Source: Hymenobacter aerophilus DSM 13606
Lineage (GTDB): Bacteria; Bacteroidota; Bacteroidia; Cytophagales; Hymenobacteraceae
Length of the DNA stretch: 64,000 nucleotides
Direction of reading: 5' to 3'
NCBI RefSeq assembly: GCF_000382225.1
Contig: NZ_KB907814.1
Coordinates: 1 to 64,000 of the forward strand
The first letter of the stretch is position 1, and each line of letters opens with the position of its first letter. A program made the position numbers and the translations under genes. Below, piece after piece: positions 1-64,000 of the stretch. The notes beneath the pieces are model-generated. The model was given only the letters and a program-made list of their open reading frames with translations. It searched no databases and was not told where the DNA came from.

Positions 1-258
<258 letters not shown>

Positions 259-413
259 AAGATTTCTCTACACTATGCCGAAGCACAGCTGATGTCAAGT
301 GCTGATCCGACCCTTATGTTGCTCCTTCCCGAAAGAAAGAACTGATTCGCGTCACTCATTTTGCCTGTTGCGTTACCGCCGCAGGTCTTACCTATATTGT
401 CTTTTCCAGTCAT

Positions 414-422
414 TCAAAGAAC
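414..422 (-). promoter_or_regulatory. boxA-like antitermination site in the rRNA leader
   Basis: The minus strand reads GTTCTTTGA, matching the core of bacterial rRNA boxA (TGCTCTTTAACA or TGTTCTTTGAAA types). It lies about 155 nt upstream of the 16S 5' end, inside the rRNA leader. Its role in NusB/S10-dependent antitermination is inferred from family knowledge and position. Confidence 0.45.
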
Positions 423-509
423 GTGTGCATCACTCCCAATTGGAGTCTGCCGTGTGCCTCACCAAGCGAGGCGGTGTTGCTGTGTGCCCCTTCCGATCGA
501 AGCGGGCTG

Positions 510-539
510 CAAAGGTACAACCGTTTCTGGTTGCGACAA
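510..539 (-). promoter_or_regulatory. rRNA operon promoter, proximal copy
   Basis: On the minus strand TTG (537-539), a 19-base spacer, then TACCTTTG (510-517). This matches the Bacteroidota primary sigma consensus (TTG, about 20 bases, TAnnTTTG). The -7 box is followed by CAGCCCGCTTCGATCGGAAG, nearly the same downstream block as in the next copy. It is the copy closest to 16S in a tandem array. Confidence 0.85.
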
Positions 540-614
540 GCAAAAGAAGAAAACTTTTTTTTCGAAGTGTTTCTTTTCTTGGTTGCTGTTGCCCCTTCCG
601 GTTGAAGCGGGCTG

Positions 615-644
615 CAAAGGTAAGCAGCTTTTCGCTTTCTGCAA
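615..644 (-). promoter_or_regulatory. rRNA operon promoter, middle copy
   Basis: On the minus strand TTG (642-644), a 19-base spacer and TACCTTTG (615-622), followed by the conserved block CAGCCCGCTTCAACCGGAAG. It sits 105 bp upstream of the proximal copy. Confidence 0.85.
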
Positions 645-754
645 GACCGAAGCAAGAAAAAGTTTTTCTCTTTTCGGCCTTCCCGCTAGCCTGTGCCGCC
701 TTTTCAGGTAGCTTGTCTGGCAAGAGTGAAAGCGCTTCCGGTTGAAGCGGGGTG

Positions 755-786
755 CAAAGGTAACTAAACCTTTTCGACTTCCGCAA
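755..786 (-). promoter_or_regulatory. rRNA operon promoter, distal copy
   Basis: On the minus strand TTG (784-786), a 21-base spacer and TACCTTTG (755-762), followed by CACCCCGCTTCAACCGGAAG. It lies 140 bp upstream of the middle copy. An A-rich run (minus-strand AAAAAAAAGTTACC) just upstream could act like an UP element; that is inference. Confidence 0.8.
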
Positions 787-861
787 CTGTTTAAGGTAAC
801 TTTTTTTTCAAGCGGCTTTCCCAAGGGAGAACCTTACCCCGCCGCGTTCCGGTTGGGGATG

Positions 862-892
862 CAAAAGTGGGAGTTTGGGACGGAGGATGCAA
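862..892 (-). promoter_or_regulatory. possible fourth, degenerate rRNA promoter
   Basis: On the minus strand TTG (890-892), 20 bases, then CACTTTTG (862-869) in place of TAnnTTTG. The following bases CATCCCCAACCGGAAC resemble the shared downstream block of the three good copies. It may be a decayed or weak member of the array. The rest of 259-960, outside these sites and boxA, shows no credible gene. Confidence 0.4.
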
Positions 893-966
893 ACCCGGCA
901 GGCAAAATACTCGTTCAAGGCCCGCTTCAACCCACACAATCAGCTACTTTCTTTTTGTGCGTTGCG

Positions 967-2259
967 TTAGCGAACAGTTTCCAGCTGGGTGAATTCAGCT
1001 GGCAGGTCAGCCGCAGGCCTGGTACGTGTGGCTTCGTAGTGGCGGATTTGCTGGCCTAGCGCGGCCAGAAAAGGTAGGCCTACGGTTTCGTATTCGTAGG
1101 TTCCGTCGTTGATTATGCCGTTTTTATTCACGTAGAGCACAGCGCTGAGCATAAATTCCGACCGGTTGGTGGAGTCGGCGAAGTAGGCAACGTCGGACAG
1201 AAAGCCGTGCGACATGCCTACTATATTATAGATGCGCAGGCCCGGCTCGGCGGCAACAGTGGGTTTGCGGCCGTAATACAGGTACTTTTTGTAGGCGTCG
1301 AAGTACCGGGCGGGCTGGTAGAGCGAGTAGCCCGAGCCGTGGGGCGTGTGGTGCAGGTAGTAGCGCAGGAAGCTATAATCATCGTCAGTGAGCCGTAAAC
1401 GCTGGCTGGGGGGTACGGCCTCGGGGAAGAGCAGTGCCCGAAGCATCCCGGTTATGGATTGGAGCGGCAGGTAATTGGCGGTAGTGAAATCGTAGGGGCC
1501 GGGCACGATGCGGCCGCCGGCCTGGTGGGCGCGGCCTTTGCTGATCTGGCCCAGCGGGAAATCGAAGGGCCGGAGGTTTACGGCGGCGGGCTGCTGGTAG
1601 CTGACCTGGCCGGTGGCTGGGTTGCGGAACTCGATGGGATTGGTGTGGCGGTTGGCAGCAGTGTCGCAGGGGGCGAAGCGGCGCACGATACGGGTTTCGG
1701 GGTAGCCCAGCTCGGCCAGGCGCTCATTGAGCGGGCGCTGGCCCAGGAATTCGTAGAGCCGATTGTAGGCCCCGTTGTCGCTGACGAGCAGCATGCGCTT
1801 GGCATAATTGCCCACAGTATTGATGCGGTCGGAGTCGGCCGAGGCCACGTAGGGGGCGGGCGTTTGGCAGCGGAAGGCCGTGCCGGTGCGCATGGGCGAG
1901 CGGCGGGTGAGGCCGGGCTGGTGCAGGCGGTTGAGCTTTTCGAGGGCGAGGGCCACGGTGGGCAGCTTCACGAGGCTGGCCGGGTTGAAGTAGTGGCTGG
2001 CATCGAGCCGAAACGTGTGCTCGACGAACGTGGGGCGTTGCTCGGCGTCGCGGTTGATCTGGGTGTAGATAATCTGCAGCTCGTATTCATCGGCGCGCTC
2101 CACTACGGGCAGCAGGCGGGCATCGGCGTGGAGCAGGCTGTCGAGTAATGGGCTATTAGCGCTGGCGGGGGCAGGACTACTTTGTTTGGCAGCTGGGCCG
2201 AGAGAAGTCAGCAGGACAGAAAAGAGGCTACAGGCAAGCAGGGCAACAGGACGCGTCAT
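967..2259 (-). CDS. secreted serine hydrolase of the class A beta-lactamase fold
   Basis: A 430-residue protein. I start it at the ATG at 2259 because a signal peptide (MTRPVALLACSLFSVLLTSL) begins there; the longer upstream frame carries no extra motif. Visible motifs fit the beta-lactamase/transpeptidase family: SxxK as S95-L-V-K98 and SDN at 160-162. The usual KTG triad seems replaced by SHG in the stretch GMSHGFLSDVAYF. A substrate cannot be assigned. Without KTG and with extra length, penicillinase activity is doubtful, and it may be a peptidase or esterase in the periplasm. It stands alone beside the rRNA promoter region, ending about 75 bp from the most distal promoter-like site. Confidence 0.7.
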   Translation of the reverse strand: MTRPVALLACSLFSVLLTSLGPAAKQSSPAPASANSPLLDSLLHADARLLPVVERADEYELQIIYTQINRDAEQRPTFVEHTFRLDASHYFNPASLVKLPTVALALEKLNRLHQPGLTRRSPMRTGTAFRCQTPAPYVASADSDRINTVGNYAKRMLLVSDNGAYNRLYEFLGQRPLNERLAELGYPETRIVRRFAPCDTAANRHTNPIEFRNPATGQVSYQQPAAVNLRPFDFPLGQISKGRAHQAGGRIVPGPYDFTTANYLPLQSITGMLRALLFPEAVPPSQRLRLTDDDYSFLRYYLHHTPHGSGYSLYQPARYFDAYKKYLYYGRKPTVAAEPGLRIYNIVGMSHGFLSDVAYFADSTNRSEFMLSAVLYVNKNGIINDGTYEYETVGLPFLAALGQQIRHYEATRTRPAADLPAEFTQLETVR

Positions 2260-2436
2260 ATACTTAAAGGTCGGAAAAACTTCTCTCCCTCTCCTATAGA
2301 AGCCACTTCGCTTCTTCAATAATATACCAAGCCGAAACGCCGCTTTTCCTGATCTAGCGGGCATACTATATAGAGTGGCTTCCTTTCGACCTGACAATAG
2401 CAGCAACGGCTTGACGAAAAAGCACCACCGCTCCAC

Positions 2437-2471
2437 AAAAAAGCGCCGGGCTCCTGCTGGAACCCGGCGCT
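2437..2471 (-). terminator. intrinsic terminator after the lipoprotein gene
   Basis: A 9-bp stem (AGCGCCGGG with CCCGGCGCT) with a 12-base loop, followed on the minus strand by six T. It lies 22 bp beyond the stop of the 2494-3708 gene. Confidence 0.85.
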
Positions 2472-2493
2472 GCCATTCTGCTCACTCCCGCTC

Positions 2494-3708
2494 CTACTCG
2501 GCTACGGGCCCGACGCGGCGGGCGAGCAGCAGGTTAGAATCGTTTTCGCGCCAGTTGTAGCCGGTGCCGAAGGGCAGCGGACGGGGCGGATTGGCCTTGT
2601 CGGCGTAAGCGGCCGTCATTGCGGGCTGGTACTGCTTGGCGAACAGGTTGATGGGGCGCTTGTAGGTGCCATAGTAGGTCAGCTGCCAATCGGCGGGCTT
2701 GAAGTACTTCATGGCAATGCCCGAATCGTCCTGCAACACGAAATTGCTGCGCTCCAGCACCAGGTTGCGCACTTTGCTGAAGTAGGATTTGTGCATCAAG
2801 TAGGTGGCCGACTTCACGTAGGTGGTCAGCGGGCCCAGGGTGCGCACGTACTTGAGGGCGGCTTCCTGGGTCTGGCCTAGCTGTCCGTCGCTGATATCAA
2901 CTGAGAAATACTGCACCGTTTTGGCCTGGCCGCTGGCCGAGCGCAGCTTCAGTTCGACGCCGGGTGTCACTTTGCGGCTGGGTTTGCGGATGAGGGTCGA
3001 GTCGGCCTCGGCGAGCTGGCCATCGGGCAGGAGTTGCACGTAGCGCACGGCCTCGACCTGGTGCTGGGTGCGGGCGGCAAACAGCAACATCAGCGGCAGG
3101 GCCCCATCCAGCTCCACCGATTTGAGGTTCACGGCCATCGAGTTGGTGCGGAAAAAGCTGAAGTTCAACACCGACCACAACGACTCCTTGAGCGCCGGGA
3201 AAAGCTTGCTGTTTTCGAGGTTGGCGCGGCTGGGCACGGTGCCTACGGGTTCGAGGCCCAGCAGCACGTAGGTCTGGCTGCCGGGGAACATGGTGGTCAC
3301 GTTCAGGAAATCGGGGCCGCTGAAGGGGTAGAAAATGGTGGGGCTGTCAGCGCGCACCGAATCCAGCTCGGTGGCGGCCCAGGCTTCGATTTTAGCCGTG
3401 CGGGCGGCATGGTACTTGGTCCAGCTTTTGTCGGCGTCGGCGGCGTAGGCCTGCCAGGCGGGCCGGGTTTCCAGTGGCTGCAGGTCGCTGCCTTGGCTCA
3501 CGGGGAGGCCGGCCAGGTAGGCAGCCACGTTGTGGATGGCGGCTGTATCGGGCACGGCAGGCTTGGGCGGCGCCAAGGCTACAGTGGTATCGGGGGCGGT
3601 GGCCGGGGGCGTGGCGGACTGCTCGGTTTTGGTGGTCGAGGGCTCGTTGCAGGCTGCCAGCAATAGCAGCACGGCCGGCAGCAGGCGTTGAGGAGTGGTA
3701 AAGCGCAT
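2494..3708 (-). CDS. lipoprotein of unknown function
   Basis: A 404-residue protein with a lipoprotein signal ending in LLLLAAC (Cys20), then a Thr/Pro/Ala-rich linker to about residue 55 and one globular domain. I do not recognise the domain. The segment reading PTIFYPFSGPDFLNVTTMFP is its most distinctive part. The protein is expected to be anchored in the inner or outer membrane and to face the periplasm. It lies 23 bp downstream of an amino-acid permease gene on the same strand, so the two are probably one transcript ending at the strong terminator at 2437-2471. Confidence 0.7.
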   Translation of the reverse strand: MRFTTPQRLLPAVLLLLAACNEPSTTKTEQSATPPATAPDTTVALAPPKPAVPDTAAIHNVAAYLAGLPVSQGSDLQPLETRPAWQAYAADADKSWTKYHAARTAKIEAWAATELDSVRADSPTIFYPFSGPDFLNVTTMFPGSQTYVLLGLEPVGTVPSRANLENSKLFPALKESLWSVLNFSFFRTNSMAVNLKSVELDGALPLMLLFAARTQHQVEAVRYVQLLPDGQLAEADSTLIRKPSRKVTPGVELKLRSASGQAKTVQYFSVDISDGQLGQTQEAALKYVRTLGPLTTYVKSATYLMHKSYFSKVRNLVLERSNFVLQDDSGIAMKYFKPADWQLTYYGTYKRPINLFAKQYQPAMTAAYADKANPPRPLPFGTGYNWRENDSNLLLARRVGPVAE

Positions 3709-3731
3709 AGAGTGGAGTTAAGGAAAGGCTA

Positions 3732-5039
3732 CTATTTGCGGAGCCGGCTCAGGCCGTACACCAGCAAACCGGCCAGCAAGGTGGCGAGGCCGTAAAGGGT
3801 TTCGGTGGGCTTGTCGCGGGCGATGTACCAGAGTGTCCAGCCGTTGAGCAGCAGAAACAGCAGCGGCGTGAGCGGGTAGCCCCAGGCGCGGTAGGGCCGC
3901 ACTAAATCCGGCTGCCGCACCCGGAGCACGAACAGGCCCAGCACGGTCAGGAAGGTGAACAGCGTCAGGATAAAGCCCGCGTACACCACCACCTGCGCAA
4001 ACGACGACTCCAGCACGAACAGCAGCGTGAGGGCCAGCTGAAACAGCAGCGCCCGCACCGGCACGCCCGCCGCGCTCCGCTTGGCCAGAAAGTGCAGGGC
4101 CGGTAAATCCTCGCCCATCACCTGCACAATACGGGGGCCGGCGAAAATCATGGAGCTGATGGTGGACACGAGCAACGCCGCAATCAGCCCGCCCATGAGC
4201 CGCCCGCCGCCCGGCCCGAACAGGCTGGTAGCCGCTACGAAGCCCACTTCCACCTGCCCTTTTAAGGCGCTGATGGGCGTGGAATACAGGAAAATGAAGT
4301 TCAGGGCCACGTACAGTACCAGTACCAGCGCGGTGCCCGTCAGCAGAATCCGGGGCAGGTTGCGCTGGGGCTGGTCGATTTCGCCGGTCAGGTACACGGC
4401 CGCGTTCCAGCCCGAATAAGCATACGACACGAAGATGAGCGACACGGCAAAGGCCGGACTCAGCAGCACGCCCCAATCAGCCGGGCCCTGGGGCGCGAAG
4501 GCCAGCGGCTGGGGCGTGGCTACCAGCAGTCCGACGCCAATAAAGCCGACCAGCACGACCACCTTGAGGGCCGTTACGGCCACCTGCAACCGGCTGCCGG
4601 CCCGGCTGCTGATGCCGTGCACCAACGTCAGCAACAGCACCACGCTCACCGCCAGCAGCTTGGGCGGCAAGCCGGGCCACACGCTGGCAGCGTATTGCTC
4701 CAGGGCCAGCGCCGCGGCGGCCGTGGGCGCCGCAAAGCCCACCGTGGCCGACACCCAGCCCGACAGAAACCCCAGCGCCGGGTGGTAAATTTTCGACAGG
4801 TAATGGTACTCGCCGCCCGAGCGGGGCATGGCGGCGGCCAACTCGCCGTAGCTCAGCGCCCCGCACAGGGCAATAACGCCGCCCACCGCCCAGAGCATCA
4901 GCAGGGCAAACCCGCTCTGGATATCGATTACCTGAAAACCGAGACTGGTGAAAACGCCAGTGCCCACCATATTGGCCACCACGATGGAAATGCCGGTCAG
5001 GACACTGATTTTGTAAGCGGGGGCAATCGGTTGGCTCAT
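3732..5039 (-). CDS. APC-family amino-acid permease
   Basis: A 435-residue inner-membrane transporter with about 12 hydrophobic segments. The opening ISIVVANMVGTGVFTSLG is the APC-superfamily helix 1 motif (G-x-G-x-F), and YHYLSKIYHPALGFLSGW matches the conserved loop after helix 2. Family members take up amino acids by proton or sodium symport, or exchange them. The substrate cannot be read from the sequence. It is the first gene of a probable two-gene unit with the downstream lipoprotein. A weak -7-like CATCTTTG lies about 20 bp upstream. Confidence 0.88.
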   Translation of the reverse strand: MSQPIAPAYKISVLTGISIVVANMVGTGVFTSLGFQVIDIQSGFALLMLWAVGGVIALCGALSYGELAAAMPRSGGEYHYLSKIYHPALGFLSGWVSATVGFAAPTAAAALALEQYAASVWPGLPPKLLAVSVVLLLTLVHGISSRAGSRLQVAVTALKVVVLVGFIGVGLLVATPQPLAFAPQGPADWGVLLSPAFAVSLIFVSYAYSGWNAAVYLTGEIDQPQRNLPRILLTGTALVLVLYVALNFIFLYSTPISALKGQVEVGFVAATSLFGPGGGRLMGGLIAALLVSTISSMIFAGPRIVQVMGEDLPALHFLAKRSAAGVPVRALLFQLALTLLFVLESSFAQVVVYAGFILTLFTFLTVLGLFVLRVRQPDLVRPYRAWGYPLTPLLFLLLNGWTLWYIARDKPTETLYGLATLLAGLLVYGLSRLRK

Positions 5040-5178
5040 GAAAGAGTAATTGGCAGGTCAAAGATGCGGAATTATGCATGTTTGGCCCGCAATCAGCCTG
5101 CGCCCCGTTTCCTGAAACCGCCCTCCAGGTTTGAATGGGTAACCATTCGCGGCTTGTAATCAGTATGAAATCAACGAG

Positions 5179-5211
5179 AAAGCCCCCGAAACCTGCGCTT
5201 TGGGGGCTTTT
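5179..5211. terminator. bidirectional intrinsic terminator
   Basis: AAAGCCCCC (5179-5187) pairs with GGGGGCTTT (5202-5210) around a 14-base loop, with T runs in both directions. It lies 45 bp beyond the stop of the DUF2480 gene and should end the tsaB-DUF2480 transcript. Confidence 0.85.
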
Positions 5212-5255
5212 CCTATAGTATTCATACTTAGCAGACCAGGCGTCTAAAGCCTCGA

Positions 5256-5774
5256 CTAAACTGAAGCTACTTTGGGACGCTTGTAAAGCGGCACAGTACT
5301 GCACGGCTCGCCGTACATAATGCTGCTAGCTACGGGCAGCAGTTTCTGCATGATGGCCACGTAGGCGTAGGTGGGCACGGGCTTCTCGCCGCAGCCTTTA
5401 ATCACCAGCTTGGCGTCGCGGTACTGCTCGGCGTCGATGGCGGCAATGGCTTCGTGGAACAGGTCCTGCTCCAGCGCGGCCAGGTCGCCGAACACGTAGC
5501 GGTGAGCGTGGCCCTGGAGCTTGCCGGCCAGCACCATGTAGGCCCAGGTGGGCACAATGGCATCCACGGAGCAGATGATGGCTACGTTCTGGCCGTCGTA
5601 CTGGCTCCAGTCGTGGTCTTTCACAAAGGCGCGGAAGTCCTTTTCGCGCAGCATCAGGCCCTGGAAGAGGTTGTCCTTGATGTCGTACACCACCCGCTCG
5701 CCGGGGTGAATAAACTCTTCAAGGTTGAGCGTGACGAGGGCGCTTTGGGCAACGCGGTTGATGAATTCGTCCAT
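5256..5774 (-). CDS. DUF2480 family protein
   Basis: A 172-residue soluble protein that I recognise as the DUF2480 family, common in Bacteroidota and without known function. The body contains NVAIICSVDAIVPTWAYMVL and the C-terminal part LVIKGCGEKPVPTYAYV, two related-looking halves with an AxVPTxAY pattern. It follows tsaB on the same strand with a 30-bp gap, so co-transcription is likely. There is no signal peptide or membrane segment. Confidence 0.85.
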   Translation of the reverse strand: MDEFINRVAQSALVTLNLEEFIHPGERVVYDIKDNLFQGLMLREKDFRAFVKDHDWSQYDGQNVAIICSVDAIVPTWAYMVLAGKLQGHAHRYVFGDLAALEQDLFHEAIAAIDAEQYRDAKLVIKGCGEKPVPTYAYVAIMQKLLPVASSIMYGEPCSTVPLYKRPKVASV

Positions 5775-5804
5775 GATAGTTAGCTAGTCAGGGTAAAGAG
5801 GAAG

Positions 5805-6500
5805 CTACTTTTTGGATGTGGTTGTGTACACTTCCTTCAGGTAAAACGGCTCGTAGTAGGCTACGTCGCGGAACTCCTGGCGCTGGTGGGCCTCCAGGGC
5901 CAGCTCGCCTACGGCCACGGCCGAGGGTTCGATGCCGGGCAGGAAAAAGGCGTTAGGCTGCCCGGTCATCAGCGGCTGGAACTTCGCGGCCCCGCTGCCA
6001 AAGAATAACACCGGATGGGCGGCCATTTGTTCGGTTAGCGTGGTTTCGTCGAGCAGCAGCGGCGCGGGCGGCAGCATTTCGGCGCCATCGGCGCGGTAGA
6101 GGGCAGCGTACACCTCCATGCGGCGGGCATCGAGCATCGGGCAATACTGATACTGTTCGGAGCGGGCAGTGTGGCTGGCTACCTGCCGGGCCAGCGCGGG
6201 CAGCGTGCCCACGGCCAGCAGCGGCACATCGAGCGCGTAGCACAAGCCCTTGGCGGCGGCGGCCCCGATGCGCAAACCCGTGTAGGAACCGGGCCCGTCG
6301 GACACGGCCACGGCGGCCACATCGGCCAGCGCGTGCAGCGTATTGGCCAGCAGCTGCTCCATCAGCACGCTCAGGTGCGAGGAGTGCGACTTATCCAGCC
6401 GTAGCTCGGTGTGGCCCAGCAGCCGGCCCGTTTCGAGGTGATGCAGGGCCACCGAGCAGATGGGCGACGAGGTTTCTAAAGACAGCAGCAACGAGGACAT
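5805..6500 (-). CDS. tsaB: tRNA t6A37 synthesis protein TsaB
   Basis: A 231-residue protein of the ASKHA fold. TsaB forms a complex with TsaD and TsaE that places threonylcarbamoyl on A37 of ANN-decoding tRNAs. Visible signatures are the N-terminal LSLETSSPICSVAL, the SHLSVLMEQLL segment and DGPGSYTGLRIG. Length fits the family. The start at 6500 is chosen because the family begins with this LxLETS strand and because a -7 element TACCTTTG sits only 4 bases upstream, which implies a leaderless or nearly leaderless mRNA. Confidence 0.93.
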   Translation of the reverse strand: MSSLLLSLETSSPICSVALHHLETGRLLGHTELRLDKSHSSHLSVLMEQLLANTLHALADVAAVAVSDGPGSYTGLRIGAAAAKGLCYALDVPLLAVGTLPALARQVASHTARSEQYQYCPMLDARRMEVYAALYRADGAEMLPPAPLLLDETTLTEQMAAHPVLFFGSGAAKFQPLMTGQPNAFFLPGIEPSAVAVGELALEAHQRQEFRDVAYYEPFYLKEVYTTTSKK

Positions 6501-6504
6501 AGTG

Positions 6505-6512
6505 CAAAGGTA
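6505..6512 (-). promoter_or_regulatory. -7 promoter element at the tsaB start
   Basis: TACCTTTG on the minus strand, four bases before the tsaB ATG. With the usual spacing, transcription would begin at or next to the start codon. No TTG is visible at the normal -33 distance. Confidence 0.6.
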
Positions 6513-6651
6513 CGGGCGCGGCCGGTAGCTGGTGCCCCGCGAACCTAGCACCGAACCAGCCGCTGCGCATTGCTGTTGCCAACAACGGCCCATCCTCCCT
6601 CTTCAGCCACAAGCCAGCGGCCATCTACAATCCTCTACTCTTCTGATTATC

Positions 6652-7428
6652 ATGCAATTTCTCCTGCCTACTATCTTCTTAGCCCTTCTCGCCGCTGTGT
6701 TGCCAACAAGCAGCCGCCCGGCCGCAACCTCACCGGCCGTCCCCGCCGCCAGGGTACCGGTAGTCGTGGAGCTGTTTACGTCGGAAGGCTGCTCCAGCTG
6801 CCCGGCGGCCGACGCGGCGTTGCGGGAGTTGGCAGTGGCCCAGTCGGTGGCCGGTGTGGAGGTAATTGCCCTGGGCGAGCATGTGGACTACTGGAACCGT
6901 CTGGGCTGGAAGGATCCGTTCTCATCACCTGAGTTCAGCCAGCGCCAGCGCGACTACGCCGCAGGTTTCGGCACCGGCTCCTACACGCCCCAGGCGGTGG
7001 TCAATGGCCGCTACGAATTCGTGGGCAGCCAGCGCGCCAAACTGGCCGAGGCCGTAGCCCGCGCCGCTCAGGCCCCGCGCGCCACCGTAACGCTCAGCCG
7101 CCCTTCGGCCACGGCGCTAGCCATTCGCGTCAGCCAGTTGCCCACCGGCACCGGCCCTGCCGAAGTGCTGCTGGCCCTCACCGAAACGGGCTTGTCTACC
7201 CAGGTTGGACGGGGCGAAAACTCGGGCCGGCTGCTGCACCACGCCGCCGTAGTCCGGGCATTGCGCCCGCTCGGCACTCCGGCTACCGATGGCACTTTCG
7301 CCACTACCGCGCCGCTGCAACTCAACCCGACCTGGAAAACGGCTAACCTGCGGGCCGTAGTGCTGGTGCAGGAAAAAGCCTCGCGCCGCATCGTGGGCGT
7401 GGGGACGCTATCATTGCGGGGACGGTAG
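6652..7428 (+). CDS. secreted DUF1223 thioredoxin-fold protein
   Basis: A 258-residue protein with a signal peptide (about residues 1-24), started at the ATG at 6652 because the signal begins there. The mature part opens with PVVVELFTSEGCSSCPAAD, the DUF1223 motif with a CxxC pair (Cys47, Cys50) in a thioredoxin-like strand-helix context. It also carries GEHVDYWNRLGWKDPFSS, typical of the family. It probably works in the periplasm in a redox role, but no substrate is known. It is divergent from tsaB with about 150 bp between the starts. Confidence 0.85.
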   Translation: MQFLLPTIFLALLAAVLPTSSRPAATSPAVPAARVPVVVELFTSEGCSSCPAADAALRELAVAQSVAGVEVIALGEHVDYWNRLGWKDPFSSPEFSQRQRDYAAGFGTGSYTPQAVVNGRYEFVGSQRAKLAEAVARAAQAPRATVTLSRPSATALAIRVSQLPTGTGPAEVLLALTETGLSTQVGRGENSGRLLHHAAVVRALRPLGTPATDGTFATTAPLQLNPTWKTANLRAVVLVQEKASRRIVGVGTLSLRGR

Positions 7429-7441
7429 TAGCCGCCAGAAA

Positions 7442-7783
7442 CTAATTGATTCCTCTTATTTCGACTAATGGTTCACCCGCCGCCAGCAATTCCAGCACTT
7501 GGGGAAGGAGTGACAACAATAGTTGCTGAAGCTTCTCATTAGACGTATTTCCACAAGTCAGCCACACAACTTGGGGCGGTGGACCTAAACGCTCCAGCAG
7601 TTGCGGAAAATCGGCGTCCTTGGTTATCACGACTACGCTAGCCTGTTTCGCCGCTCGAAATATGTCCTCATCTTCGGCGTCGCGTAAACCGATTTCCTGC
7701 AAGGAAAAGGCGCTCAGCTTAAACTGCCAGCGTAACCAGGCAGCCAGCAGTGGTGAAAGTTGCGCATCCAGCCAGAAGGTCAT
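7442..7783 (-). CDS. DUF5615 PIN-like toxin
   Basis: A 113-residue protein that begins MTFWLDAQLSP and carries acidic residues in the PIN-like arrangement: Asp6, the cluster Asp35/Asp38/Asp40, and Asp56/Asp58 in ITKDADFP. This matches DUF5615, a PIN-related putative RNase toxin family. Its start codon overlaps the stop of the upstream DUF433 gene by 4 bp (ATGA), the classical toxin-antitoxin arrangement. Activity as a ribonuclease is inferred from the family. Confidence 0.82.
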   Translation of the reverse strand: MTFWLDAQLSPLLAAWLRWQFKLSAFSLQEIGLRDAEDEDIFRAAKQASVVVITKDADFPQLLERLGPPPQVVWLTCGNTSNEKLQQLLLSLLPQVLELLAAGEPLVEIRGIN

Positions 7784-8004
7784 GCCGCCAATGAGGGATG
7801 GTCAATGCGTTGAGCGGCGTACTGCAACGCCGCTTGCACGTCCAGCGGCTCCAAATCCGGCATCTCGGCCAATAGCTGCTCTACGGTAAGGCCGGCGGCC
7901 AGCAAATTAAGCACGTCAGTCACCCGAATCCGCATACCGCGGATGCAGGGCCGGCCGCCGCACTGACGCGGATTCAGGGTGATACGGGCGCGAAGGTTTT
8001 TCAT
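7780..8004 (-). CDS. DUF433 antitoxin
   Basis: A 74-residue protein matching DUF433: the RITLNPRQCGGRPCIRGMRI segment followed by a helix-turn-helix-like VTDVLNLLAAGLTVEQLL and a DLEPLDVQAAL tail. DUF433 proteins usually pair with DUF5615 toxins and are thought to bind both toxin and operator DNA. It lies 26 bp after the S41 protease gene on the same strand, so it may also be reached by read-through from there. Confidence 0.85.
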   Translation of the reverse strand: MKNLRARITLNPRQCGGRPCIRGMRIRVTDVLNLLAAGLTVEQLLAEMPDLEPLDVQAALQYAAQRIDHPSLAA

Positions 8005-8030
8005 AATCAGCGGCGTTACGGGTGCAATAC

Positions 8031-9740
8031 TTATTTCCCGCCGCTGCTACCCATGTTGCGCTTGGCTTCGGGGCGGGTTTTGGCCTCCGTGGTGCCGGGG
8101 CGCAGCAAAGCGGTATAGCGGGGCTGGTCGTTGAGCACGTTCAGGGCCAGCAGAATGTTGGGGTCGTCGTCGAAGCTGGCCTCGATGCTGCCCTTCTGAA
8201 AGTAGTAGCGCGACACGATTTCCTGCTCCAGCAGCTCCCGGATTTCGGGCTTGAAGCGGGTCAGGTCGTTGGCCTTGTTGGTCGTAACCTTGCGGCGCGT
8301 AGCCTCCAGCTCCGTCTTCACGTCGTCGTAGTGCTTTTCGGCCTTGAGCTTCTTGGTGAGGCTGGTCAGGGCTTTCTCGGTGTCGGTTTCGTAGCTGATG
8401 TCCTTGCCCTTGAGGTAGTCAACGAACTGCTGGTAATCGGCGTCGGTGAGCTTGAACTGCCGGGCCGGCACAATAGTAGGGTGCTGGGCCCGGTAGCGGG
8501 TGGCGTAGTCGAAGAGGTAGCTTTTCTGGAGCAATACCCGGGTGATGTCGGCAATTTCGCGCTCCTGCACGGCCACATCGGGGGCCACGCCGCCGCCGTC
8601 GTACACGGCGCGGCCGGCCTGGGTTTTGAAGGCCGTGCGCAACGAGTCGGGCACTTTGCCCAGCGTGCCGTCGTCGGCGCGGTGGGTGTAGTCGATTTCC
8701 TGGATGCAGCGCCCGCTCGGGATGTAGTACTTGGCGGTCGTCACCTTCAGCTGCGAGTTGTAGCTCAGCGGCCGGGTGGCCTGCACGAGGCCCTTGCCAA
8801 ACGTCCGCTCGCCCACCAGCACGGCCCGGTCGTAGTCCTGCAACACGCCCGACACGATTTCCGAGGCCGACGCCGAGCGGTTGCTGGTGATGACGACCAT
8901 TGGAATCTGAGTGTCCAGCGGCACGTCGAGGGCCTTGTAGGTCTTGTTCCAGTCGGCCACCTTGCCCTTGGTGCTCACAATGTCGCGGCCTTTATCCACA
9001 AACAGGTTGGAGATATTCACGGCCTCATTGAGCAAACCGCCGGGGTTGTCACGGATGTCGAAAATCAGCTTTTTGGCGCCCTGCTCCTTGAGCTTGGTAA
9101 CGGCCAGCCGCACTTCCTTGCCCGCATCCACCGTGAAACCGCTCAGCTGGAAATAGCCAATTTCGGGCGTCAGCATGCCGTAGTAAGGCACATTGTCTAC
9201 CTGAATCTTGTCGCGGGTGATGTTGATTTCCACCGGCGCTTCCTGGCCGAAGCGGGTCACGAGCAGCTTCACCACCGAGTTGGCCTGGCCCTTGAGCAGC
9301 TTGCTCACGTCGCCGTTCGACTTCTTATCGACCAGCACGCCGTTGATGTTCAGGATTTCGTCGCCGGGCAGCAGGCCGGCTTTCTGGGCCGGGTAGCCCT
9401 CGTAGGCGGCCTGCACCACGGTTTTGCCGTTGCGCTTGCTCACCACCGCCCCAATGCCGCCGTACTGCCCGGTCGTCATCGTGCGGAAATCCTCAATGTC
9501 GTCCTCGGCGATGTAGTTGGTGTAGGGGTCGAGCGACTTGAGCATGGCGTCGATACCCGTTTTCACCAGCTTGGCCGGCGGCACCTCGTCCACATAATAC
9601 GTATTCACCTCCTTGAACAGGGTGGCGAAAATATCGAGGTTCTTGGCGATTTCGAAGTACCGCTCGTTATCGGCCGGCCGGAAGGATACGAGCACAACGG
9701 CCCCGCCCAAAACGGTAGCCGCCAGAAGAGATTTGCGCAT
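8031..9740 (-). CDS. S41 family C-terminal processing protease
   Basis: A 569-residue protease with an N-terminal signal or anchor (residues 1-20), a PDZ domain (about 88-175, with GYPAQKAGLLPGDEILNING) and an S41 catalytic domain. The nucleophile is Ser291 in NRSASASEI and the base is Lys316 in FGKG, spaced 25 residues as in CtpA/D1 protease. A C-terminal extension of about 200 residues, partly helical, is usual in Bacteroidota homologues. It acts in the periplasm on protein C-termini. It lies 75 bp downstream of rnpA on the same strand. Confidence 0.92.
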   Translation of the reverse strand: MRKSLLAATVLGGAVVLVSFRPADNERYFEIAKNLDIFATLFKEVNTYYVDEVPPAKLVKTGIDAMLKSLDPYTNYIAEDDIEDFRTMTTGQYGGIGAVVSKRNGKTVVQAAYEGYPAQKAGLLPGDEILNINGVLVDKKSNGDVSKLLKGQANSVVKLLVTRFGQEAPVEINITRDKIQVDNVPYYGMLTPEIGYFQLSGFTVDAGKEVRLAVTKLKEQGAKKLIFDIRDNPGGLLNEAVNISNLFVDKGRDIVSTKGKVADWNKTYKALDVPLDTQIPMVVITSNRSASASEIVSGVLQDYDRAVLVGERTFGKGLVQATRPLSYNSQLKVTTAKYYIPSGRCIQEIDYTHRADDGTLGKVPDSLRTAFKTQAGRAVYDGGGVAPDVAVQEREIADITRVLLQKSYLFDYATRYRAQHPTIVPARQFKLTDADYQQFVDYLKGKDISYETDTEKALTSLTKKLKAEKHYDDVKTELEATRRKVTTNKANDLTRFKPEIRELLEQEIVSRYYFQKGSIEASFDDDPNILLALNVLNDQPRYTALLRPGTTEAKTRPEAKRNMGSSGGK

Positions 9741-9815
9741 AGAAAGGGCTGAAAAGCAGCGTCGTGGCCCAACTGCAGCCGGAATTTCCGGCCCGCGGCG
9801 GGGCGCCTGGTTACG

Positions 9816-10274
9816 TTAGGAACCGCTGCCACCCGCAAGAGTTGCACCGGCTTCGGCGAGTAAACGCTCCAGCCCTGAATTTAGCTTTTTTTCGAGCAGC
9901 GCCAAGTCCTTTTTTTCCTTGCCGGTGTAAATAATGGCCAACTGCGCCACCCGGTGCCCACCCTCGGCCTCCACGAGCCGGTACTTGTTCAGCCGCCACG
10001 CCTCGCGCATCAGCCGCTTGAGGTAGTTACGGTCGACGGCCCGCTTGAAGTTGCGCTTGCTCACGCTCACCAGCACCTGCGGCGGGGCCAGGCTGGGTTC
10101 GGGCGCGGCCAGCCACACCAGCCGCAACGGGTACACGCCAAACGAAGCACCTTGCTTGAAAAGCTCGTCGATGAGCTTTTTGCGGCACAGGTGCTCGGCC
10201 TTCGGAAACGTGTGTTTCCTGGCTTTCAGCGGCGGGTTGCTGGCGGTCAGCTTGTTTTCGGAAGGAGTATCCAC
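9816..10274 (-). CDS. rnpA: ribonuclease P protein component
   Basis: A 152-residue basic protein. The RnpA signature KRNFKRAVDRNYLKRLMREA (central RNxxKRxxRE helix) is clear, and TFPKAEHLCRKKLIDELF is the usual N-terminal part. It assists RNase P RNA in tRNA 5' maturation. The N-terminal 20 residues ahead of TFPKAE are longer than in many homologues, so a later start is possible, but no other ATG lies close. rpmH lies just upstream on the same strand, as in most bacteria, with a palindromic repeat between them. Confidence 0.95.
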   Translation of the reverse strand: MDTPSENKLTASNPPLKARKHTFPKAEHLCRKKLIDELFKQGASFGVYPLRLVWLAAPEPSLAPPQVLVSVSKRNFKRAVDRNYLKRLMREAWRLNKYRLVEAEGGHRVAQLAIIYTGKEKKDLALLEKKLNSGLERLLAEAGATLAGGSGS

Positions 10275-10299
10275 GGATTGAGAACTTACCTAAATGCAG

Positions 10300-10390
10300 T
10301 GTAGCGCGAAGCTTCCGCCTTGCGTTTCGCTGCCGACTGCCTGGACGGGCAACCGTTCAACGAAACGCGAAGCGGAAGCTTCGCGCTACA
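10300..10390. repeat. TGTAG-CTACA palindromic element, copy 1
   Basis: Two 33-bp arms (10300-10332 and 10358-10390) that pair with three mismatches around a 25-base loop. The ends are TGTAGCGCGAAGC and GCTTCGCGCTACA. The loop ends in CCGTT next to CAACG, as in one orientation of the copies at 37626 and 38792. It sits between rpmH and rnpA. Confidence 0.8.
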
Positions 10391-10430
10391 ACCCAACGCA
10401 TCCGCAGGGCGGAAGAGTGGCAATCAAAAA

Positions 10431-10464
10431 AGCTAACGGCTATCAGCTACAAGCTAACAGCCAC
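10431..10464. repeat. AGCTAACAGCT-type repeat words
   Basis: A short stretch of the words AGCTAACGGCT, ATCAGCTACA and AGCTAACAGCC, related to the arms at 13724-13912, 18569-18750 and 27250-27287. It is single-armed here, next to the rpmH stop codon. Confidence 0.5.
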
Positions 10465-10468
10465 TATA

Positions 10469-10627
10469 CTAGCGCTTGTGGCGGCCTTCGTCAGATACGG
10501 TCAGGCGCTTGCGGCCTTTGGCGCGGCGGCGGGCAATTACGTTGCGGCCGTTGGCGGTTTCCATGCGCGAGCGGAACCCGTGCTTGTTGCGGCGCTTGCG
10601 CTGCGAGGGCTGAAAAGTACGTTTCAT
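10469..10627 (-). CDS. rpmH: 50S ribosomal protein L34
   Basis: A 52-residue very basic protein translated from the minus strand: it opens [20 protein letters not shown] and ends with SDEGRHKR. The opening and the central [20 protein letters not shown] give the full L34 signature. It is the first gene of the rpmH-rnpA group and has an excellent promoter at 10666-10696. Confidence 0.97.
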
Positions 10628-10665
10628 GGTATTGGTGAGTGACTCTCGATTACAACTAGGGCGGG

Positions 10666-10696
10666 CAAAGGTAGGGGGTTGATTTTAAAAAGGCAA
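10666..10696 (-). promoter_or_regulatory. rpmH promoter
   Basis: On the minus strand TTG (10694-10696), a 20-base spacer and TACCTTTG (10666-10673), an exact Bacteroidota promoter. The predicted leader is about 35 nt. Confidence 0.85.
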
Positions 10697-10715
10697 GTAC
10701 CCGCCCGGAAACTAT

Positions 10716-10781
10716 TGTCATCCTGAGCGCAGCGAAGGACCTATACAGAAGGTATAGGTCCTTCGCAAGCTCAGGATGACA
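10716..10781. repeat. TCATCCTGAGC palindromic element, copy 1 (short)
   Basis: TGTCATCCTGAGCGCAGCG and onward pairs with its inverted copy ending CTCAGGATGACA. The total length is 66 bp, with inner stem GACCTATAC/GGTATAGGTC. It lies between two divergent genes, so it cannot be their terminator. Confidence 0.8.
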
Positions 10782-10813
10782 GGCGGTTCGGTTCCAAAAC
10801 AACCGCCCACCCG

Positions 10814-10821
10814 TACCTTCG
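10814..10821 (+). promoter_or_regulatory. possible -7 element of the M61 peptidase gene
   Basis: TACCTTCG, one base from TAnnTTTG, 24 bases before the start codon. The same variant occurs upstream of uvrA. No clear -33 TTG is seen. Confidence 0.45.
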
Positions 10822-10845
10822 TTTAGCCTTTCCAAAGCCCTACTG

Positions 10846-12579
10846 ATGATTCATTACCACGTTTCCTTCGATAACCCGCTCACCGCCTACCTGCAGGTGC
10901 AAATGACGTTTGAAGTGCCCGCCGAGGCCACCGAGCCGCTGGAGCTGCAGCTGCCGGCGTGGCGGCCGGGGCGCTACGAGCTCCAGAACTTCGCCCAGAA
11001 GCTGCAGCGCGTGGTGCTGGAAGACGCCGCCTCGGGCGAGGCGCTGAGCAGCCGCAAAATCACCAAGGACCGTTGGCAGCTGAGCGGCGCGGCGGGCCGC
11101 ATGGTGCGGGTGCGCTACAACTTCTACGCCCACCAGATGGACGCCGGCGGCTCCTGGCTCGACGAAAGTCAGCTCTACCTCAACCCCGTGCAGGCTTTCA
11201 TGTACATCGAAGGTCGCCAGAACGAAGCCTGCCAGTTGCTGCTCGACATCCCGGAGGACTGGCAGATTGCCTGCGGGCTGCCCCAGCGCGGCCCCCGGCT
11301 GCTGGAGGCCCAAAGCTTCGACCACCTCGCCGATTCGCCCCTGATTGCCAGCCCCACGCTGCAGTACCGCAACTACGAGGTGCAGGGCATCCCGTTTTAT
11401 ATCTGGATTCAGGGCGAGTGCGCCCCCGACTGGACCCGACTGGTGCGCGACTTCCGGGCCTTTAGTGAGGAGCAGCTGCAGCTGTTCGGCGGCTTTCCGG
11501 CCCAGGATTTCCACTTTCTCAACGAGATTCTGCCCTTCGCCCACTACCACGGCGTGGAGCACCTGAACTCGACGGTGATTACGCTGGGGCCGGGCGAGCT
11601 GCTGATGACCGACGGGCTGTACAAGGAGTTGCTGGGCGTGAGCTGCCACGAGCTATTTCACGTCTGGAACATCAAAAGCATCCGCCCCATCGAGCTGCAA
11701 CCCTACGATTTCAGCCGCGAAAACTACTTCCGCACCTGCTTCGTGGCCGAGGGCCTCACCACGTATTACGGCGACTACCTGCTGGCCCGCGCCGGCGTGT
11801 TTTCGGCCGAGCAATATTTCCAGGAGCTGAACGGCGTGCTGCGCAAGCACTACGACGACTACGGCCGCTACCACCTCTCGGTGGCCGACGCCAGCATGGA
11901 CCTCTGGCTCGACGGCTACAAGCCCGGCGCGCCCGACCGCAAGGTGTCGGTGTACCACAAGGGCGCGCTGGCGGCTTTGCTGCTCGATTTGACGCTGCGC
12001 CAGCTTTCGGGCCACCAGAAAAGCCTCGATGATGTGCTGCGTCAGCTCTGGACCGAGTTCGGGCAGACCGGCACGGGCTACACTGAGGCGGATTACCAGC
12101 GCGTGGTGAGCGAAGTGGCCGGGCGCAGCATGCAGGCCTATTTCGACAAGTTCATTTACGGCACCGCGCCGCTCGAAGAGCCACTGAACCGGGTGCTGGG
12201 CTTTGTGGGCTGCCGGCTGCTGACCACCGAAAACGCCTCGGCTGCCGAGGGCACTTACGGTTTCCGCGCCGTGCTGCGCGAGGGCCGCACCGAAGTCACC
12301 AATATTCTGCCCGATGCCCCCGCCGCCCTGGCCCTGAGCGTAGACGATGAAATCGTGGCCGTGAATGGCCGCCGCGTGGCCCAGAACCTGCAAACCCTGC
12401 TCGCCGACGGCGCCGACCGCCACGAGCTGACGGTGTTCCGCCAGAACCGGCTGCTGACAGTGGAAGTGCAGGCCGACCCAGCCCACCGCTTCTGGCAGAA
12501 GTTCATGGTGGAGAAGCTCACCACCGCCACGCCCGAGCAGCAGGCCAGCTTCCGGCAGTGGCTCAAGCAGGATTTCTAG
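10846..12579 (+). CDS. M61 family metallopeptidase with PDZ domain
   Basis: A 577-residue protein of the M61 (glycyl aminopeptidase-like) family. The N-terminal half is the beta-rich M61 domain. The zinc site is H268-E-L-F-H272 in SCHELFHVWNIKSIRP, with the following EGLTTYYGDYLL supplying the third ligand. A PDZ domain lies at about 465-560 (ILPDAPAALALSVDDEIVAV). No signal peptide is visible, so the enzyme is probably cytoplasmic. The likely role is removal of N-terminal residues, especially Gly or Ala, from peptides; this is inferred from the family. It stands alone on the plus strand. Confidence 0.93.
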   Translation: MIHYHVSFDNPLTAYLQVQMTFEVPAEATEPLELQLPAWRPGRYELQNFAQKLQRVVLEDAASGEALSSRKITKDRWQLSGAAGRMVRVRYNFYAHQMDAGGSWLDESQLYLNPVQAFMYIEGRQNEACQLLLDIPEDWQIACGLPQRGPRLLEAQSFDHLADSPLIASPTLQYRNYEVQGIPFYIWIQGECAPDWTRLVRDFRAFSEEQLQLFGGFPAQDFHFLNEILPFAHYHGVEHLNSTVITLGPGELLMTDGLYKELLGVSCHELFHVWNIKSIRPIELQPYDFSRENYFRTCFVAEGLTTYYGDYLLARAGVFSAEQYFQELNGVLRKHYDDYGRYHLSVADASMDLWLDGYKPGAPDRKVSVYHKGALAALLLDLTLRQLSGHQKSLDDVLRQLWTEFGQTGTGYTEADYQRVVSEVAGRSMQAYFDKFIYGTAPLEEPLNRVLGFVGCRLLTTENASAAEGTYGFRAVLREGRTEVTNILPDAPAALALSVDDEIVAVNGRRVAQNLQTLLADGADRHELTVFRQNRLLTVEVQADPAHRFWQKFMVEKLTTATPEQQASFRQWLKQDF

Positions 12580-12911
12580 CCGCCTGCCAACTTCCCATAA
12601 AGCACCGTATCGGTTTTCACCGGCCGGAAAGCCGGCGCCGGCCGGCTGGTTGCCCTGCGGCGGCTGCCGGCTGGGGCAGCGCTGAGAATGTTGGGCTTAT
12701 CCTCATCATTTCCGGCTGCCCTATGCCCAACGAGCGGGCGGTTTTGGTACCTTTGCCGAACGGAATATGCCAGCTTGGCAAAATTTCGTTTCGTTCCTGT
12801 GGCCCTGGTCCACGCGCCGCCATTTAGGCACTTAGCCGCTTGTTTTCGTCCCTCCGCTTTTTGTCCGCCCGACACCGCCGCGCCTTCCGACTCACTTCGA
12901 CCCTGCCCGTC
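12580..12911. other. intergenic stretch with a hairpin and a promoter
   Basis: After the M61 stop there is a GC hairpin near 12619-12650 (CCGGCCGG and GCCGGCGCCGGCCGG) without a T run. A -7 element TACCTTTG follows at 12748-12755, leaving a leader of about 150 nt for the lipoprotein at 12912. No convincing gene was seen. Confidence 0.5.
12748..12755 (+). promoter_or_regulatory. -7 element upstream of the lipoprotein gene
   Basis: TACCTTTG preceded by GGTTTTGG, with no TTG at the normal -33 distance. It is 157 bp from the chosen start codon. Confidence 0.5.
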
Positions 12912-13721
12912 ATGTTCCGGTTTCGTACCGCGGCCGCCGCCCTGCCCCTGGCGCTGGCATTGCCGGCCTGTTCGCTCAGGATGCAGCCGGCCGAGAAGCC
13001 CCGGCCCAACATTCCGGTGCTGGCCCTGCCGGCCCCCGAGCCGCCCCGCATCTACAAGCTGGAGCGGCTCGATACGCTGGTGCAGCTGTCGGGGCGGGTG
13101 CTGCACATTTACCCGGCGGCTAGGCCCACCTACGAGCAACTGCACAGCCCTGCCTGGGTGGTAGCCAAGCCGGCATCGGCCGAGGAAGAAGAGGATTCGT
13201 TTCTGGACTTCACGGTAGAAGAGCGGCGGCGGCTCGCCCAGGCCGGTCCGCGCGTGGTTCGCACCGGCCGCACCTTGCAGCTGCGGCCCAGCAAAACGGC
13301 CGCCATCCGGCTCGTCAACAACCCCGCCGACAACGAAAACCACGTTGCCTACGAGTACGTGGCCACACTGCCCGAAATCCGGCAATGGCTGCTGTCGGTG
13401 CACCTGTACGAGGGCGGCTATTACCTGCTCGTCGACCAGCGCACCGGCCGCCGCACCCAGCTGATGGCTGCACCCGTTATTGCTCCCGACGGCCGCCATT
13501 TCGTGTGCGGCAACTCCGATGTGCTGGCCCGCTTCGAGCCCAGCGGCCTGCAGCTCTGGAGCCTCGATGAAGCCGCCCCGCGCCTGCTCTGGGAGCGGCA
13601 AACCGACTGGGGCTGCACCCAGCCCCGCTGGCTCGACAACCGCACCATCCTCTTCGAGCAGGACTTCTTCGACAAAGGCGACGTAGATACGCGGGTCGTG
13701 CGGCTGCAGGTAGTGCCCTAG
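12912..13721 (+). CDS. lipoprotein of unknown function
   Basis: A 269-residue protein with a lipoprotein signal MFRFRTAAAALPLALALPAC (Cys20), which fixes the start at 12912 rather than at the earlier in-frame ATG at 12840. The mature region has an acidic patch (EEEED near residue 94) and a C-terminal half rich in short beta-strands (GGYYLLVDQRTGRRTQLM, LQLWSLDEAAPRLLWERQ), resembling a partial beta-propeller. I do not recognise the family. It faces the periplasm or cell surface. Its stop is followed by the nested palindrome at 13724-13912. Confidence 0.7.
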   Translation: MFRFRTAAAALPLALALPACSLRMQPAEKPRPNIPVLALPAPEPPRIYKLERLDTLVQLSGRVLHIYPAARPTYEQLHSPAWVVAKPASAEEEEDSFLDFTVEERRRLAQAGPRVVRTGRTLQLRPSKTAAIRLVNNPADNENHVAYEYVATLPEIRQWLLSVHLYEGGYYLLVDQRTGRRTQLMAAPVIAPDGRHFVCGNSDVLARFEPSGLQLWSLDEAAPRLLWERQTDWGCTQPRWLDNRTILFEQDFFDKGDVDTRVVRLQVVP

Positions 13722-13723
13722 CG

Positions 13724-13912
13724 GTTAGCTGCAAGCCACAAGCTGCAGGCTACAAGCTTAACGGCCTGTCATCCTGAGCAAAGCGAAGGACCTTACCTAT
13801 CTTGAACGACCATCGTAACAACGGCTTGTTCAGGCGTGATAAGGTCCTTCGCTTTGCTCAGGATGACAGGCCGTAGAGCTTGCAGCTTGTAGCTTGTGGC
13901 TTGCAGCTTAAA
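13724..13912. repeat. nested palindrome joining two repeat families
   Basis: The core is a perfect 35-bp inverted repeat, 13761-13795 with 13840-13874, built on CTGTCATCCTGAGCAAAGCG. Outside it, the flanks (about 13724-13760 and 13875-13912) also form an inverted repeat of AGCTGCAAGCCACAAGCT words. The whole space between two convergent genes is thus one long hairpin with arms of about 70 bp and a 44-base loop. Confidence 0.85.
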
Positions 13913-13914
13913 AA

Positions 13915-14220
13915 CTAGTGGTCCTGGCTGTTGTCGCTGTTTTTGCCGGCTTTGGCGTTGCCATCGACGGAGGCGGGCTTGTTGTTCTGGGGGTTGCTGC
14001 GGGGCTTGTTGTAGGGCGCCTGCGTGGTGTCGTTGAGGTTGCCGCCGGCCGTGTTGCCCTTGGTGGGGTTGCCATCCTGGGTGACGGAGTTGCGGCTGGG
14101 GTTCTGGATAACCGAGTTGTTGCTGTCGGTGTTGGCCGGATGCACGTTTTCGGCGCCGCCGTCGGGGTTTTGCAGGTTCGGTACCTCGGGGTTCTCTTTA
14201 TATTGCGTGTCCTTGCTCAT
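13915..14220 (-). CDS. small Asn/Pro/Lys-rich hydrophilic protein
   Basis: A 101-residue protein starting at 14220 (MSKDTQYKENPEVPNLQNPD). It is made almost only of polar residues, Gly and Pro, with no hydrophobic core, signal or membrane segment, so it is probably intrinsically disordered. I do not recognise a family. A longer in-frame reading reaches back to 14367, but it would run through the terminator of the upstream gene. It is a single-gene unit convergent with the lipoprotein at 12912. Real coding status is likely but not certain. Confidence 0.55.
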   Translation of the reverse strand: MSKDTQYKENPEVPNLQNPDGGAENVHPANTDSNNSVIQNPSRNSVTQDGNPTKGNTAGGNLNDTTQAPYNKPRSNPQNNKPASVDGNAKAGKNSDNSQDH

Positions 14221-14315
14221 GACGATGGCGTTTAGAATGGAAGAATAGATACTGTTCCATTTTACCCCGTCGCGCCGCCAAAGGTTGTATTGGGCCCGCG
14301 GAAGATTCCGGCCAT

Positions 14316-14360
14316 AAAAAAGCGCTGCCCCGACCAAACTTGGCCGGGGCAGCGCTTTTT
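14316..14360. terminator. bidirectional intrinsic terminator after the PfkB kinase gene
   Basis: AGCGCTGCCCCG pairs with CGGGGCAGCGCT, with A6 and T5 flanks giving T runs in both directions. It lies 34 bp downstream of the kinase stop. Confidence 0.88.
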
Positions 14361-14393
14361 CTGTCAACTCTCCTCCAGCTAACAGCTCAAAAT

Positions 14394-15341
14394 CTATACC
14401 TGGGCCACTACGGCGGCGGGCTGCACGGCCACGAGCTCGGCGAATAGCTGCTCGCGGGCCTCAATTTCTTCCTGGCTCAGGTTGAGCAGGCGCTCAGTGC
14501 CGAACTTCTCCACGCAGAACGAAGCCATGGCCGAGCCGTGCACCACGGCGCGCTTCATGTTTTCGAAGCTGATGTCGTCGGTGGCGGCCAGGTGGCCGAT
14601 GAAACCGCCCGCGAAAGTGTCGCCAGCGCCCGTCGGGTCGAATACTTCTTCCAGCGGCAGGGCCGGGGCGTAGAACACGTGGTTGGTGTTGCCCTTGCGG
14701 TGGAACAGCAGCGCGCCGTGCTCGCCCTTCTTGATGATGAGGTACTTCGGGCCCAGCTCCATAATCACGTTGGCAGCCTTCACCAGCGAGTGCTCGCCCG
14801 ACAGCTGCCGCGCTTCCTCGTCGTTGATGCTAAGCACATCAACCATCTCAATCGTCGATTTCAGCTCATCTAGGGCAATGTCCATCCAGAAATTCATCGT
14901 GTCCATCACGATGAGCTTGGGGCGGTTGACGAGGCGCTGAATGACGAGGCGCTGCACCTGGGGCGAGAGGTTGCCCAGCATGAGGTACTTGCAGTCCTGG
15001 TACGAATCGGGCAGGACGGGGTCGAAGTTTTCCAGCACGTTGAGCTCGGTGGCCAGCGTTTCGCGCGAGTTCAGGTCGTTGGAGTACTTGCCCGACCAGA
15101 AGAACGACTTCTCGCCCTCCTTGATCTGCAGGCCTTCGGTATCGACACCGTGCTCCTGAAGCAGCAGGATATCCGACTGCGGGAAGTCGTCGCCGACCAC
15201 GGCCACAATCTTCACCGGTTTCACCGAATACGAGGCCGACAGGCCGATGTAGGTAGCCGCGCCACCCACAATTTTGTCGGTTTTGCCGAAAGGGGTTTCC
15301 AGGGCGTCGAAGGCCACCGTGCCGATAATTACCAGACTCAT
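14394..15341 (-). CDS. PfkB/ribokinase-family sugar or nucleoside kinase
   Basis: A 315-residue cytoplasmic kinase. The start at 15341 (MSLVIIGTVAFD) is the usual first strand of the family. The substrate-binding GGAATYIGLSAS segment (26-37) and the C-terminal signature D235PTGAGD241 with catalytic Asp241 are present. Sequence features (TVAFDALETPFGK, MDTMNFWMD) resemble the PfkB proteins annotated as adenosine or sugar kinases in Bacteroidota. The exact substrate cannot be read. It is flanked by a strong terminator and has its own start region next to tRNA-His. Confidence 0.88.
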   Translation of the reverse strand: MSLVIIGTVAFDALETPFGKTDKIVGGAATYIGLSASYSVKPVKIVAVVGDDFPQSDILLLQEHGVDTEGLQIKEGEKSFFWSGKYSNDLNSRETLATELNVLENFDPVLPDSYQDCKYLMLGNLSPQVQRLVIQRLVNRPKLIVMDTMNFWMDIALDELKSTIEMVDVLSINDEEARQLSGEHSLVKAANVIMELGPKYLIIKKGEHGALLFHRKGNTNHVFYAPALPLEEVFDPTGAGDTFAGGFIGHLAATDDISFENMKRAVVHGSAMASFCVEKFGTERLLNLSQEEIEAREQLFAELVAVQPAAVVAQV

Positions 15342-15460
15342 AGAGCAAAAGAGGAAAAAGGGTTCATACTTCGAAGTTAACTGGCAGGCCAACAGCCAAC
15401 GGGCCGGAATTGTGCCCGCCGACGGCCGCACAAGCCCGGATCGGACCCGAACCTGCAAAG

Positions 15461-15496
15461 AAAAAAGGCCTCTACCAAAGCGGAGAGGCCTTTTTT
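15461..15496. terminator. terminator after tRNA-His
   Basis: AAAAAAGGCCTCT pairs with AGAGGCCTTTTTT around a 10-base loop. It lies directly beyond the tRNA 3' end on the minus strand. Confidence 0.85.
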
Positions 15497-15503
15497 CAGA
15501 ATG

Positions 15504-15578
<75 letters not shown>

Positions 15579-15597
15579 GTGTTGGGTGTTGATGCCA

Positions 15598-15627
15598 CAA
15601 AAGTAGCGCCCCGCGCCGGATTGTCAA
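15598..15627 (-). promoter_or_regulatory. tRNA-His promoter
   Basis: On the minus strand TTG (15625-15627), a 19-base spacer and TACTTTTG (15598-15605), ending about 20 bp before the tRNA 5' end. Confidence 0.85.
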
Positions 15628-15664
15628 AAGTTTCGCCTATTTTTTTTGTGATTTGGCTCCGTGC

Positions 15665-15755
15665 CTGTCATCCTGAGCGGAGCGAAGGACCTATACAGAG
15701 GCTAACTTCAAACAATAGCTTCTGTATCGGTCCTTCGCTCCGCTCAGGATGACAG
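15665..15755. repeat. TCATCCTGAGC palindromic element, copy 3
   Basis: CTGTCATCCTGAGCGGAGCG and onward pairs with its inverted copy, with arms of about 35 bp. The loop GGCTAACTTCAAACAATAG is similar, in inverted orientation, to the loop of the copy at 32657. It lies between the divergent tRNA-His and DEAD-box genes. Confidence 0.85.
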
Positions 15756-15780
15756 ACGGGGCCCAGCCCTGCCAAAGCCG

Positions 15781-15788
15781 TACCTTTG
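15781..15788 (+). promoter_or_regulatory. -7 element of the DEAD-box helicase gene
   Basis: TACCTTTG, 18 bases before the ATG. The TTG inside it could be misread as a start codon. There is no TTG at -33. Confidence 0.6.
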
Positions 15789-15806
15789 CCGCTTACACCC
15801 CGCACC

Positions 15807-17240
15807 ATGTCCGATTCGCCTGCCCCCATTGCCTTTGCCGATTTCAAGCTCAACAAGCAGCTGCTGACGGCCGTAGCCGAGGCGGGCTTCACGGAGCCCA
15901 CGCCCGTGCAGCAGCAAACCATTCCGCTGCTGCTGGCTGGCCACGACGTGCTGGGCATTGCCCAGACGGGCACCGGCAAAACGGCCGCATTCGGGCTGCC
16001 GCTGCTCATGAAGGTGAAATATGCCCAGGGCGACCATCCGCGGGCCCTGGTGCTGGCCCCCACCCGCGAACTGGCCATGCAGCTCGAAAAGCACCTGCAG
16101 CGCCTGGCCACCCACACCGATTTGCGCATTTTCGCCATCTACGGCGGGCTGGGACCGAAAACCCAGATCGAAACCATTGCTCAGGGCGTTGATATTCTGA
16201 TTGCCACGCCCGGCCGGCTGATGGAGCTGTACCTGAAGGGTGCGCTGGTGCTGAAAGAGCTGAAAACGCTGGTGATGGACGAGGCCGACAAGATGATGGA
16301 CATGGGTTTCATGCCCCAGATCCGGCGGATTCTGGAGGTGATTCCGCGCAAGCGCCAGAACGTGCTGTTTTCGGCCACCATGCCCGACAAGGTGACCACG
16401 CTGAGCGAGGAATTTCTGGAGTTTCCGGTGCGGGTGGAGGTGACGCCGGCCGCCACTTCGGCCCAGAATGTGAGCCAGAGTCTGTATGAAGTGCCCAACC
16501 TCATCACCAAAATCAACCTGCTGGAGTACCTGTTCCTCGATTGGGACACGTTTCATCGGGTTATGATTTTCACCCGCTCGAAGGCCAACGCCGAGAACGT
16601 GGCCAGCTTTCTGGCCCGCAAGGCCCACGGCGAGGTGCGCGCCATTCACGGCAACAAGGGCCAGAATACGCGCATCAACGCCATGGAGGGCTTCAAGGCC
16701 GGCGAGGTGCGCTTTCTGGTGGCGACCGACGTAGCCGCCCGCGGCATCGACGTGCCCGAGGTCAGCCACGTTATCAACTTCGACGTGCCGCTGGTGTACG
16801 ATGATTACGTGCACCGCATCGGGCGCACGGGCCGGGCCCGGCACACCGGCGCGGCCATCACCTTCGCCAACGAGGCCGAAATGCACCACATGCAGCGCAT
16901 CGAGGAGCTGATCCGCCAGCCGATTCCGCTGCTGCCGCTGCCGCCCGAGGTGGTGGTGGTGCCCACTTCCTTCGAGGAGCAGCAGGAAATGGACCGCGAA
17001 AAGGACGAGCGCCGCAAGCGCGAAGACCCCACGTTCAAGGGCGCGTTCCACGAGCGGCAGGAGTGGCTCAAGCCCGGCGTAACTATCGACAAGCGTACCG
17101 GCCGCGAGTACGTGGCCCAGCCCAGCCGCAGCCAGAAGGGCAGCAAGGCCAACCCCGGCAAGGGCCGCGGCTCCTCCCCCGCCGCCAAAGGCGCCAAAGC
17201 CGCCATGGCCCGCGCCGAAAATAAGCGCAAGCGGCGGTAA
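15807..17240 (+). CDS. DEAD-box ATP-dependent RNA helicase
   Basis: A 477-residue helicase with the full motif set: Q motif FTEPTPVQQQTIP, motif I A52QTGTGKT59, PTREL (Ia), DEAD (II, in MDEADKMMDMGF), SAT (III), and HRIGRTGR (VI). The C-terminal 80 residues are basic and low-complexity (KGSKANPGKGRGSSPAAKG), a usual RNA-binding tail of RhlE-type proteins. The role is remodelling of RNA in ribosome assembly or decay. The start at 15807 avoids the promoter upstream. The urea transporter gene follows after 13 bp, so the two may share a transcript. Confidence 0.95.
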   Translation: MSDSPAPIAFADFKLNKQLLTAVAEAGFTEPTPVQQQTIPLLLAGHDVLGIAQTGTGKTAAFGLPLLMKVKYAQGDHPRALVLAPTRELAMQLEKHLQRLATHTDLRIFAIYGGLGPKTQIETIAQGVDILIATPGRLMELYLKGALVLKELKTLVMDEADKMMDMGFMPQIRRILEVIPRKRQNVLFSATMPDKVTTLSEEFLEFPVRVEVTPAATSAQNVSQSLYEVPNLITKINLLEYLFLDWDTFHRVMIFTRSKANAENVASFLARKAHGEVRAIHGNKGQNTRINAMEGFKAGEVRFLVATDVAARGIDVPEVSHVINFDVPLVYDDYVHRIGRTGRARHTGAAITFANEAEMHHMQRIEELIRQPIPLLPLPPEVVVVPTSFEEQQEMDREKDERRKREDPTFKGAFHERQEWLKPGVTIDKRTGREYVAQPSRSQKGSKANPGKGRGSSPAAKGAKAAMARAENKRKRR

Positions 17241-17253
17241 CCGAAGGTTTAGC

Positions 17254-18123
17254 ATGAAATCGGGAGCCGCTGATTTGCCGACGGCCAGCCTCCGCGGGGT
17301 AGGCCAGATTTTTCTGCAGGAAAGCGCCTGGTCGGGAATACTGCTACTGCTGGGCCTGCTGTACGGCTCGCCGCTGATGGCCGCGGCCGTAGTTGGTAGC
17401 ACGCTGGCCGGCACGCTTACGGCTAAGCTGCTGGGCTACGACCAGCGCCACATCAGTGGCGGCCTGTACGGCTTCAATGCGGCGCTGCTAGGCGCGGGGC
17501 TGAGCCTGTATTTCGCTCCCACGGCGCTGCTGGCACTGGTGTTGCTGGCGGCGGCAGTGCTGAGCACCTTGCTGATGCGCTGGTTTCTGAGCCGCAACCT
17601 GCCGGCCTACACGTTTCCGTTTATCCTGCTGACATGGGTCAGCGTGTACGCGTTGCACCTGCTGGGCGCGCCGGCGGCCGAAGTGCAGTCGGTGGCCCCG
17701 GCCGCCGGGCCGTTGGCATTGGTCAGCCACGGGTTCGGGCAGGTTGTTTTTCGGGGAGAGGCGCTGGCCGGCGTACTGTTCTTCCTGGCCGTATTTGCCC
17801 ATTCGCCCATCGCGGCGCTGTATGGGTTGGCCGGAGCCTTAGTCGGAGCCGGGGCGACGCATTACCTGCACGAGCCGGCCGCCCAGATTCAGCAGGGCCT
17901 GTTCAGCTTTAATGGGGTGCTGTGCGGAGTGGCCTTCGCGGGCAGCCGGCGCCGCGACGGGCTGCTGGCCCTGGTGGCCGTGCTGCTGTCGGTGACCATT
18001 AACGCGCTAATGGCCCGTTGGCAGCTGCTGGCCCTCACGTTTCCGTTTGTGCTGGCTTCCTGGCTGACGCTGCTGCTGAAACAGCTGGCGGCAGGCTTCA
18101 ACCCAAACCCTACTGGAAAATAG
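17254..18123 (+). CDS. urea transporter
   Basis: A 289-residue membrane protein of the urea transporter (UT) family. The internal duplication of the family is visible: GGLYGFNAALLGAGLSLYF in the first half matches GLFSFNGVLCGVAFAGS in the second, and TFPFILLTW matches TFPFVLASW. These line the channel-like pore. It should allow passive uptake of urea. No urease genes lie in the window. It follows the helicase gene by 13 bp and its last 14 bp overlap the 3' end of the convergent gene at 18110. Confidence 0.88.
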   Translation: MKSGAADLPTASLRGVGQIFLQESAWSGILLLLGLLYGSPLMAAAVVGSTLAGTLTAKLLGYDQRHISGGLYGFNAALLGAGLSLYFAPTALLALVLLAAAVLSTLLMRWFLSRNLPAYTFPFILLTWVSVYALHLLGAPAAEVQSVAPAAGPLALVSHGFGQVVFRGEALAGVLFFLAVFAHSPIAALYGLAGALVGAGATHYLHEPAAQIQQGLFSFNGVLCGVAFAGSRRRDGLLALVAVLLSVTINALMARWQLLALTFPFVLASWLTLLLKQLAAGFNPNPTGK

Positions 18124-18559
18124 GCAGGTGGCTGAAGCGCACGACCAGCACCGTGAGGGCGAAGCTCCAGAAGGCGGCGCTCCAGGCCATGTGCAGCAAA
18201 ATACGCCAGCGCGGCACGTGCAGCTGGGTGGCAATGACGGTGCCGCCGATGGGGCTGAACAGTATCGGCGTCAGGAAAGCAATGCCAATCATGCCGAAGC
18301 GGCGGTAGATGCGCACGATGGTACGGGTGCGGCGGCTAAACAGCGGCTTGCCCTTTTCGAGCCGCCGCCGCCGCATGTGCAGTGCCCACGCCTTGCCCAC
18401 CCCCGAAATCAGCACCACGGTCGTCATCATGCCCGCCACCGTGAGGGCCCAGGTAGCGGCCACCGGCAAACCCGCCGCCACGCCCGTAATGGGCGCGCCG
18501 ACAAATTTGAACATGCCGAAAGCAAAAACGGCGGCGTATTTCAGCAGGGCAGGAAGCAA
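18110..18559 (-). CDS. small membrane protein, possibly the small multidrug-export family
   Basis: A 149-residue protein with about four hydrophobic segments and a basic loop in the middle (HMRRRRLEKGKPLFSRRTR). The segment GMIGIAFLTPILFSPIGGTV, with its Pro/Gly pairs, resembles the PF06695-type putative small multidrug export proteins, but the match is by eye only. The upstream start at 18559 gives one extra helix; a later start at the internal Met (MFKFVG) is possible. The 3' end overlaps that of the urea transporter by 14 bp on the opposite strand. Confidence 0.6.
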   Translation of the reverse strand: MLPALLKYAAVFAFGMFKFVGAPITGVAAGLPVAATWALTVAGMMTTVVLISGVGKAWALHMRRRRLEKGKPLFSRRTRTIVRIYRRFGMIGIAFLTPILFSPIGGTVIATQLHVPRWRILLHMAWSAAFWSFALTVLVVRFSHLPIFQ

Positions 18560-18568
18560 TTATTTTGA

Positions 18569-18750
18569 GCTATTAGCTGACAGCTATTAGCTGCTAGCTT
18601 CTGTTGGATAGAATTCGGTTTCGCGCAGGGCGTCACATCAACGGCAATCCGCTTGCACGTAGCTGTTCGGTAGTTGCCCAACGTGCCTGGCGTACAGAAC
18701 TGTTCAATAGAACCTGAGCTATTAGCTAACAGCTGTCAGCTAACAGCTCC
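18569..18750. repeat. AGCT-word inverted repeat
   Basis: The left arm 18569-18607 (GAGCTATTAGCTGACAGCTA and onward) pairs with the right arm 18712-18750 (the inverse of GGAGCTGTTAGCTGACAGCT and onward). The arms are made of repeated AGCTNNTAGCT words. It fills the space between the membrane-protein gene and upp. Confidence 0.75.
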
Positions 18751-18755
18751 AAACT

Positions 18756-19454
18756 CTACAGCTTGCTGCCGTACGACAGGTCGCCGGCGTCGCCGAGGCC
18801 GGGCACGATGTAGGCCTGGGCGTTGAGGTCGTCGTCGAGGGCAGCCAGCCAGAGCGTAGCTTCGGGCACTTCGCGCGTCACGTACTCGACGCCCTGGGGC
18901 GAGGCAATAACGGCGGCAATGTACACCTGCCGGGGCGTGCCGAAGCGCAACATGGCCCGGTAAGTCTGCACCAGGCTCTTGCCCGAGGCCAGCATGGGGT
19001 CCACCAGAATCAGCACCCGGCCGTCGAGGCTGGGGGCCGAGAGGTAATCGACCTGCACCTGCACCTGGGCCGTGCCCTCGATGCGGTAAGCGGCCACAAA
19101 GGCCGAGGGCGACTGGTCGAAATAATTGAGAAAGCCCTGGTGAAACGGCAGGCCCGCCCGCAGCACGGTGGCCAGCACCGGGAAATCGGAGAGGTGCATG
19201 CTGCTGGATTCGCCCAGCGGGGTGCGCACGGTTTTGGTGGTAAAATCGAGGTCGGTGCTGATGTTGTAGGCCATGATTTCGCCCAGCCGCTGCAGGTTGC
19301 GACGGAAGCGGAGCGAGTCTTTTTGCACGTCTACGTCGCGCAGCTCGGCCAGGAAGTGGTTGGCAATGGAAGGCTGGGCGCACAGAATCCGCACGCGGGC
19401 GTTGGCGTGGGCGGCGGCGGTAGAGTCGGCAGAGGTGGGCGTTAGGGCATCCAT
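18756..19454 (-). CDS. upp: uracil phosphoribosyltransferase
   Basis: A 232-residue UPRTase that salvages uracil with PRPP to UMP. The PRPP loop VLILVDPMLASGKS and the C-terminal uracil-binding signature YIVPGLGDAGDLSYG are both present, along with FPVLATVLRAGLPFHQGF. It is slightly longer than E. coli Upp at the N-terminus. It is the second gene of a pair: its start codon lies 13 bp inside the end of the GNAT gene at 19442-20389, so translation is likely coupled. Confidence 0.94.
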   Translation of the reverse strand: MDALTPTSADSTAAAHANARVRILCAQPSIANHFLAELRDVDVQKDSLRFRRNLQRLGEIMAYNISTDLDFTTKTVRTPLGESSSMHLSDFPVLATVLRAGLPFHQGFLNYFDQSPSAFVAAYRIEGTAQVQVQVDYLSAPSLDGRVLILVDPMLASGKSLVQTYRAMLRFGTPRQVYIAAVIASPQGVEYVTREVPEATLWLAALDDDLNAQAYIVPGLGDAGDLSYGSKL

Positions 19455-20389
19455 TGCAGGTACCAGGGGCGTTGGGAGGTGAACGATAGGGCCGCGTACG
19501 GAACGGGCGCGGCCCCGAAGTTGGCAAAAAAACGGGCAATAGCCGGCAGCATCCCGCCCTCAAAATCGAGAACGAGCCCCGGCGTGCCGGCGTGGCGACG
19601 GATGGCCGCGTCGAGCAGCAGCAGCGGCGCGGCGGCTTTTTTTCCTTCATCCGAAGCCGCCGCAAACAGGTAAATCAGGCGGCTGCGGTAGCGCACAAAC
19701 AGGGCCCCGGCCAGCAGCGCGCCGGTTTCGGGCTGGCGCACGGCCCGCGCTTCGAGCAGCCGGCGGCTGTGCAATTCCAGTAGCAGCCGCCGCAGCCGGG
19801 CGTAGTGGCGCGGGCGCAGGCCGGCGGCGGGCCCTTTGGTTTGCTGAAACAGCGCCAGCAGCGGCTCAGTATCGGGCAGTTCGGTTACGGCCAGCGGCGC
19901 GACGGCGGCTTCGTGGCGCAGCAGGCGGCGGCGGTAGTCGGGGCAGTAGCTGGCCCGCAGGGTTTCGTAGGCGGGGCTGAGGTCGAGGTGGTAGGTTTGC
20001 CGGGTTTCAAGGGTGAATCCTCCGGTGGCCTCGGGCACGCCGTTCGCCTCGTTGAGTTGGGCGTAGAGGCGGGTGTAGCACTGAGTCAAACGGGTTAGCT
20101 CGGGGCCAATGGCGGGCTCATCTTCATTGCACGAAATCAACCCTAATTGCTGGGTAAACGGTGGCTGATACACCTGCCGGCCGCCCGGCCGCCACTTGGC
20201 CGGCAGGGGCCAGACGCTGAGGTAACGGCCGGTTTCGGGCTCCTGCTGCACCAGCGCGTCCCAGCGGCTGGCCGTGGCTTGCAGCCACCAGCTGTGCGCG
20301 TAGGGCACCGCCTGCCGCGCCCCGGCCACGCAGGCGTCCCAGGCGGCCAGGTCGAGTTCCGAGAAGCGCAGCAGGCGAAGCGGGGGCAT
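19442..20389 (-). CDS. GNAT/FemAB-like acyltransferase
   Basis: A 315-residue protein. The start at 20389 (MPPLRLLRFSELDLAAWDAC) is chosen because the FemAB/BioF2-like N-terminal pattern begins there, including the YAHSWWLQAT segment. The C-terminal half (GALLAGALFVRYRSRLIYLFAAASDEGKK) is the usual GNAT core, and LVLDFEGGMLPAIARFFANFGA is a typical FemAB-like ending. Such proteins transfer acyl or aminoacyl groups to cell-wall or polysaccharide targets. The target here is unknown. It overlaps upp by 13 bp. Confidence 0.72.
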   Translation of the reverse strand: MPPLRLLRFSELDLAAWDACVAGARQAVPYAHSWWLQATASRWDALVQQEPETGRYLSVWPLPAKWRPGGRQVYQPPFTQQLGLISCNEDEPAIGPELTRLTQCYTRLYAQLNEANGVPEATGGFTLETRQTYHLDLSPAYETLRASYCPDYRRRLLRHEAAVAPLAVTELPDTEPLLALFQQTKGPAAGLRPRHYARLRRLLLELHSRRLLEARAVRQPETGALLAGALFVRYRSRLIYLFAAASDEGKKAAAPLLLLDAAIRRHAGTPGLVLDFEGGMLPAIARFFANFGAAPVPYAALSFTSQRPWYLQWMP

Positions 20390-20516
20390 GGGGTGGATGA
20401 GTGACCGGGTAACTGCGTGAATGCGCAAATGCGTGGGCAAAGAACGGCATTCGGCGCCCGTGGCGTGCTTCAGGGTATCAGCTCGGTTGCTAAACCCGTT
20501 GCCCACCGAAACTCCG

Positions 20517-20524
20517 TAGTTTTG
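20517..20524 (+). promoter_or_regulatory. -7 element upstream of the outer-membrane protein gene
   Basis: TAGTTTTG, a full match to TAnnTTTG, 39 bases before the ATG at 20564. TTG triplets upstream are at non-standard distances (15 and 27 bases). Confidence 0.5.
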
Positions 20525-20563
20525 TTTCCCCGGCAGCCGCTCCCGATGCCGCGGGCTCTTCTT

Positions 20564-22453
20564 ATGAAAAACACCTCCCTGCTGCTGGCCCTGGTGGCGC
20601 TGCTGGCGGCTCCGGCCGCTGCCCAGGATACGCCCACGCCGCCCGCCCGCCCCACCGACGGCCAGGGCAACTGGCTTATCTACGACCAGCCGCCCAAGCC
20701 CGCCGAGCCGCGCACCCCGGCCCTTGCCGAGCCCCAGCCCCAGCTAAGCCGCGGCACCAAAACCACGATGGGCACCACCTACGTGCCGCTCGATAACGAC
20801 ATTTACCGGCTCATCGACCGCTACGCCATTCTGCACGGGCCCGACGAGCTGGGCGAGCCCTACACGGCCGTGCGGCCCTACACCCGCGCGGCGGTGGCCC
20901 GGCTGGCCGAGCGCATGCTGGCCGACTCCAGCGCCGGCCTCTCGGCCCAGGACCGCTTCAATGCCCGCTACTTTCTGCGCGACAACTGGCACGATACCCG
21001 CCTCGATTCGGCCGTGAATACCCGGCCCGACCCGTTTCTGAACGTGCTTTACCAGCGCTACTCCGACCTGTACAGCGTGGAAACGCCCGACTTTTCGTTG
21101 CGCGTGAATCCGGTGGCGGGCCTGAGTCTGGGCAACAACGACGGGGCCAAGAGCTACTCCTTCCTCAATACCCGCGGCGTGCAGGTAGAGGGCACCATCG
21201 ACCAGCGGCTGGGCTTCTACGCCTTTCTGGCCGACAACCAGATGGCCGTGCCGCAATATGTGCAGGAGCGCGTGGAGCGCGACCGGGCCGTGCCCCACGA
21301 GGGCTTCTGGAAGCCGTTCAAGACCACGCCCGGCCAGTACGACTTCCTCTCGGCCCGCGGCTACGTAACTTACGCCGCCGGCCGCCACGTAAGCCTGCAG
21401 CTGGGCCACGACCGCAACCAGATCGGCAACGGCTACCGCAGCCTCATTCTGTCGGACTACTCCTCGCCCTACCTGTTTCTGAAGGTGCAGACGCGGGTGT
21501 GGAAGTTCAAGTATCAGAACCTGTTCGCCCAGCTCATCACCGACCCCTCGGACAAGGACGCCGCCTACGACCGCAAGTTCCTGGCCATGCACCACCTGAG
21601 CCTCGACGTGCTGCCCAACCTGAACATCGGCGTGTTCGAGAGCATCCTGTCCAGCTCGCGGCGCACCGACTCGGTGGTGGTCAACGGCCGGATTCAGACC
21701 CAGCGGCGCAACACGTTCGAGCTGCAGTACCTGAACCCGATCATCTTTTACCGGGCCATTGAGCAGAGCGTGGGCTCGGCCGATGGCAACGCCCTGCTGG
21801 GCCTCGATTTTAAGTGGAACATCAAGAAGCGCGTGCAGGTGTATGGCCAGTTGGTGCTCGATGAGTTCGTGCTAGGCGAAATCCGGGCCGGCGACGGGTG
21901 GTGGGCCAACAAGCAGGCCGCCCAGCTGGGGGCCAAGTACATCAACGTGGCGGGCATCCGCAACTTCGATCTGCAGGGCGAGTTCAACTTCATCCGGCCC
22001 TTTACTTACCAGGCCATCGACAGGTACCGCGACTATCAGCACGCTGCCCAGCCGCTGGCCCACCCCATGGGCGCCAACCTGTGGGAGCTGATTGGCATTG
22101 CCAGCTACCAGCCCCTACCCCGCCTGCACGTGGTGGGCAAGGCTTTTCTGGTGAAGCAGGGCCTCGACCCGGTGGGCCAGAACTACGGCTCCAACGTGCT
22201 GCTGCCCTACACCACCCGCCCCGCCGAGTACGGCTTCAAAGTGGGCAGCGGCCTCACCTCCTATCTGCTGCACACCGACCTGACGGCCACTTACCAAGCC
22301 GCCCACAACCTGTTTCTCGACGGCAAGCTGGTGTACCGTCACCGCAGTTTCGCGGGCGATGCGCCCGCCCCGGCCTATTACACGGCCGACGGTGGCGCCC
22401 TGGCTTCGGTGGCTCTGCGCTGGAACATTGCCCAGCGCCTGCACGAGTTTTAA
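20564..22453 (+). CDS. outer-membrane beta-barrel protein, Wzi/RemB-like
   Basis: A 629-residue secreted protein with a clear signal peptide (MKNTSLLLALVALLAAPAAAQ), which decides the start at 20564. After a Pro-rich linker come a helical part (PLDNDIYRLIDRYAI, VAALAERML-like) and then many amphipathic beta-strands up to the last residue Phe, as in outer-membrane barrels. The order resembles the capsule-assembly Wzi family and the gliding protein RemB of Bacteroidota, from memory only. It is likely to act in surface polysaccharide attachment or gliding. A hairpin at 22471-22535 follows. Confidence 0.6.
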   Translation: MKNTSLLLALVALLAAPAAAQDTPTPPARPTDGQGNWLIYDQPPKPAEPRTPALAEPQPQLSRGTKTTMGTTYVPLDNDIYRLIDRYAILHGPDELGEPYTAVRPYTRAAVARLAERMLADSSAGLSAQDRFNARYFLRDNWHDTRLDSAVNTRPDPFLNVLYQRYSDLYSVETPDFSLRVNPVAGLSLGNNDGAKSYSFLNTRGVQVEGTIDQRLGFYAFLADNQMAVPQYVQERVERDRAVPHEGFWKPFKTTPGQYDFLSARGYVTYAAGRHVSLQLGHDRNQIGNGYRSLILSDYSSPYLFLKVQTRVWKFKYQNLFAQLITDPSDKDAAYDRKFLAMHHLSLDVLPNLNIGVFESILSSSRRTDSVVVNGRIQTQRRNTFELQYLNPIIFYRAIEQSVGSADGNALLGLDFKWNIKKRVQVYGQLVLDEFVLGEIRAGDGWWANKQAAQLGAKYINVAGIRNFDLQGEFNFIRPFTYQAIDRYRDYQHAAQPLAHPMGANLWELIGIASYQPLPRLHVVGKAFLVKQGLDPVGQNYGSNVLLPYTTRPAEYGFKVGSGLTSYLLHTDLTATYQAAHNLFLDGKLVYRHRSFAGDAPAPAYYTADGGALASVALRWNIAQRLHEF

Positions 22454-22470
22454 GCGGGTACTCAACGCAT

Positions 22471-22535
22471 AACGGCGAAGGGGCCGGGACAGGATTTGCA
22501 GCCGCTGCAAGTCCTGTCCCGGCCCCTTCGCCGTT
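22471..22535. repeat. near-perfect 32-bp palindrome
   Basis: AACGGCGAAGGGGCCGGGAC and onward (22471-22502) pairs with 22504-22535 around a single base. There is no T run after it, so it is not a typical terminator, though it may stabilise the 3' end of the upstream mRNA. Confidence 0.75.
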
Positions 22536-22861
22536 TGCGGCTCTTTGGGCATGGCGCCGCCCGGATTCGGTGCCGTTTTAACCGGGCGCCCGTGGGTAGC
22601 GGAGTTGCCGGATGCCGCAGAGCTGCTACGGTTTAGCTTGGCTGGTACTGGCGGCTGCCGCTTCGCGTTGCAGCCCTCTTTTTGACCGGCATTTTAAACC
22701 ATTCATCGGCTCGTATTGCATTTTTAACTAATAAGAGAACTATTTCCAGAAATTGGATAACTGCTCCCGTATAGCCGTGTTCTTATTGCCTGTTTGCCCC
22801 TTCGATTTCAGCCCGGGCAACAGTTTCTCCCGCAATACCAGCCGTTCCTTCCATCCTGTTT
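22536..22861. other. intergenic stretch without a gene
   Basis: GC-rich up to about 22690, then AT-rich (22695-22760). The AT-rich part probably holds the promoter for the YceI gene, but no full TTG/TAnnTTTG pair was found. Nothing else was recognised. Confidence 0.4.
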
Positions 22862-23473
22862 ATGACCCCACTCTTACTGCCGAAAGTATTGCGAATTCAT
22901 GTAACGGCAGGCTTGCTACTAGCCGTACTGCTGCTGCACGGCGCCCTGGCCCCATCGGCGCAGGCGCAGGGCAAGTACATGACCCAGGAGGGCACGGCCA
23001 GCTTCTTCTCGACCAGCATCATCGAAGATATTGAGGCCACGACCAAGCAGGTATCGGCCATTTTCGACCTGCAGAGCGGGCAGCTGGCTTTCAGTATTCC
23101 GGTGAAGTCGTTTACGTTCAAGCGCACGCTGATGCAGGAGCACTTCAACGAGAACTACATGGAGTCCGACAAGCACCCCAAGGCCACGTTCCGGGGCCGC
23201 ATTGTGGGTCTCGATATGGGCAAGCTCATCAAGGAGGGGCAGCGCGTATCGGTGGAGGGCGACATCACCATTCACGGGGTTACGCGCCGGCTCACGGTGC
23301 CGGGCTCACTCTCGTTTCATCAGGGCAGTTTGCTGGTGAATGCCTATTTCAGCGTTTCGCCGGCCGATTATGGCATTGAGATTCCGCGGCTGGTACGCGA
23401 GAACATTGCCCGCATTGTGGGCATCAAAGTCAACTTAATCTGCGAGCCGGTTGCCCAGCTTTCCGTCAAATAA
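22862..23473 (+). CDS. YceI-family periplasmic protein
   Basis: A 203-residue secreted protein of the YceI lipocalin-like family, which binds long polyisoprenoid chains. A signal region (about residues 12-36, ending AQAQG) precedes the barrel. Family patterns are visible: GTASFFSTS, FSIPVKSFTFKRTLMQEHFN, NYMESDKHPKATFRG and GDITIHGVTRRLTVPGSL. The physiological role in Bacteroidota is not settled. The CHRD lipoprotein gene follows after 37 bp, so they may be co-transcribed. Confidence 0.9.
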   Translation: MTPLLLPKVLRIHVTAGLLLAVLLLHGALAPSAQAQGKYMTQEGTASFFSTSIIEDIEATTKQVSAIFDLQSGQLAFSIPVKSFTFKRTLMQEHFNENYMESDKHPKATFRGRIVGLDMGKLIKEGQRVSVEGDITIHGVTRRLTVPGSLSFHQGSLLVNAYFSVSPADYGIEIPRLVRENIARIVGIKVNLICEPVAQLSVK

Positions 23474-23510
23474 CCTTTAAAATCACGCTTCATTTTTCAC
23501 TTTTTTCTTT

Positions 23511-23954
23511 ATGAACAAGTTTACTTCCCTACTTCTTGCCCTGGGCGTAGTAGCCCTGGGGGCCTGCAACAACAACGACGACGATGACGTGACGCCGGCC
23601 AACCAGATGATGACCATCTCGGCCACGCTCGACGGCAAAACCGGGGTGCCGGCTACGCCCTCGGCCGCTACCGGCATGCTCACGGGCAGCTTCGACAAGA
23701 AGACCAACGTGCTCAAGTACAACGTAACCTACCAGGGCATGACGCCCACCATGGGCCACTTCCACTTCGGCAAGCCCGGCAAGAAGGGCAACGTTGCCGT
23801 GGGTTTCGACGACGTGAGCAAGTCGCCCATTACGGGCACGACTACGCTGCAGCAGGCCACCGCCGACAGCCTGATGGCCGGCCAGCTGTATGTGAACCTG
23901 CACAGCGACACGTACAAAAGCGGCGAAATCCGGGGCAACGTAACGGCCAAGTAA
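23511..23954 (+). CDS. CHRD-domain lipoprotein
   Basis: A 147-residue lipoprotein: signal MNKFTSLLLALGVVALGAC (Cys19), an Asn/Asp linker, then one CHRD (chordin-type) domain. The domain is recognised from its typical end LYVNLHSDTYKSGEIRGNVT and the middle GHFHFGKPGKKG. CHRD domains are beta-sandwiches of unknown function in bacteria. It ends at a strong terminator. Confidence 0.88.
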   Translation: MNKFTSLLLALGVVALGACNNNDDDDVTPANQMMTISATLDGKTGVPATPSAATGMLTGSFDKKTNVLKYNVTYQGMTPTMGHFHFGKPGKKGNVAVGFDDVSKSPITGTTTLQQATADSLMAGQLYVNLHSDTYKSGEIRGNVTAK

Positions 23955-23988
23955 ACCGCCGGCATCGGCCGCTCCGCCAGCCTGCTAC

Positions 23989-24021
23989 AGCCCTCCGCGC
24001 CTTTGGTGCGGAGGGCTTTTT
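23989..24021 (+). terminator. intrinsic terminator after the CHRD gene
   Basis: AGCCCTCCGC pairs with GCGGAGGGCT around a 9-base loop and is followed by T5. Confidence 0.88.
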
Positions 24022-24066
24022 GCTGCCTGCCCGATAGCCCCCGGCCCGGCCCACGGCCCGAAACCC

Positions 24067-24074
24067 TACCTTTG
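24067..24074 (+). promoter_or_regulatory. -7 element of the ABC exporter gene
   Basis: TACCTTTG nine bases before the ATG, so the leader would be only a few bases. No -33 TTG is visible. Confidence 0.55.
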
Positions 24075-24083
24075 CGGCTGCCC

Positions 24084-25931
24084 ATGAAAACCTACCTCCG
24101 CATTCTGCAGTACGCCCGGCCCTGGCTGGCTTTTCTGCCGCAATACCTGCTTTATACGCTGCTGACCACGCTTTTCGGGCTGGCCAACTTCACGCTCATC
24201 ATCCCGCTGCTGCAGGTGCTGTTCGAGAAAACCGACCAGGTACCCACCCAGGCGCCCACCCAGCTGCCCGCCTTTCACGTCAGCCTCGACTGGGTGAAGG
24301 ACACGTTCAATTACTTTTTTGCCGACGTGCTGGCCACCCGGGGCACCATGGGCGCCCTCACGTTTGTGTGCATTATCGTGGTGGTATCGGTGCTGTGCAG
24401 CAACCTGTTCCGCTACCTGAGCTTGCGGCTGCTGGCCAAAGTGCGGGCCCGCGTGATCCGCAACCTGCGCCACGATCTGTACCGCCGCATTCTGCAGCTG
24501 CAGCTGGGCTATTTCGCCGGCGAGCGGAAGGGCGATTTGATGTCGCGCTTCACCTCCGACGTGCAGGAAGTGGAGTCATCGGTGGTGAATACCATGACGG
24601 CCGTTATTCAGGAGCCGCTCAAGATTATTGCCTTTTTTGTGGTGCTGTTCTATATGTCGGTGCCCCTGACGCTGTTTACCATGATTCTGCTGCCCATTTC
24701 GGGCATTCTGATTGCCGGCGTGGCCAAGCGCCTGCGCCGGCAGGCCCAGCTAAGCCAAAGCACGCTGGGCTCCATGCTGTCGGTGATTGACGAAACGCTG
24801 GGCGGCATCCGGGTGATAAAGGCTTTCAACGCCCAGGCCTACATCGAGGGCAAGTTTGAGGACCAGAACGACGCTTACGCCCGCACCTCGCGCCGCATCG
24901 ACAACACCCGCGACCTGGCCTCGCCATTCTCCGAGTTTGCGGGCGTGGCCGTGGTGGCGGGCCTGCTATACTTCGGCGGCACGCTCATTCTGGGCGGCCA
25001 GTCGAACCTGACGGGCGAAACCTTTATTGGCTACGTGGTGCTGTTTTCGCAGGTGCTCACGCCGGCCAAGGCCCTGTCGTCGTCGTTTGGCAACATCCAG
25101 CGCGGGCTGGTGGCCGGCGAGCGGGTGCTGAGCATCATCGACACCGAGCCGCTGATTCGCGACCGGCCCGACGCGCAGGTGCTGCCCCCCTTCCAGGACC
25201 GCATCGAGCTGCGCAACCTGCGCTTCGGCTACGGCGAGGCCCTGGTGCTCGACGACATCAACCTGACCATTGCCAAGGGCAAAACGGTGGCGCTGGTGGG
25301 CCCCAGCGGCGGCGGCAAAAGCACGCTGGCCGACCTGCTGCCCCGTTTCTACGACGCCACCGGCGGCCAGCTGCTCATCGATGGGCTCGACGTGCGCGAC
25401 TGCACCATCCACTCGGTGCGCGACCAAATGGGCATCGTCACGCAGGAAAGCATCCTGTTCAACGACACCATTTTCAACAACATCCGCTTCAACACCCAAG
25501 CCACCGAGGCCGAGGTGCTGGAGGCCGCCCGCATTGCCAACGCCCACGAGTTCATTATGGCCACGCCCGAGGGCTACCAGACGGTTATCGGCGACCGGGG
25601 CTCGCGCCTCTCGGGCGGGCAGCGCCAGCGCCTGAGCATCGCACGGGCCATTCTGCGCAACCCGCCCATCCTCATTCTCGATGAGGCCACCTCGGCCCTC
25701 GACACCGAGAGCGAGCAGCTGGTGCAGCAGGCCCTCACGCGGCTCATGCAAAACCGCACCAGCCTCGTGATTGCCCACCGCCTGAGCACCGTGCAGCACG
25801 CCGACGAAATTATTGTGCTGCAGCACGGCCGCATTGTGGAGCGCGGCACCCACGAGCAGCTGCTGCGCCAGTCGGGCGGCCTTTACCAGCGCCTGAGCAC
25901 CCTGCAGGCTGCCAGCGGCGGGCTGGCCTGA
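24084..25931 (+). CDS. MsbA-like ABC exporter, permease and ATPase fused
   Basis: A 615-residue half-transporter. The N-terminal membrane domain has about six helices (to about residue 345), followed by the ATPase domain with Walker A GPSGGGKST starting at residue 406, signature LSGGQRQRLS, Walker B ILILDEATSAL and the H-loop IAHRLSTV. The layout and length match MsbA-type lipid A or glycolipid flippases, but multidrug export is also possible. The start at 24084 is set by the promoter 9 bases upstream. The next genes (gmhA, glycosyltransferase) support a role in envelope glycolipid. Confidence 0.9.
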   Translation: MKTYLRILQYARPWLAFLPQYLLYTLLTTLFGLANFTLIIPLLQVLFEKTDQVPTQAPTQLPAFHVSLDWVKDTFNYFFADVLATRGTMGALTFVCIIVVVSVLCSNLFRYLSLRLLAKVRARVIRNLRHDLYRRILQLQLGYFAGERKGDLMSRFTSDVQEVESSVVNTMTAVIQEPLKIIAFFVVLFYMSVPLTLFTMILLPISGILIAGVAKRLRRQAQLSQSTLGSMLSVIDETLGGIRVIKAFNAQAYIEGKFEDQNDAYARTSRRIDNTRDLASPFSEFAGVAVVAGLLYFGGTLILGGQSNLTGETFIGYVVLFSQVLTPAKALSSSFGNIQRGLVAGERVLSIIDTEPLIRDRPDAQVLPPFQDRIELRNLRFGYGEALVLDDINLTIAKGKTVALVGPSGGGKSTLADLLPRFYDATGGQLLIDGLDVRDCTIHSVRDQMGIVTQESILFNDTIFNNIRFNTQATEAEVLEAARIANAHEFIMATPEGYQTVIGDRGSRLSGGQRQRLSIARAILRNPPILILDEATSALDTESEQLVQQALTRLMQNRTSLVIAHRLSTVQHADEIIVLQHGRIVERGTHEQLLRQSGGLYQRLSTLQAASGGLA

Positions 25932-26063
25932 GCACCGGCCGGGTTTGCCGGAAGCTGAACCTTGGAATTGCCCCTGCTTATTTGCAAAATGCTATATTTA
26001 GTCCGTCTATTCGTTTCGTCCGTATGAATAGACCGCCTTTTCCTTTTGCTTTACTTTGTTGAT

Positions 26064-26504
26064 ATGCTTGCTCTCAAACGTCTGGTTACCATTCTGGTCA
26101 TGCTTTTCCTGGTGCTGGCGCTGCTGATTCTGTTGCTGCCCTCGGTGCAAACCAGCTTTGTGGGCATGGCCGGCTCGCCCGAAAGCCTGTATTACTCGCT
26201 GCTGGTGGCCGCCGTGGTGTTGCTGGGTTTGCACCTGCTCACCGAAAACCTCGACAGCACCCTGCTGCGCCGCGAAATGGCCGCTTCCGACCGCAAAATC
26301 AACGAGCTGAAGGCCCGCCTCTACGACCACCAGATGGAGCAGCAGCGCGCCGCCGAGCGCCCGCCCGTGTCGCCCCGCACCGGCGTTACCACCTACCCCG
26401 ACCAGCCGCTGTATCCGCAGTCGGACCCCAGCCTGAGCAACGCGCCGCTGCAGCAGCCCACTACCATTATTCCGCCCGCCGACGGCAGCACCCGGCCGTT
26501 GTAA
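26064..26504 (+). CDS. small membrane protein with two helices and a coiled coil
   Basis: A 146-residue protein started at the ATG at 26064. Hydrophobic helices lie at about 7-26 and 43-62, then a charged helical part ([28 protein letters not shown]) that reads as a short coiled coil, then a Pro-rich tail. It resembles LapA-type small membrane proteins in layout, but no specific motif was recognised. It sits between the ABC exporter and gmhA; the gap to gmhA is 11 bp, so the two are probably translated from one mRNA. Confidence 0.6.
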
Positions 26505-26515
26505 GCCCCGTTTTC

Positions 26516-27127
26516 GTGACTTCTCCCCTTTCGCTTACCGAACAAATTCGCGCCGAGCTGACCGAGGCCCAGACCGTGCTGGCGCAGTTCGTGCAGAACC
26601 CGGCCAACCTGGCCGCCATCGAGCAGGCCGCCCGCCTCATGGCCGATTCGTTGCGCCAGGGCGGCAAAATCCTGACCTGCGGCAACGGTGGCTCGCTCTG
26701 CGACGCCCAGCACTTCGCCGAGGAGCTCACCGGCCGCTACCGCCAGAACCGCCCCGCGCTGGCCGCCCTGGCCCTCACCGAAGCCTCGCACATGAGCTGC
26801 GTGGCCAATGATTTCGGCTACGAATACGTGTTCAGCCGCTACGTGGAAGCTCTGGGCCGGCCCGGCGACGTGCTGCTGGCCATCAGCACCAGCGGCAACT
26901 CGCCCAACATCCTGCGCGCCGCCGAAGCCGCCCGCACCGCCGGCATGCGCGTGGTCAGCCTCACGGGCAAAGACGGCGGCCAGCTCGCCGGCCTGAGCGA
27001 CGTGGAAATCCGCCCGCCCCACACCGGCTACGCCGACCGCATCCAGGAAATCCACATCAAGGCCATCCACATCCTGATTCTGCTGATTGAGCAGCTGGTG
27101 AGCGGGGGTGATGGGGTGATGGGGTAA
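26516..27127 (+). CDS. gmhA: sedoheptulose 7-phosphate isomerase (SIS domain)
   Basis: A 203-residue SIS-domain protein starting with GTG at 26516. It converts sedoheptulose 7-phosphate to D-glycero-D-manno-heptose 7-phosphate, the first step of ADP-heptose formation. Family marks are [20 protein letters not shown], the [16 protein letters not shown] segment, [16 protein letters not shown] and the C-terminal [15 protein letters not shown]. It fits with the exporter and glycosyltransferase nearby. Its 3' end is followed within 10 bp by a palindromic element. Confidence 0.9.
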
Positions 27128-27132
27128 AAAAG

Positions 27133-27237
27133 AACTGTCATTCTGAGCGGAGCGAAGAATCTCGCGGGCAATGGTAACCCTGTCGTCAGGAATTACTGTG
27201 GCACGCGAGATTCTTCGCTTCGCTCTGAATGACGTTC
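27133..27237. repeat. TCATTCTGAGC palindromic element, variant copy
   Basis: The left arm AACTGTCATTCTGAGCGGAG and onward pairs with the inverted copy ending CTCTGAATGACGTT. The arms are about 33 bp with 1-2 mismatches and the loop about 38 bases. It has GAAGAATC in place of GAAGGACC of the other copies. It lies between gmhA and the glycosyltransferase, which run in the same direction. Confidence 0.8.
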
Positions 27238-27249
27238 TTTTGTGCGCAC

Positions 27250-27287
27250 GAAAGCTAACAGCCAGCGGCTATCAGCTAACAGCTCCG
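27250..27287. repeat. AGCTAACAGCT repeat words
   Basis: AAAGCTAACAGCCAGCGGCT and ATCAGCTAACAGCTCC in tandem, single-armed, ending 7 bases before the glycosyltransferase start codon, so it forms most of the translation-initiation leader. Confidence 0.55.
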
Positions 27288-27293
27288 GAAAGA

Positions 27294-28517
27294 ATGCACA
27301 TTGCCGTTTTCAGCCAGTACCACACCAACCCCGATTGTCCGGCTACCAGCCGGCACTACTCCCTGCTGGCCCGGCTGGCCCAAACGCACCGCATCACGCT
27401 CATCAGCACCCGCACCTGGGAGCCCCAGCGCCTGACCCACGAGTTTCCCTGGGTGCCCGAGGGTGTGGAGCTGCACGCCGCCGATATTGCCTACGAGAAC
27501 CGCATGGGCGTGGCCCGGCGCGGGCTGGCCTTCGCGCAGTACGCGGCCTACGCCCTGCGCGAAGGCATGCGCATAGCTAAGCCCGATGTTATCTGGGGCA
27601 TCAGTACGCCGCTTACCGCTGCCTGGGCTGCCGCGCAGGTAGCCCGGTGGCGGCGGGTGCCGTGGGTGTTCGAGGTGCAGGATTTGTGGCCCGAATTCCC
27701 GATTGCCATGGGCGCCGTGCCCAACCCACTGGCCCGCCGCGCCCTCTACGGCCTCGAAGGCCGGCTATACCAGCAGGCCCACAGCATCGTCACGCTTTCG
27801 CCCGGTATGAGCCGGCACGTGCGCCACATCGGCGAAGCGGCCGGCTCGCGCTGGCCTTTCGAGGCGGCCAAAGTGCACACCAGCCTCAACGGCACCGATC
27901 TGGAACTGGCCGCCCGCGCCACCGAGGCGGCTGTAGCCGCGCTACGCCGCGAGCAGCAGCTGGAGGGCAAACGCGTGGTTTTGTACGCCGGTACCTTCGG
28001 GCGGGCCAATGCCATTCCGCTGCTGCTGGCCGCTGCCGAGGCGCTGGCCGCTACCCACCCCAATGTGGTCTGGCTGTTTATGGGGTTGGGCTTTTATGCC
28101 GATGAGCTGGCCGCCGCCGCCCGTCGCACGCCCACCATTCGAGTGGTGCCGCCGCAACCGCGCCACGCGGTGTTCAGCTGGTTTCGATTGGCAGAAGTGT
28201 CGGTGGCGCCGTTCCTGGGCCTGCCGGTGCTCGACTCCAACTCGCCGGCCAAGTTCTACGATAGCCTCGCCGTGGGCACCCCGGTCGTCGTCACCAATCC
28301 CGGCTGGACGCGGGAGCTACTGGAGCGCCACGGCTGCGGCTGGTACTCGCCCGCCGACGATGCCCCGGCGCTGGCTAAGCTGCTGGCACAGTTGCTCGCC
28401 GAGCCGGCCCGGTTGCGGGAGGCGGGTGCCCGGGGCCAGGCGCTGGCCGTGGCCGAATTTGACCGCCAGCAAATTGGTCAGACGATGCAACGAATTCTGG
28501 AGCAGGCTGCTGTCTGA
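27294..28517 (+). CDS. family 4 glycosyltransferase, WbuB-like
   Basis: A 407-residue GT-B glycosyltransferase. The start at 27294 (MHIAVFSQYHTNPDCPATSR) is the usual first strand of the family. The N-terminal domain holds RHYSLLARLAQTHRITLIS and EVQDLWPEFPIAMGAV, typical of WbuB-like enzymes; the C-terminal GT4 domain holds VVLYAGTFGRANAIPLLLAA and the nucleotide-sugar part SPAKFYDSLAVGTPVVV. It likely adds an amino sugar in O-antigen or exopolysaccharide assembly. Its leader is made of repeat words. Confidence 0.85.
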   Translation: MHIAVFSQYHTNPDCPATSRHYSLLARLAQTHRITLISTRTWEPQRLTHEFPWVPEGVELHAADIAYENRMGVARRGLAFAQYAAYALREGMRIAKPDVIWGISTPLTAAWAAAQVARWRRVPWVFEVQDLWPEFPIAMGAVPNPLARRALYGLEGRLYQQAHSIVTLSPGMSRHVRHIGEAAGSRWPFEAAKVHTSLNGTDLELAARATEAAVAALRREQQLEGKRVVLYAGTFGRANAIPLLLAAAEALAATHPNVVWLFMGLGFYADELAAAARRTPTIRVVPPQPRHAVFSWFRLAEVSVAPFLGLPVLDSNSPAKFYDSLAVGTPVVVTNPGWTRELLERHGCGWYSPADDAPALAKLLAQLLAEPARLREAGARGQALAVAEFDRQQIGQTMQRILEQAAV

Positions 28518-28552
28518 TAAAGCAATTCTATTTACTTTCTAGGACTACTTAT

Positions 28553-29275
28553 TTACTTTGTTGTGCCCGAGCCCTTATCAATGTTGCCTTTACGCGCTTT
28601 AGGAGCTGGTTTAGCCGGAACGATTGCCTGCTTACTCACCACGTCGGCGTAGTACTTGCACCAGCTGGTGAGCGGACACTGCGCGCATTTGGGCTGGCGG
28701 GCCACGCAGATGTAGCGGCCGTGCAGAATTAGCCAGTGATGGGCCTTGGGGATGAGCTCTTCGGGGATGTGGCGCACCAGTTCCTTCTCTACCGCCAGCG
28801 GGGTGGTGGCCGTTTTGGGCACCAGCCCCAGCCGGTGCGACACCCGGAAAACGTGCGTATCGACGGCCATGGCCGGCTGGTTGTACACCACCGACACGAC
28901 GACGTTGGCCGTTTTGCGGCCCACGCCTGGCAGCCGCTGCAGCTCCTCAATGGTGCCGGGCACCTCGCCCCCGAACTCCTGCGCCAGCATGCGGCCCAGG
29001 CCGGCCAGGTGCTTGGCCTTGTTGTTGGGATAGGAAATACTGCGGATGAACGGGAAAATTTCCTCGGCTGAGGCCGCCGCCAGATGCGCGGGCGTCGGGA
29101 ACTGCGCCAGCAGCGCGGGCGTCACCAAGTTCACGCGCTTGTCGGTGCACTGGGCGCTGAGCACCACGGCCACAATCAGCTCGTAGGGGTTGGCGAAGGC
29201 CAGCTCGGTTTCCGGCTCCGGGAAGTGCGTGGTGAAGTAGTCGATGAAGTGGCGGTACCGCTCGGCTTTGCGCAT
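28553..29275 (-). CDS. nth: endonuclease III (DNA glycosylase/AP lyase)
   Basis: A 240-residue HhH-GPD protein. The helix-hairpin-helix LPGVGRKTANVVVSVVY contains the catalytic Lys, and AVDTHVFRVSHRLGLV has the catalytic Asp. The 4Fe-4S site is C-x6-C-x2-C-x5-C in CVARQPKCAQCPLTSWC. It excises oxidised pyrimidines in base excision repair. The C-terminal tail after the cluster is Lys/Ala-rich and slightly longer than in E. coli. Convergent with the glycosyltransferase. Confidence 0.95.
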   Translation of the reverse strand: MRKAERYRHFIDYFTTHFPEPETELAFANPYELIVAVVLSAQCTDKRVNLVTPALLAQFPTPAHLAAASAEEIFPFIRSISYPNNKAKHLAGLGRMLAQEFGGEVPGTIEELQRLPGVGRKTANVVVSVVYNQPAMAVDTHVFRVSHRLGLVPKTATTPLAVEKELVRHIPEELIPKAHHWLILHGRYICVARQPKCAQCPLTSWCKYYADVVSKQAIVPAKPAPKARKGNIDKGSGTTK

Positions 29276-29413
29276 GGGGCAACATTACGAAGAAACCCCA
29301 ATACCTCCGCCCCTATCAAGCCCCAATAGTTAAAAACCCTTAAACCCGAAAAGCCGCGCCGCCGCCCATTCGGGCAGCAGCGCGGCAGAGGCCGGCCGGT
29401 AGCAGACGGGCAC

Positions 29414-29644
29414 TTACTTCAGCCGCGGAAACGTGCGGGAGTAGTGCAGAATATTCTGGGTGGTGCGCTCCGAGGGTGCGGTGCGCAGGTCGTCGAGGCT
29501 GCGCTGGGCCAATAGCAGGTCGGCGCAGGTGGTGGCCAGCTCGGGGTCGTGGAGCAGGGCCTGTTCTACTTCGCGCTGCTCCTCAGCCGGTAACTCGTTG
29601 TACACGTACCGGAGCAGGGTGTCTTGGGTAAAGGTTTGAATCAT
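29414..29644 (-). CDS. 76-residue protein overlapping the ECF sigma gene, possible anti-sigma
   Basis: A soluble 76-residue protein starting at 29644 (MIQTFTQDTLLRYVYNELPA). The first 35 residues, LLRYVYNELPAEEQREVEQA then LLHDPEL, look like the N-terminal helices of zinc-binding anti-sigma domains (LxxYLxGELxxEExxxVExHL), but without the HxxxCxxC zinc ligands and without a membrane anchor. Its gene begins 62 bp inside the 3' end of the sigma gene, which suggests translational coupling and a shared function. The anti-sigma role is inference. Confidence 0.6.
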   Translation of the reverse strand: MIQTFTQDTLLRYVYNELPAEEQREVEQALLHDPELATTCADLLLAQRSLDDLRTAPSERTTQNILHYSRTFPRLK

Positions 29645-30218
29645 CGAATACGGGTTGTGCGGCCATTTTTTTCCGCAGGTTGATGAGCGCATAGCGCATC
29701 CGCCCCAGCGCAGTGTTAATGCTGACCCCCGTTGCATCGGCAATTTCCTGGAAGCTCATATCGCCGTAGTGGCGCATGAGCAACACCTCCTTTTGCGCGG
29801 CGGGCAGCTCCTGAATCAGGCCCCGCAGCCGCTCGTGGGTTTCTTCCCGCGTGAGCATGGCCTCGGTTCCCTCTTCTGCCAACGACAACGAATTGAAGGG
29901 GTGAGTTGTTGTGTCGAGCGACACCATTGGGCTGCGTTTTTCGCGCCGGAAGGCGTCGATGGCCATATTGTGGGCAATCCGGCAGATCCAGGAAGAAAAT
30001 TTACCCTCCTCGTTGTAGCGCCCGCTCTTCAGCGTATGAATGGCCTTGATGAAGGTATCCTGCAGCAGGTCTTCGGCCGTGTCGGGGTCGCGCACTATCA
30101 GCTGGATAGTGGTGAACACGCGGGCTTTGTGCCGCTCCAGCAGTTGGGCGAAGGCGCTTTCCTGACCAGCAATGTAGAGGGAAATGAGCGCGGAATCGCT
30201 CGGCTGCATGGTATCCAT
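29583..30218 (-). CDS. ECF-type RNA polymerase sigma factor
   Basis: A 211-residue sigma-70 family protein. The start at 30218 (MDTMQPSDSALISLYIAGQE) is chosen because sigma region 2 begins right after it and because an excellent promoter lies about 115 bp upstream. Region 2 carries DPDTAEDLLQDTFIKAIHTL and the DNA-melting segment FSSWICRIAHNMAIDAFRRE; region 4 carries LMRHYGDMSFQEIADATG and the recognition helix SINTALGRMRYAL. It directs core polymerase to a set of promoters not identifiable here. Its 3' end overlaps the 76-residue gene by 62 bp. Confidence 0.93.
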   Translation of the reverse strand: MDTMQPSDSALISLYIAGQESAFAQLLERHKARVFTTIQLIVRDPDTAEDLLQDTFIKAIHTLKSGRYNEEGKFSSWICRIAHNMAIDAFRREKRSPMVSLDTTTHPFNSLSLAEEGTEAMLTREETHERLRGLIQELPAAQKEVLLMRHYGDMSFQEIADATGVSINTALGRMRYALINLRKKMAAQPVFDDSNLYPRHPAPVRVQRVTG

Positions 30219-30578
30219 AAGAACTATGGGATTGATAAAGACTACGAGAAAAACTAAAACGTAGAGCTTTAAACCATAGAGCGCAGCTGGGGTAATGGAG
30301 GCCGGGTGAAGGGTCAATGAAGAACCGGCAGAAATCAAATGTAAAGAACCGCCCAGCCATTCACAACGGCGCGCCGCCGAAAATGCCAAAATATTTTTCC
30401 GCCCACCGATAATACCGTATCGCCCGCCCCCCATATTCCAACGCCAGGCCGGCAACAGCCGGGCCACTTCCAGCCAACATACTCTGGCCGCGGGCCGGGC
30501 ACAAACGCCGCTTGCGGACCTCACTCCAGCACGAAGCGAGGCCCGCAAGCCGGGTAAAGCATACTTCCGGCCGCGGCC
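30219..30578. other. intergenic stretch: sigma-gene leader and promoter, hairpin
   Basis: Contains the sigma promoter (30336-30366) and a leader of about 110 nt. Further on, an imperfect hairpin (GCTTGCGGACCTC at 30510-30522 with GAGGCCCGCAAGC at 30538-30550) lies just beyond the stop of the 30579 gene and may end its transcript, though the T run is poor. No gene was seen. Confidence 0.5.
30336..30366 (-). promoter_or_regulatory. promoter of the ECF sigma operon
   Basis: On the minus strand TTG (30364-30366), a 20-base spacer and TACATTTG (30336-30343), an exact match to the primary sigma consensus. The gene thus appears to be read by the housekeeping sigma. Confidence 0.8.
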
Positions 30579-31160
30579 TCAGCGACTCAGCTGGGTGCTC
30601 AGGTCCTGGATTTCCCTGGCCAGCCCGGCGCTTGGGGTGGTGCCGGCGGCCAGGGCGGCGGCGCGCTGCTCCAGCAGCGCCGTGAGCTGCTGCAGCTGCG
30701 CGAAGCGGCTGGCGGTGCGCTCCAGCTGTGGTACCAGCGCGGCCAGGTTGGCGGCAGCCGGAACGCTGATGGTGGTAGTGCTGCCGCCGGTGGCGGCCTT
30801 GTCGGCGCGGGCAATGGCGGCGGGCGTGAGCATGTCGTCGCGCAGCAGCACCACGTTGCCCTCCATCGTCACGGCCTGCCCGTTCTGCAGAATCTGGCGC
30901 GTTACGCCGTTGCGCACCAGGCGGCCGTCGGGGCGCAGCTCCGTGCCGTTGCCGAGGCGCAGGGTTTCGCTGAGGCGGGTTTGCTGGCCGCCGAGCAGCT
31001 GGTAGGTTTGGCCCCCGCGGCGAAAGGCGCCGTCTTTGAGCTGGGCCGCGGCCGGGTACGCCTCGGGCGCGGTTTGGGCCTGCACCGGGGCCACAAGGCC
31101 GGGAGCGAGCAGCAGACCGGCCGCCAGCAGCAGGGGCGAAAGAATAGCAGATTTCAGCAT
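30579..31160 (-). CDS. secreted protein of unknown function, possibly DUF6799
   Basis: A 193-residue protein with a signal peptide (MLKSAILSPLLLAAGLLLAP and on to AQA), which sets the start at 31160. The middle has beta-hairpin-like patterns with alternating Gly and Asp (LGNGTELRPDGRLVRNGV, NGQAVTMEGNVVLLRDD), reminiscent of DUF6799, a family I recall from Hymenobacter but cannot confirm. The C-terminal 60 residues form a helix, likely a coiled coil (LERTASRFAQLQQLTALLEQ). Probably periplasmic. It is divergent from the MFS gene. Confidence 0.65.
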   Translation of the reverse strand: MLKSAILSPLLLAAGLLLAPGLVAPVQAQTAPEAYPAAAQLKDGAFRRGGQTYQLLGGQQTRLSETLRLGNGTELRPDGRLVRNGVTRQILQNGQAVTMEGNVVLLRDDMLTPAAIARADKAATGGSTTTISVPAAANLAALVPQLERTASRFAQLQQLTALLEQRAAALAAGTTPSAGLAREIQDLSTQLSR

Positions 31161-31316
31161 AGAAAAAACGTTAATTCCCCCCTCAACGAAGCCGGGCCGC
31201 CGGAAGATACGGCGCCGGGTATATTTCGGGTTGCGCCCCACCGGCCGGGGCGACGCCGCACTTGGTTCGGCCTCCCCGCCGTCCGTTTCGGCTTTCCTGC
31301 AACCCGGCGCGGCGCG

Positions 31317-31324
31317 TACCTTTG
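31317..31324 (+). promoter_or_regulatory. -7 element of the MFS gene
   Basis: TACCTTTG, 30 bases before the ATG, with no TTG at the -33 distance. Confidence 0.55.
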
Positions 31325-31354
31325 CGCGCCGCCTGTTCTGCGGCCGTTTGCCCT

Positions 31355-32635
31355 ATGCCCACCCCTGCCGCCGGCGCCGCCCGGCACGACCCCTACGCCG
31401 CGCTGCGGCTGCCCGATTTCCGCCGCTACCTGCTGGCCCGCATCAGCCTCACGCTGGCCACCCGCATCATGGGCCTGGTGATTGGCTGGCAGATTTTCAA
31501 GCTCACCAACGACCCGCTGGCCCTGGGTTTGATTGGCCTGGCCGAGGCCGTGCCCAGCATCGGCGTGTCGTTGTACGCCGGGCACGTGGCCGACTCGGTG
31601 AACCGCAAAAACATCATTGTAGCCACCGTGGGCGGGCTGCTGCTGTGCGCTACGGCCCTGTGGCTGCTGGCCTCGCCGGCCGGTTTGCAGCTGCTGGCCC
31701 GCGACGCCTTCTACACGCTGCCGCTCTACGGCGTGATTTTCGTGAGCGGCATTGCCCGCGGGTTTATGGGGCCGGCCACGTTCTCGTTTATGCCCCAGCT
31801 GCTGCCCGACCGCGAGCATCTGGCCAACGCCATCACCTGGAACAGCACCACCTGGCAGGCCGCCTCGGTGCTGGGCCCCGCCATTGGGGGCTACCTGATT
31901 GCTCACCTGGGCATTGCCAACGCCTACCTCACGGCCACCGGGCTGCTGGTGGTGGCACTGGGGCTGTTTGCCAGCATTGCCCCGCGGCCGCTGCCCGCGC
32001 CGGTGGGCGCCAAAGAAGACCTCAAGACCAGCGTGCTCAGCGGCATCCGCTTTATCTGGGGCAACCAGCTGATTCTGGCCGCTATTTCGCTCGATTTGTT
32101 TGCCGTGCTCTTTGGCGGGGCCGTGGCGCTGCTGCCCATTTTCGCGGTCGATATTCTGAAAGTGGGCGCCGCCGGCCTGGGCCATCTGGAGGCCGCCCCG
32201 GCCGTGGGTTCGGTGCTCACGGCCACGCTGCTCACCTACTTCCCGCTGTATCGGCATGCCGGGCGCAAGCTGCTGTGGGCCGTAGCCGGCTTCGGGGTGG
32301 CCACCATCGGCTTCGCGCTGTCTACTAATATCTGGCTTTCGCTGGGGCTGCTCTTTCTCACCGGCGTCTTCGATTCAGTGTCCGTCATTGTGCGCTCCAC
32401 GCTGCTGCACACCTTCACGCCCGAGCACATCAAGGGCCGCGTGTCGGCCGTGAACAACATCTTCATCGGTTCCTCCAACGAAATCGGCTCCTTTGAATCG
32501 GGGGCGGTGGCCAAGCTGATGGGCACGGTGGCCTCGGTAGTGTTCGGCGGCACCATGACCATCGTGGTCGTGGGCCTGACGGCGCTCAAAGCCAACAAGC
32601 TCCGCCAGCTGGATTTGACGCCGGTGAAGGAGTGA
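31355..32635 (+). CDS. MFS exporter, EntS-like
   Basis: A 426-residue transporter with about 12 membrane helices, from RYLLARISLTLATRIMGLVI in helix 1 to the C-terminal helix near residue 400. The motif A region GHVADSVNRKN lies in the helix 2-3 loop. The order and motifs resemble the MFS_3 group, which includes the enterobactin exporter EntS, but the substrate cannot be read. The start at 31355 follows from the promoter and the first helix. The convergent hydrolase gene lies beyond a palindromic element. Confidence 0.85.
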   Translation: MPTPAAGAARHDPYAALRLPDFRRYLLARISLTLATRIMGLVIGWQIFKLTNDPLALGLIGLAEAVPSIGVSLYAGHVADSVNRKNIIVATVGGLLLCATALWLLASPAGLQLLARDAFYTLPLYGVIFVSGIARGFMGPATFSFMPQLLPDREHLANAITWNSTTWQAASVLGPAIGGYLIAHLGIANAYLTATGLLVVALGLFASIAPRPLPAPVGAKEDLKTSVLSGIRFIWGNQLILAAISLDLFAVLFGGAVALLPIFAVDILKVGAAGLGHLEAAPAVGSVLTATLLTYFPLYRHAGRKLLWAVAGFGVATIGFALSTNIWLSLGLLFLTGVFDSVSVIVRSTLLHTFTPEHIKGRVSAVNNIFIGSSNEIGSFESGAVAKLMGTVASVVFGGTMTIVVVGLTALKANKLRQLDLTPVKE

Positions 32636-32656
32636 TTGGGTGAGGGGGCAACCCGC

Positions 32657-32749
32657 CTGTCATCCTGAGCGCAGCGAAGGACCTATACAGAAGGTAATGC
32701 CTTTTGATGTTAGCCTCTATATAGGCCCTTCGCAAGCTCAGGATGACAG
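32657..32749. repeat. TCATCCTGAGC palindromic element, copy 5
   Basis: CTGTCATCCTGAGCGCAGCG and onward pairs imperfectly with an inverted copy ending CTCAGGATGACAG. The loop GGTAATGCCTTTTGATGTTAG resembles the loop of the copy at 15665 read in the other orientation. It lies between two convergent genes. Confidence 0.85.
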
Positions 32750-32787
32750 TTCCTCTTACCTCCTCACCAAATCCCCCAATCACTCCT

Positions 32788-34254
32788 TCACCGGCTCACC
32801 TTCCCCCCGCTGCCGCCGCTTTTTACCAGCTGCTTTTTGGGTGCCTGGCCGGGGCCGGTGACGACGGGCTGGGGGTGCTCGGTTTTGCGGAACACCCACT
32901 CCCGGATTTCGTCCAAGGCGCGGGGCGAGAACACGGGCTGCGGCTCGCCATTGACCACCGGCCAGGCCTTGCGCTCGGGCTGAAACCAGTGGTTGACGCC
33001 CGCCAGGCGCAGGGCCGTAACGGGGCTGTTTTTGAGGCCCTTTTTCAGGGGGGGCAGGTTCTGGCTCGTGCCCACCTGCAAATCGTCGGTGCCGCCGAGC
33101 AGCAGCACGGGGCACTTCACGGCGGGCAGGGCGCGCAGCGGGTCGAAGTCGAGGAAGTAGCGCGACCAGGGCGAGGTAAGCTGCACGGCGCGGGCGCGGG
33201 CCATGTGGGGGTCGAGGTCGGTGTTGTGGTAGCGCAGCAGGGCCGCCACCTTGCCGCGGGCCTGGTTGTCGTTGGGCGTCTGCCGGATAATGCCAATCAT
33301 TTCCTTATTCAAAGCCAGCGCGGCCTTCACCTGGGCCGGCGTCGAGCCAATCAGGCGCATAATTTCCAGCTGCTGCCGCTGAATAATGTCGCGGCCCGGC
33401 ACGCCGTAGGCCGCCAGCGCCACCACGAAGGCCGGGGCCGCCGGAGCGGGCTCGGCCGCCGCCAGCAGCGCCACGTTGGCCCCTTCGCCGTGGCCCAGCA
33501 GGCCCAGGTAGCGCGGGTCGAGCAGCGGGCGGGTGCGCAGGTAGCGCAGCGCCGCCTGCGCATCGGTTACCACGTCGGCGGTGGTGGTGTTGAAGTGGCT
33601 GCCCTGCGACTTGCCAACGCCCCGGTCATCAAAGCGGAGCACGGCAATGCCGCGGCGGGTAAGGTTGTCGGCCAGCGAGCCGAACAGGCGGTAGTCCTGC
33701 TCGGTCACGTCGCGGTCGTGGGGGCCCGAGTCGGAGAGCAGCACCACGGCCGGAAACGGGCCGGGCCCGGCGGGCGTGGTCAGGGTACCGGCCAGCCGCA
33801 GCTGGGCTTCCTTGTTATAGAAGCTGACCTCCTCTTCGCGGTAGGGCGGCGTGAGGCGGGCCTTGCCGGCCACCACGGCGGGCTTGGGCGCTTCGAGGCG
33901 GGTCAGGGTGAGGGGCGCTTTCAGGCCCGGCTGGCTCCAGGTGCCCTGCAGGGTGGCGCCGTTCTTCCCGATTTTGCCCACGAAGCGGCTACCCGCCTGC
34001 TCGATGCTCACCGTAATATCGAGGCCCTTCACGGTGGCCGTGGCCGGCATGCGGCTGATGCGCTGCTGGGGCGCGTCGAGGGCCGCGTAGTAGCTGCCGC
34101 CCGCCAGCGGCACGATGGTGAGGATGAGTTTCAGCTCGCCGCCGGGCACCTTCAGCGGGCCGGCCCACTGGCCATTTAGTTTGGGCGGTTCGGCAGCCCA
34201 AAGCGGGCTGCTCACCAAGCTTAACAGCAGAAAAAACAGTAGCAGCTTCTTCAT
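32788..34254 (-). CDS. secreted alpha/beta hydrolase homologue lacking the nucleophile
   Basis: A 488-residue protein with a signal peptide (1-20), an N-terminal beta-rich domain (about 25-120, as in many Bacteroidota hydrolases) and an alpha/beta-hydrolase domain (about 140-460). Family marks are LLSDSGPHDRD (oxyanion part), FDDRGVGKSQG and the acid and base at Asp391 (GGTDDLQV) and His422 (GVNHWF). The nucleophile elbow, usually GHSEGG, reads G254-H-G-E-G258, so the catalytic Ser is Gly256. The protein is therefore probably not a normal serine hydrolase. The C-terminal tail is Pro/Lys-rich. Confidence 0.82.
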   Translation of the reverse strand: MKKLLLFFLLLSLVSSPLWAAEPPKLNGQWAGPLKVPGGELKLILTIVPLAGGSYYAALDAPQQRISRMPATATVKGLDITVSIEQAGSRFVGKIGKNGATLQGTWSQPGLKAPLTLTRLEAPKPAVVAGKARLTPPYREEEVSFYNKEAQLRLAGTLTTPAGPGPFPAVVLLSDSGPHDRDVTEQDYRLFGSLADNLTRRGIAVLRFDDRGVGKSQGSHFNTTTADVVTDAQAALRYLRTRPLLDPRYLGLLGHGEGANVALLAAAEPAPAAPAFVVALAAYGVPGRDIIQRQQLEIMRLIGSTPAQVKAALALNKEMIGIIRQTPNDNQARGKVAALLRYHNTDLDPHMARARAVQLTSPWSRYFLDFDPLRALPAVKCPVLLLGGTDDLQVGTSQNLPPLKKGLKNSPVTALRLAGVNHWFQPERKAWPVVNGEPQPVFSPRALDEIREWVFRKTEHPQPVVTGPGQAPKKQLVKSGGSGGKVSR

Positions 34255-34548
34255 ATAGTCAAATTTGATAATGGTTTTCTTTACTCTGGAGGAAGACAGA
34301 GAATGAAATTATTAAATTTGACGCAAAACCGCCAGCCCAAGTTGTCCCACCCCCGGCCAAAGCGCCCCAGCGCGCTGCCGACGCCCAAAAAAACCCCACG
34401 AACCACCTGCCCCCCCGCCACGCCCGTCCCGGGCCGCCTGCCGACTACCCGCACCGGCCCGGCCCCCCCGCCGCACCCGCCCCGGCTTACGCACAACGGC
34501 CCGGCCGGCGGGCTGCCGACCGGGCCGAAGCCTTCCTACTCCCGAACC

Positions 34549-35220
34549 CTACGCCGCGTCGGCCGCTACGCCGGGGTTCACCACGTACTCGGCGGCTTTG
34601 GCGGCATCCGTCAGGCGCCAGTAGGCTTCGCCGGCGGCGCATAGCTGCACCAGCTGCCGGTACAGCCCGTTGGCAAACCGGATGCGGGCCTGCGTGGCCC
34701 CGGCGCGGGTACTCTCGGCCTCGCGGCGGTCGGCCAGAAACTCCACAAAGGCCGCGTTCTGGGCGTCGATAGCGGCCAACATGGCCTCGGTGAGGCCCAC
34801 GCCCGCGTACTCGGGCAGGTAGCGCCGGCCCTGCTTGGTGAGCATAGTGGCCCCCAGGTGCAGCTTGGCATCCGACATGGCCGTGATGCTGCTGGCCCCA
34901 AACCGCTTGTAGCGGGCCGAGCGCGGGTCGTCCTGGCTGGCAATAATGCCCAGCACCTGCTGCATGGCCGTTTCCAGCGCAATGCGCACGGCGTCTTTGT
35001 CCTCGGTTACGGTTACGCCCTGCTGCTGCATCACCGTGTCGGGGTCCATGTCGCCAAACTCGGCGGTGTCGGCCTTGAATTGGGCGATGCGCGCGGGCGT
35101 TACGCCGCGCGGGGCCAGCAGGGCCGCGTCGCGGTCGAGGGCGGGTTGCAGGTCGAGGCAGCGCTGCCAGAGCGCAGCCTGGGAAAAAGGGTACTCGGCA
35201 ATGGGGTCTTTGGCAAGCAT
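34549..35220 (-). CDS. conserved-looking protein of unknown function
   Basis: A 223-residue, mainly helical soluble protein, started at the ATG at 35220 (MLAKDPIAEYPFSQAALWQR); an in-frame GTG lies two codons earlier. No domain was recognised. It has no signal peptide or membrane segment. The middle DDPRSARYKRFGASSITAMS and the helix-rich end (FANGLYRQLVQLCAAGEAYW) are its most typical parts. It is a single-gene unit. Downstream, 34255-34548 is a C-rich space without a recognised element apart from a weak hairpin at 34499-34530. Confidence 0.6.
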   Translation of the reverse strand: MLAKDPIAEYPFSQAALWQRCLDLQPALDRDAALLAPRGVTPARIAQFKADTAEFGDMDPDTVMQQQGVTVTEDKDAVRIALETAMQQVLGIIASQDDPRSARYKRFGASSITAMSDAKLHLGATMLTKQGRRYLPEYAGVGLTEAMLAAIDAQNAAFVEFLADRREAESTRAGATQARIRFANGLYRQLVQLCAAGEAYWRLTDAAKAAEYVVNPGVAADAA

Positions 35221-35802
35221 GAGCACTCAACGGTTAGGGTGGAAACGAAGCGCGCCGACGCCAACCCGGCCCCGACCAGCCGATAAGCTACTACACCTCA
35301 ACCGTTTCCGCAACAAGCTCAACCAGAATATTTTCCAAGCTGCCCCTACGCCTGCCTGCGGGCACCTATGGGCCGCCCGCCCGGCCCCCAGCCCCCACGC
35401 AGGCAACCAAAGCCGCTCCGCAAGAGACCAAACACCCCGCGCAGGCAACCCAAGAAGGTGCGCAAGCAACCAAAGGCCCCGCGCAGGCAACCGAAGCCCT
35501 TGCGCAAGCACCCGAAGCTCTTTCGCAGGCAACCGAAGAGGATTCTCAAGCAACCGAAGAAGATTCTCAAGCTATTTCCGCTGCTTCAGCCGCCCGTGCC
35601 GGGGCTTGGGGCGGGGCAGCAGGCGTTTTGGGCGGGGCGGGCGCGGCGTAGGGAGCTAACGTTTCGGGGCTTTGCGATGGTGGGGCAATCGAAGCGCAAA
35701 TCTTCAATTTTGCACAAAAGTTCAATCGAAGAAATACCGTTGAACTTTGCAGTTTCGCCCCACTATTGCAAAACCCTTGTTGGTGGCAGTATTTTTATTC
35801 AT
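35221..35802. other. long intergenic stretch: tandem repeat and AT-rich boundary
   Basis: Holds the 21-bp tandem repeat at 35399-35571 and, from about 35690, a sharp change to AT-rich DNA with the 9-bp inverted repeat AAAGTTCAA/TTGAACTTT (about 35730-35757). Open frames across the repeat exist on both strands, but none has convincing coding features. Confidence 0.5.
35399..35571. repeat. 21-bp tandem repeat, about eight units
   Basis: Eight consecutive 21-bp units follow the pattern GCAGGCAACCNAAG and seven variable bases, alternating GCAGG and GCAAG at their first bases. Units start at 35399, 35420, 35441, 35462, 35483, 35504, 35525 and 35546, with a partial ninth. Being a multiple of three it stays open on both strands: heptads of the form RRQPKPL on plus and FGCLRKS on minus. 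Confidence 0.85.
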
Positions 35803-36321
35803 TTAGTCACAATCAACGTGAAGTCGGTGTTGGTAACAGTTTACACATTGAAACAAATAGCCAACTAAACTTCCGTCTTTTGTTAAACTACTTTTTATAA
35901 AATCAGGGTCATAGCCATTATTTTCAATATCGTCATTTAATTCTTCCATTAGAGGCTCTATCGTATTTGTGTCAGCATACCCAACAAAAGCACAAGGTTC
36001 GTTACAATGTGTTAGCCAAACTTCTTGTTGCCAACTTGTATAACTTGGCGTTCTTTCACTTGCTTGTAATAAAAGTTCTTTTTCAATATTCTCTGAATTT
36101 TCTATTCCTTCATAATCATTGAACTCTCCCTCGTATTTTTCCGATGCTTTTCCGTCTGCGATGCACCAAGGACAAATATATTCGGGTTCGTCAACGCTAT
36201 AAAATGAACTTGTATATTTGATATGTCTTTTTTCATTGCAGACAGAACAGGTTCCTTCTACATTTTCGAAAATGTCAAGTTCGAATGCGTTAGGACTGTA
36301 TTTAAATTTCGGTAATTCCAT
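35803..36321 (-). CDS. CbrC-family (UPF0167) protein
   Basis: A 172-residue protein that I recognise as CbrC/UPF0167 from its opening MELPKFKYSPNAFELDIFEN and the Cys pairs CSVCNE, CPWC and CVNC. The family opening decides the start at 36321; a longer in-frame start lies 15 codons upstream. Family members are linked with colicin tolerance in E. coli but have no firm biochemical role. The gene is clearly AT-rich against its GC-rich neighbours and uses AT-ending codons, so recent transfer is likely. It probably binds zinc through the Cys pairs. Confidence 0.82.
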   Translation of the reverse strand: MELPKFKYSPNAFELDIFENVEGTCSVCNEKRHIKYTSSFYSVDEPEYICPWCIADGKASEKYEGEFNDYEGIENSENIEKELLLQASERTPSYTSWQQEVWLTHCNEPCAFVGYADTNTIEPLMEELNDDIENNGYDPDFIKSSLTKDGSLVGYLFQCVNCYQHRLHVDCD

Positions 36322-36418
36322 TTTTTCTATTTTTAAGGTCTGTTCGGTTAATATTGCCATCAACATTCCGATTGCCGCGACTGCCTATAGCGTAAACCCG
36401 GCCTCTGTACGCAAGATA

Positions 36419-36546
36419 GTAGCGGCAACCGTACCAACGGTAGACTGCTTGCCGCTACTGGGGCGCCGGGCCGTAGTGGCGGCAAGCGGCCGGAGCTTCG
36501 GCGGCTTACCAAAACGCCCGTACCGACAGCGAGGCGGGTACGGGCG
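36419..36546. repeat. two hairpins between the CbrC and Ppx-like genes
   Basis: GTAGCGGCAA pairs with TTGCCGCTAC at 36419-36458, and ACGCCCGTACC pairs with GGGTACGGGCGT at about 36513-36546. The second lies 28 bp beyond the stop of the Ppx-like gene and could help end its transcript, but no T run follows. Confidence 0.5.
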
Positions 36547-36573
36547 TAGGAAGCGCTGGCAAACGACCAGGGT

Positions 36574-37587
36574 TTAGCTCTGGGGCTTGTTGAGCAGGAA
36601 GCCGATGGTGAAGTTGGCGTCCCAGTCGAAGACGAACTGCTGGCATCCTGACGCCTCCTGCACGGCCTGGTAGATGTTCTGGCCGGCCTTGGACTTGGCG
36701 TTGTCGAACTGGTAGGCCGTGGGGGCTTTGAGGGTGGTGTAGCGCTCCTTGTCCTGGCGCACTTCCTTGGCCATCTCGAAGGGCACGCCCCCCACGATGA
36801 AGCAGGTATTGCGCAGGCCGGCCGGCACCTGGGCCATTTTGGTTTTCACGTCGGCCGCCACGGTGGCGTCGTCGGTGCCGTTCTGGAAGTACTTGGCGCC
36901 GTAGGTTTCCACCGATTTGGGCGCGCCGTTTTCCAGCCACGAGATTTTGGTGTTGCCCGAACCGATGTCCACCACGAAGGCTTTATCGGCGTAGGCGGGG
37001 GGCAGCACCGAGCGCAAAGCCAGCACGCCTTCCTGCTCGGGCGTTACGGTGTTCACCACGTAGCCCAACGATTTGAGGGCGTTGATAATCTTCTGGGTGC
37101 CGCTGGCCTTCTGGGCGCCCGAGCTGACCACGAACTGAATGTCGCGCCCGGCCACGCCGAAGTCGAGCATCTTGGCAATGTAGTTTTTCAGGCCCGCCCG
37201 GATATCGGCATCCGAAGCCATGTTCTCGATGGCCAGGCTGGCCCCAAACTCCGACTTCTCCAGCTTCCAGTTCTTGTTGCCATCGATGCGCACAATAAAC
37301 GAGTTGAAGCCGCTGGCCCCCAGCTCCACCACGCCTTTGAGCTTGCCATTGACGGGCGCGGGCGGCGTGTAGGTGAAGGCAGTCGGCGTCGTAGTGCCCG
37401 TGGTGGCCGGGCCGTTGGGCGCCTGCCCGGCATCGGCCAGGCCGGGTTCGCCGGGCATGGAGGGGCTGGTAGTGGTGGTGGTAGCGGGCAGCAGCTTGTC
37501 GCCCATGAAGTAGCGGAAGCCGAAGTAGGCGGCGGCCAGAATGGCTAGTGTGATGATGAGCCGGCCGGCCAGCGTGAGTCGTTGCAT
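36574..37587 (-). CDS. membrane-anchored Ppx/GppA-like protein
   Basis: A 337-residue protein with one N-terminal membrane helix (about 10-27), a Thr/Pro-rich linker (35-80) and a Ppx/GppA-like actin-fold domain. First motif KGVVELGASGFNSFIV (84-99); middle part VVSSGAQKASGTQKII and TPEQEG as in exopolyphosphatases; second motif VVDIGSGNTK (205-214). Where Ppx has a Glu after GGGST there is Lys214, so catalysis may be lost. Arg3 and Arg9 before the helix suggest an outside (periplasmic) domain, unusual for this ATPase-like fold. It is the third gene of a minus-strand cluster at 36574-39563. Confidence 0.68.
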   Translation of the reverse strand: MQRLTLAGRLIITLAILAAAYFGFRYFMGDKLLPATTTTTSPSMPGEPGLADAGQAPNGPATTGTTTPTAFTYTPPAPVNGKLKGVVELGASGFNSFIVRIDGNKNWKLEKSEFGASLAIENMASDADIRAGLKNYIAKMLDFGVAGRDIQFVVSSGAQKASGTQKIINALKSLGYVVNTVTPEQEGVLALRSVLPPAYADKAFVVDIGSGNTKISWLENGAPKSVETYGAKYFQNGTDDATVAADVKTKMAQVPAGLRNTCFIVGGVPFEMAKEVRQDKERYTTLKAPTAYQFDNAKSKAGQNIYQAVQEASGCQQFVFDWDANFTIGFLLNKPQS

Positions 37588-37625
37588 AGGAGAGGGAGGT
37601 TAGGGATGGAGAGTTGAGCAGGGGG

Positions 37626-37721
37626 TGTAGAGACGCGACCCATCGCGTCTCGGCGTTGAACGGCCAATGCCAGAACGACCAACGTCAGCAACGCCGAGAC
37701 GCGATGGGTCGCGTCTTTACA
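37626..37721. repeat. TGTAG-CTACA palindromic element, copy 2
   Basis: Arms 37626-37658 and 37689-37721 (33 bp, one mismatch) built on AGACGCGACCCATCGCGTCT, with a 30-base loop. The loop read in reverse complement matches the loop of the next copy at about 22 of 30 positions. It lies between two genes of the same cluster. Confidence 0.85.
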
Positions 37722-37728
37722 TCGTTCG

Positions 37729-38757
37729 TTATTCCAGTAGGTTGCGGTAGCCGGCGTCTTTGGCGGGGGGCGGGGTGCCGGGCTGGGCAATGAAGACGGG
37801 GGCGGCCGGGGCGGCGTCGGGGGTTACAAACTTGAACTCGCCCTGGTTGTAGGCCTTCAGCAGGGCCTCGCCTTTGTCGGAGAGGATGCCGTTCTGCACG
37901 TCCACCGAGTTGATAAAGTCCATCGACAGGTCCATGGCGCGCTTCATCTCGCCCAGCTTCTGGCTCATGTCGTCCTGGATGTACTCCATCGACTCGTCGA
38001 AGTAGAACTTCTTGTCGGGGTCGCCCTTGAAGATGCTGACGGCCGTGCGCAGCGCGTTGGAGCTTTCCTTCACCAGCTTGTACTCCACTTCCTTGAGGCG
38101 CACCTTGATTTCGGTTTCCTTGATGATGTAGTCGGCGCTCTGGTTGACCTTTTCCATGAAGGCCAGCACCTGCTGAATGTTGCGCTGCAGCGGCAGCAGC
38201 TTGTTGTTCATCTCCTGGAGGCCCGCCCCCTCGATGGTGGCCAGCGAGGCGGTTTCCTTCATGCCGGGCCGCTCCAGCATGGTACCGGCCTTGTTGGCCT
38301 CGGCAAATTTCTGCTTGATTTCGGCGTTGTTCTCGTTGATTTTCTTGTTCAGTTTCACCAGCTGCCCGGCCAGCGTATCAATCTGGCCCTGCATCTTCCG
38401 GCGCTTCTGCCGCAAATCATCCACGTAGATTTTGAGGATGGCAATGGGGTTGAGCTGCACGACCAGCCCCACGATTTTGCGCATCAGCGTCTTGAACAAA
38501 AAGAACACGGCCGTGCGCACGTCGCGGCTGGTAAGCAGGAACACCACCACGCCCAGCGCTGCCAGCAGCAGCGCCAGATGCAGGGTGTTGGAGGCTACTT
38601 CAATCAGAAACAGCACAATCTGGTTGAAGTAAATCAGGCCCGCGCCCAGCAGGCCCGCCAGCACCACGAGGCCAAAAATACCTTCGGGCCGCGACCAGAA
38701 CGAGCGTTTTTCCACGTCGGTACCGCCACCTAGTTGCGAGAAGTCGGGAGTTGCCAT
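37729..38757 (-). CDS. membrane protein with long coiled coil, unknown function
   Basis: A 342-residue protein with two close membrane helices (about 26-47 and 50-78), a basic loop, then a long helical, charged part (about 110-300) with coiled-coil pattern (KRRKMQGQIDTLAGQLVKLN, KETEIKVRLKEVEYKLVKES) and a Pro-rich tail. I do not recognise a family; the arrangement recalls membrane-bound scaffold or envelope-stress proteins. It is the second gene of the cluster, with palindromic elements on both sides (105-bp and 91-bp gaps). Confidence 0.68.
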   Translation of the reverse strand: MATPDFSQLGGGTDVEKRSFWSRPEGIFGLVVLAGLLGAGLIYFNQIVLFLIEVASNTLHLALLLAALGVVVFLLTSRDVRTAVFFLFKTLMRKIVGLVVQLNPIAILKIYVDDLRQKRRKMQGQIDTLAGQLVKLNKKINENNAEIKQKFAEANKAGTMLERPGMKETASLATIEGAGLQEMNNKLLPLQRNIQQVLAFMEKVNQSADYIIKETEIKVRLKEVEYKLVKESSNALRTAVSIFKGDPDKKFYFDESMEYIQDDMSQKLGEMKRAMDLSMDFINSVDVQNGILSDKGEALLKAYNQGEFKFVTPDAAPAAPVFIAQPGTPPPAKDAGYRNLLE

Positions 38758-38791
38758 AGCGGGAGAGTGTTGGGGGTGAGGTGTTGAACGA

Positions 38792-38885
38792 TGTAGAGAC
38801 GCACTATTTTGCGTCTCGTCGTTGCTGACATTGGTTGTTGTGCTGCTAGCCGTTCAACGACGAGACGCAATTATGCGTCTCTACA
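38792..38885. repeat. TGTAG-CTACA palindromic element, copy 3
   Basis: Arms 38792-38824 and 38855-38885 built on TGTAGAGACGCA and TTGCGTCTCGTCGTTG, with a 30-base loop. The length, ends and loop are shared with the copy at 37626, but the loop is in the opposite orientation. Confidence 0.85.
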
Positions 38886-38891
38886 GCGGTT

Positions 38892-39563
38892 CTACGTCAG
38901 ATGCTGCCTTATACGGGCAATGTCGTCCTGGATTTGCCGGGTGAAGTGCTCGTGGGTGGCTTCGTAGTTGCGGCGGCTTTGGCTGAGCTTGTCGGTTTGC
39001 AGGTCTATCTCGCCGCTGATGGAGGCGAGGCGGGCAGTGTTGGCTTCTATTTTCTGCTGGATTTCGGCCAGCTGCTTGGTCAGGGCCTCGTTGTCGGCCT
39101 GGCGCTGCTGCTGCTCCTGCTGCAGGCCGCCCACGCGCTCGGCAATGGTGGCATCCACGCTCTTGGTGAACCCGGCGCGGTCGTCGTTGAGCACGTTCAG
39201 GTACTGGTTGGCCGTGCTCACGAGCTGGTTCACATCGGCCGAGCCGCCCAGGGCTTTGAAGCTGGCCCAGGCCGCCTGAAACTGCTTGTGCTCACTCAAA
39301 TCCAGGCTGCTCAGGCCCCGCAGCGCGTCGCGGAACTCGAAGTAGTCGGGCCCCGGCAGGTTGTGCTTCACCAGCACATCGGCCAGGTGCTCCGAAAACC
39401 GCAAATCAACCGAGCCGGGCTGCTGGTAAACAGGCGCGGGTGAACTGCCCGCCGCGGTAGCCGGGGCCGCGGCGCCGGCCGCAGGCGCCCCGGCCGGCGC
39501 GGGCGCATCCTTGATGAAGAAGCCGAGGATTTTGTGGCCGAGCGATTTGTCTGGTTCAGGCAT
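38892..39563 (-). CDS. soluble coiled-coil protein, first gene of the module
   Basis: A 223-residue protein: an N-terminal short segment (MPEPDKSLGHKILGFFIKDA), an Ala/Pro-rich linker (18-45), a small helical domain (about 50-120, with SEHLADVLVKHNLPGPDYFE) and a C-terminal coiled coil (about 135-215, with QQEQQQRQADNEALTKQLAE). There is no signal or membrane segment. No family was recognised. It is the first gene of the minus-strand cluster with a possible promoter at 39592-39622. Its coiled coil could meet that of the membrane protein encoded next. Confidence 0.66.
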   Translation of the reverse strand: MPEPDKSLGHKILGFFIKDAPAPAGAPAAGAAAPATAAGSSPAPVYQQPGSVDLRFSEHLADVLVKHNLPGPDYFEFRDALRGLSSLDLSEHKQFQAAWASFKALGGSADVNQLVSTANQYLNVLNDDRAGFTKSVDATIAERVGGLQQEQQQRQADNEALTKQLAEIQQKIEANTARLASISGEIDLQTDKLSQSRRNYEATHEHFTRQIQDDIARIRQHLT

Positions 39564-39591
39564 GAGCAGCGGGCGTAATAGTGCAACAGCA

Positions 39592-39622
39592 CAATGTTAC
39601 GGGTTTGTAGGGGTTCAGACAA
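39592..39622 (-). promoter_or_regulatory. possible promoter of the coiled-coil module
   Basis: On the minus strand TTG (39620-39622), 20 bases, then TAACATTG (39592-39599), one base off TAnnTTTG. It lies 29 bp before the start codon of the 38892-39563 gene. Confidence 0.5.
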
Positions 39623-39658
39623 TAGATTCATATTCAGTCACATACATCAATCATTTAT

Positions 39659-39692
39659 ATGGCGTTATTTTTTAATAAAAAAATAACGCCAT
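39659..39692. terminator. bidirectional AT-rich terminator
   Basis: ATGGCGTTATTTTTT pairs perfectly with AAAAAATAACGCCAT around four bases. It lies 29 bp beyond the helicase stop and separates the helicase from the coiled-coil module. Confidence 0.85.
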
Positions 39693-39721
39693 CAACCTGC
39701 TACATTATTTATGTCCCTTAC

Positions 39722-41338
39722 TTAGGCAAAAACTTTATATAAAGATATGGCAAGAGTTAAGAGCAATGCTAATATCATCATTTTTTGTTTTTTGATTTTA
39801 CTCGTTATCTCTAATACTTGTAACTTTAAATCTTCATTTTCTTTATAGAAAGACATAATAGTACTTTCTTTTGACTTGATGCTTTGCCTGAGAATTAATA
39901 TCTCATTATTGAGTTGCTTTAACTGGCTACTCAACTCAATATTTAAAGGCTCAAGAGTATTCAAAGAAGTCCTCATACCCTTTACTATATCTTCAAATTT
40001 TTCTCTATTCATCACTTCAGGGTTTTTTGAGTTGAAGTATTCTTTTATTCTTTCATCAACTTTGATGTCTCTACTATTGATTTTAGTTTTCAACGTAATT
40101 CCTTCGAAAGAACGACATCTACTCAGTGCAACATATGTTTGCCCGGTTGCAAATGCACCGTTACCCATATCAATTACAACTTTATCAAAAGTCTGACCTT
40201 GACTTTTATGTATTGTAACAGCCCAGGCAAGTTTTATTGGGAATTGCGTGAAAGTTCCAATTATACTCTTTTCTATTTTTTCTTCCTCTATATTCCATAC
40301 ATAATCATAATTCTCCCATATTTCTTTTTGAATATCATATATCTGGTTATCTGTATCAATTTTTGCTTTTATTGAATTTTGACTTATTGACACTATCTTT
40401 CCTAAACTGCCGTTAACCCACCTTTTTTCCTTATCATTTTTAATAAACATTATCTGCGAGCCTTCGCACAATTGCAGAAACCTTTCGGCTGGCAGCTTAT
40501 CTGGATTCTGTTCTTTCAGGAATGTTCCTGTTGACAATGCCTGAAATTGATACTGTTCACTAGGTAGCTTTTGAAGTTCCTTTTGATTTGTTTGTCTTAC
40601 AATATCGTTAGTCGTGGCCAGTATTATTTCAAGCCTTTTACTTTCTGATATATAGTTCGGATTATACCTTTGATTTAAAAAGGTCAAATCCTCATATCTA
40701 ACATAATTTTCTCTTATTACATTTAACAACTTTACAAACACTTCATCTTTTTGCCTATAGACTTTTTGTAATTCTATAATATGATATTTTATTTCATTTT
40801 CCAGTGCTTTAGCACTGAAGAAATATGGCGTTCTATAATTTGAGTTTATAATGTTTACCTCTTCAACCTTTCTGTTATCAAGAACCGGGGGTAATTGGAA
40901 TAAATCTCCTATTAGTAGTAATTGTTTTCCTGCGAAGGGAATATTTATTCTCAAATTTCTTCTTAAAGCCAAATCTATAGCATTCATCAAATCGCATCTT
41001 ACCATTGATATCTCATCAATAATAATTAAATCAAGCTTTTCTAATAGCTCCGCTTTCTTTGGCAATATTGATATGTCTTTATCAAAGGGCAGATAAGGGC
41101 GCGGTTCCAACTGAAAAAACGAATGTATAGTTTGTCCCCCAACATTTAGTGCGGCAATTCCAGTTGGTGCAAGAATAATATAATTCTTTTTGGTACATTT
41201 TATAATTTTTTTCAAAAGCGTTGATTTACCTGTACCAGCTTTTCCAGTCAAAAAAATCGATTGGTCGGTATAATTAATTAGATTAATTACATCCTGTGCC
41301 TCTGGATTATCTATATACTCTTCTAGTAATTCCTTCAT
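39722..41338 (-). CDS. PIF1-like DNA helicase with C-terminal coiled coil and membrane anchor
   Basis: A 538-residue SF1B helicase. Walker A is G32KAGTGKST40, followed by APTGIAALNVGGQTIHSFF and the DE box in LIIIDEISMV, as in PIF1/RecD-like proteins. The C-terminal helicase motifs AWAVTIHKSQGQTFDKVVID and TYVALSRCRS are intact. After about residue 440 comes a coiled coil (ELSSQLKQLNNEILILRQSI and onward) and the last 22 residues are a hydrophobic helix (MMILALLLTLAISLYKVF), a tail anchor not usual in PIF1. The gene is strongly AT-rich compared with both sides, so it was probably acquired. Confidence 0.85.
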   Translation of the reverse strand: MKELLEEYIDNPEAQDVINLINYTDQSIFLTGKAGTGKSTLLKKIIKCTKKNYIILAPTGIAALNVGGQTIHSFFQLEPRPYLPFDKDISILPKKAELLEKLDLIIIDEISMVRCDLMNAIDLALRRNLRINIPFAGKQLLLIGDLFQLPPVLDNRKVEEVNIINSNYRTPYFFSAKALENEIKYHIIELQKVYRQKDEVFVKLLNVIRENYVRYEDLTFLNQRYNPNYISESKRLEIILATTNDIVRQTNQKELQKLPSEQYQFQALSTGTFLKEQNPDKLPAERFLQLCEGSQIMFIKNDKEKRWVNGSLGKIVSISQNSIKAKIDTDNQIYDIQKEIWENYDYVWNIEEEKIEKSIIGTFTQFPIKLAWAVTIHKSQGQTFDKVVIDMGNGAFATGQTYVALSRCRSFEGITLKTKINSRDIKVDERIKEYFNSKNPEVMNREKFEDIVKGMRTSLNTLEPLNIELSSQLKQLNNEILILRQSIKSKESTIMSFYKENEDLKLQVLEITSKIKKQKMMILALLLTLAISLYKVFA

Positions 41339-41446
41339 TAATTCAAGTGGTTTATCTCAGGCTTACAGCTACCATTTCTTCCAATCGGAAGCAACTTCGT
41401 CAATATATCTTTAATCCGCAATCTATCGGCTCATCCGCCCCCGCCG

Positions 41447-41454
41447 TACCTTCG
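41447..41454 (+). promoter_or_regulatory. possible -7 element of uvrA
   Basis: TACCTTCG, one base from consensus, 61 bases before the ATG. The same variant lies before the M61 gene. Confidence 0.4.
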
Positions 41455-41515
41455 TCCCCACCCCAAACCGCGCCCCGCCGAAACCAAATCCGGGCGGCTC
41501 GTTGTTACTGCTCCT

Positions 41516-44383
41516 ATGGCCGACAATTCCGCACTGCAACTCGCCGCCCCCGCGGCCGACCCGATTGACCAGCTCGACCCGCGCGAGTTCATCCTGATTA
41601 AGAACGCGCGGGTTCATAACCTTAAAAACCTGAGCGTGGCCCTGCCGCGCAACCAGTTCATCGTCGTCACGGGCTTGTCGGGCTCGGGCAAGAGCAGCCT
41701 AGCCTTCGATACACTGTACGCCGAGGGGCAGCGCATGTACGTGGAGAGCCTGAGCTCCTACGCCCGGCAGTTTCTGGGCCGCATGGATAAGCCCGACGTG
41801 GACTACATCCGGGGCATTTCGCCGGCCATTGCCATCGAGCAGAAGGTGAGCATCAAGAACAACCGCTCTACCGTCGGCACCAGCACCGAAATCTACGATT
41901 ACCTTAAGCTGCTGTTTGCGCGGGTGGGCCGCACCTACTCGCCCGTCAGCGGCGAGCTGGTGAAGAAGGACAACGTGGCCGACGTGGTGGACGACCTCAT
42001 GCGCCTGCCCGCCGATACGCGGGTAATGCTGCTGGCTCCGCTGTTGCCATCTGATGATGGACGCCCCATGCGCAAGGAGCTGGATTTGCTGCTCCAGAAA
42101 GGCTACAGCCGGGTGGTAGTAAACGGCGACACGGCCTTCATCGAAGACCTGCTCGCCGAAGGCCAGCCCGAGCTTCAGGGAGAGATATTCATCATGATTG
42201 ACCGCGCCGTTATTATCCCCGGCAATGAGGACCTGGCTTTCCGTCTGGCCGATTCGGTGCAAACGGCTTTTTTCGAGGGTCACGGCAGCCTGATTGCTAA
42301 CTGCCAACTGCCGGCGGCCACTGAAGGCGAGCAGCCGCAACTCATTGAAAAGACTTTCTCGGATAAATTCGAGCTGGATGGGCTGGCGTTTGAGGAGCCG
42401 AGCGTGAACTTCTTCTCCTTCAACAACCCCTACGGCGCCTGCCAGACCTGCGAGGGGTTTGGGTCGGTGCTGGGGATTGACGAGGATTTGGTGATTCCCG
42501 ACAAGAGCCTGACGGTGTACGAGGGAGCCATTGCACCCTGGCGCACCGACAAGCAGAGCGAGTGGCTCAAGCCGCTCATCAAGAACGGCATCCGCTTCGA
42601 TTTCCCGATTCATCGGCCTTACAACGAGCTGAGCGAGGCTGAGCGCGCCGTGCTCTGGACGGGCAACAAGTACTTCGACGGGCTGGACGACTACTTTAAG
42701 TGGGTGAGCACCCAGACCCATAAAATCCAGTACCGGGTGCTGCAAAGCCGCTACCGGGGCCGCACCACCTGCCCCGACTGCCGTGGCAGCCGCCTGCGCA
42801 AGGATGCCCAGTACGTCAAAATCGAGGGCCGGAGCATCACCGATTTGGTGCTGCTGCCGGTGAGCGAGGCGCTGACCTTCTTCGAGGGCCTGAACCTGCC
42901 CGAGCACGAGGCCAAGGTGGCCGAGCGGCTGGTGACGGAAATCACGAACCGGCTGGGCTACCTCGACCGGGTGGGCCTGGGCTACCTCACGCTTAACCGC
43001 CTCAGCAGCACGCTGAGTGGCGGCGAGAGCCAGCGCATTTCGCTGGCCACTTCGCTGGGTTCGGCGCTGGTGGGCTCGATGTATATTCTCGATGAGCCCT
43101 CGATTGGCCTGCACCCCAAGGATGCCGAGCAGCTGATTGGCGTGCTGCGCTCGTTGCAGCAGCTGGGCAACACCGTGATTGTGGTGGAGCACGAGGACAA
43201 GATGATGGAGCAGGCCGACCAGATTATCGACATCGGCCCCGAGGCCGGCAGCGGCGGCGGCATCCTGCAGTTCCAGGGCACCTACGCCGAAGTGCTGGCC
43301 TCCGACACCTACACCGGGCAGTACCTGAGTGGCCGCCGCGAAGTGCCCGTGCCCAAGCACCGCCGCCCCTGGCGCAACGCCCTGGAGCTGACGGGGGCCC
43401 GCGAGAACAACCTGAAGAACGTGAGCGTGAAGTTTCCGCTCAACGTGATGACGGTGGTCACGGGCGTGTCGGGTTCGGGCAAAAGCACGCTCGTCAAACG
43501 CATACTGGCCCCGGCGCTGCTCAAGCAGCTTGGCGGCGGCGCGGGCGAAAGCACCGGCAAGTTCGACCGCCTCACCGGGGCCGCCGGGCAGGTAACGCAC
43601 GTCGAGTTCGTCGACCAGAACCCGATTGGCAAGAGCAGCCGCTCGAACCCGGTTACCTACGTGAAGGCCTACGACGCCATCCGCAGCCTGTTCGCCGACC
43701 AGCCGCTGGCCAAGGCCCGCGGGTTCAAGCCTTCGCACTTCAGCTTCAATGTAGAAGGGGGGCGCTGCGAGGTGTGCCAGGGCGAGGGCCAGGTGAAAAT
43801 CGAAATGCAGTTTATGGCCGACATCTTCCTGACCTGCGAGGCCTGCGAGGGCCGCAAGTTCAAGCAGGACGTGCTGGATGTGCAGTACCAGGGCCTGAGC
43901 ATCAACGACGTGCTGGAGCTGACCATCGAAGACAGCCTGGACTTCTTCAAGGACCAGCCCAAAATCATTGAGCGCCTCAAGCCGCTGGACGACGTGGGCC
44001 TGGGGTATATCCGGCTGGGACAGTCGGCCAATACGCTGAGCGGCGGCGAGGCCCAGCGCGTGAAGCTGGCCTCATTCCTGACCAAGGGCAACACGCTGCA
44101 GAACGATAAAATCCTGTTCATCTTCGACGAGCCCAGCACCGGCCTACACTTCCACGATATCAACAAGCTCATGCTGGCCCTCAACGCGCTGGTCGAGCAG
44201 GGCAACTCAGTGCTCATCATCGAGCACAACATGGACATCATCAAGTGCGCCGACTGGCTCATCGACCTCGGCCCCGAGGGCGGCCTGAACGGCGGCCACC
44301 TGCTGTTCGAGGGCACACCCGAGCAGTTTGTCAAGCTCAAGGACACCAACTCCACGGCGCGGTTCCTGGCCGAGAAGCTTTAA
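41516..44383 (+). CDS. uvrA: excinuclease ABC subunit A
   Basis: A 955-residue UvrA, full length for the family. It has two ABC ATPase modules: the first Walker A is G53LSGSGKSS61 and the second is GVSGSGKSTLVK at about 655. Zinc-binding Cys motifs are CQTCEGFG, CPDCRGSR and CEVCQGEG with CEACEGRK; signatures are LSGGESQRISLATSLGS and LSGGEAQRVKLASFL. It finds bulky DNA lesions together with UvrB in nucleotide excision repair. The stop codon is inside the first arm of a palindromic repeat. Confidence 0.98.
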   Translation: MADNSALQLAAPAADPIDQLDPREFILIKNARVHNLKNLSVALPRNQFIVVTGLSGSGKSSLAFDTLYAEGQRMYVESLSSYARQFLGRMDKPDVDYIRGISPAIAIEQKVSIKNNRSTVGTSTEIYDYLKLLFARVGRTYSPVSGELVKKDNVADVVDDLMRLPADTRVMLLAPLLPSDDGRPMRKELDLLLQKGYSRVVVNGDTAFIEDLLAEGQPELQGEIFIMIDRAVIIPGNEDLAFRLADSVQTAFFEGHGSLIANCQLPAATEGEQPQLIEKTFSDKFELDGLAFEEPSVNFFSFNNPYGACQTCEGFGSVLGIDEDLVIPDKSLTVYEGAIAPWRTDKQSEWLKPLIKNGIRFDFPIHRPYNELSEAERAVLWTGNKYFDGLDDYFKWVSTQTHKIQYRVLQSRYRGRTTCPDCRGSRLRKDAQYVKIEGRSITDLVLLPVSEALTFFEGLNLPEHEAKVAERLVTEITNRLGYLDRVGLGYLTLNRLSSTLSGGESQRISLATSLGSALVGSMYILDEPSIGLHPKDAEQLIGVLRSLQQLGNTVIVVEHEDKMMEQADQIIDIGPEAGSGGGILQFQGTYAEVLASDTYTGQYLSGRREVPVPKHRRPWRNALELTGARENNLKNVSVKFPLNVMTVVTGVSGSGKSTLVKRILAPALLKQLGGGAGESTGKFDRLTGAAGQVTHVEFVDQNPIGKSSRSNPVTYVKAYDAIRSLFADQPLAKARGFKPSHFSFNVEGGRCEVCQGEGQVKIEMQFMADIFLTCEACEGRKFKQDVLDVQYQGLSINDVLELTIEDSLDFFKDQPKIIERLKPLDDVGLGYIRLGQSANTLSGGEAQRVKLASFLTKGNTLQNDKILFIFDEPSTGLHFHDINKLMLALNALVEQGNSVLIIEHNMDIIKCADWLIDLGPEGGLNGGHLLFEGTPEQFVKLKDTNSTARFLAEKL

Positions 44384-44527
44384 TCACAGATGTTGCAGAT
44401 GAGGGGATAACGCAGATGTGTGCGTTGATTCTCTGTCTCTGAAGCACGGAAATCGAGTTAAATCAACCTCTGGGCATAAATCCAGGACGAATCTGCGCTA
44501 TCCTTTTCATCTGCAACATCTGTGATT
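44382..44527. repeat. AATCACAGATG inverted repeat spanning two gene ends
   Basis: AATCACAGATGTTGCAGATG and onward (44382-44402) pairs perfectly with 44507-44527, then continues with mismatches for another 15 bp. The left arm includes the last two bases of the uvrA stop codon and the right arm includes the GTG start codon of the next gene. Confidence 0.85.
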
Positions 44528-44896
44528 CTCAGCCAAGTAACCGTGCCTGCGCTGGACGTGGCCAAATCAGTAGCGTTTTACCAGCAGTTGGGCTTACGGT
44601 TACTTGTGGATGCCTGCCCTCGCTATGCCCGGCTGGAGTGCCCTGATGGCGACGCTACGTTCTCGATTCATGCGGTGCCGAAGCTGCCTGAGGGGCCGGG
44701 CGTAACGGTTTACTTTGAGGAGGAACAGCTGGATGAGTGGGTAACGGAGTTGCAGCAGCGCGGCATCAGTTTCGAGCAGTTACCTATCGACCAAAGCTGG
44801 CTTTGGCGCGAAGCCCGGTTGCGGGACCCAGCCGGTAATCAGCTCGTCCTGTTCTATGGCGGCGACAACCGGAAGAATCCGCCTTGGCGTGTGTAA
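44522..44896 (+). CDS. VOC (glyoxalase/bleomycin-resistance) family protein
   Basis: A 124-residue single VOC module. The start is the GTG at 44522, since the family opening (ILSQVTVPALDVAKSVAFYQ) begins directly after it and no ATG is near. The later part has GPGVTVYFEEEQLDEWVTEL and the C-terminal RDPAGNQLVLFYG with the usual metal-ligand Glu position replaced. Members act as lyases, dioxygenases or drug-binding proteins; the substrate is unknown. The start codon is supplied by the palindromic repeat. Confidence 0.85.
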   Translation: MILSQVTVPALDVAKSVAFYQQLGLRLLVDACPRYARLECPDGDATFSIHAVPKLPEGPGVTVYFEEEQLDEWVTELQQRGISFEQLPIDQSWLWREARLRDPAGNQLVLFYGGDNRKNPPWRV

Positions 44897-44898
44897 GG

Positions 44899-44906
44899 TA
44901 GTTTTG
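44899..44906 (+). promoter_or_regulatory. -7 element of the TspO-like gene
   Basis: TAGTTTTG, an exact TAnnTTTG match, 35 bases before the ATG. No TTG at the normal distance. Confidence 0.45.
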
Positions 44907-44940
44907 GGGAAGTTCGGCCGGTTTTGCGGTTCTTCGCTGC

Positions 44941-45747
44941 ATGAATACCGCTGCTTCTACTCCCGCTACTTCCGATACCCCAGCCCCGACCGGCCGCGGC
45001 TGGCGCTGGGCCGCCACTGCCGCTACGGTGGGCAACATTGCGCTCAATTACGTCTCGCAGGCCTACCCGTTCAACGGGCAGACTAACGGCCAGGTGTCGG
45101 GCAAGTACCCCACGCCGGTTACGCCGGCCGGCTACGCCTTTAGCATCTGGGGCTTGATTTTTCTGAGTTTGCTGGCGTATTCGGTGTGGCAGCTGCTGCC
45201 GGCCCAGCGCCGCAACCCGCTGCCCGATTTGCTGGCCCGGCCGCTGGTGCTGGCCAACGTGCTGACGGGCGGGTGGCTGGTGGTTTTCGCCTATGAGCTG
45301 CTACCGTTGAGTGCGGTGGTGATGGTGGGCATTCTGGCAGCGCTGGCCCTGGCCTACGGGCGGTTGCGGCGGCAGGCCCGATTGGAGCCGGCCACGGTGC
45401 CGTGGTGGGTGAACCTGCCGTTCGGGCTGTACCTGGGCTGGATTTCGGTGGCGCTGGTGGTCAATACCTCGGTGGCGCTGGGGCAGCTTTGGCAGCCGGG
45501 GCCAGCTAAGGGCGTGGAGTGGGGCATTATCCTGATGGGTATTGTGGCCGGTCTGGCCCTGAACATAACCGGCCGGTTCCGGGAGCTTGCTTACCCAACC
45601 GCCGTTACCTGGGGTCTGGTGGGCATCTGGGTGGCCCGCAACGGTGCGCCCGACACGCAGTTTCTGGCCGGCGCTGCGCTGCTGGCTGCCGCCGTGGTGG
45701 CCGTTGGGGCGTTGGGGCTGGTGTGGGCGGCACGGGGTGCCCGATAG
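44941..45747 (+). CDS. TspO/MBR-like membrane protein
   Basis: A 268-residue protein with about seven hydrophobic segments. The part TPAGYAFSIWGLIFLSLLAY matches the tryptophan-rich sensory protein (TspO/MBR)-related group in Bacteroidota, and LVVNTSVALGQLW is a typical later helix. It is longer than classical TspO (about 160 residues). A tetrapyrrole-binding role is not supported by any visible residue. tpiA follows after 46 bp on the same strand. Confidence 0.72.
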   Translation: MNTAASTPATSDTPAPTGRGWRWAATAATVGNIALNYVSQAYPFNGQTNGQVSGKYPTPVTPAGYAFSIWGLIFLSLLAYSVWQLLPAQRRNPLPDLLARPLVLANVLTGGWLVVFAYELLPLSAVVMVGILAALALAYGRLRRQARLEPATVPWWVNLPFGLYLGWISVALVVNTSVALGQLWQPGPAKGVEWGIILMGIVAGLALNITGRFRELAYPTAVTWGLVGIWVARNGAPDTQFLAGAALLAAAVVAVGALGLVWAARGAR

Positions 45748-45793
45748 AACGGCGTAACTTGCGCACCTAACCCCCACCCCAACCCATTTCGCT

Positions 45794-46558
45794 ATGCGTA
45801 AGAATATGGTAGCCGGCAACTGGAAGATGAACACCACGTTGCCCGAGGCCCAGGCCCTGATTTCCGAAATCGTGCACATGGTGCAGGATGAAACCACCGG
45901 CTCCCCGGCCGTCGAGGTAGTCGTGTGCCCGCCGTTTCCGTTTCTGCTGCCCGTGGGCAAGCTGCTCCAGGGCGGCCAGTTCCATCTGGGCGCGCAGAAC
46001 TGCCACCAGAAAGCCAGCGGCGCGTTTACCGGCGAGGTGTCGGCTGCTATGCTGCAGTCGGTGGGGTGCGAGTACGTGATACTGGGCCACTCGGAGCGGC
46101 GGCAGTATTTCCGCGAGGATGATGAGCTGCTGAGCCAGAAGCTGAAGGCTGCCCTGGCCGCCGGCCTCAAACCCATCTTCTGCGTGGGCGAAACGCTGGA
46201 AACCCGCGAGCAGGGCGACACCTTCAAGCACCTCGAAAAGCAGTTGAAAGACGGCCTGTTCCACCTCTCCAACGAAGAGTTTGACCAGGTAACCGTGGCC
46301 TACGAGCCCATCTGGGCCATCGGCACCGGTAAAACCGCCACCAGCCAGCAGGCCCAGGAGGTGCACGCCTTCATCCGCGAGCAGATTGCCCGCGCCTACG
46401 ACGCCAAGGCGGCCCTCAACACGAGCATCCTCTACGGCGGCTCCTGCAACGCCCAGAACGCCCGCGAGCTGTTCAGCCAGCCCGATGTGGATGGCGGCCT
46501 CATCGGCGGCGCGGCCCTCAAGTCGCGCGACTTCACCGACATCATCAAGTCGTTTTAG
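45794..46558 (+). CDS. tpiA: triose-phosphate isomerase
   Basis: A 254-residue TIM barrel enzyme that interconverts dihydroxyacetone phosphate and glyceraldehyde 3-phosphate in glycolysis. It opens MRKNMVAGNWKMNTT with the catalytic Lys; the His loop is YVILGHSERR; the catalytic Glu lies in VAYEPIWAIGTGKTA with flexible loop 6; the phosphate loop is LYGGSCNAQNA. Length fits. A repeat follows its stop codon. Confidence 0.97.
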   Translation: MRKNMVAGNWKMNTTLPEAQALISEIVHMVQDETTGSPAVEVVVCPPFPFLLPVGKLLQGGQFHLGAQNCHQKASGAFTGEVSAAMLQSVGCEYVILGHSERRQYFREDDELLSQKLKAALAAGLKPIFCVGETLETREQGDTFKHLEKQLKDGLFHLSNEEFDQVTVAYEPIWAIGTGKTATSQQAQEVHAFIREQIARAYDAKAALNTSILYGGSCNAQNARELFSQPDVDGGLIGGAALKSRDFTDIIKSF

Positions 46559-46563
46559 GTTTG

Positions 46564-46668
46564 GAAGTGAGATAGTAGAGGTGAGAAGTGAGATGGAATA
46601 AGCCGCTCCGGCAGTCGGCCGCATTTTTGCTTCATCCGTCTCAATTCTCACCTCTCTGTACTCACTTC
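46564..46668. repeat. GAAGTGAGA inverted repeat
   Basis: GAAGTGAGATAGTAGAGGTG and onward (46564-46597) pairs with 46635-46668 at about 27 of 34 positions around a 37-base loop. It fills the space between tpiA and the next gene and ends 9 bases before that gene's start codon. Confidence 0.75.
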
Positions 46669-46677
46669 TAGATAAAG

Positions 46678-47061
46678 ATGCTCCTCCCCTTTCTCCTTTC
46701 CGGGTTCTTGGCGCTGAATCCGTTTGGTGCGCCGCCGCGGGTGCCGCTGGCGAATCCGGCGGTTGTGGTGGGCTCCATCGACCCCTGCCGCATCTACGGC
46801 TCGGTGTATCTGGAGCGCGACCCCAGTCGCCGCAGCTACTGCTTCGCTACGGTGTACCTGGAGCCCGAGGAGGCCTTTGCCGATTTGCTGGTGTACCCCG
46901 AAACCAACAAGCTGTTCGCCGACCGCGCCGGCCTGTGGTACCCCATCGAAACCCGCGACTTTGCCGATTACGCCCTGTTCGTAACCGACAACCGCAACCT
47001 GGCCGATTTCTCGTTTCAGTACACCAAAGTGCGCAACTACGCCGGCTGCCGGCAGCGGTGA
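46678..47061 (+). CDS. small secreted protein, DUF6150-like
   Basis: A 127-residue protein with a short hydrophobic N-terminus (about 1-16). The body repeats a short pattern of hydrophobic residues ending in AD: EEAFADLLVY, NKLFADRAGLWY, RDFADYALFV, RNLADFSFQY, and ends with YAGC. This agrees with my memory of the DUF6150 family (ADL or ADW repeats) in Bacteroidota; function unknown. A strong terminator follows at 47080-47145. Confidence 0.65.
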   Translation: MLLPFLLSGFLALNPFGAPPRVPLANPAVVVGSIDPCRIYGSVYLERDPSRRSYCFATVYLEPEEAFADLLVYPETNKLFADRAGLWYPIETRDFADYALFVTDNRNLADFSFQYTKVRNYAGCRQR

Positions 47062-47079
47062 GTTGCTGGTACCAGGCAG

Positions 47080-47145
47080 AAACGCGCGCACGCAAAAGCC
47101 CCCGGTGTCTACGCTGACGCCGGGGGCTTTTGCGTGCGCGCGTTT
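47080..47145. terminator. long intrinsic terminator, bidirectional
   Basis: A perfect 26-bp stem (AAACGCGCGCACGCAAAAGC and onward with its inverse), loop of 14 bases. The internal AAAAGCCCCCGG/CCGGGGGCTTTT stem with T4 is the likely terminator; the outer CGCGCG part extends it. Confidence 0.85.
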
Positions 47146-47246
47146 GCTGATTCGCCGGGCGGTCGTTTTCTCCGCCGCTGCTATAACTTGCCCCGGCGCT
47201 GGCCCTGACGGTGGCCAGTCAGCCTTATATGCTCAACTGGTAATCA

Positions 47247-48011
47247 ATGGTAGTAGAATTACGGAATCTGACGAAATCATTCGGGCCCAAGACCATTCTG
47301 CGCGACCTGAGCCTGCGGGCCGAAACGGGCTACTGCGTGGGCGTGGTGGGCCGCAACGGAGCCGGCAAAAGCACCCTGTTCAATCTGCTGGTAAACGTGC
47401 TGCTGCCCACTTCGGGCGACATTGTGCTGGACGGCCAGGTGCTGGGCGAAACGTTTCCGGTGGCTACCAAGCGGCGCATTGGGGCCCTCATCAACCAAGG
47501 CCACCTGGTCGAGGAACTCACGGCCGAGGAATACCTGCAGTTTGTGGCCCGCATCTACGAGCTGCCCGACGCCGCGCCGCGCATTGCGAGCCTGCTGGGG
47601 CATTTGCTGGAAGAGTTCGACCAAGTGCGCCACAAGCGGCTCAGTGCGTTTTCGACCGGCATGAAGCAGAAGGTAGCGGTGGCCGCCTGCCTGCTGCACC
47701 GCCCCGAACTGCTGATCCTGGACGAGCCGCTCAACGGCCTCGACGTGTTTTCGGCCGAGCGGGTGCTGGCGCTGCTCACCAGCTACCGGCCCCAGGCCCT
47801 CACGTTCATCTCCTCGCACAACCTGGCCCACATCGAGCAGGTCGCTACCCACCTGCTCATCATCGACGAGGCCGAAGTAAAGTTCTGGGGCACGATGGCC
47901 GAGTTCATGGCCGGCCGCGAAGCCATCCTCTCCAACGCCCTGCTCCAACTGCTGGCCCCTACCACCTCCACCCACGACCTCACATGGCTCACCAGTCAAC
48001 CGGCCGGTTAG
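47247..48011 (+). CDS. ABC transporter ATP-binding protein
   Basis: A 254-residue ATPase. Walker A GRNGAGKST (about 37-45), Q-loop INQGHLVEELTAEEYLQF, signature FSTGMKQKVAVAACLL, Walker B LLILDEPLNGLD and H-loop ISSHNLAHIEQ are all present. The DrrA/CcmA-like sequence suggests export. It energises the permease encoded next, whose start codon lies 28 bp inside this gene. Confidence 0.92.
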   Translation: MVVELRNLTKSFGPKTILRDLSLRAETGYCVGVVGRNGAGKSTLFNLLVNVLLPTSGDIVLDGQVLGETFPVATKRRIGALINQGHLVEELTAEEYLQFVARIYELPDAAPRIASLLGHLLEEFDQVRHKRLSAFSTGMKQKVAVAACLLHRPELLILDEPLNGLDVFSAERVLALLTSYRPQALTFISSHNLAHIEQVATHLLIIDEAEVKFWGTMAEFMAGREAILSNALLQLLAPTTSTHDLTWLTSQPAG

Positions 48012-49375
48012 GCCACTTTTTGCCCTATCTGCTGGGCCGGCAGCTACGGGCCGTGTTCTGGCCTCCGGCGGGCGAAGGCCGGGCGGCCACGCTGTTGCTT
48101 GGGCTGCTGGCGGCGGTTTATGGGCTGGGATTTGGCTATTTGCTGCGGCACCACGACAACTTACCAACCGGCACCATGCCGATGCTGCTGGCGGGCATCA
48201 ATACCATGCTTTTCGTGACCGTCCTGCTGGCCGATTTTCTGCCCTCGTACCGGGCCGTGCAGCGGCCGTTGCCCGAGCCAATGCCGGTGTCGGCGCGCCT
48301 GAACGCGGCAACGGCTTCCGTGCTCGATATCGTATCGGTGCGGCGGGGGCTGCTGCTGCTGTTTCTGCTGCTGGCGCTGGTTGCGGCCCCGGCGTTTTGG
48401 CGGCCGCTGGGCCTGGGTTTGCTGGTGTGGCTGAGCGCGGCGGCCCTGAGTTTCAACCTGCGGTTACTACTGTCGATGCGGCGTTGGCGGCACCCGCTGT
48501 TCTGGTTGAATCTGTTGTGCCTGGGCGCGGCTGGGGCCTGGCTGGGCGGAGAATTCGCCTCCGCCACCGGCCTGCCAACCGGCGGGCTGGCTGCACTGGC
48601 CGTGGCCGGGCCGCTGCTGCTGTGGGTGGCGGCGCTGGCTTGGGTGGCGCCCTACTTCAGTGCCCGCTATATGCCCGACCAGGCCGATACGCCTGCTGCC
48701 GATGGCCGCTGGCTGGCCCGCCTTTCGCCCGAATGGAAAATGTATCTGCGCAAAACCCGGCCCGCGTTGCTGGTGGCTTTGGGATTCAAGGTAGCCATGA
48801 TGGGGTGGTGCGCCTATATGGCCCACAGCTACGGCGGCGGCTCTACCAAGAGTCTGCTATACCTGGTGCTGCTGCCCGTGCTTAGCTTCACTTACGTCAA
48901 CAACAACCTGCTGGGCTACCTCTGGACTGCCACGGCCGATGAGCTGGAGCGGCGGGGCCTTACAGGCAGGTTGCTGAGCCGGTATCTGCGGCTGACCGGA
49001 ACCGTGGTGCTGGCTGACTGCCTGCTTTCGGTACTACTAATGCTGGTGCTGTTTCCCCGGACTATGTGGCCGCAACTGGGGGTGCTGCCGCTGGCGGCCA
49101 GCGCCCTTATGGCCCTCGGCATTTGGGGAAGCTTCTGGAAGGCCAAACGCATTGTTAAGAAGCTTGATTTCAGCACCATGCGCAACAATTCTTCTAAGCT
49201 TGTCAGCATCTGCAGCGTTGCCGTAGCCGCCGCCCTGTACCTCATGCCCTGGTGGTGGGCGCGCATTGCCCTGGCGCTGGTAGTCACGCTCTCGGCCCTG
49301 ATACCCGTGCGCCGCATTCTGAGCAACCACGGCCCCACCCGCCGGCAGCTCTGGCGGCGCCTGACGCACGAGTAG
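47984..49375 (+). CDS. ABC transporter permease
   Basis: A 463-residue membrane protein with about 10-12 hydrophobic segments. The start at 47984 (MAHQSTGRLGHFLPYLLGRQ) is chosen since the membrane part begins there; the open frame extends far upstream only as an overlap with the ATPase gene. The overlap of 28 bp indicates coupled translation. The substrate is unknown. Its typical parts are LPSYRAVQRPLPEPMPVSAR and FWKAKRIVKKLDFSTMRNN. A strong terminator follows. Confidence 0.82.
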   Translation: MAHQSTGRLGHFLPYLLGRQLRAVFWPPAGEGRAATLLLGLLAAVYGLGFGYLLRHHDNLPTGTMPMLLAGINTMLFVTVLLADFLPSYRAVQRPLPEPMPVSARLNAATASVLDIVSVRRGLLLLFLLLALVAAPAFWRPLGLGLLVWLSAAALSFNLRLLLSMRRWRHPLFWLNLLCLGAAGAWLGGEFASATGLPTGGLAALAVAGPLLLWVAALAWVAPYFSARYMPDQADTPAADGRWLARLSPEWKMYLRKTRPALLVALGFKVAMMGWCAYMAHSYGGGSTKSLLYLVLLPVLSFTYVNNNLLGYLWTATADELERRGLTGRLLSRYLRLTGTVVLADCLLSVLLMLVLFPRTMWPQLGVLPLAASALMALGIWGSFWKAKRIVKKLDFSTMRNNSSKLVSICSVAVAAALYLMPWWWARIALALVVTLSALIPVRRILSNHGPTRRQLWRRLTHE

Positions 49376-49403
49376 GCAGGTTTTTGCTGACTGGCCAAAC
49401 AGC

Positions 49404-49443
49404 AAAAAGCCCCTGACGTCCGCTCGGATGTCAGGGGCTTTTT
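49404..49443. terminator. bidirectional intrinsic terminator
   Basis: AAAAAGCCCCTGAC pairs with GTCAGGGGCTTTTT around a 12-base loop, shared by the convergent permease and OmpA-family genes. Confidence 0.9.
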
Positions 49444-49479
49444 GCGCTTGGCCAGGCGCCGGCTTGCGCAGTTGCCGGA

Positions 49480-50531
49480 TTACTGTTTCACCAACTCCAC
49501 GCGGCGGTTCTGGGCGCGGCCGGCTTCGGTGGCGTTGTCGGCCAGCGGCTGGGTCTGGCCGAAGCCGGCGGCCTGCAGACGGTTGGGGCTGATGCGGGCG
49601 GCGGTGAGGGCCGCTACCACCGATTGGGCGCGGGCCTCGGACAGCTGCTGGTTATGAGCGGCCGGGCCCACATTGTCGGTGTGGCCCTGCACGGCCAGGC
49701 GCAGCGCGGGGTTGCGGCGCAGCAGCGTAACCACCTCAGCAACCGTCGGCCCCGACTCGGGCCGGATGGTGGCTTTATCCGTGTCGAAGTTCACGTAGAG
49801 CGCCACCCGGCCCTCGGCGTCTAGTTTTTTTTTAGCTCGTCGGCCGGAATCGTGGAGACCTGCTGGGGCATGGCGGCCCGCTCGGTAACGTTGATGTTCA
49901 TGTAGGTTTCGCCGGGGTGTAGCTGAATCCAGACTTCTTTGTCCTTCTGCCGGATGACGTAGGTATCTACTTGATCACCAGAGCTAATACCACCACCGTT
50001 TTTATTGTATGCGTCGCGACCTACTTTCTCTACCGCCTCGCTGGGCAGCTCGCCCGACGACACCTGCACGCCGCCCAGGTTTTTGATCAGGGTTTCGTAG
50101 TTGCGCTGCTGCATCAGCTCCGAAGTCTTCTTGGCTTCGTCAATCACCCGGTACTGGCGGCGCAGCACTTTGCCTTCCACCGGAATCAGCTGCTTGCCAT
50201 CGTACACGTAGCTGCGGTCGAACTCGTAGTAGGCGCTGTCGCTGGGGTTCGGGAATTTGTAGCCTTTCGGGCCGCTCACGTACGGAAACCGGCCCAGGTT
50301 GGCCGTAGAAACCGGCACTTTGCTCAAATCGAACGTGGCGGCGGCCGAGGCCGTACCTGTTTCGGCCGGGGTGGTTTCGGCAACTGTTTCGGTAGCGGCC
50401 GGCACTTCGGTGGTCGTTTCGGCGGCCACGTCGATGGGCTCTTCGGTGGCGGACTGGTCTTTGCTGCCGCAGCCGCTGAGCAGCGGGGCCAGCAGCGCGG
50501 CGGAAAGCAGGTAGCGGAAAGTATGCTTCAT
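49480..50531 (-). pseudogene. OmpA-family lipoprotein gene split by a frameshift at a run of nine A
   Basis: Two parts read as one protein. 49821-50531 encodes 236 residues: lipoprotein signal MKHTFRYLLSAALLAPLLSGC (Cys21), an acidic Thr-rich linker and a beta-rich domain with YETLIKNLGGVQVSSGELPS. It stops right after ELKKN. 49480-49820 in the -1 frame continues KLDAEGRVALYVNFDTDKAT into a complete OmpA peptidoglycan-binding domain (GHTDNVGPAAHNQQLSEARA, AAGFGQTQPLADN, NRRVELVKQ). The join is A9 followed by CTAG (T run 49825-49833). One extra A, or a -1 ribosomal slip on AAAAAAC, restores the frame. It may be a true mutation, an assembly error, or programmed slippage. Confidence 0.8.
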
Positions 50532-50707
50532 AAACAAGGGAAGAAGAGTTGGAGCTTCAAAGAAAAGCATATTTGAATTAACCTATATGCAAGTGGCTGA
50601 AGGGTTGCGGAAACCGTGGGAAAACGCCGTTTTTTGCCCGACCTTTGCCCGCCCTTTGGGCACTGCTTTCTCTGACGTCTCACTCCTTTACTTTTCTTAC
50701 CCCGCCG

Positions 50708-51544
50708 ATGGATTACGTTGAACTGCGCGTGCAAGCGCCCCGCGAGCTGGCCGACATTCTGGTAGCCGAGCTGGCCGAAGTGGGCTACAACACCTTCGAA
50801 GACAACGACGAAGGCTTCTGCGCCTACATCGACGAAGACCAGTTTTCGCCCGACGACGTGGCCGAAATCATGGCCCGCTACCAGGGTATGGGCGAAGTGG
50901 AGTACGACCACCGCATCATCACGCGCCAGAACTGGAACGCCGAGTGGGAGAAGAACTTCGAGCCCTTGGTTATTGCCGAGCGCGTGTCGGTGCGGGCGCC
51001 CTTCCACGCGGCCCGGCCCGATCTGGCGCACGACATCGTGATTATGCCGCGCATGTCGTTCGGCACCGGCCACCACGACACCACGGCCCTCATGCTCACC
51101 AACCAGCTGGCCGTAAACCACCAGGGCCAGCGCGTGCTCGATATGGGCTGCGGCACCGGCATTCTGGCCGTGATGGCCGCTCAGCTCGGGGCCGCCGCGG
51201 TGCTGGCCGTGGATGTGGAGCCCTGGACGGCCGAAAACGCCGCCGACAACGCCCGCGAAAACAACGTGGAAGGCACCGTGGAAGCCCGCCTCGGCGACAT
51301 TACCGCCCTCGAAGGCGAGGAACCGTTCGACATCATCCTGGCCAACATCAACCGCAACGTGCTGCTCGACGACATGCCGGCCTACGCCCGCTACCTCAAG
51401 CCCGGCGGCCCCATCCTGTTTTCGGGTTTCTACGAGGAAGACCTGGCCCAGATTCGGGCCGCCGCCGAGCAGGCCGGTTTCGTGTATGAAAGCCACCTGG
51501 TGCAGAACCACTGGGTGTCGGCCATTTTCCGGCAGCCGGCCTAG
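50708..51544 (+). CDS. prmA: ribosomal protein L11 methyltransferase
   Basis: A 278-residue class I methyltransferase. The start at 50708 (MDYVELRVQAPRELADILVA) is the family opening. The SAM-binding motif VLDMGCGTGILAVMAAQLGA, motif II FGTGHHDTTALML and DIILANINRNVLLDDMP (NPPY-like N-I-N) match PrmA. It trimethylates lysines of L11. It has its own probable promoter (GACCTTTG at 50640) and a strong terminator. Confidence 0.94.
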   Translation: MDYVELRVQAPRELADILVAELAEVGYNTFEDNDEGFCAYIDEDQFSPDDVAEIMARYQGMGEVEYDHRIITRQNWNAEWEKNFEPLVIAERVSVRAPFHAARPDLAHDIVIMPRMSFGTGHHDTTALMLTNQLAVNHQGQRVLDMGCGTGILAVMAAQLGAAAVLAVDVEPWTAENAADNARENNVEGTVEARLGDITALEGEEPFDIILANINRNVLLDDMPAYARYLKPGGPILFSGFYEEDLAQIRAAAEQAGFVYESHLVQNHWVSAIFRQPA

Positions 51545-51556
51545 CCCGCCCGGCCT

Positions 51557-51590
51557 GCGGCCCCAACCAGCTGGTTGGGGCCGCTTTTTT
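51557..51590 (+). terminator. intrinsic terminator after prmA
   Basis: GCGGCCCCAACCAG/CTGGTTGGGGCCGC, a perfect 28-bp palindrome, followed by T6. Confidence 0.9.
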
Positions 51591-51841
51591 GTTGGGGGAA
51601 GCCAGCAACTATCAGAATATAAGTAAAGTTGGGAAGAGTAGGAATGTAGCCGGAGCGCCCGCCAAAGCCCGCGGAAAGTGCCGGCTTTTACCGAAATTGT
51701 AGGCGGTTAGCTGACTTTGTGCGCGAAAAGCCCATCGGGGCAGGTGCGCCGCGTTGGCCGGCCAGAGTGCAATTTCGGGGTGCCGCCCCGGCTGCCGGGT
51801 GGCCCGGCCTACTACTAGTTGATTTGACGAAGACGCGACTC

Positions 51842-54800
51842 ATGATGAAGCAACGTGCTTTTACCTGGCTCTGGACCGTGTTATTAGGCGTGGGCCTGAC
51901 GACGGCTCCGGCGCTGGCGCAGCAGAAGCCGGCTCCGGCCGCTAAACCCGGCGTGCCGGCCGCTGTTCCGGCGCCGGCGCCCAAGTTCGCGGGCAAGTTC
52001 AGCTCGGAGCCCGAGCAGTTTATGGTAGATGTGCAGGCGCTCATGGCTACCACCAAAAACGCCGCGGCCATTGCGGCCGGCACGCGCCTGCAGCAGGTGT
52101 GGGCCAGCAACCGCCTCACGGCCACCCAGCAGCGCTACATTGTGTCGCTGAGCCAGTACATGCTGGCGCGCAAGCTGCGGGCGCGGCCCCACTTCGAGGA
52201 CTTTTTCACGGCCGTTGCGGCCGGCGCACTGGTGCAGAACCTGAGCGACGACCAGATGACCCAGCTGCTGAATACGGTGGGCAAAGCGCTGGAAAAAGAG
52301 TCGCCCGCCGACGCCGAGAAGTTCCTGGGCACGGCCGCCCGCTTCCTCGACACCAAGTTTCTGCACCGCTCGCGCTACAGCACGCTGCGCGTCGTGGGCG
52401 GGCAGTTCCGCTTCGCCTATAACGCCACCGACCTGCCCTCGTTTGCGCCGCCGGCCGCGCCGGCGCCCGCCGCCCCGGCAGCTGGTAAAACCGCCAAGAA
52501 AAGCAACGGCTGGGGCGATGATGACCCCTGGGCCACCGACGACGCGCCCGCCAAGAAAGGCGCCAAACCCGCCGATTCGGGCTGGGGCGACGCCGGCGCG
52601 GCCTACGCCACCGGCGGCTACGCCATGCCGCCCACCCGCGGCGCGGTCATCCTCATCGAAAACGCCGATTTGCTGCTGACCACGGCTTCCGACTCGGTGT
52701 ACATTGCCAAAACCAGCGGCGCCGTGGTGCCGGCCCAGAGCCGCTTTGTGGGCTACGGCGGCACGTTTGCCTGGGAAGTGAACGGCAACCCCGTGTCGGC
52801 CGCGCTGGGTAGCTTCGATTTCGACATTACCAAGGCCGAGTTCATGGCCAACCCCGTTACGCTCACGTATCCGGCGGTGCTCGAAAACCCGGTGCAGGGC
52901 TGGCTGGCCTTCAAGAGCGTGCTGCGCAAGGCCGGCGACAAGAAGGACACCGGCTACCCGCGCTTCATCTCGACCACCAACGACGCCCGCGTAAAAAACA
53001 TCGGCGACAACATCCGCTACTTCGGCGGCTTCTCGCTGGCGGGCACCCAGGCCCTGTCGTCGTCGCTCGATGGCTCGCTTTCGCGCATCATCGTTGATGT
53101 AGCCGGCGTGCCCAAGTTCCGGGCCTCGTCGCGCTCCTACCAGTTGGGCGACTCGCTGATTACGGCCCAGCACGCGGCCATCACCATCTTCCAGGGCAAG
53201 AGCGACTCGGTGACCCACCCGGGAGTGAAGCTCAAGTACAACAAGGCCACCCAGCTGCTGCAGCTTACCCGCGAGCAGGGCCTCTACAAGAACACGGCCT
53301 ACTACGACTCCTACCACCAGATGGAGATTACGACCGAGCTGCTGAGCTGGCCGGTGCGCACGCCCTTCATCGATTTCTCTATCCTGACGGCCAAAAACCA
53401 GGTGGCCGCCGGCTTCGAGTCGAAGGAGTTCTACACCAACACCCGCTACCAGCAGATCAAAACCATCAACAAGCTGCACCCGCTGCAGATGATGGTGGGC
53501 TACAGCCTCGAAAACGGCAACAAGCGCCTGTTTACGGTGCAGGATGTGGCCACCTTCCGCAAGCTGAAGGTGGAAAACGTGCGCGCCGTGGCCGCCGGCC
53601 TGGCCCGCGACGGCTACGTGGGCTGGTACCCGCAAACCGACCAGGTGGTGCTGCTGCCCAAGGCCCTGCACTACGTGAACTCGTCGCGCGGCAAGAAGGA
53701 CTACGACCACCTCTCGCTGAAAAGCCTTTCGCCCTCGGGCAAAAACGCCACCCTCGACCTGAATTCCAACGATTTGATTGTGCGCGGCGTCGACCGGTTC
53801 AACTTCTCCGACGACTCGGTGACCGTGTTCGTGAAGCCCGATTCGAGCATCGTGCGGATTCAGAAAAACCGGGGTGTGCAGTTCGATGGCACGGTGGTGG
53901 CCTCGGCCTTTATCTTCAAGGGCAAGGAGTTCAAGTTCGATTACGACGGCTTCTACATCGATCTGGTGAAGATTGACTCCATCATCGTGAAGGGCAAGGG
54001 CTCGAAGGGCACGGCCATGAAGGCCCGCAAGGAGCTCGACTGGGCCCTGACCAACAAGAGCCGCACCTCGGCCGGCCGCCTCTACATCAACGCGCCCAAC
54101 AACAAATCGGGCCGCAAGAAGCTGGGGGCCTACCCCTCGTTCGACGCCAGCACCGGCGCCTACGTGTTCTTCAACAAGCCCGAAGTGCTCGGCGGCGCCT
54201 ACGACACGACGGTGTATTTCGACATTCCGCCCTTCAAGCTCGACTCGCTTAATAACAAGAACCGGGCGGCCGTGGGCTTCAAGGGCACGTTCGTGTCGGG
54301 CGGCATCATGCCCGATTTCAAAACCAAGCTCAGTATGCAGGACGACGGCTCGCTGGGCTTCGTGTACGACGTGCCCAAGGCCGGTTTCCCGCTCTACGGC
54401 AACAAGGGCACGCTTTATAATAAGGTGAGCATGAGCAACCGCGGCCTGCAGGGCATCGGCAACATCAAGTACCTGACCGGCTCGTTCAACAGCGACCAGT
54501 TCATTTTTTATAAAGACTCGGTGGTGACGGTGGGCAAAACGGCCGCCATCCTGCCGGGCCCGCTGGGCGGCACCGAATTCGCGAAGGTGGATTTCCTGCC
54601 CGGCTACCAGATGAAGTGGGTGGTGCGCCAGGATTCGATGTACCTGACCACCCAGCGCAAGGGCGAAGCTTTCCGCATCTACGACGTAGCCTACGGCTTT
54701 AAGGGCACGCTCACGTACTCGCCGGGCGGCCTGCGCGGCGACGGCGTGATGGACGGCCCGCAGTCGTTTGTGCGCTCCACGGCCTTCCAGTTCAAGCCCA

Positions 54801-57019
54801 CCCAGTACAGCGGCCAGCGGGCCACGTTCAACATCAAATCGGCCGAGGTGAACAAGCCGGCCCTGACGGCCAACAACGTGAACTTCACCTACGACCTGAA
54901 GGCCGGCAACACCGAGTTTGCCCGCGAATCGTCGGACAACAAATCCAGCATCGACCTGCCCTACTCCGACTACCGCACGACGCTCTCGGGCGGCAAGTGG
55001 GATTTCAAGAAGAAGTTTGTGCAGCTGCGCGTGGCCCCCGGCGCCGACTCGTCGCGCTCCTACTTCTACAGCACCCTGCCCGAGCAGCAGGGCCTGCGGT
55101 TCCAGGCCTCCACGGGCCAGTACGACCTGAGCCGCTACCAGCTGGTAGCCAACGGCGTACCCCACATTGCGGCGGCCGATGCCTGGATTCTGCCCGACTC
55201 GAACCGCGTGTACGTGCTGCCCAACGCCCGCATGCGCGAGTTCAAAAACGCGGGCATCGTGATGGACACGCTGCAGAAGTACCACCAGCTGTACCAGGGC
55301 GAAATCCGGGTGACCTCGCGCACGGCCTTCAGCGGCAACGCCCTCTACAACTACAAAACGTCGGCCGACTCGTTCGCCATCAAGTTTGCCAACTTCCGGG
55401 TTGACTCCACGGCCACGGCCGTGGCGATGAACACCGGCGGCAAAAAGGGCGTGACCAGCCTGCTCAAGCGCGGCCCCGATGCCAGCGGCGACGCCCCGGC
55501 CTCGCCGCCCACGCTGGCCGTGGCCACCATTGCCGCGGCCGACAAGTTCAACCTGGCCCCGCGCATCGGTTTTAGGGGCGGGGTGCTGATGAACTCGCAG
55601 AAGAAGGGTTTCTCGTTTGATGGCCAGGCCAAGCTCAACTTTGCCAAAGCGGCCTCATCGTCCGACTGGTTTGCCGTGCAGGACACCATCGACCCCAAGC
55701 GCATCCGCATTAAGCTGAACGGGCCCAAGGACGAAAGCGGCACGCCCATGCTTTCGGGCCTGTTTGTGTCGGAGAGTACGGGCAAGGTGTACCCGCTGTT
55801 TGTGGCCACCAAGCCCGGCGTGACGGACATGAACCTGTTTACGGTTGACGGTACGCTCAGCTACGACCAGCGCCGCCGCCAGTACGCCATCAGCCGCCAC
55901 AACTTCACCGACCCCGACATTTACGAGGGCTCGGTGCTGACGCTGCAGGACTCGACCGGCGCGCTCAACTTCCGCGGCAAGCTCAACCTCATCACTTCCA
56001 ATAAAGACTACACCCTGACCGCCGCCGGCCTGGGCTACGCCAAGCCCGACAGCGCCATTTATGATATCGACACCTTTATGGCCTTCGATATTGTGCTGCC
56101 CGAAAAGGCGGTGGAGGCCATGGGCCAGGATTTGGCCACCGGCGCCCGCGGCAACCCCGAGGCCCTCAATACCAGCCTAAGCCAGCTGTACAAGGTGGGT
56201 GAAATTGGGGGCAACGCCGCGGCCCGCGACTACGCCACGCGCAAGAGCGGGGCGCTGTCGTTGCAGAAGCTGTCGGCCAAATTCCTGCACACGCTGGTGC
56301 TCAACCAGGTGAACATGCGCTGGGATGAGAAGCGCCGGGCCTGGTACTCGGTGGGCAAAATCGGCCTGGTGAGCGTGGGCAAGAAGGACATCAACGCGAT
56401 GGTGGACGGCTACATCGAAATCAAGAAGGAAAGCACCGGCGACGCCGTGGACATTTACCTGGAGGCCGAGCCGCGCACCTGGTACTACCTCAAGTACAGC
56501 AACAACGTGCTGCTGGCCAAGGCCCAGCACGGCTCGTTCGATGAAATCATCGGCCTCAAGGCCAAGGGCGACTACAACACGGCCACCCAGTACGGTTTCT
56601 ACCTCGGCGACGAGCAGGAAGTGCAGCTCTTCCTCAACCACTTCCGCAAGGACTACCTCAACGAAACCACCAAGCGCAAAATCGACCTGACCCAGCCCGA
56701 GCCCACCGGCAACTTCGACTTTATGGAGGACACGGGCAAGAAGAAAAAGCGCAAGAAAAACGACCCCGTGGATGACGTGATGCAGGACACGCCGCCGGCC
56801 GAAGAAACCGGCCGCAAGGGCCGCAAGAAGAAGAAAGAGCCCGTCGATGAACCGGTGCCAGCACCTGTAGCAGCCCCGGCCGCCGACCCGGGCAAGAAAA
56901 AGAATAAGGACAAAGAAGCGGTTGAAGCCACGCCGCCCGCCGACGAGCCCCCGGTGGAGGACTCCAAAAAAGAGAAGAAGCGCAAGAAGAAAGCCGGCGA
57001 CGACCCCTTCACCGACTAA
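51842..57019 (+). CDS. giant secreted protein, unknown function
   Basis: A 1,725-residue protein with a signal peptide (about 1-27, ending ALAQ), which sets the start at 51842. An N-terminal helical part (about 50-190) is followed by a Trp/Gly/Asp low-complexity linker (SNGWGDDDPWATDDAPAKKG and SGWGDAG near 220-255), then about 1,350 residues rich in short beta-strands with repeated GTF, FDY and KGKEF-type turns. The end (from about 1625) is a highly charged Lys/Glu/Pro tail (TGKKKKRKKNDPVDD and related repeats). I recognise no domain. It probably sits at the outer membrane or cell surface; a beta-barrel or beta-helix is possible. A single gene ended by the terminator at 57040. Confidence 0.72.
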   Translation: MMKQRAFTWLWTVLLGVGLTTAPALAQQKPAPAAKPGVPAAVPAPAPKFAGKFSSEPEQFMVDVQALMATTKNAAAIAAGTRLQQVWASNRLTATQQRYIVSLSQYMLARKLRARPHFEDFFTAVAAGALVQNLSDDQMTQLLNTVGKALEKESPADAEKFLGTAARFLDTKFLHRSRYSTLRVVGGQFRFAYNATDLPSFAPPAAPAPAAPAAGKTAKKSNGWGDDDPWATDDAPAKKGAKPADSGWGDAGAAYATGGYAMPPTRGAVILIENADLLLTTASDSVYIAKTSGAVVPAQSRFVGYGGTFAWEVNGNPVSAALGSFDFDITKAEFMANPVTLTYPAVLENPVQGWLAFKSVLRKAGDKKDTGYPRFISTTNDARVKNIGDNIRYFGGFSLAGTQALSSSLDGSLSRIIVDVAGVPKFRASSRSYQLGDSLITAQHAAITIFQGKSDSVTHPGVKLKYNKATQLLQLTREQGLYKNTAYYDSYHQMEITTELLSWPVRTPFIDFSILTAKNQVAAGFESKEFYTNTRYQQIKTINKLHPLQMMVGYSLENGNKRLFTVQDVATFRKLKVENVRAVAAGLARDGYVGWYPQTDQVVLLPKALHYVNSSRGKKDYDHLSLKSLSPSGKNATLDLNSNDLIVRGVDRFNFSDDSVTVFVKPDSSIVRIQKNRGVQFDGTVVASAFIFKGKEFKFDYDGFYIDLVKIDSIIVKGKGSKGTAMKARKELDWALTNKSRTSAGRLYINAPNNKSGRKKLGAYPSFDASTGAYVFFNKPEVLGGAYDTTVYFDIPPFKLDSLNNKNRAAVGFKGTFVSGGIMPDFKTKLSMQDDGSLGFVYDVPKAGFPLYGNKGTLYNKVSMSNRGLQGIGNIKYLTGSFNSDQFIFYKDSVVTVGKTAAILPGPLGGTEFAKVDFLPGYQMKWVVRQDSMYLTTQRKGEAFRIYDVAYGFKGTLTYSPGGLRGDGVMDGPQSFVRSTAFQFKPTQYSGQRATFNIKSAEVNKPALTANNVNFTYDLKAGNTEFARESSDNKSSIDLPYSDYRTTLSGGKWDFKKKFVQLRVAPGADSSRSYFYSTLPEQQGLRFQASTGQYDLSRYQLVANGVPHIAAADAWILPDSNRVYVLPNARMREFKNAGIVMDTLQKYHQLYQGEIRVTSRTAFSGNALYNYKTSADSFAIKFANFRVDSTATAVAMNTGGKKGVTSLLKRGPDASGDAPASPPTLAVATIAAADKFNLAPRIGFRGGVLMNSQKKGFSFDGQAKLNFAKAASSSDWFAVQDTIDPKRIRIKLNGPKDESGTPMLSGLFVSESTGKVYPLFVATKPGVTDMNLFTVDGTLSYDQRRRQYAISRHNFTDPDIYEGSVLTLQDSTGALNFRGKLNLITSNKDYTLTAAGLGYAKPDSAIYDIDTFMAFDIVLPEKAVEAMGQDLATGARGNPEALNTSLSQLYKVGEIGGNAAARDYATRKSGALSLQKLSAKFLHTLVLNQVNMRWDEKRRAWYSVGKIGLVSVGKKDINAMVDGYIEIKKESTGDAVDIYLEAEPRTWYYLKYSNNVLLAKAQHGSFDEIIGLKAKGDYNTATQYGFYLGDEQEVQLFLNHFRKDYLNETTKRKIDLTQPEPTGNFDFMEDTGKKKKRKKNDPVDDVMQDTPPAEETGRKGRKKKKEPVDEPVPAPVAAPAADPGKKKNKDKEAVEATPPADEPPVEDSKKEKKRKKKAGDDPFTD

Positions 57020-57039
57020 CTGCACCGCAAGCGCAGCAA

Positions 57040-57069
57040 GACCCGCCGGCCCAGCCGGCGGGTCTTTTT
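57040..57069 (+). terminator. intrinsic terminator after the giant protein gene
   Basis: GACCCGCCGGC pairs with GCCGGCGGGTC around three bases, then T5. Confidence 0.88.
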
Positions 57070-57138
57070 GTTGGGGCCGCGCGCCCGGCCGGCTGGCCCG
57101 CCGCGGCGGAATAGCACAGTTCTTGTTTTCGGCTTGCC

Positions 57139-58728
57139 ATGAATCGTAAAGAATTTATCCAGACCAGCGGCCTGGGCCTGGCCGCGCTGCTGCTGGCACC
57201 GGGCGCCTTCGCGGCCCAGGCCCCGGCTTCGCGGCGCCAACCCGCGCGGCGCCCCGTCGATATAACTGACAAGGAAGTGGTTGTTATCGGCTCGGGGTAC
57301 GGCGGCTCGGTGGCGGCGCTGCGGCTCTGCGAGCAGGGCGTGCCGGTAACGCTGCTGGAAATGGGCCTCGACTGGGCCAAATCGGGCGAGAAGTTCTCCA
57401 CCATGATTAGCCCCGGCCCCTCGGCCGCGTGGCTGAAAACCCGGACCATTGCGCCTTTTTTCAATGTGTTTCCGCTGAAGAAATTCACCGGCGCCCTCGA
57501 CCGGCTCGATTTCGAGCACATTAAAATCTGGCTGGGCCGCGGGGTGGGCGGCGGCTCGCTGGTGAACGGCGGCATGGCCGTAACGCCCCGGCCGGACTAT
57601 TTCCGGGAGATATTTCCCGACCTGGACGCCGACAAATTCTACGGCCACTACTTCCCACTGGCCAACCGCGAGCTGGGCGCCAACACAGCTTCGGAAGACT
57701 TTTTGGACAGCTGCGAATTCTACAAGTTCAACCGGGTGGGCGAGGCCGAGGCCGTTAAGGCCGGTTTCCGGACGGTGCGCGTGCCGAACGTGTACGACTT
57801 CGGCTACATGGAAAAGGAGTACCGCAACGAGGTGCCGCGCTCGGCCCTGGCCGGGGAGGTCATCTACGGCAACAACCACGGCAAACTTTCGCTCGACAAA
57901 ACCTACCTGAAGAAAGCCGCGGCCACCGGCCGGCTCGAAATCCTGGCCCAGCACCGGGTCAACCACATCCGCCAGCAGCCCGATAAAAGCTACCTGCTCG
58001 ATGTATCGGTTATCGACACCCAGGGCGAGGAAGTGGCGCACAAAACCATCCGGACCCCGAAACTGGTGCTGGCGGCCGGCACGATGGGCTCGTTGGAGTT
58101 GCTGCTGAAGTCGCGCAGCCTGACCGGGCTGCCGGTTGATGCGCAGGTGGGCCAGCAGTGGGGCAACAACGGCAACTTCATGACCGGCCGCAACTTTGTG
58201 CAGGCATTTTCGGGCGGCACCGGCTACCGGCAGTCCACCATTCCGGTGGGCGGCATCGACAACTGGACCGACCCCGAGCACCCCTTCTTCACCGAAATTG
58301 CGCCGCTGCCGATGGGCATGAACGTGGCCACCTCGCTTTACCTGATGGTGAACCGACTCAAAAAGCACGGCCAGGTAGCCTACGATGCGCCGCGCCGCGG
58401 CCTCCGGCTCGACTGGGACGCCTCGCACACGGCCCACATGCGCGCCAACGCCAAGTATTTCCTCAAAACCATGAACAAAGCCAACGGCGGCACCCGCGCC
58501 CACCTGCTGTTTCATAACGGTTTCGGGGCCGATATCTGCTACCACCCGCTGGGCGGCATTGTGCTGGGCAAGGCCACCGACAAAATCGGGCGGCTCAACG
58601 GCCACCAGCACCTGTACGTGCTCGACGGCTCATTGATTCCGGGAACCATCGGCGTCAACCCCTTCGTGACGATAACCGCTATTGCCGAATACTGCCTGGA
58701 ACACATCATCCGGGAAGATTTCAGCTAG
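57139..58728 (+). CDS. GMC oxidoreductase, cholesterol-oxidase-like
   Basis: A 529-residue flavoenzyme. After an N-terminal signal (MNRKEFIQTSGLGLAALLLA, Tat-like but without twin Arg) comes the FAD fold G51SGYGGSVAA60 and GRGVGGGSLVNGGM. The C-terminal half closely follows Streptomyces-type cholesterol oxidase: EIAPLPMG with Glu386, CYHPLGGIVLGKATD with His469, and GTIGVNPFVTITAIAE with Asn507, in place of Glu361, His447 and Asn485; the His-Asn spacing (38) is the same. It likely oxidises a 3-hydroxy sterol or related alcohol outside the cytoplasm. Bacteroidota lack sterols in general, so the substrate may be a hopanoid or plant/fungal sterol. Confidence 0.86.
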   Translation: MNRKEFIQTSGLGLAALLLAPGAFAAQAPASRRQPARRPVDITDKEVVVIGSGYGGSVAALRLCEQGVPVTLLEMGLDWAKSGEKFSTMISPGPSAAWLKTRTIAPFFNVFPLKKFTGALDRLDFEHIKIWLGRGVGGGSLVNGGMAVTPRPDYFREIFPDLDADKFYGHYFPLANRELGANTASEDFLDSCEFYKFNRVGEAEAVKAGFRTVRVPNVYDFGYMEKEYRNEVPRSALAGEVIYGNNHGKLSLDKTYLKKAAATGRLEILAQHRVNHIRQQPDKSYLLDVSVIDTQGEEVAHKTIRTPKLVLAAGTMGSLELLLKSRSLTGLPVDAQVGQQWGNNGNFMTGRNFVQAFSGGTGYRQSTIPVGGIDNWTDPEHPFFTEIAPLPMGMNVATSLYLMVNRLKKHGQVAYDAPRRGLRLDWDASHTAHMRANAKYFLKTMNKANGGTRAHLLFHNGFGADICYHPLGGIVLGKATDKIGRLNGHQHLYVLDGSLIPGTIGVNPFVTITAIAEYCLEHIIREDFS

Positions 58729-58855
58729 CCGAAGTCAACCTTTACCAGCGCAACGGGGCACCTCATCCCGGGGCGCCTCGTCTGGTTCAGTTGCCCGCAG
58801 TTCCGACGCAGGCGGCGGTTGCTCCTGCAAAACGGTGCCCGACTGCCCCCACCGG

Positions 58856-58887
58856 TTGCCGGGGCGGGGGTTGGTGGCGTATCTTTA
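58856..58887 (+). promoter_or_regulatory. possible plsY promoter
   Basis: TTG (58856-58858), a 21-base spacer, then TATCTTTA (58880-58887), one base off TAnnTTTG, 24 bases before the ATG. Confidence 0.5.
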
Positions 58888-58911
58888 GCCCTTCCCCTCT
58901 TGCGCATCGAC

Positions 58912-59553
58912 ATGAATCTACCTTTAGTGCTGGGCCTGCTGGTGGCCGCTTACCTGATTGGCTCCATCCCGACGGCCCTGTGGGTGGGGCGGGCCTTTTT
59001 CGGGCTCGATATCCGCGAGCATGGCTCGGGCAACTCGGGGGCGACCAACACGTTCCGGGTGCTGGGCAAGAAACCGGGCTCGTTTGTGATGGCCGTGGAT
59101 GTGCTCAAGGGCTGGGCCGCCACCTCGCTGGCTTCCCTGATGCTGGGCCAGGGCGCCATTCTGCCCCAGCAGCTGCTGTACTTTCAGCTGGCCTGTGGGG
59201 TACTGGCGGTGGTGGGGCACATCTACCCCATCTGGGCCGGCTTTCGGGGCGGCAAGGGCGTGGCCACGGTGCTGGGCATGATGCTGGCCATTGCCCCGGC
59301 CACGGTGGGCGTCTGCATTCTGATGTTTCTGGCGGTGCTGCTGGTGTCGCGCTACGTGTCGCTGAGCAGCATGAGCGCCGGCGTCACGTTTGCGCTGCTG
59401 CAGCTGCTGCCCGGCTTCCGGCCCGATAACCAGCTACTGCTCTGGTTCGGCTTCGTGCTGGCGGCTTTGCTCATCTACACCCACCGCGCCAACATCGGCC
59501 GCCTGCGCGCCGGCACCGAAAGCCGCGTGCCCATGCCCTGGGACCAGAAATAA
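58912..59553 (+). CDS. plsY: acyl-phosphate glycerol-3-phosphate acyltransferase
   Basis: A 213-residue inner-membrane enzyme with about five helices. The start at 58912 (MNLPLVLGLLVAAYLIGSIP) begins at the first helix, which carries the AYLIGSIPTA motif. The other two PlsY motifs are HGSGNSGATNTFRVLGKK and FRGGKGVAT. It transfers an acyl group from acyl phosphate to glycerol 3-phosphate in phospholipid synthesis. Confidence 0.94.
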   Translation: MNLPLVLGLLVAAYLIGSIPTALWVGRAFFGLDIREHGSGNSGATNTFRVLGKKPGSFVMAVDVLKGWAATSLASLMLGQGAILPQQLLYFQLACGVLAVVGHIYPIWAGFRGGKGVATVLGMMLAIAPATVGVCILMFLAVLLVSRYVSLSSMSAGVTFALLQLLPGFRPDNQLLLWFGFVLAALLIYTHRANIGRLRAGTESRVPMPWDQK

Positions 59554-59950
59554 CTGTGTCTATGGCAACCCGCGGCGCCTGGGCGGGCAACAGGATTGCG
59601 GCCGGGCTTGGGCATCCGGGCTGCGTTAGGTATGTTTGCGCGGGAACTGCCGCCGAACCACCGGACCGGTCGTTTTCCCAGGTTTCCGCTCGTCGTATTC
59701 CAGCCTTTGGCCATGCCTCCTAATGCCCTGATTGCCGCCATCTACGGGAGCATACTGCCAGCCGGCCCAACGGAACAGCCCTGTTAATTTACCAGCCGCC
59801 GCACAGTTCGCGGCCGGCGCCCTACCTGCCGGAGTACGGCCCTGCCCGGCCCGTGGCCGGATAACGGCTCTGTTTCGGCAGGCACTGCATCAGCCGGCTG
59901 CCGGCTGCTTCTCTTTCTTTCTCTCTCTGCTGTTTCCCTTCGCCGTTGTC
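59554..59950. other. intergenic stretch with a strong promoter and long leader
   Basis: A full promoter at 59608-59638 reads toward the STAS-like gene, leaving about 305 nt of leader before the ATG. Short open frames exist in the leader, but none has convincing features. No hairpin of riboswitch type was recognised. Confidence 0.45.
59608..59638 (+). promoter_or_regulatory. promoter of the 59951 gene
   Basis: TTG (59608-59610), a 20-base spacer and TATGTTTG (59631-59638), an exact consensus match. Confidence 0.65.
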
Positions 59951-60367
59951 ATGAAACAAGAACTTAAAAGCTCGCTGGGCCGGCCTTACATCACGATTGA
60001 GAGCGACGCCACCAACCGCCTGATTTCCGTGGACTGGGTGGGCTACCTGACGGCCGAAAGCATCAAAGCCGGCGCCCGGGCCTACACCAAGGCCCTGGCC
60101 GAGTCGGGCTACCGCTGCGTGCTCAACGACACGCGCAAGGTTATCGGGCCCTGGGACCACTCGCTGGAGTGGGTGCTCAACGAGTGGGCCCCCAACGCCG
60201 CCGCGGCCGGTCTGCGCCACTTTGCCATGATTACCACGCCCGATTCGCTGGCCGATGAATCGGCCCAGAGCTTCTATGATCAGCTGAAAGAGTTCGAGGT
60301 GCGTATGTTCAGCGACGAGCAAACCGCTTTGCAGTGGCTGCAGCAGTGCTGCGCCCAGGCCAGCTAA
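59951..60367 (+). CDS. SpoIIAA/STAS-like protein
   Basis: A 138-residue soluble protein, started at the ATG at 59951 (MKQELKSSLGRPYITIESDA). The pattern of strands and helices, with ISVDWVGYLTAESIKAGARA, YRCVLNDTRKV and a WVLNEWAPNAAAAGLRHFAM segment, resembles the SpoIIAA-like/STAS group found in many Bacteroidota. These have no known partner in most cases. There is no signal. M20 peptidase follows after 70 bp. Confidence 0.65.
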   Translation: MKQELKSSLGRPYITIESDATNRLISVDWVGYLTAESIKAGARAYTKALAESGYRCVLNDTRKVIGPWDHSLEWVLNEWAPNAAAAGLRHFAMITTPDSLADESAQSFYDQLKEFEVRMFSDEQTALQWLQQCCAQAS

Positions 60368-60437
60368 GCCGCAATGGCCGGCCGCCGGCCCGATTCCCGT
60401 ATTACTATCCTTTCTTCCCACCGCTAAACCACCCTGT

Positions 60438-61802
60438 ATGGATACCGCTTATCTGAAAGAAAACCAGGACCGCTTCCTCACCGAGCTCATCGACTGGCTC
60501 CGCATCCCCTCGGTTTCGGCCGACCCCAAGTTTGCGGGCGACATTACCAAGGCCGCCGAGTACCTGAAGGCCCGCTTCGAGGAAGTCGGCCTCGACAACG
60601 TGGAGCTGTGCCCCACGGCCGGCAACCCCATCGTGTACGGCGAGAAAATTGTGGATGCCAGCCTGCCCACCGTACTTGTGTACGGCCACTACGACGTGCA
60701 GCCCGCCGACCCCTACGAGCTGTGGGATTCGCCGCCCTTCGACCCCGTTATCAAAGACGGCAAGATTTACGCCCGCGGCGCCTGCGACGACAAAGGCCAG
60801 GTGTACATGCACGTGAAGGCGCTGGAAGTGATGAAGCAGGCCGGCGACTTCCCCTGCAACATCAAAATCATGATTGAGGGCGAGGAGGAAGTTGGCTCCA
60901 ACAACCTCGGCATCTTCGTGCGCGCCAACAAGGAGAAGCTCAGGGCCGATGTGATTCTGGTGTCCGATACCGGCATGCTGGCCAACGACGTGCCCAGCAT
61001 TGAGGTAGGTTTGCGCGGCCTGAGCTACCACGAAGTGGAAGTAACCGGCCCCAACCGCGACCTGCACTCGGGCCTGTACGGCGGCGCGGTGGCCAACCCC
61101 ATCAACGTGCTCTGCAAGATGATTGCCTCGCTGCACGACGAAAACAACCACATCACCATCCCCGGCTTCTACGACAACGTGGCCGTGCTCAGCACCGAGG
61201 AGCGCGCGGAGCTCAACCGCGTGCCCCACTCCGACGACGAGTTCAAGCAGAGCATTGGCCTGCCCGACGTGTACGGCGAGAAAGGCTACACCACCGTCGA
61301 GCGCGTGGGCATCCGGCCCACGCTTGACGTGAACGGCATCTGGGGCGGCTACACCGGCGAGGGCGCCAAAACCGTTATTGCCTCCAAAGCCTACGCCAAA
61401 ATCTCGATGCGGCTGGTGCCCAACCAAACGTCCGAGGAAATCACGCAGCTGTTTCAGCAGCACTTCGAAAGCATTGCGCCCAGCGGCGTAACGGTGAAGG
61501 TGAAGCCCCACCACGGCGGCGAGCCCGTAGTAACGCCCACCGACTCGGTGGCTTACAAAGCGGCGGCCGATGCCATGGAAACCACCTTCGGCAAGCGCCC
61601 GATTCCGACGCGCGGCGGCGGCTCCATTCCCATCGTGGCCATGTTCAAGAGCGAGTTGGGCCTCGATACGGTGCTGCTCGGCTTCGGTCTCGACTCCGAT
61701 GCCATCCACTCGCCCAACGAGCACTACGGCGTCTTCAACTTTATGAAAGGCATCGAAACCATTCCGCACTTCTACCAGAACTACGCGGCGGCCATGAAGT
61801 AA
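60438..61802 (+). CDS. M20 family dipeptidase
   Basis: A 454-residue zinc peptidase of the M20/M25/M40 group. Metal and catalytic residues are in VLVYGHYDVQPADPYELW (His and Asp), GACDDKGQVYMHVKA (bridging Asp), MIEGEEEVGSNNLG (catalytic and metal Glu), VSDTGML (metal Asp) and the C-terminal HSPNEHYG (His). It probably splits dipeptides in the cytoplasm; there is no signal peptide. A palindromic terminator follows. Confidence 0.94.
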   Translation: MDTAYLKENQDRFLTELIDWLRIPSVSADPKFAGDITKAAEYLKARFEEVGLDNVELCPTAGNPIVYGEKIVDASLPTVLVYGHYDVQPADPYELWDSPPFDPVIKDGKIYARGACDDKGQVYMHVKALEVMKQAGDFPCNIKIMIEGEEEVGSNNLGIFVRANKEKLRADVILVSDTGMLANDVPSIEVGLRGLSYHEVEVTGPNRDLHSGLYGGAVANPINVLCKMIASLHDENNHITIPGFYDNVAVLSTEERAELNRVPHSDDEFKQSIGLPDVYGEKGYTTVERVGIRPTLDVNGIWGGYTGEGAKTVIASKAYAKISMRLVPNQTSEEITQLFQQHFESIAPSGVTVKVKPHHGGEPVVTPTDSVAYKAAADAMETTFGKRPIPTRGGGSIPIVAMFKSELGLDTVLLGFGLDSDAIHSPNEHYGVFNFMKGIETIPHFYQNYAAAMK

Positions 61803-61838
61803 GCCGCTTGGCGCTTCACTTCAGGCAGAAAAACAGAA

Positions 61839-61872
61839 AAGCCCGCCCAGCAACGTTGCTGGGCGGGCTTTA
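61839..61872. terminator. bidirectional intrinsic terminator
   Basis: AAAGCCCGCCCAGCAAC pairs perfectly with GTTGCTGGGCGGGCTTT. Shared by the convergent M20 and barrel genes. Confidence 0.9.
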
Positions 61873-61890
61873 TTTGTGAGATGCTACTGC

Positions 61891-62550
61891 CTACCGGCCG
61901 GGTAGCAGGTAGCCCAGCGAGAGTTGGAACACCTGGTTGCGGGCGTTGGTGAGCTCACCGTTGTTGTAACTCTTGTTTTTGGCGAAGTCGGTGAGGGCGC
62001 CGTTGTAGCGCAAACCCAGCATCAGGCCCATATCGGTCTGCAGGCCCAGGCCGGCCACGTAGCCGAACTCGTTGCGGTTCACGTTTTTCAGGTCGCGCTC
62101 GGCCTCGGTGCGGCCCACCACGGTGCCGTTGAGCGAGCCGGTCGATTCGTCCTTCACTTTCAGCAGGTAGCTGTACTGCGGGCCGGCCTCGAAAAACAGG
62201 TTGCCGGCTTTCACTTTCAGCAGCACGGGCACGTCGATGTAGTTGTAGGTGACATCGCCTTCGCGCTTGTAGAGGCCGAAAGTTTGGCCGCTGTCGTACT
62301 TGTAGCCTTTCTGCGAGTACAGCACTTCGGGCTGCAGCGAGAGAAAACCGTCGTCAATCAGGCCCACGTTCAGCATCAGGCCGCCGTGGAAGCCCACTTT
62401 GTTGTCGTAGCCATCTTTATTGGTGAGGTCGCCGGACAGGTTGGAGAGGTTGGCGCCCCCCTTCAGGCCGAGGCGGATGCCCTGGGCCTTGGTTTCGGTA
62501 GCGGCGACCGTAGCGAGAAGGGCGGCAGCCGCCAGCAGAGACTTTTTCAT
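61891..62550 (-). CDS. outer-membrane beta-barrel (porin-family) protein
   Basis: A 219-residue protein with a signal peptide (MKKSLLAAAALLATVAATET and on to KAQ) and an 8- to 10-strand OmpX/OMP_b-brl type barrel. Family marks are RLGLKGGANLSNLSGD after the signal, FLSLQPEVLYSQKGYKY, YIDVPVLLKVKAGNLFFEAG and a C-terminal strand ending in YLLPGR. It is the first of three related barrels in tandem at 61891-64000. Specific role unknown; structural or small-solute pore. Confidence 0.88.
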   Translation of the reverse strand: MKKSLLAAAALLATVAATETKAQGIRLGLKGGANLSNLSGDLTNKDGYDNKVGFHGGLMLNVGLIDDGFLSLQPEVLYSQKGYKYDSGQTFGLYKREGDVTYNYIDVPVLLKVKAGNLFFEAGPQYSYLLKVKDESTGSLNGTVVGRTEAERDLKNVNRNEFGYVAGLGLQTDMGLMLGLRYNGALTDFAKNKSYNNGELTNARNQVFQLSLGYLLPGR

Positions 62551-62737
62551 AAGCGTGACCTTTTCAGGTGAAAGTTTCAGGGTTTATAACGGGGGTGCCT
62601 GACTAAAAGTGTGCCACAACACCCCGTCTGGGCCTTTTATCACCTCCAGCACGACCTCCAGCACGCCTTCTAACACTCCGTGGACCGCTGCCAGTCAGGC
62701 CACTAAGTTCTCACCAGCCCGGGCGCCGGCCACCCGG

Positions 62738-63331
62738 CTACCGGCCCTGAAACGAGAAGGTGGCGTAGAGCTGGAACACGCTGTTGCGCTGCCGCAACTG
62801 CGCGGTCGTGTTGCCTACTTTCACCGATTCGCCCACGTTGCCGAAGCCGCCGTTGTAGCGCAGGCCAATGCCGGGGCCGCTTTTGCGCTGGTAGCCGAGC
62901 CCGAACAGGTAGCCGAAGTCAACGGCGTTGAAGCCATCTTTTACGTCGGTGCTGATGCTGCCCAGCTTGGTTTTGGCCGACACCAGAAAGCCCACCTGCG
63001 GCCCGGCCTCAAAAAACAGCCCGCCGGTATTCACATGGAAAGCCAGCGGCACATCCACGTAGTCCAGCCGCGTGGTCAGGTCGGGCGAATCGAGCTTGGC
63101 ACCCTTGCGCGAAAACAGGATTTCGGGCTGAAAGGCGAAGAGCCGGGTGAAGCCGATGTTGGCAAATCCGCCGGCCTGAAAGCCCACGATATTCTTGTAA
63201 GCCTCGGCGTCTTTACCCGCGAAGTTGGCGAGCGAAACGCCCCCTTTAAGGCCCAGCGACACATTGCGTTGCGCCACGGCCGTACCCGACAGGCCCGCCA
63301 GCAGCAGGGCAGAAAGAACTAGTTTTTTCAT
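62738..63331 (-). CDS. outer-membrane beta-barrel (porin-family) protein
   Basis: A 197-residue barrel, started at 63331 since the signal peptide (MKKLVLSALLLAGLSGTAVA) begins there. It shares with its neighbours SLGLKGGVSLANFAGKD, FAFQPEILFSRKGAKL, YVDVPLAFHVNTGGLFFEAG and GLGYQRKSGPGIGLRYNGGF. It lacks the LLPxR ending and stops with FSFQGR. Probably a tandem duplicate that has diverged. Confidence 0.88.
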   Translation of the reverse strand: MKKLVLSALLLAGLSGTAVAQRNVSLGLKGGVSLANFAGKDAEAYKNIVGFQAGGFANIGFTRLFAFQPEILFSRKGAKLDSPDLTTRLDYVDVPLAFHVNTGGLFFEAGPQVGFLVSAKTKLGSISTDVKDGFNAVDFGYLFGLGYQRKSGPGIGLRYNGGFGNVGESVKVGNTTAQLRQRNSVFQLYATFSFQGR

Positions 63332-63388
63332 ATGGAAGAGAATGAAAGCGGAGCCCGAAAGCAACTGAATCGGGCCACGAAGCTACGG

Positions 63389-63396
63389 CAAAACTA
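63389..63396 (-). promoter_or_regulatory. -7 element of the middle barrel gene
   Basis: TAGTTTTG on the minus strand, 57 bases before the start codon. No TTG at the normal distance; a second TAGCTTCG follows closely downstream. Confidence 0.4.
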
Positions 63397-63423
63397 CGCC
63401 CGCAGCCGGCCCCGGCCTGCTAC

Positions 63424-63465
63424 AAAAAATTGCCGCCCAACCCAATAATAGGGTCAGGCGGCAAT
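63424..63465 (-). terminator. intrinsic terminator after the third barrel gene
   Basis: ATTGCCGCC pairs with GGCGGCAAT and is followed on the minus strand by T6. It lies 22 bp beyond the stop of the 63487 gene. Confidence 0.82.
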
Positions 63466-63486
63466 TTCAGGCAGTAATACAGTCGC

Positions 63487-64000
63487 TTAGCGAGTTGGCA
63501 ACAGGTAGCCTACCTGCACCATGAAGGCGCGGTTGAAGGCCTTGGGCTCGTTCTTGGCCGACACGTTCTTGGTATCGAACAGCGTCTTCAGGCCCTGGTT
63601 GTAGCGCAGGCCGATGCTGATGCCGCTTTCGGTCTGGTAGCCCAGGCCGGCCACGCCGCCAATGTCGAAGCTGGCCAGATCTTCCTTCGCCTTGTTGGAG
63701 GGCGACTTGGTTTCAATGTCCGACGTGCTGGCGCTTTTGAACTTAACCGTTGAAGTGGTTTCGCGCTTCGAAGCTACCATGTAGCCCACCTGCGGGCCGA
63801 GCTCGAAGTACAGGCCCGATCCACCGGGTGCCGTGTTTACCCGCACGGGCAGCGGCAGGTCGATGTAGCTCAGTACGCGCTTGTCTTCGTAGGTGAACTT
63901 GTCCACGTCGCCAGGAGCAACATTAGCCGGAAGCAACGCGGCGTTTTTCGCCTCACCGAAGTTGGTTACTTTGAAGCTGCGCTCGAAGCCCTTACGGTTG
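63487..64000 (-). CDS. outer-membrane beta-barrel protein, N-terminus outside the window
   Basis: The open frame runs to the right edge, so the signal peptide and the first strands are missing; 171 codons are visible. Family marks are YIDLPLPVRVNTAPGGSGLY then FELGPQVGYMV, GLGYQTESGISIGLRYNQGL and the end MVQVGYLLPTR. A long Lys/Ser/Thr loop (KRETTSTVKFKSASTSD) is specific to this copy. It is the third member of the tandem barrel group. Confidence 0.85.
   Translation of the reverse strand, partial: NRKGFERSFKVTNFGEAKNAALLPANVAPGDVDKFTYEDKRVLSYIDLPLPVRVNTAPGGSGLYFELGPQVGYMVASKRETTSTVKFKSASTSDIETKSPSNKAKEDLASFDIGGVAGLGYQTESGISIGLRYNQGLKTLFDTKNVSAKNEPKAFNRAFMVQVGYLLPTR

Follow-up and report, generated by a model that had tools for sequence, protein, structure and literature searches.

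The three minus-strand genes at 36574..39563 of the window (the whole stretch of DNA analysed, 64,000 nucleotides from Hymenobacter aerophilus DSM 13606) form a real, conserved bacterial operon, and all three of the encoded protein families are otherwise without annotation. The product of the second gene (gene 2) is best read as a PspA/Vipp1-like protein of the ESCRT-III superfamily with two added membrane helices, and that of the third (gene 3) has the two-lobed, actin-like fold of Ppx. The reading adopted here, with confidence that is about evenly balanced, is that gene 1, the PspA-like gene 2 and a periplasmic gene 3 make up a complex of the inner membrane that serves in envelope stress or in membrane remodelling. 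An envelope-stress role was among the possibilities raised by the initial annotation of this DNA, and it is now the best reading because gene 2 is probably related to PspA/IM30. The pairing of a PspA relative with a Ppx-fold protein probably constitutes a previously undescribed sensor or scaffold for envelope stress.

All three genes are present as open reading frames on the minus strand: gene 1 (38892..39563, 223 aa, soluble), which is kept as the first gene of the operon, gene 2 (37729..38757, 342 aa, membrane-anchored and PspA/IM30-like), and gene 3 (36574..37587, 337 aa, membrane-anchored with a Ppx/GppA fold). Among the 80 best homologous loci, the order gene 1-gene 2-gene 3 within 300 bp was found in 52, all of them from Cytophagales, and the same order was present but interrupted in 5 more. 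This co-occurrence among homologous loci is far above chance and bears out the linked module that had been proposed. In Dyadobacter and Spirosoma, the surroundings of the operon are stable and apparently vertically inherited. A search of 16 genomes, the majority picked because gene 3 does not adjoin gene 2, recovered gene 2 in 15; in the remaining genome (G027) none was found, which counts against the best explanation. On the plasmids searched, relatives of the gene 3 domain occurred on two Hymenobacter plasmids only and gene 2 was not found; the corresponding search for solute-binding OmpA proteins (SBP-OmpA) was swamped by generic OmpA domains.

The promoter previously suggested ahead of gene 1 was not recovered, with no site upstream of this gene in either a sigma-70-type scan or a search with the Bacteroidota-type TTTG/TANNTTTG pattern. 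Palindromic elements of one family do occupy both the gene 2-gene 3 gap (37626..37721, minus strand) and the gene 1-gene 2 gap (38789..38888, minus strand), as had been described, but the additional copy claimed elsewhere in the window was not found, all four half-sites lying within these gaps with the pattern used. Across the 4.25 Mb genome the half-site was matched 43 times (control pattern: 0). Because this is a dispersed genomic repeat and almost none of the orthologous operons carry it between their genes, the palindromes lie outside the module and were ruled out as regulatory parts.

In gene 2, two N-terminal hydrophobic segments, predicted to span the membrane (residues 26-76, 38530..38682, minus strand, from sequence and helix prediction), are followed by long helices in the structure model, consistent with the two membrane helices and long coiled coil noted at the outset. 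The PspA/Vipp1-like helical region (residues 81-285, 37903..38517, minus strand) was delimited by homologue matches to PF04012 (PspA_IM30) and by structure alignment, and contains, in order, an amphipathic helix, an N/DP motif at residues 103-104 and a hairpin. PF04012 was matched by 10 of 36 gene 2 homologues (best E 4.1e-8), and homologue matches begin at profile position 23, at the DP/NP motif. In a whole-genome scan, paralogues of gene 2 scored 40.1, 38.8, and 35.8 bits vs. a cut-off of 33.9, and with isolated post-membrane regions PF04012 was the top match in 3 of 4, always from profile position 23 (0 of 4 for reversed sequences). The relatives of gene 2 are kin to PspA, and the protein is more than an ordinary coiled coil. 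The gene 2 of the window itself gave no match to PF04012 and is tied to this family through homologues 30-35% identical, which counts against the PspA reading. Additionally, an hhalign comparison of gene 2 with PspA from Hymenobacteraceae did not outscore reversed or shuffled controls; the probable reason is that few kinds of PspA were in the set. Neither XpaC nor TelA appeared among the Pfam matches listed for gene 2.

At the structural level, residues 81-240 of the gene 2 model (pLDDT 66) aligned to Vipp1 residues 2-157 and residues 102-225 to PspA residues 20-142 (VIA-align), with Z of about 10.5 for Vipp1/PspA vs. 12.1 for BAR domains, and Foldseek returned Vipp1 chains at probability 1.00, yet with E-values of only ~0.01. 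Given this model confidence, the modest Foldseek E-values and BAR scores that are as high, the fold comparison cannot decide alone.

Gene 1 encodes a short N-terminal amphipathic helix (SLGHKILGFFIKD, 39507..39545, minus strand, from moment analysis), a Pro/Ala-rich linker and a C-terminal coiled coil, the last of which agrees with the soluble coiled-coil protein originally described. The mean best moment of the helix over 46 homologues was 0.47 vs. 0.37 (sd 0.10) for shuffles, and the best moment of the helix in the PspA of the same genome was 0.55; the gene 1 helix resembles in kind the membrane-binding N-terminal helix of PspA and may function in the same manner. Alignment of gene 1 to PspA with hhalign was no better than the reversed control. 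Its Pfam matches were many and mixed, including Mod(r)/Vps37 (1.9e-6, in 21 of 39 members), ATG14 and others; such mixtures are typical of coiled coils, and these identities were set aside.

The Ppx/GppA-like domain of gene 3 (residues 80-337, 36577..37350, minus strand) was recognised by both profile and structure, with Z 23.6 over 248 residues against H. pylori PPX/GppA and a profile E of 2.8e-7 to A. aeolicus Ppx; together with an N-terminal hydrophobic helix, this matches the architecture first proposed for the protein. Gene 3 scored 19.9 bits against PF02541, below the curated cut-off of 27, which was passed by two of its relatives, a lipoprotein (29.3 bits) and a signal-peptide protein (38.5 bits). 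The N-terminal membrane anchor (residues 6-28, 37504..37572, minus strand) is common to gene 3 and the SBP-OmpA proteins of related operons: with a profile of the anchor alone, SBP-OmpA proteins were the top 14 non-gene-3 matches among 2205 proteins.

The gene 3 domain is very probably extracytoplasmic, a prediction made because relatives of the protein carry signal peptides or lipoboxes; these comprise paralogues with a Sec signal peptide plus DUF6799, lipoprotein versions with a lipobox, and others with plain signal peptides. The initial annotation had reached the same location through charge distribution, and that argument does not hold: the flanks of the helix carry a mean net charge of +1.43 before vs. 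+1.41 after (94 members classed as anchored), making the positive-inside rule uninformative. A disulfide argument for a periplasmic location was likewise dropped: the two cysteines are lost together in loci L048-L050, but in L134, L165, and L173 only one of them is lost. The suggestion that such a location is unusual for a fold that uses nucleotides loses force, since ecto-NTPDases share the fold and act outside the cytoplasm.

Within the domain, Lys214 (36946..36948, minus strand) occupies the position that the GGGSTE Glu has in Ppx/GppA enzymes, the motif here being GSGNTK; this substitution was correctly noted before, and 48 of 49 homologues keep the Lys, while Glu186 and Asp207 never vary. 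These residues bear on the alternative in which gene 3 would be catalytically active in the periplasm, as an NTPDase-like phosphohydrolase or a polyphosphatase, and the operon a phosphate-salvage or extracellular-nucleotide device that genes 1 and 2 only organise in the membrane. Such activity would suit an extracytoplasmic domain with the fold of secreted NTPDases (Z 18.5) and an invariant Glu and Asp aligned with Ppx Glu119 and Asp141; the near-constant Lys at the place of Glu148 argues against it, as does the lack of recognisable genes for phosphate uptake next to the operon in those loci that were read, and this alternative is considered unlikely.

In the preferred envelope-stress complex, gene 2, made integral by its two N-terminal helices, would probably polymerise on the cytoplasmic face, with gene 1 as a peripheral partner through its amphipathic helix and coiled coil. 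Gene 3 would be held in the inner membrane by one helix, which may dock on gene 2, with its Ppx/GppA-fold domain facing the periplasm. Having Lys in place of the second catalytic Glu, this domain would most likely bind a phosphorylated or anionic periplasmic ligand, turn it over slowly or not at all, and pass its state to gene 2, signalling presumably running in that direction. In other operons, SBP-OmpA with the same anchor would take the place of gene 3 and tie both an ABC transporter and peptidoglycan to the scaffold. More tentatively, the system could be a membrane-integral ESCRT-III-like protein whose periplasmic heads are exchangeable, an inactive sensor of the Ppx/GppA fold in some cases and a solute-binding OmpA protein in others, all borne on a docking helix of one kind, through which events in the periplasm would directly control remodelling on the cytoplasmic side.

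The gene 1-gene 2 pair heads operons with SBP/OmpA, permease and ATPase genes in three distant families, one with gene 3 attached; loci L105, L187, L190, and L215-L217 have such a gene set. Gene 3 closes an operon of this type in three Hymenobacter loci, and in Flavobacterium-type genomes homologues of the pair precede an AAA+ ATPase. Both this association with an ABC transporter plus SBP-OmpA and the recognisable PspA likeness of gene 2 had been overlooked initially. Operons of PspA/Snf7, AAA+, ABC ATPase-permease and PBPB/OmpA are already published (Ravi et al. 2024, PMC11237479), and the main text of that study makes no mention of Ppx or exopolyphosphatase. The operon might be a transport accessory, its gene 1-gene 2 platform serving an ABC importer or exporter and gene 3 replacing or supplementing SBP-OmpA as the periplasmic subunit. 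The existence of these operons, the terminal position of gene 3 in some of them and the common anchor favour this; however, nothing in the genome of the window matched the SBP part and most gene 1-gene 2-gene 3 operons lack such transporter genes nearby, and the idea is judged improbable.

In related genera, gene 3 and gene 1 come after a TerY-P-type vWA/PP2C/kinase triad (L048-L050), where gene 3 adjoins gene 1 without gene 2, an arrangement that counts against the best explanation. The module could also belong to a Ter/TerY-P chemical-stress or anti-phage system, as its arm in membrane and periplasm under control by triad phosphorylation, but this has only a small chance of being correct. 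Gene 3 and gene 1 directly follow the vWA, PP2C and kinase genes (the kinase with a Cys-rich C-terminal segment) in those genomes and TerY-P triads have been connected with defence and with resistance to tellurite (PMC11090510), but the triad genes do not usually adjoin the operon in Hymenobacter, Spirosoma or Dyadobacter, the stable surroundings in the latter two genera are unlike a defence island, and PADLOC returned no match for gene 3 and only weak matches to coiled-coil parts (LmuB, DndD, and similar) for genes 1 and 2. Beside the operon of the window, the triad of vWA, PP2C and zinc-ribbon Ser/Thr kinase is not present.

The operon bears on the question of what provides signal input to PspA/Vipp1/ESCRT-III-like proteins in bacteria without PspBC. 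In E. coli, PspBC are the partners of PspA, and some bacteria lack them. If the preferred reading is true, a membrane-integral PspA-like protein joined with a Ppx-fold partner outside the cytoplasm would offer a concrete path, open to testing and widespread in Cytophagales, by which the periplasm could act on membrane remodelling. Gene 3 also adds to the Ppx/GppA family a branch that is very probably extracytoplasmic and probably non-catalytic, and three families without annotation gain a hypothesis.

Compared with known systems, the homologues of gene 2 are like PspA/IM30 (Vipp1) in their profile match from the N/DP motif onward, and the predicted helix order and register appear to agree, an amphipathic helix preceding the hairpin; the differences are two extra N-terminal membrane helices and a very divergent sequence, and the gene 2 of the window falls below the PF04012 threshold. 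With the Ppx/GppA exopolyphosphatases (PF02541), gene 3 shares the fold and the majority of the motifs, the invariant Glu and Asp among them; in contrast to them, it is membrane-anchored, predicted to be extracytoplasmic and without the C-terminal domains, with Glu for the first-motif Asp and Lys for the GGGSTE Glu. The ecto-NTPDases of the GDA1-CD39 group (Legionella NTPDase1, CD39) have the same superfamily fold and work outside the cytoplasm, whereas the sequence of gene 3 is closer to Ppx. The TerY-P triad is comparable in context, its vWA, PP2C and kinase genes preceding gene 3-gene 1 in some Hymenobacteraceae genomes. Finally, the PspA/Snf7-ABC-PBPB/OmpA operons (PMC11237479) are close in context to the loci where homologues of the gene 1-gene 2 pair precede SBP-OmpA, permease and ATPase genes, whereas the operon of the window carries a Ppx/GppA-fold protein rather than a transporter.

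The three minus-strand genes, gene 1 (38892-39563, 223 aa), gene 2 (37729-38757, 342 aa) and gene 3 (36574-37587, 337 aa), were confirmed where the initial annotation had placed them and are a real, conserved operon, in part as described there. Standard library searches returned a sub-threshold Ppx-GppA match for gene 3 (E 5.6e-4) and mixed coiled-coil matches only for genes 1 and 2. Among 120 genomes of the family, relatives of gene 2 were detected in 41, of gene 1 in 30 and of gene 3 in 28, with all three adjacent in eight, counting the 4.25 Mb genome that contains the window (on contig C15); H. actinosclerus encodes a gene 3 domain 97% identical to the window's. Across 84,980 species genomes, a relative of gene 3 was confirmed in 369 stretches; the 80 best of these were read, and all come from Cytophagales (Hymenobacter, Spirosoma, Dyadobacter, Arcicella, Emticicia, Fibrella and others; one record labelled Cellulophaga has a gene order that matches Flectobacillus records). 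Within these best 80 of 369, the three genes are adjacent (<300 bp) in the same order and strand in 52, the order is kept with interruptions in 5, gene 2-gene 3 is seen in 2, and gene 3 is alone in the stretch in 21. Additionally, gene 2 was found in 15 of the 16 genomes searched for it, mostly genomes where gene 3 stands alone or apart from gene 2, and was not found in the remaining one (G027), which has a TerY-P-type arrangement. Therefore, the homologues are linked rather than scattered.

A UvrA-like gene (41516-44383) lies just upstream of the operon and is divergent from it. Members of the same large gene family border the operon at several further Hymenobacter loci, indicating a stable locus. 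The immediate neighbours, a UPF0167/CbrC-like gene (35803-36366) and a PIF1/RecD-like helicase gene (39722-41338), look like recently acquired cargo flanking an old operon, because their third-position GC is ~0.28 vs. 0.85 in the surrounding genes. Elsewhere, a second gene 1/gene 3-type locus (L058, G114:C11:95000-108000) is apparently reduced to a remnant, its gene 1 homologue being broken by stop codons, and represents a decaying paralogous copy.

The palindromes reported in both intergenic gaps were borne out as a hairpin element of ~100 bp in each (37626-37721 between genes 2 and 3; 38789-38888 between genes 1 and 2). Its half-site, TGTAGAGACGC-N8-GCGTCTC, has 43 matches in the 4.25 Mb genome vs. 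0 for a control pattern, often as inverted pairs ~70 bp apart, and almost no orthologous operon has it in its gaps; the gap palindrome is a dispersed repeat family. The promoter that had been proposed ahead of gene 1 was not recovered by two simple scans.

A profile of 49 gene 3 homologues matches exopolyphosphatase structures (E 2.8e-7), and the AlphaFold model (pLDDT 82) aligns with H. pylori PPX/GppA over 248 residues (Z 23.6), followed by secreted NTPDases of Legionella and mammals (Z up to 18.5). Glu186 and Asp207 are invariant and align with the conserved residues of the A. aeolicus enzyme that we take to be Glu119 and Asp141, a numbering with which the alignment spacing agrees. The Glu148 position is occupied by Lys214, and by Lys in 48 of the 49 homologues, suggesting that activity is lost or altered.

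Homologues of genes 1 and 2 also lead operons that include genes for a solute-binding/OmpA fusion protein (SBP-OmpA) and for the permease and ATPase of an ABC transporter, both in Hymenobacter (L051, L190, L224) and in another Bacteroidia family (L187). Genomes inferred to be of Flavobacterium type (L215-L217) have the same series of genes, gene 1-gene 2-SBP/OmpA-permease-ATPase, with an AAA+ ATPase (AAA_lid_6) after it, and hhalign supports their gene 2 homologue at 95.7%; the operon is apparently adjacent to ATP synthase genes in L216 and L217. Two loci (L105, L109) combine both contexts in the order gene 1-gene 2-SBP/OmpA-permease-ATPase-gene 3, and L106 has the SBP/OmpA-permease-ATPase-gene 3 part of this order. 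When a profile was built from gene 3 residues 1-30 alone, the top 14 non-gene 3 matches were all SBP-OmpA proteins (2,205 proteins, best E 3.9e-5). By this comparison, gene 3 and SBP-OmpA, otherwise unrelated periplasmic proteins, have a common N-terminal anchor, suggesting a common membrane partner, for which gene 2 is the simplest candidate. Gene 3-gene 1 come after vWA, PP2C and kinase genes in three genomes, the make-up of the TerY-P triad as defined in PMC11090510.

The same gene 3-type domain is preceded by four kinds of N-terminus: a membrane helix, DUF6799 together with a Sec signal peptide, a lipobox (L172, L173; low-GC genomes of another Bacteroidia family) or a plain signal peptide (L176, L177). 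Apart from the membrane helix, each of these exports the domain from the cytoplasm. For the membrane-helix version, the charge rule on which the initial annotation had based an external domain gives no answer; it shares its anchor with the SBP-OmpA proteins, which necessarily face the periplasm, and the NTPDases provide a case of a Ppx-like fold able to function outside the cytoplasm. The DUF6799/Ppx-like paralogue (L044:3341-4585, L045:3797-5065, L046:3093-4337, L047:2104-3570) adjoins a sodium:dicarboxylate symporter gene within a conserved ~12 kb cluster, and two lipoprotein copies lie ~5 kb apart both in L172 (7385-8341, 13115-14023) and in L173.

Profile and model comparisons indicate that gene 2 probably encodes a PspA/Vipp1-like protein integral to the membrane. 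Pfam PspA_IM30 (PF04012) is matched by 10 of 36 homologues (best E 4.1e-8), and in a genome scan with this family gene 2 paralogues scored 27.8-40.1 bits, with three exceeding the cut-off of 33.9; scores near 30 are weak taken alone, since an unrelated long coiled-coil ORF reached 31.5 bits. With the region past the membrane helices isolated, PF04012 was the top match in three of four real sequences (5.8e-8, 3.3e-4, 8.5e-4) and in none of four reversed ones. All matches start at profile position 23 (DP motif) and reach up to 198 of 220. In the window's gene 2 model (pLDDT 66), residues 81-240 align with Vipp1 2-157 and residues 102-225 with PspA 20-142 in the same register; BAR domains score slightly above both, and an hhalign comparison with a narrow set of PspA proteins gave a negative result. 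We consider it highly probable that the helical region shares descent with PspA/Vipp1. Gene 1 starts with a short amphipathic helix that recurs across its homologues (mean moment 0.47 vs. 0.37 in shuffles; 0.55 in the PspA of the window's genome); a linker, which varies, and a coiled coil make up the rest, and the searches returned no reliable relative of gene 1.

The leading reading, held at about even odds, is that the operon encodes an envelope-stress or membrane-remodelling complex in which gene 2 would be the membrane-anchored scaffold, gene 1 a peripheral partner and gene 3 a periplasmic ligand-sensing head. The comparisons establish the conservation of the operon, the Ppx fold and the shared anchor; for such a complex we infer polymerisation, docking, a ligand and a direction of signalling. 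Ravi et al. (PMC11237479) described operons in which PspA/Snf7 homologues carrying a TM segment are accompanied by genes for AAA+, ABC ATPase, permease and PBPB-OmpA proteins, and proposed membrane remodelling linked to transport; the gene 1-gene 2 ABC operons look like members of this theme. The window operon differs in having a Ppx-fold protein predicted to be extracytoplasmic and lacking the transporter, a version not mentioned there. It probably belongs with the PspA/ESCRT-III-type membrane modules, its unusual component being this extracytoplasmic Ppx/GppA-fold protein.
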